7,437 nt of DNA from NCBI GenBank assembly GCA_001789205.1, contig MFYT01000067.1, forward strand, positions 1 through 7,437, given 5' to 3'. The notes below the pieces were generated by a model. It saw only the letters and a list, made by a program, of their open reading frames with translations, was not told the DNA's origin and did not search any database. The DNA is from Candidatus Raymondbacteria bacterium RIFOXYA2_FULL_49_16 (GTDB lineage Bacteria > Fibrobacterota > OXYB2-FULL-49-7 > XYB2-FULL-49-35). A program made the translations under genes and the position numbers. Positions within the stretch are counted from its first letter, which is position 1; each line of letters opens with the position of its first letter. Of this stretch, positions 1-7,437 are shown piece by piece.

Positions 1-1119
1 AAGCGCGCGCACAATGGATCCGCTGGTCAGGTTTTTTGCCTGCACCTCGACTCGCGCATAAGAAATTGAATCAGCGGGAACCTGGAAAAGGGAATCGAAC
101 TCCACCCTGTTAGGGCATACTTCCGCAAGCACAACGCCTTTGCAGATGACTCGTATTGTGTCGAGTCTGGGGACGTTTCTGCTTATGGACCGGGCATACG
201 CTGTATCGACCGATGCTTGGACCCTGACATTCGTATAGTCGTCATGGACCGTGACAACGCTTCCCATCATGGAATCGCCCGCAGTCACATTCATGATAAT
301 GGCAAACGGCGCGCCATTATAAAAATCAGCCTCCATATAAAACCTGCCTGCAAAGAGCGCTTCAAAATAAGCTTCATGGGTAATTGAATCAGTCAGGATG
401 TATGCTCTATTGCATCCGAAACCTTTATACGCGCTGCTGCCATGGCTGTCTGAGCCGGAAAGCGCGCAAAAACGATGGCCCCTCACGAGGATACTGTCCC
501 ATATGCCCCCTGCGCGCCAGATATGTTTTGCCTGTGTCCACACCAGCCCATTTCCGCCGTTAAAAGCTTCAAATCCCTTGAGCCCATTCTCCACAAGAGG
601 TAAAAGCGAATCCAGGGTTGTGGTGAAGTGTGACCAACTCATTCCAGAATCGCCCGGATGGTTAATGGAAATCCAGCCGCCAGTCGAATCAACGTAATGG
701 ATGAACGCTTGTTCTCCTCCGAACGAATATTTCGATACGCCGTGCGATGCCCAGAATGCATCGGATGTTGGTAAAGAGTAATTCGGCGGACTAGACCAAG
801 CATAGCTGACCGTATAATGCTCGTATATCGGATATTCTGTCCCCAGCCCGACCACAAAGTCTTTGTTGCCATATAACACGTTGGCGGAATCGAGATGACC
901 GTTTAAATATTCACCATAATAAGGGGAATAATAATAGTCAGTAACAAGGAGATAATTAAAGCCAATGGTTTTCCACGATGCCGCTACTGTCATTGCAGTG
1001 GTATTGGTGTCGCCAGTGGAGCTTCCTGTGTGCGTGTGCATGTCTGACTTTATCCATCTGCCGGAAGGCATGGCCAAGCACGCGGAGGCAATTAATAATA
1101 CAAATAGGATTCCATTCAT
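1..1119 (-). CDS. Exported PHP-domain metallophosphoesterase-like protein (CehA/McbA type), 3'-truncated by window edge
   Basis: The minus-strand frame is open from the ATG at 1119 to base 1 (373 codons) with no stop, so the C-terminus lies outside the window. The start is supported by AAGGGG at 1128-1133, 8 nt upstream. Residues 1-16 form a hydrophobic leader ending ASACLA, so export is likely; it lacks the usual basic residues, and Cys14 could be a poor lipobox. PHP-family metal-site motifs appear in order: HTH (H28, H30), VTD at 59-61, GTE (E95), INHP (H154) and SGSDSH (D224, H226). In this family these bind two or three metals for phosphoester or related hydrolysis. One oddity is VTDY at 59-62 where VTDH is usual, so one ligand may be missing. 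Residues from about 265 on look like a beta-rich C-terminal domain with the MMGS motif seen in secreted members. The substrate is unknown. The family call is firm; activity is less certain. Confidence 0.85.
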   Translation of the reverse strand, partial: MNGILFVLLIASACLAMPSGRWIKSDMHTHTGSSTGDTNTTAMTVAASWKTIGFNYLLVTDYYYSPYYGEYLNGHLDSANVLYGNKDFVVGLGTEYPIYEHYTVSYAWSSPPNYSLPTSDAFWASHGVSKYSFGGEQAFIHYVDSTGGWISINHPGDSGMSWSHFTTTLDSLLPLVENGLKGFEAFNGGNGLVWTQAKHIWRAGGIWDSILVRGHRFCALSGSDSHGSSAYKGFGCNRAYILTDSITHEAYFEALFAGRFYMEADFYNGAPFAIIMNVTAGDSMMGSVVTVHDDYTNVRVQASVDTAYARSISRNVPRLDTIRVICKGVVLAEVCPNRVEFDSLFQVPADSISYARVEVQAKNLTSGSIVRAL

Positions 1120-1227
1120 GGATTTTGCCCCTTGTTTTATAATTTTAGAATAACATCTCTTGATAATAAAATACCTTATTTTTATTTAAATACAATATTT
1201 TATATAATAAAATTCTAATAAGTATAG

Positions 1228-1329
1228 CTTTTTTTGGGCAGCATTATCATACCAACGACAAAAGACTTTGCCATCTACGAAGTTTTAGAAGGGAATATCA
1301 GGAATATAAATCAAACGGAACTTGCTTAA
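1228..1329 (+). other. Possible short coding remnant in AT-rich spacer
   Basis: The 1120-1339 spacer is mostly A/T and holds no complete gene. Within it, the plus frame from just after a TAG at 1225-1227 to the TAA at 1327-1329 reads 33 codons with normal amino-acid character, containing FAIYEVLEGN and INQTELA. These resemble the first helices of a helix-turn-helix domain. There is no start codon or ribosome site, and the frame stops where the recognition helix would begin. It may be debris from the same rearrangement that broke the two genes immediately to the right, or chance. No terminator hairpin is visible in the spacer. Confidence 0.2.
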
Positions 1330-1339
1330 TAATAAGGTG

Positions 1340-1531
1340 TTATTGGTCTTCATTCTTGTAAACATTTTCTATGCCCAAGCTTTTTAGCTTCTGATGTAAA
1401 AACTGCCTTGCAAGATCAAGCCGCTCTGCGGTTCGGGCTATGTTTCCTTTACATTCACCTAATACCCGCGCGATATAGCCGCGTTCAAATTCCTGGCGCG
1501 CTTCTTTGAGTGTCCGTGAGATATCCAGGGA
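1340..1531 (-). pseudogene. C-terminal Fis-type HTH fragment of an NtrX/NtrC-like response regulator
   Basis: About 63 codons ending at TAA (1340-1342) encode the DNA-binding tail of an NtrC-family regulator. The sequence LKEARQEFERGYIARVL, then GNIARTAERLDLARQFLHQ and KLKSLGI, matches the layout of the NtrX-type Fis/HTH_8 domain: a dimerisation helix followed by a helix-turn-helix. The receiver and AAA+ domains are absent. The frame extends on to a TTG at 1573, but upstream of about 1531 it is antisense to the SUMF1-like fragment and has no family resemblance, so that start is not credible. It is not the missing end of the large regulator at 3306-5867, which has its own C-terminus. I read it as a remnant of a separate regulator cut at a breakpoint; expression is unlikely unless something reads in. 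Confidence 0.75.
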
Positions 1532-1532
1532 T

Positions 1533-1886
1533 GGCGCTACCACTCCATATTTCTGGGGAAGTGACACAACCAATGCCTCAATATATGCTTGGTATGAGTA
1601 TACGCCTCATACAGGTGCCCTGAAGCAGCCTAATTCTTTTGGTCTCTATGACATGATTGGCAATGTTTCTGAATGGTGCCAGGATTGGTACGATCAGGAT
1701 TATTATTCTGTTTCGCCAGTCTTCAATCCTTGGGGACCCGGCAGCAGTGCATTAAACTATCGGGTTGTTCGCGGAGATTGTTGGGAAGGAGAAGAAATAG
1801 TATTACGAACCTCTGTGCGATCTTTTTTTGGACCGGGCCTATCCAACAACCTAGTCGGTTTCCGCTGTGTCCGGCCAATCAGGTGA
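1533..1886 (+). pseudogene. SUMF1/FGE-sulfatase-fold C-terminal fragment, N-terminus missing
   Basis: The plus frame encodes the C-terminal part of a formylglycine-generating-enzyme-fold (SUMF1) domain. TTPYFWGSD is followed by NSFGLYDMIGNVSEWCQDWY, then NPWGPGSS, YRVVRGDCW and finally VGFRCVR before TGA at 1884-1886. A complete domain is usually more than 200 residues, and here the N-terminal half is gone. The only start in frame is a TTG at 1506, lying antisense in the HTH fragment without a ribosome site. True FGEs carry two catalytic cysteines between the RGGS motif and the following CAAR-like motif. Here RGDCWEGEEIVLRTSVR lacks both at the expected spacing, so even the parent gene was probably a non-FGE member of the superfamily. 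It ends 1 nt before the stop of the convergent sulfatase. The pairing of a SUMF1 fold with a sulfatase may be historical or coincidental. Confidence 0.8.
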
Positions 1887-1887
1887 T

Positions 1888-3309
1888 TCAATTCATGACC
1901 GTGCGACGGTAATACCGGAGCAGTGGATCATTCATCGTTATCATCCATGAAAGCAACCGCTCCCTGAGGCGGTCCACGGCATCTTTATATAACGCCGAAC
2001 GTATCACATTGACGGTCTCGTGTTGGTCTTTCTTCAGATCATAAAATTCATCCTCAGCAACACAATTGAAAATGTACTTGAAGTCCCTGTCCCGTGCCAT
2101 GCGCTGCTCGTATGGCGCCTGATGGCCGTGTGATTCGCAAAAGACAGCGTCATCGTTCCTTAGGGGGGCCCTGCCTTCGCACAAAGGTAACAATGATATG
2201 GCGTCCAATCCATCAGGCGCCTTTGCGTCCATGACATCAAGAATGGCAGGCATAAGGTCAAAATGATACACAAAATTCTCGACAGAAACACCTGTCTTGA
2301 AACGTCCAGGCCTCCATGCAATTAACGGAATATGATAGATTGAATCATACATATACGGCCCTTTATCGCACACACCCTTGCTGCCGTCCATGCCACCATG
2401 GTCTGTTGTGCAAAATATGCAGGTATCTTTAAGCAGGCCCAGCGTGTCGCAGGCTTTCATGACCCTGCCTATCTGATCGTCGATGAACGTGGTAAATCCA
2501 TACTGCAGGGCCTGGAGCCGCTGCCACTCTTTGCGGGTAAAATCCTGCACCCCCCAGTAATTCCGGTATTCGCGCACCATCCGCGGTTTGTCGTCAGCCC
2601 GGTCATCAATATCCGGCCAAAGCTCGATCGACGATGGGTCGTACATGGAAAAGTACGGTTCTGGTATGCAGAAAGGAAGGTGCGGCCCCCAGAAGTCAAG
2701 ACGAATGTGAAACTGCCGTGCTTTTTTTGCGCATTGCTCCAACGCCTCAATCGCGCGTTCTGCAAGGTAGTATGTCGTCGTTGATTCAACGGGACCGTCT
2801 TCAAGGCCCGCAAGAAGGGCCCCTGCTGAACCGTTTTTGAGGCGGGAATAAATGGCGTTTTTCATTTCGGGGGCTTTTAGGCCATGCGAAGAAAGATAGG
2901 CCGCATAATCGCCATGCTTCTCCGGCTGGCCGTATCCTGGAAAGAACGGCCCTTCAAATCCGCAATCAAAAGGAGAAAGGCTGGTGCCAACATGCCATTT
3001 ACCGATATGGTGCGCCTCAATGCCTGCGTCACGCAGGACAGTGCCGTAAGGAATGAATTTCCCCGTGAAATCCTTGCCGCCCGCCAGACCAGATTCTGAA
3101 TTTACGAGTATGCCGTTTTTCATTGGATATTTACCCGTAAGGAATGCCGCGCGCGCTGGCGCGCATATGCCTGAGCAGGTAAAGGCATTGGTGAACCGTA
3201 CGCCTTCAGCGGCAAGCTTGTCTATGACCGGCGTCCTGCATTGCGTGTTTCCATAGCACCCAAGTCCGTCAACGCGCTGCTGATCAACATGAAATAGAAT
3301 CGTATTCAT
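1888..3309 (-). CDS. Cys-type sulfatase, apparently cytoplasmic
   Basis: This 473-residue protein is a full-length member of the formylglycine-dependent sulfatase family (alkaline phosphatase superfamily). The N-terminal metal site is HVDQQRVDGLGCYGN. The FGly signature is CAPAR at 49-53, with Cys49 (codon 3163-3165) the residue to be oxidised to formylglycine. GKWHVG lies at 103-108, GPHLPF near 208-213 and TTDHGG (D303, H304) followed by DKGPY at 316-319, all expected active-site or metal-binding elements. The family hydrolyses sulfate esters, often on sugars or glycans. No signal peptide or lipobox is present, so the enzyme should act in the cytoplasm on imported or intracellular substrate. 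It overlaps the upstream regulator gene by 4 nt (ATGA) and has a strong ribosome site, so the two are co-expressed. No intact FGE is in the window, so maturation must come from elsewhere. The exact substrate cannot be read from sequence. Confidence 0.93.
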   Translation of the reverse strand: MNTILFHVDQQRVDGLGCYGNTQCRTPVIDKLAAEGVRFTNAFTCSGICAPARAAFLTGKYPMKNGILVNSESGLAGGKDFTGKFIPYGTVLRDAGIEAHHIGKWHVGTSLSPFDCGFEGPFFPGYGQPEKHGDYAAYLSSHGLKAPEMKNAIYSRLKNGSAGALLAGLEDGPVESTTTYYLAERAIEALEQCAKKARQFHIRLDFWGPHLPFCIPEPYFSMYDPSSIELWPDIDDRADDKPRMVREYRNYWGVQDFTRKEWQRLQALQYGFTTFIDDQIGRVMKACDTLGLLKDTCIFCTTDHGGMDGSKGVCDKGPYMYDSIYHIPLIAWRPGRFKTGVSVENFVYHFDLMPAILDVMDAKAPDGLDAISLLPLCEGRAPLRNDDAVFCESHGHQAPYEQRMARDRDFKYIFNCVAEDEFYDLKKDQHETVNVIRSALYKDAVDRLRERLLSWMITMNDPLLRYYRRTVMN

Positions 3310-5867
3310 ACAGAGGCCTCCTTATTTTTATCCCCGCCAGTTTTCACCGGTTCTCCAATGGTATACCAGGCCGATTTGCCTTTTTTCCTTTTTGTCACAA
3401 TAAAATGATTCGCGATGCTTCCCAGCGCCCTTTTCGCTGTTGGGAAGGAGACCTCAAGGAGTGCCATCACGTCGTTGATCGTGAATTCCCTGCCCTTGAA
3501 CCCGTCCGCTATGGCGTACCAGAGCACATCTGCCGTTATGTCATGCTTCCGCGCATACTGGACCACCGAAGAGCTGGAAATGTTGAAATGCCTCGCTATC
3601 CTCGATGCCTTACCATGGAATGCGCAATATGCCGTCCGAAACACATCCTTGTCACGGTACGAACCCATGGCGCCTTCACCATTGCCCGCGCTTCCTTCGT
3701 CTGGAGCGGGAACAACCGCGTTCCGCTTCCTCAGATACAGGGGAAAGTCCTGCAATGATATCTTTGTCCCATGTTTGAGAATGACAATTTCCTCAATAAT
3801 GTTTTTCATCTCGCGCACATTGCCGGGCCAATTGTAGTGCATGAGGAAAGGGAGCGCGTCATTGTCAATGCGCGGCACCGGCGCTTTGTTTATCCGGCAC
3901 GCCTCATGCAACAGGCTCTCGAAGATCGGGTAAATATCCTCCCTACGCTCGCGCAAGGGCGGAATGCGGATGGAGATGACCTTGAGACGGTAATAGAGGT
4001 CCGCCCTGAACGTTCCCTCTGCAACCATCTTTTCCAGGTCCGCGTTCGTGGCCGCGATTATCCTGACATCCGCTTTAATGGGCTCAGTGCCGCCCACGCG
4101 CTCAAACTCCCTGTCATTCAGAAACCTAAGAAGTTTGGCCTGGACTTCCATTGAAAGGTTGCCGATCTCGTCCATAAACAGTGTCCCAGCGTCCGCTGTC
4201 TCGAACTTTCCCTTTTTCAGCGCGATTGCGCCGGTGAAGGCGCCTTTTTCATGGCCGAACAGCTCACTTTCAATGAGATTGTACGGCAATGCGGCGCAAT
4301 CAACCTTTACAAAAGGCTTGCCGGGCGAACCTTGGCAATGGATCGCTTGCGCGACAAGGTCCTTGCCCGTGCCGGTCTCCCCGGTGATAAAGATTGAAGC
4401 CCGTGCGGGCGCGACTGTACGGATGGTCGTAATAAGGTCTTCCGTTTCCTGGCTCTTGCCGAATATGCCGTGGAAACCGGCGCTTTTTCCTTTGATGTCC
4501 AACTGAAGGTGCTCAAGCTTTATTTTATATTCTTTCAGCGTCTCTTCAGCCTTGGCCAGTTCCGTAAGTTCCTTAAAACACGCTATTTGTTTCGGCTCAC
4601 TCCAATATTCATCCGGAAACAAGGTAAACTCGAAAAAACGCGATGGCGAGTTTTTAAAACGCACCAGCTGTCTGAATTCCTTTGTTTTGTCTGGATCAAA
4701 CGATGTTGTCTTCCGGTATATCTTGATATTGGTAATGGTTTCCCTGGTCCTGCTGATAAAGCCTGCCCTATTGTGCCGTTCTGGCGAGTACATTGGGACT
4801 ATGTCCATGTACACAAGCGACCTCTCGTCTCCGGAATACACCATGATGCAATGGCCTCGTTTTTCGATAATCAACCGGTTGTTGGCTGGTAATTTCTCGG
4901 TTATTGCGGCTCGCAGGGCATTTCTTTTTATCGCAATGCACCGTTTTCCCTTAACATTGGAAAAATGGGCAATATAGCCTGATTCTTCAGGCGACAAGTC
5001 GAATTCTTCTGACCCGCACAAGATGATCCCTCCGTTACTTTCCGCGAAAGTAGCTTCGATCCTAATGTCATTGTTGAAGAAGTCAACATCCATGTCCATG
5101 AGAAAAAACCCATAGGGCAATTGTTTGCCCCGCATGAATTTCAAGGCATTGGGGCTGGCTTTCCAGCAGTTCGAATACCTTGTTGAAAATTCCTTGATCG
5201 CGCTGGCGCTGGAATCAAAGAGCAGTGTCCAATTGTTCGAAGACGCCGCAAGCCCCTTTTCCGTATACCCTTCAAAGGCGGCCTTTGCCTTCTTCCATTT
5301 TATATAATCATCCTCGTTTATATACTCATGGAGCTTGGTACCGCGAATAGAATAGTTGCCGGCTATTGCGCTGCACCTGCGGTGCATGGCTTCATTGGTT
5401 TCCAGTATGGTCATGTCGTCATCAAGGGTCGCATACAGATCCGTGTTGTATTTTTCGTACCGTATGTTTTCATTGGTAACAAAGGAGACCGCGTGTAATT
5501 TAAAATCCATAAAGACGGAACTTTCCGCAAAGCAGGCGGCCCGTTCTTCCATGAATGAAGTCTTTTCAAGCCCGAAGGTCCGATCATTTATCCGGTCTGG
5601 CACGGTGTTCAGTTTGCAATAGACTGTTTTGCCCCGGTCGAAAAGGGTCTTTTTTATCAGATTGCGCAATGGTTTTCCCCTCACAGCATCCAGCTGGTGC
5701 CCGGTCCACTGGGAAAATGAGCTTGACATCCATATGACTGAGCCTGACAAATCTGTTGCTAGATACGCAATAGGGACGTTGCCCTGGAAAGGCAGGTTGT
5801 TTGGCGTCTCCTTGGGCGGATCGAGGATGCTTAGAAAGCCACTCTTAAGGAATTGTTTAAACGTCAT
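3306..5867 (-). CDS. Sigma-54 enhancer-binding regulator with PAS and concanavalin-like sensor region
   Basis: This 853-residue activator remodels sigma-54 RNA polymerase. A PAS-like domain lies at about 30-135. A second PAS begins at about 140-205 (LYATLDDDMTILETNEAM) and appears to resume at about 395-445 (FFEFTLF, then KELTELAKAEETLKEY). Between them, about 208-392, sits a beta-rich segment resembling LamG/DUF1080 jelly rolls (NNDIRIEATF, GGIILCG, AGFISRTRETITNIKIYR). The AAA+ motor (466-700) is complete: Walker A GETGTGKD 496-503, GAFTGA 542-547, Walker B FMDEIG with D566/E567, FRADLYYRL 620-628 and WPGNVRE 680-686. There is no receiver domain, so control is probably by ligand. The C-terminus has a divergent Fis-like HTH (740-777) and a second winged-helix-like HTH (790-837, wing around KRKKGKSAWYTI). 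The frame is open upstream of the ATG at 5867 but holds no other usual start. The sulfatase gene follows in the same operon. The motor call is firm; the jelly-roll call and ligand are inference. Confidence 0.93.
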   Translation of the reverse strand: MTFKQFLKSGFLSILDPPKETPNNLPFQGNVPIAYLATDLSGSVIWMSSSFSQWTGHQLDAVRGKPLRNLIKKTLFDRGKTVYCKLNTVPDRINDRTFGLEKTSFMEERAACFAESSVFMDFKLHAVSFVTNENIRYEKYNTDLYATLDDDMTILETNEAMHRRCSAIAGNYSIRGTKLHEYINEDDYIKWKKAKAAFEGYTEKGLAASSNNWTLLFDSSASAIKEFSTRYSNCWKASPNALKFMRGKQLPYGFFLMDMDVDFFNNDIRIEATFAESNGGIILCGSEEFDLSPEESGYIAHFSNVKGKRCIAIKRNALRAAITEKLPANNRLIIEKRGHCIMVYSGDERSLVYMDIVPMYSPERHNRAGFISRTRETITNIKIYRKTTSFDPDKTKEFRQLVRFKNSPSRFFEFTLFPDEYWSEPKQIACFKELTELAKAEETLKEYKIKLEHLQLDIKGKSAGFHGIFGKSQETEDLITTIRTVAPARASIFITGETGTGKDLVAQAIHCQGSPGKPFVKVDCAALPYNLIESELFGHEKGAFTGAIALKKGKFETADAGTLFMDEIGNLSMEVQAKLLRFLNDREFERVGGTEPIKADVRIIAATNADLEKMVAEGTFRADLYYRLKVISIRIPPLRERREDIYPIFESLLHEACRINKAPVPRIDNDALPFLMHYNWPGNVREMKNIIEEIVILKHGTKISLQDFPLYLRKRNAVVPAPDEGSAGNGEGAMGSYRDKDVFRTAYCAFHGKASRIARHFNISSSSVVQYARKHDITADVLWYAIADGFKGREFTINDVMALLEVSFPTAKRALGSIANHFIVTKRKKGKSAWYTIGEPVKTGGDKNKEASV
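3317..3323 (-). promoter_or_regulatory. Strong ribosome binding site of the sulfatase, inside the end of the regulator gene
   Basis: AAGGAGG on the minus strand, 7 nt before the sulfatase ATG, is close to the ideal anti-16S match. It lies within the last codons of the upstream regulator, whose TGA overlaps the ATG as ATGA. This supports the chosen start. It implies that sulfatase translation is coupled to, but not wholly dependent on, regulator translation. The regulator's own start has only a weak site (AAGTGA), so the enzyme may be made in excess of the regulator. Confidence 0.85.
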
Positions 5868-5919
5868 ATGTTCACTTTTTAAGCCAATAAAGGTGGGGTT
5901 GTTTTTACCATCAGCATTA

Positions 5920-5948
5920 AATATAAACTATTCTGTTAAAACAATCAA
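5920..5948 (-). promoter_or_regulatory. Predicted sigma-70-type promoter of the regulator-sulfatase operon
   Basis: On the minus strand TTGATT (5948-5943) is followed by exactly 17 nt and then TATATT (5925-5920). These match the -35 and -10 consensus at 4/6 and 5/6. Transcription would start near 5913, giving a leader of about 46 nt before the ATG at 5867. It lies in the AT-rich 5868-6076 spacer shared with the divergent plus-strand genes. A housekeeping promoter for the regulator itself is plausible, with sigma-54 control acting on its targets. FCB-group promoters can differ from this consensus, and the region is AT-rich, so a chance match is possible. Confidence 0.45.
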
Positions 5949-6025
5949 TAACGATTACCGTATCTATTAATTAAAAAATGCATAATATTTATCTAAAAAA
6001 GCACTTTTAATAAAACATCGTTGAT
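5944..6025. repeat. Widely spaced imperfect inverted repeat in the divergent promoter region
   Basis: ATCAATAACGAT at 5944-5955 and ATCGTTGAT at 6017-6025 are imperfect reverse complements: ATCAACGAT with a 3-base difference in the middle. They are about 61 nt apart. The left arm overlaps the predicted -35 box of the regulator, and the right arm lies about 50 nt before the plus-strand 54-aa gene. This could be a pair of operator half-sites for a shared regulator, but the match is short and the surroundings are AT-rich. Confidence 0.25.
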
Positions 6026-6076
6026 TTTTGCTGTTTTAAAAATAGGCAGAGATTTTGCATTAATAACTAAAAAAAC

Positions 6077-6241
6077 ATGGAAAACAGGAAATTGAGAGAA
6101 TTGTTGAAAAAATACGAGATGCTTGTTGAGAAAGATATCAACCCGGAAAACATGACAAGTTTTGTCGAATATCAGAAAACAGTCGAACAACTTGGGCAAA
6201 AAATAAAAAGCATGCTGGCCGCAGATAGCGGTGTCTACTAA
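6077..6241 (+). CDS. Small 54-residue charged helical protein of unknown function
   Basis: An ATG at 6077, the first possible start after an in-frame TAA at 6068-6070, opens 54 codons to TAA at 6239-6241. I do not recognise the protein. It is rich in Lys and Glu, starts MENRKLRELLKKYEMLVEK, and continues with SFVEYQKTVEQLGQKIKSML. The spacing of Leu, Val and Met suggests two amphipathic helices, possibly a short coiled coil, with an NPENM turn between. It has no signal peptide or membrane segment, so it is probably cytoplasmic. The stop is 23 nt before the next start, so it should be the first gene of the plus-strand operon. No convincing Shine-Dalgarno is visible; the start is preceded by an A-rich stretch. 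The codon use and lack of low complexity argue for a real gene. A longer antisense frame (5993-6382) crosses it, but that frame is antisense to the next gene's signal peptide and is judged spurious. Confidence 0.6.
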   Translation: MENRKLRELLKKYEMLVEKDINPENMTSFVEYQKTVEQLGQKIKSMLAADSGVY

Positions 6242-6264
6242 TTCAACCGTAAAGGGGTAGTGAA

Positions 6265-7281
6265 ATGAGAAAACTATTATCAACCATCCTGGTCTTGGGG
6301 GCTGTTTTCCAGGCGTTTGGCCAAAAAGACACGGTACAAGTGTACAAAATCGACGCAACCGTGGCCCATGGAATTCCCACAATGGACGGGGACCTCGCTG
6401 ATTGGGACGAGGGCTACAATGTGGGCGGTTTCACTTCAGAGGACAATATCTACTATGTCTCGGGCGGCACAATGGACAGCTGGGACGGCTTTTCCGTTGA
6501 TTATCAGGCCAGCATGTATCTTGCCCACGATGAAACATATCTCTACATTGGGTGGCGTACCCTGGCCGATGACTATGTCAAATCAGGCGTTAACGACCGG
6601 ACCGCATGCGATGATATGAAAATATGCTTTGGCGCAAAAGACGACCTTTTAAAACTCTTCAACAATTCGGTGAGCGATTCCAATCCAATATGCCTGAGCT
6701 ATCAATATGACCATTTGGCCGGCGTTCGCATGGGCGTTCATCCTGATCTGCCTGTGTATGAGTTACGGCTAAGAAAAGATGAGTTGCGGTTTTACTTCCC
6801 CACGGTGAATCCACCATTTGCGCTTGTTAGCATTGGCACAGAAGATATAGATACACCCGAGGATGGAGACAACTATCTTGGTCTTAAAGCCAAATATACC
6901 GGTACGAAAACAGACGGGGCCACAAATCCATGGGACAACAACGCGAATTATCCCATTGTTCAGTTTTTGGATGAATACGCTCCAGGAGTGAACATTGACG
7001 TGTCAAAAAACGCTTCGAGCTGCCAGGGTTCCATGGTTGCGTCACCAAATCCTTTCAACCCGGCAACATGCATCAGCTACAACGTGAAAGGCGCGGGAAG
7101 CATCGGGCTTTACTCAATTGCGGGAAAACTCATTAGAACTTTTCCAGGTTTGATTGGCAAAGGCGCTGTTGCATGGGACGGGAAAGATTATTCCGGCAAC
7201 ATAATGCCAGCCGGTGTTTATATCGCAAGGCTCAATTCGAATGGAAGTGTGTATAGTCTGAAGCTCTCATTATTAAAGTAA
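6265..7281 (+). CDS. Secreted CBM9/DOMON-like protein with T9SS C-terminal sorting domain
   Basis: This 338-residue protein begins with a classical signal peptide (MRKLLSTILVLGAVFQAFG, cleavage near Gln20). AAAGGGG 7 nt before the ATG fixes the start. Residues about 35-235 resemble a carbohydrate-binding module family 9/DOMON-type beta sandwich: MDGDLADWDEG at 40-50, then SMYLAHDETYLYIGW at 83-97 and ADDYVKSG, with aromatic residues that could stack on sugar. No catalytic domain is visible. Residues about 257-338 are a FlgD-like T9SS type-A sorting domain (SPNPFNPATCISY, GLYSIAGKLIRTF, WDGKDYSGN, GVYIARL, ending in LLK). In FCB bacteria that domain directs export across the outer membrane and surface attachment or release. 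It is the second gene of a probable operon, 23 nt after the 54-aa gene and 24 nt before the next. A surface carbohydrate-binding role is inferred; some CBM9-like domains bind other ligands. Confidence 0.85.
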   Translation: MRKLLSTILVLGAVFQAFGQKDTVQVYKIDATVAHGIPTMDGDLADWDEGYNVGGFTSEDNIYYVSGGTMDSWDGFSVDYQASMYLAHDETYLYIGWRTLADDYVKSGVNDRTACDDMKICFGAKDDLLKLFNNSVSDSNPICLSYQYDHLAGVRMGVHPDLPVYELRLRKDELRFYFPTVNPPFALVSIGTEDIDTPEDGDNYLGLKAKYTGTKTDGATNPWDNNANYPIVQFLDEYAPGVNIDVSKNASSCQGSMVASPNPFNPATCISYNVKGAGSIGLYSIAGKLIRTFPGLIGKGAVAWDGKDYSGNIMPAGVYIARLNSNGSVYSLKLSLLK

Positions 7282-7305
7282 TTCCAGCTAAAATAGGGGG
7301 ATCTT

Positions 7306-7437
7306 ATGATCAGGGCCATTCTTGCCGCAATTCTGTGTATTTTTTTCATTGCCCAGACCCATGGCGCCATCAGACTTAAACACCATTACGGCCAAACCTT
7401 TGTGGTCTTTCCGCGCGGCGCAACCACCACAGACTCT
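7306..7437 (+). CDS. N-terminus of an exported protein, truncated by window end
   Basis: The ATG at 7306 opens 44 codons that run off the right edge. AGGGGG at 7295-7300, 5 nt upstream, supports the start, and the 24-nt gap from the previous gene indicates the same operon. Residues 1-21 form a signal peptide (MIRAILAAILCIFFIAQTHG, then A), so the product is exported. What follows, IRLKHHYGQTFVVFPRG, resembles the first strands of fibronectin-III-like beta domains found at the N-terminus of some secreted proteins, but 23 residues are too few to name a family. Function is unknown. Confidence 0.75.
   Translation, partial: MIRAILAAILCIFFIAQTHGAIRLKHHYGQTFVVFPRGATTTDS

Follow-up and report, generated by a model that had tools for sequence, protein, structure and literature searches.

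Sensing through PAS domains, which are among the commonest sensors, is well established for sigma-54 activators. In PAS-domain activators such as GabR and PrdR, a PAS sensor is joined by a coiled exit helix to an AAA+ domain with a GAFTGA motif and to a C-terminal DNA-binding region, and the protein exerts one-component control of neighboring genes. Jelly rolls of the ConA type are known from other settings. Members of PF06439 (3-keto-disaccharide hydrolase, formerly DUF1080) and of CBM66, the levan- or fructan-binding module of the SacC levanase (a binding module rather than an enzyme), are secreted enzymes or binding modules. PknD-type Ser/Thr kinases, found in Fibrobacterota and represented in NCBIfam by chlamydial PknD, carry a jelly roll on a signalling protein, where it is free-standing beyond a membrane segment. 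Two-component and membrane one-component regulators with periplasmic sugar-sensing domains control degradation genes in response to glycans.

We analyzed a stretch of 7,437 nucleotides (the window; contig C67 of a 5.43-Mb Fibrobacterota assembly) that encodes an 853-aa regulator with features of all these systems. It has the sensor, exit helix, motor and DNA-binding order of the PAS-domain sigma-54 activators and, like them, appears to be a one-component regulator of adjacent genes. Unlike them, its second PAS domain (PAS2) is broken by a 176-residue jelly roll, and the sequence at its C-terminus looks unlike a plain Fis-type helix-turn-helix. The inserted domain resembles PF06439 and CBM66 in its ConA-like jelly roll, with homology traced through Fibrobacterota kinase domains, but it scores below the family cut-off and is found in the cytosol, within a PAS domain. 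It is homologous to the jelly roll of the PknD-type kinases, although there it stands free and here it is inserted. The purpose is probably shared with the periplasmic-sensor regulators, whereas here sensor and output are on one soluble protein. We know of no described PAS domain with a whole lectin-type fold inserted, and a limited search of the literature, covering CBM66 jelly rolls, interrupted PAS domains and enhancer proteins that bind sugars, found none and nothing directly relevant. The single parts are known; what seems to be undescribed is a lectin-type fold nested within a PAS domain and used 21-fold on three kinds of output.

The regulator gene (3306..5867, minus strand) is a genuine open reading frame, and positions 4692-5246, where a preliminary description had placed an insert, correspond to residues 208-392 of its product. 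An uninterrupted PAS-like region, PAS1 (residues ~29-135; 5463..5783, minus), lies at the N-terminus. Its match to PAS_4 is weak (E 0.0025 at residues 31-73), and paralogues score above cut-off in the same region (e.g., PAS_9 at 4.3e-8). PAS2 follows, its first half comprising strands A-B and helices C-F (residues ~137-206; 5250..5459, minus) and its second half strands G-H-I and the start of the exit helix (residues ~396-447; 4527..4682, minus). Between the halves is the jelly roll (residues ~211-386; 4710..5237, minus). The AAA+ sigma-54 interaction domain (residues 468-633; 3969..4466, minus; Sigma54_activat E 1.2e-67) contains GETGTGK, GAFTGA and DEIGN motifs, so the Walker A, Walker B and GAFTGA elements of a bacterial enhancer-binding protein are all present. 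It is followed by an AAA+ lid (residues 639-717; 3717..3953, minus; AAA_lid_14 E 1.6e-21) and a DNA-binding region with apparently two helix-turn-helix-like segments, whose approximate limits (3330..3614, minus) come from reading the sequence and alignment; HTH-type matches to this region are weak and occur in paralogues only. No transmembrane stretch was detected in the protein (maximum 19-residue hydropathy 1.03). Pfam returned no match between residues 75 and 465. The first lead to the family of the insert came from NCBIfam, in which the insert alone matches the PknD kinase model (E 6.9e-4). The PAS/jelly-roll architecture is well supported.

The insert is homologous to kinase domains. A profile of 13 inserts aligned with four kinase jelly rolls at Prob 98.5 and E 1.7e-15 over 144 columns (hhalign). 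In these Fibrobacterota kinases the homologous domain lies beyond the membrane segment and before the TPRs. All seven kinase domains tested match PF06439, two of them above the curated cut-off of 26.8 bits, and the best does so at 3.5e-9 across positions 4-186 of the 187-position profile. Only these homologous kinases pass the cut-off, which is reached by no regulator insert. PF06439 gave no match in the window protein and none in its own genome, other than a sub-threshold direct contact in one AraC-type copy on contig C3 (13.5 bits, the best of the regulator inserts). A profile of inserts and kinase domains retrieved CBM66 of the SacC levanase as the top three PDB sequence matches, weakly (E 0.014). 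Residues W213, D267, Y298 and D355 are conserved in nearly all copies and mostly also in the kinase domains; they may be structural in role. Ser/Thr kinases that resemble the PknD model and carry, outside the cytoplasm, a jelly roll of PF06439 type ahead of the TPRs occur across Fibrobacterota (L012, L022-L024, L049-L056 and L084 (G000:C7)).

Structure prediction is consistent with these relationships. An alignment with eight kinases put the window sequence out of register, and a four-kinase set that keeps the GY and IEK anchors was used. The resulting AF2 model of residues 209-387, built from an alignment that includes these kinase rows, is all-beta and of middling confidence (mean pLDDT 61.5, pTM 0.64). 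It is predicted to form the two-sheet beta sandwich of the ConA-like fold, with VIA Z values of 12-14 over 140-168 residues, and Foldseek agrees. The best VIA match is to levanase BT1760, in its C-terminal sandwich (Z 14.3), followed by 3-keto-glycoside eliminase 9fbe (13.0), DUF1080 structures (12-13), SPRY domains (~12 up to 12.9) and lectin domains of ERGIC-53 (~12). Because these values are so close, no single closest relative can be named. The predicted model and profile homology together give good support to a ConA-like jelly roll as the fold class. The preliminary description had read residues 208-392 as a beta-rich jelly roll of LamG/DUF1080 type and had proposed a fold search of this segment. 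The jelly roll is upheld by hhalign, PF06439 and AF2/VIA, with borders at ~211-386 (~176 residues), and the search indeed recovers levanase, DUF1080 and lectin sandwiches. The link to DUF1080 runs through the kinases and the predicted fold; LamG profiles do not match the insert, and the likeness to LamG is one of general fold only.

The division of PAS2 was assessed by comparing 21 joined-half sequences with an independent profile of 30 unrelated PAS_9 domains from the same genome (hhalign). The joined halves (~137-206 plus ~396-447) align end to end, with a score of 41.6 over 103 columns, whereas the first half alone scores 35.9 over 48 columns. When the second-half columns were shuffled, the joined score was 36.4 ± 0.7 and never exceeded 39.6 (n = 60). 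By itself, the second half reaches 12.6, compared with 7.1 ± 1.3 (maximum 10.9) for shuffled columns. A contiguous PAS2 was considered and rejected, as the uninterrupted sequence scores 36.9 over 47 columns and its alignment stops where the first half ends. Tests of single proteins against Pfam are suggestive, with a modest gain on joining: a phosphatase-type copy on contig C26 reaches 31.3 bits with PAS_9 when joined (cut-off 27), against 22.8 with its first half only, 23.2 with the uninterrupted sequence and 25.5 with the second half shuffled. At the place of the first half, PAS_8 is over cut-off in the C3 paralogue (30.0 bits), while the window protein itself is below it. A PDB search with 13 joined halves found weak PAS matches (E 0.12). 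The only model that spans both halves, a single-sequence AF2 prediction of residues 133-455, had a pLDDT of 37 and was discarded.

These comparisons support, at the level of profiles, a single PAS domain formed from residues 137-206 and 396-447. Since the joined halves align end to end with a PAS profile, the jelly roll is probably inserted into the loop that links helix F to strand G. Distances between copies correlate between both PAS2 halves and the insert (r 0.85-0.87), so the three segments appear to have been inherited together. The earlier proposal of a PAS domain split by the insert is therefore borne out by the joined score, which exceeds every shuffle. Its borders shift slightly, from ~140-205 to ~137-206 for the first half and from 395 to ~396 for the start of the closing strands, and its domain picture gains the further PAS-like region at 29-135. 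For this stretch, neither two complete PAS or GAF domains nor an absence of the jelly roll was found.

The whole module (PAS2 first half, insert, PAS2 second half) is present in 21 copies in the same Fibrobacterota genome, found with profiles that were widened stepwise; the preliminary description had suggested such a search for regulators of the same order, but had not foreseen the AraC and phosphatase outputs or the 21-fold expansion. Eight copies are sigma-54 activators, that is, the window protein and seven further proteins with the same domain order and a sigma-54 domain. Ten are AraC regulators and three are SpoIIE/RsbU-type (PP2C) phosphatases. Outputs were assigned by Pfam, or from their sequences for the remaining sigma-54-type copies and the AraC-type copy C26:41696-43366. 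No clear membrane segment is present in any of the 21 copies. No other complete module was found in 391 genomes (some of the same phylum, the rest of other phyla), in which only the jelly-roll kinases and two weak PAS fragments were detected. A scan of genome contigs that left out its own genome likewise gave no copy of the module, and it was not found in viral contigs. The relatives from named records are all Fibrobacterota, which places the host in this phylum.

Enzymes that break down glycans and esters are encoded around the copies. In the window, a sulfatase gene (1888..3309, minus; PF00884 E 8e-37) starts within the stop of the regulator gene, with an overlap of four bases (ATGA). Its product has no apparent signal peptide, which fits an enzyme that handles a sulfated substrate after import. 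A general linkage of the module to sulfatases was rejected, as the window copy alone has one; the 11 others among the 12 sulfatases of the genome adjoin no module copy. Beside the sulfatase, positions 1506-1886 (plus) match only the end (150-255) of the FGE-sulfatase model and look truncated. On the other side of the regulator gene, transcribed divergently, is a gene for a secreted protein (6265..7281, plus) with a C-terminal FlgD-Ig/T9SS-type sorting tail (FlgD_ig 6.2e-4; TIGR04183 22.7 bits against a cut-off of 23). This is the likely target gene of the regulator. A paralogue of the secreted protein (GQKDT..VYKIDATVA) is encoded at L038 ~18900, at a distance of 8 kb from the C23b copy, and has a small ORF and a sigma-54-like site of its own.

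Across the copies, neighbors with T9SS-type tails include secreted esterases, a GDSL lipase, a GH20 hexosaminidase, and LRR, LamG and CBM96-like proteins; an aldo-keto reductase and a GFO/IDH oxidoreductase are also present. The genome as a whole (G000) encodes a very large T9SS-type secreted set, with at least 150 genes, among 431 candidates, scored as having a Por_Secre_tail domain. Measured against these listed genes, 12 of the 21 copies have a tail gene no more than 6 kb away (P 4e-4 relative to genome coverage), compared with 3 of 19 other sigma-54 activators (Fisher P 0.008), the 6-kb limit being our choice. Two genes from the sigma-54-type copy on contig C2 is a membrane AraC regulator (L043:4581-6536, minus) with a signal peptide, a single membrane segment and, outside the cytoplasm, a long part rich in beta structure.

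RpoN is encoded in the genome. Facing the divergent operon of the window is a sigma-54-like -24/-12 site, TAGGCAGAGATTTTGCA (6043..6059, plus), identified as a consensus match, as are all sites described here. In the eight divergent intergenic regions of the sigma-54-type copies, six such sites in the right orientation were observed against 0.37 expected from shuffles, at a threshold (7.5) set during the analysis. A seventh appears once the start codon assigned to the C74 regulator is corrected, and seven of eight regions thus have a site scoring at least 7.7; the C108 region has only a degenerate one. Intergenic regions of the AraC- and PP2C-type copies, of smaller total length, contain none. 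The divergent gene that faces the sites usually encodes a secreted protein. The sigma-54-type copies may act at these putative sites before the divergent genes.

Directly after several of the sites is a small ORF of ~54-70 codons. That of the window (6077..6241, plus; 54 aa) belongs to a six-copy sequence family of the genome, with members of ~54-70 aa and the motif LLEEYK...QK.LEELGEKIK.M (the others are at L039, L041, L042, L040 ~8565 and L038 ~18680). All six are near sigma-54-type copies, each before a gene for a secreted protein and after a sigma-54-like site (degenerate in C108).

We consider there to be about an even chance that the protein is a soluble, cytosolic one-component sigma-54 activator that responds to an imported glycan fragment through PAS1 and the jelly-roll-split PAS2. 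The analysis shows the homology and fold class of the insert, a split PAS as judged from profiles, reuse of the module 21 times with three outputs, an intact sigma-54 motor, an encoded RpoN and sigma-54-like sites before the divergent gene. The jelly roll would bind carbohydrate, and a link from intracellular glycan sensing to putative sigma-54 control is plausible; it fits the sulfatase, the secreted esterases, the GDSL and GH20 proteins and the sigma-54-like sites. The jelly roll would hold a fragment of imported carbohydrate (in the window perhaps a sulfated sugar on which the overlapping cytosolic sulfatase acts), and this would shift the F-G loop and the adjoining PAS2 core. The PAS exit helix could relay the shift to the AAA+ ring (or, in other copies, to an AraC DNA-binding domain or a phosphatase). 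The ring would then remodel sigma-54 polymerase at the divergent promoter and switch on secreted degradation enzymes. What we infer are the nature of the ligand, the direction in which the response runs and promoter use.

The main rival is that the jelly roll binds protein, as an interaction or dimer scaffold similar to SPRY domains, with the signal entering through PAS1 or PAS2 or through a partner such as the small-ORF product. The ConA fold is used for protein binding too, as in SPRY domains, and these are among the best structural matches. A six-copy small protein family accompanies the regulators, and the module is shared by PP2C phosphatases, which often act in partner switching. However, sequence homology leads to the CBM66/DUF1080 family and not to SPRY, and the neighborhood encodes glycan- and ester-degrading enzymes; we consider a scaffold rather unlikely, though worth weighing. 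It is improbable that the insert acts, or once acted, as a 3-keto-glycoside hydrolase or hydratase, so that sensing would occur by turnover or trapping of a 3-keto sugar: its relatives are homologous to PF06439 and eliminase 9fbe is a structural match, but every regulator insert is below the PF06439 cut-off, and the closest PDB sequence match, CBM66, is a binding module. Marginally less probable still, and disfavoured, is a plain succession of domains, in which both PAS domains are complete, the jelly roll is separate and the split is an illusion of alignment. In its favor, residues 134-258 of the C26 copy score 31.2 bits contiguously with PF00989, and joining brings a modest gain in single-protein tests. 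Against it, no column shuffle reaches the score of the end-to-end alignment of the 21 joined sequences, and the first part of the insert is jelly roll in the homologous kinases.

Returning to a glycan-binding insert, we suggest, more tentatively than for the window regulator itself, a new class of cytosolic glycan receptor. In such a class, a lectin-type jelly roll in the PAS F-G loop would be used in 21 copies of one genome to drive sigma-54, AraC and phosphatase outputs. Each copy would recognize a different fragment of imported glycan and control a secreted-enzyme locus of its own. The consistent layout of the copies makes predictions of ligand and promoter testable. If the insert binds sugars, it would be a compact means of coupling the recognition of glycans inside the cell to three unrelated outputs. 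The 21-fold expansion would then help to explain how a Fibrobacterota lineage that degrades glycans apportions a large arsenal of secreted proteins. Reuse of this composite sensor on three kinds of output, with a putative glycan ligand, suggests an intracellular sensor of a new style.
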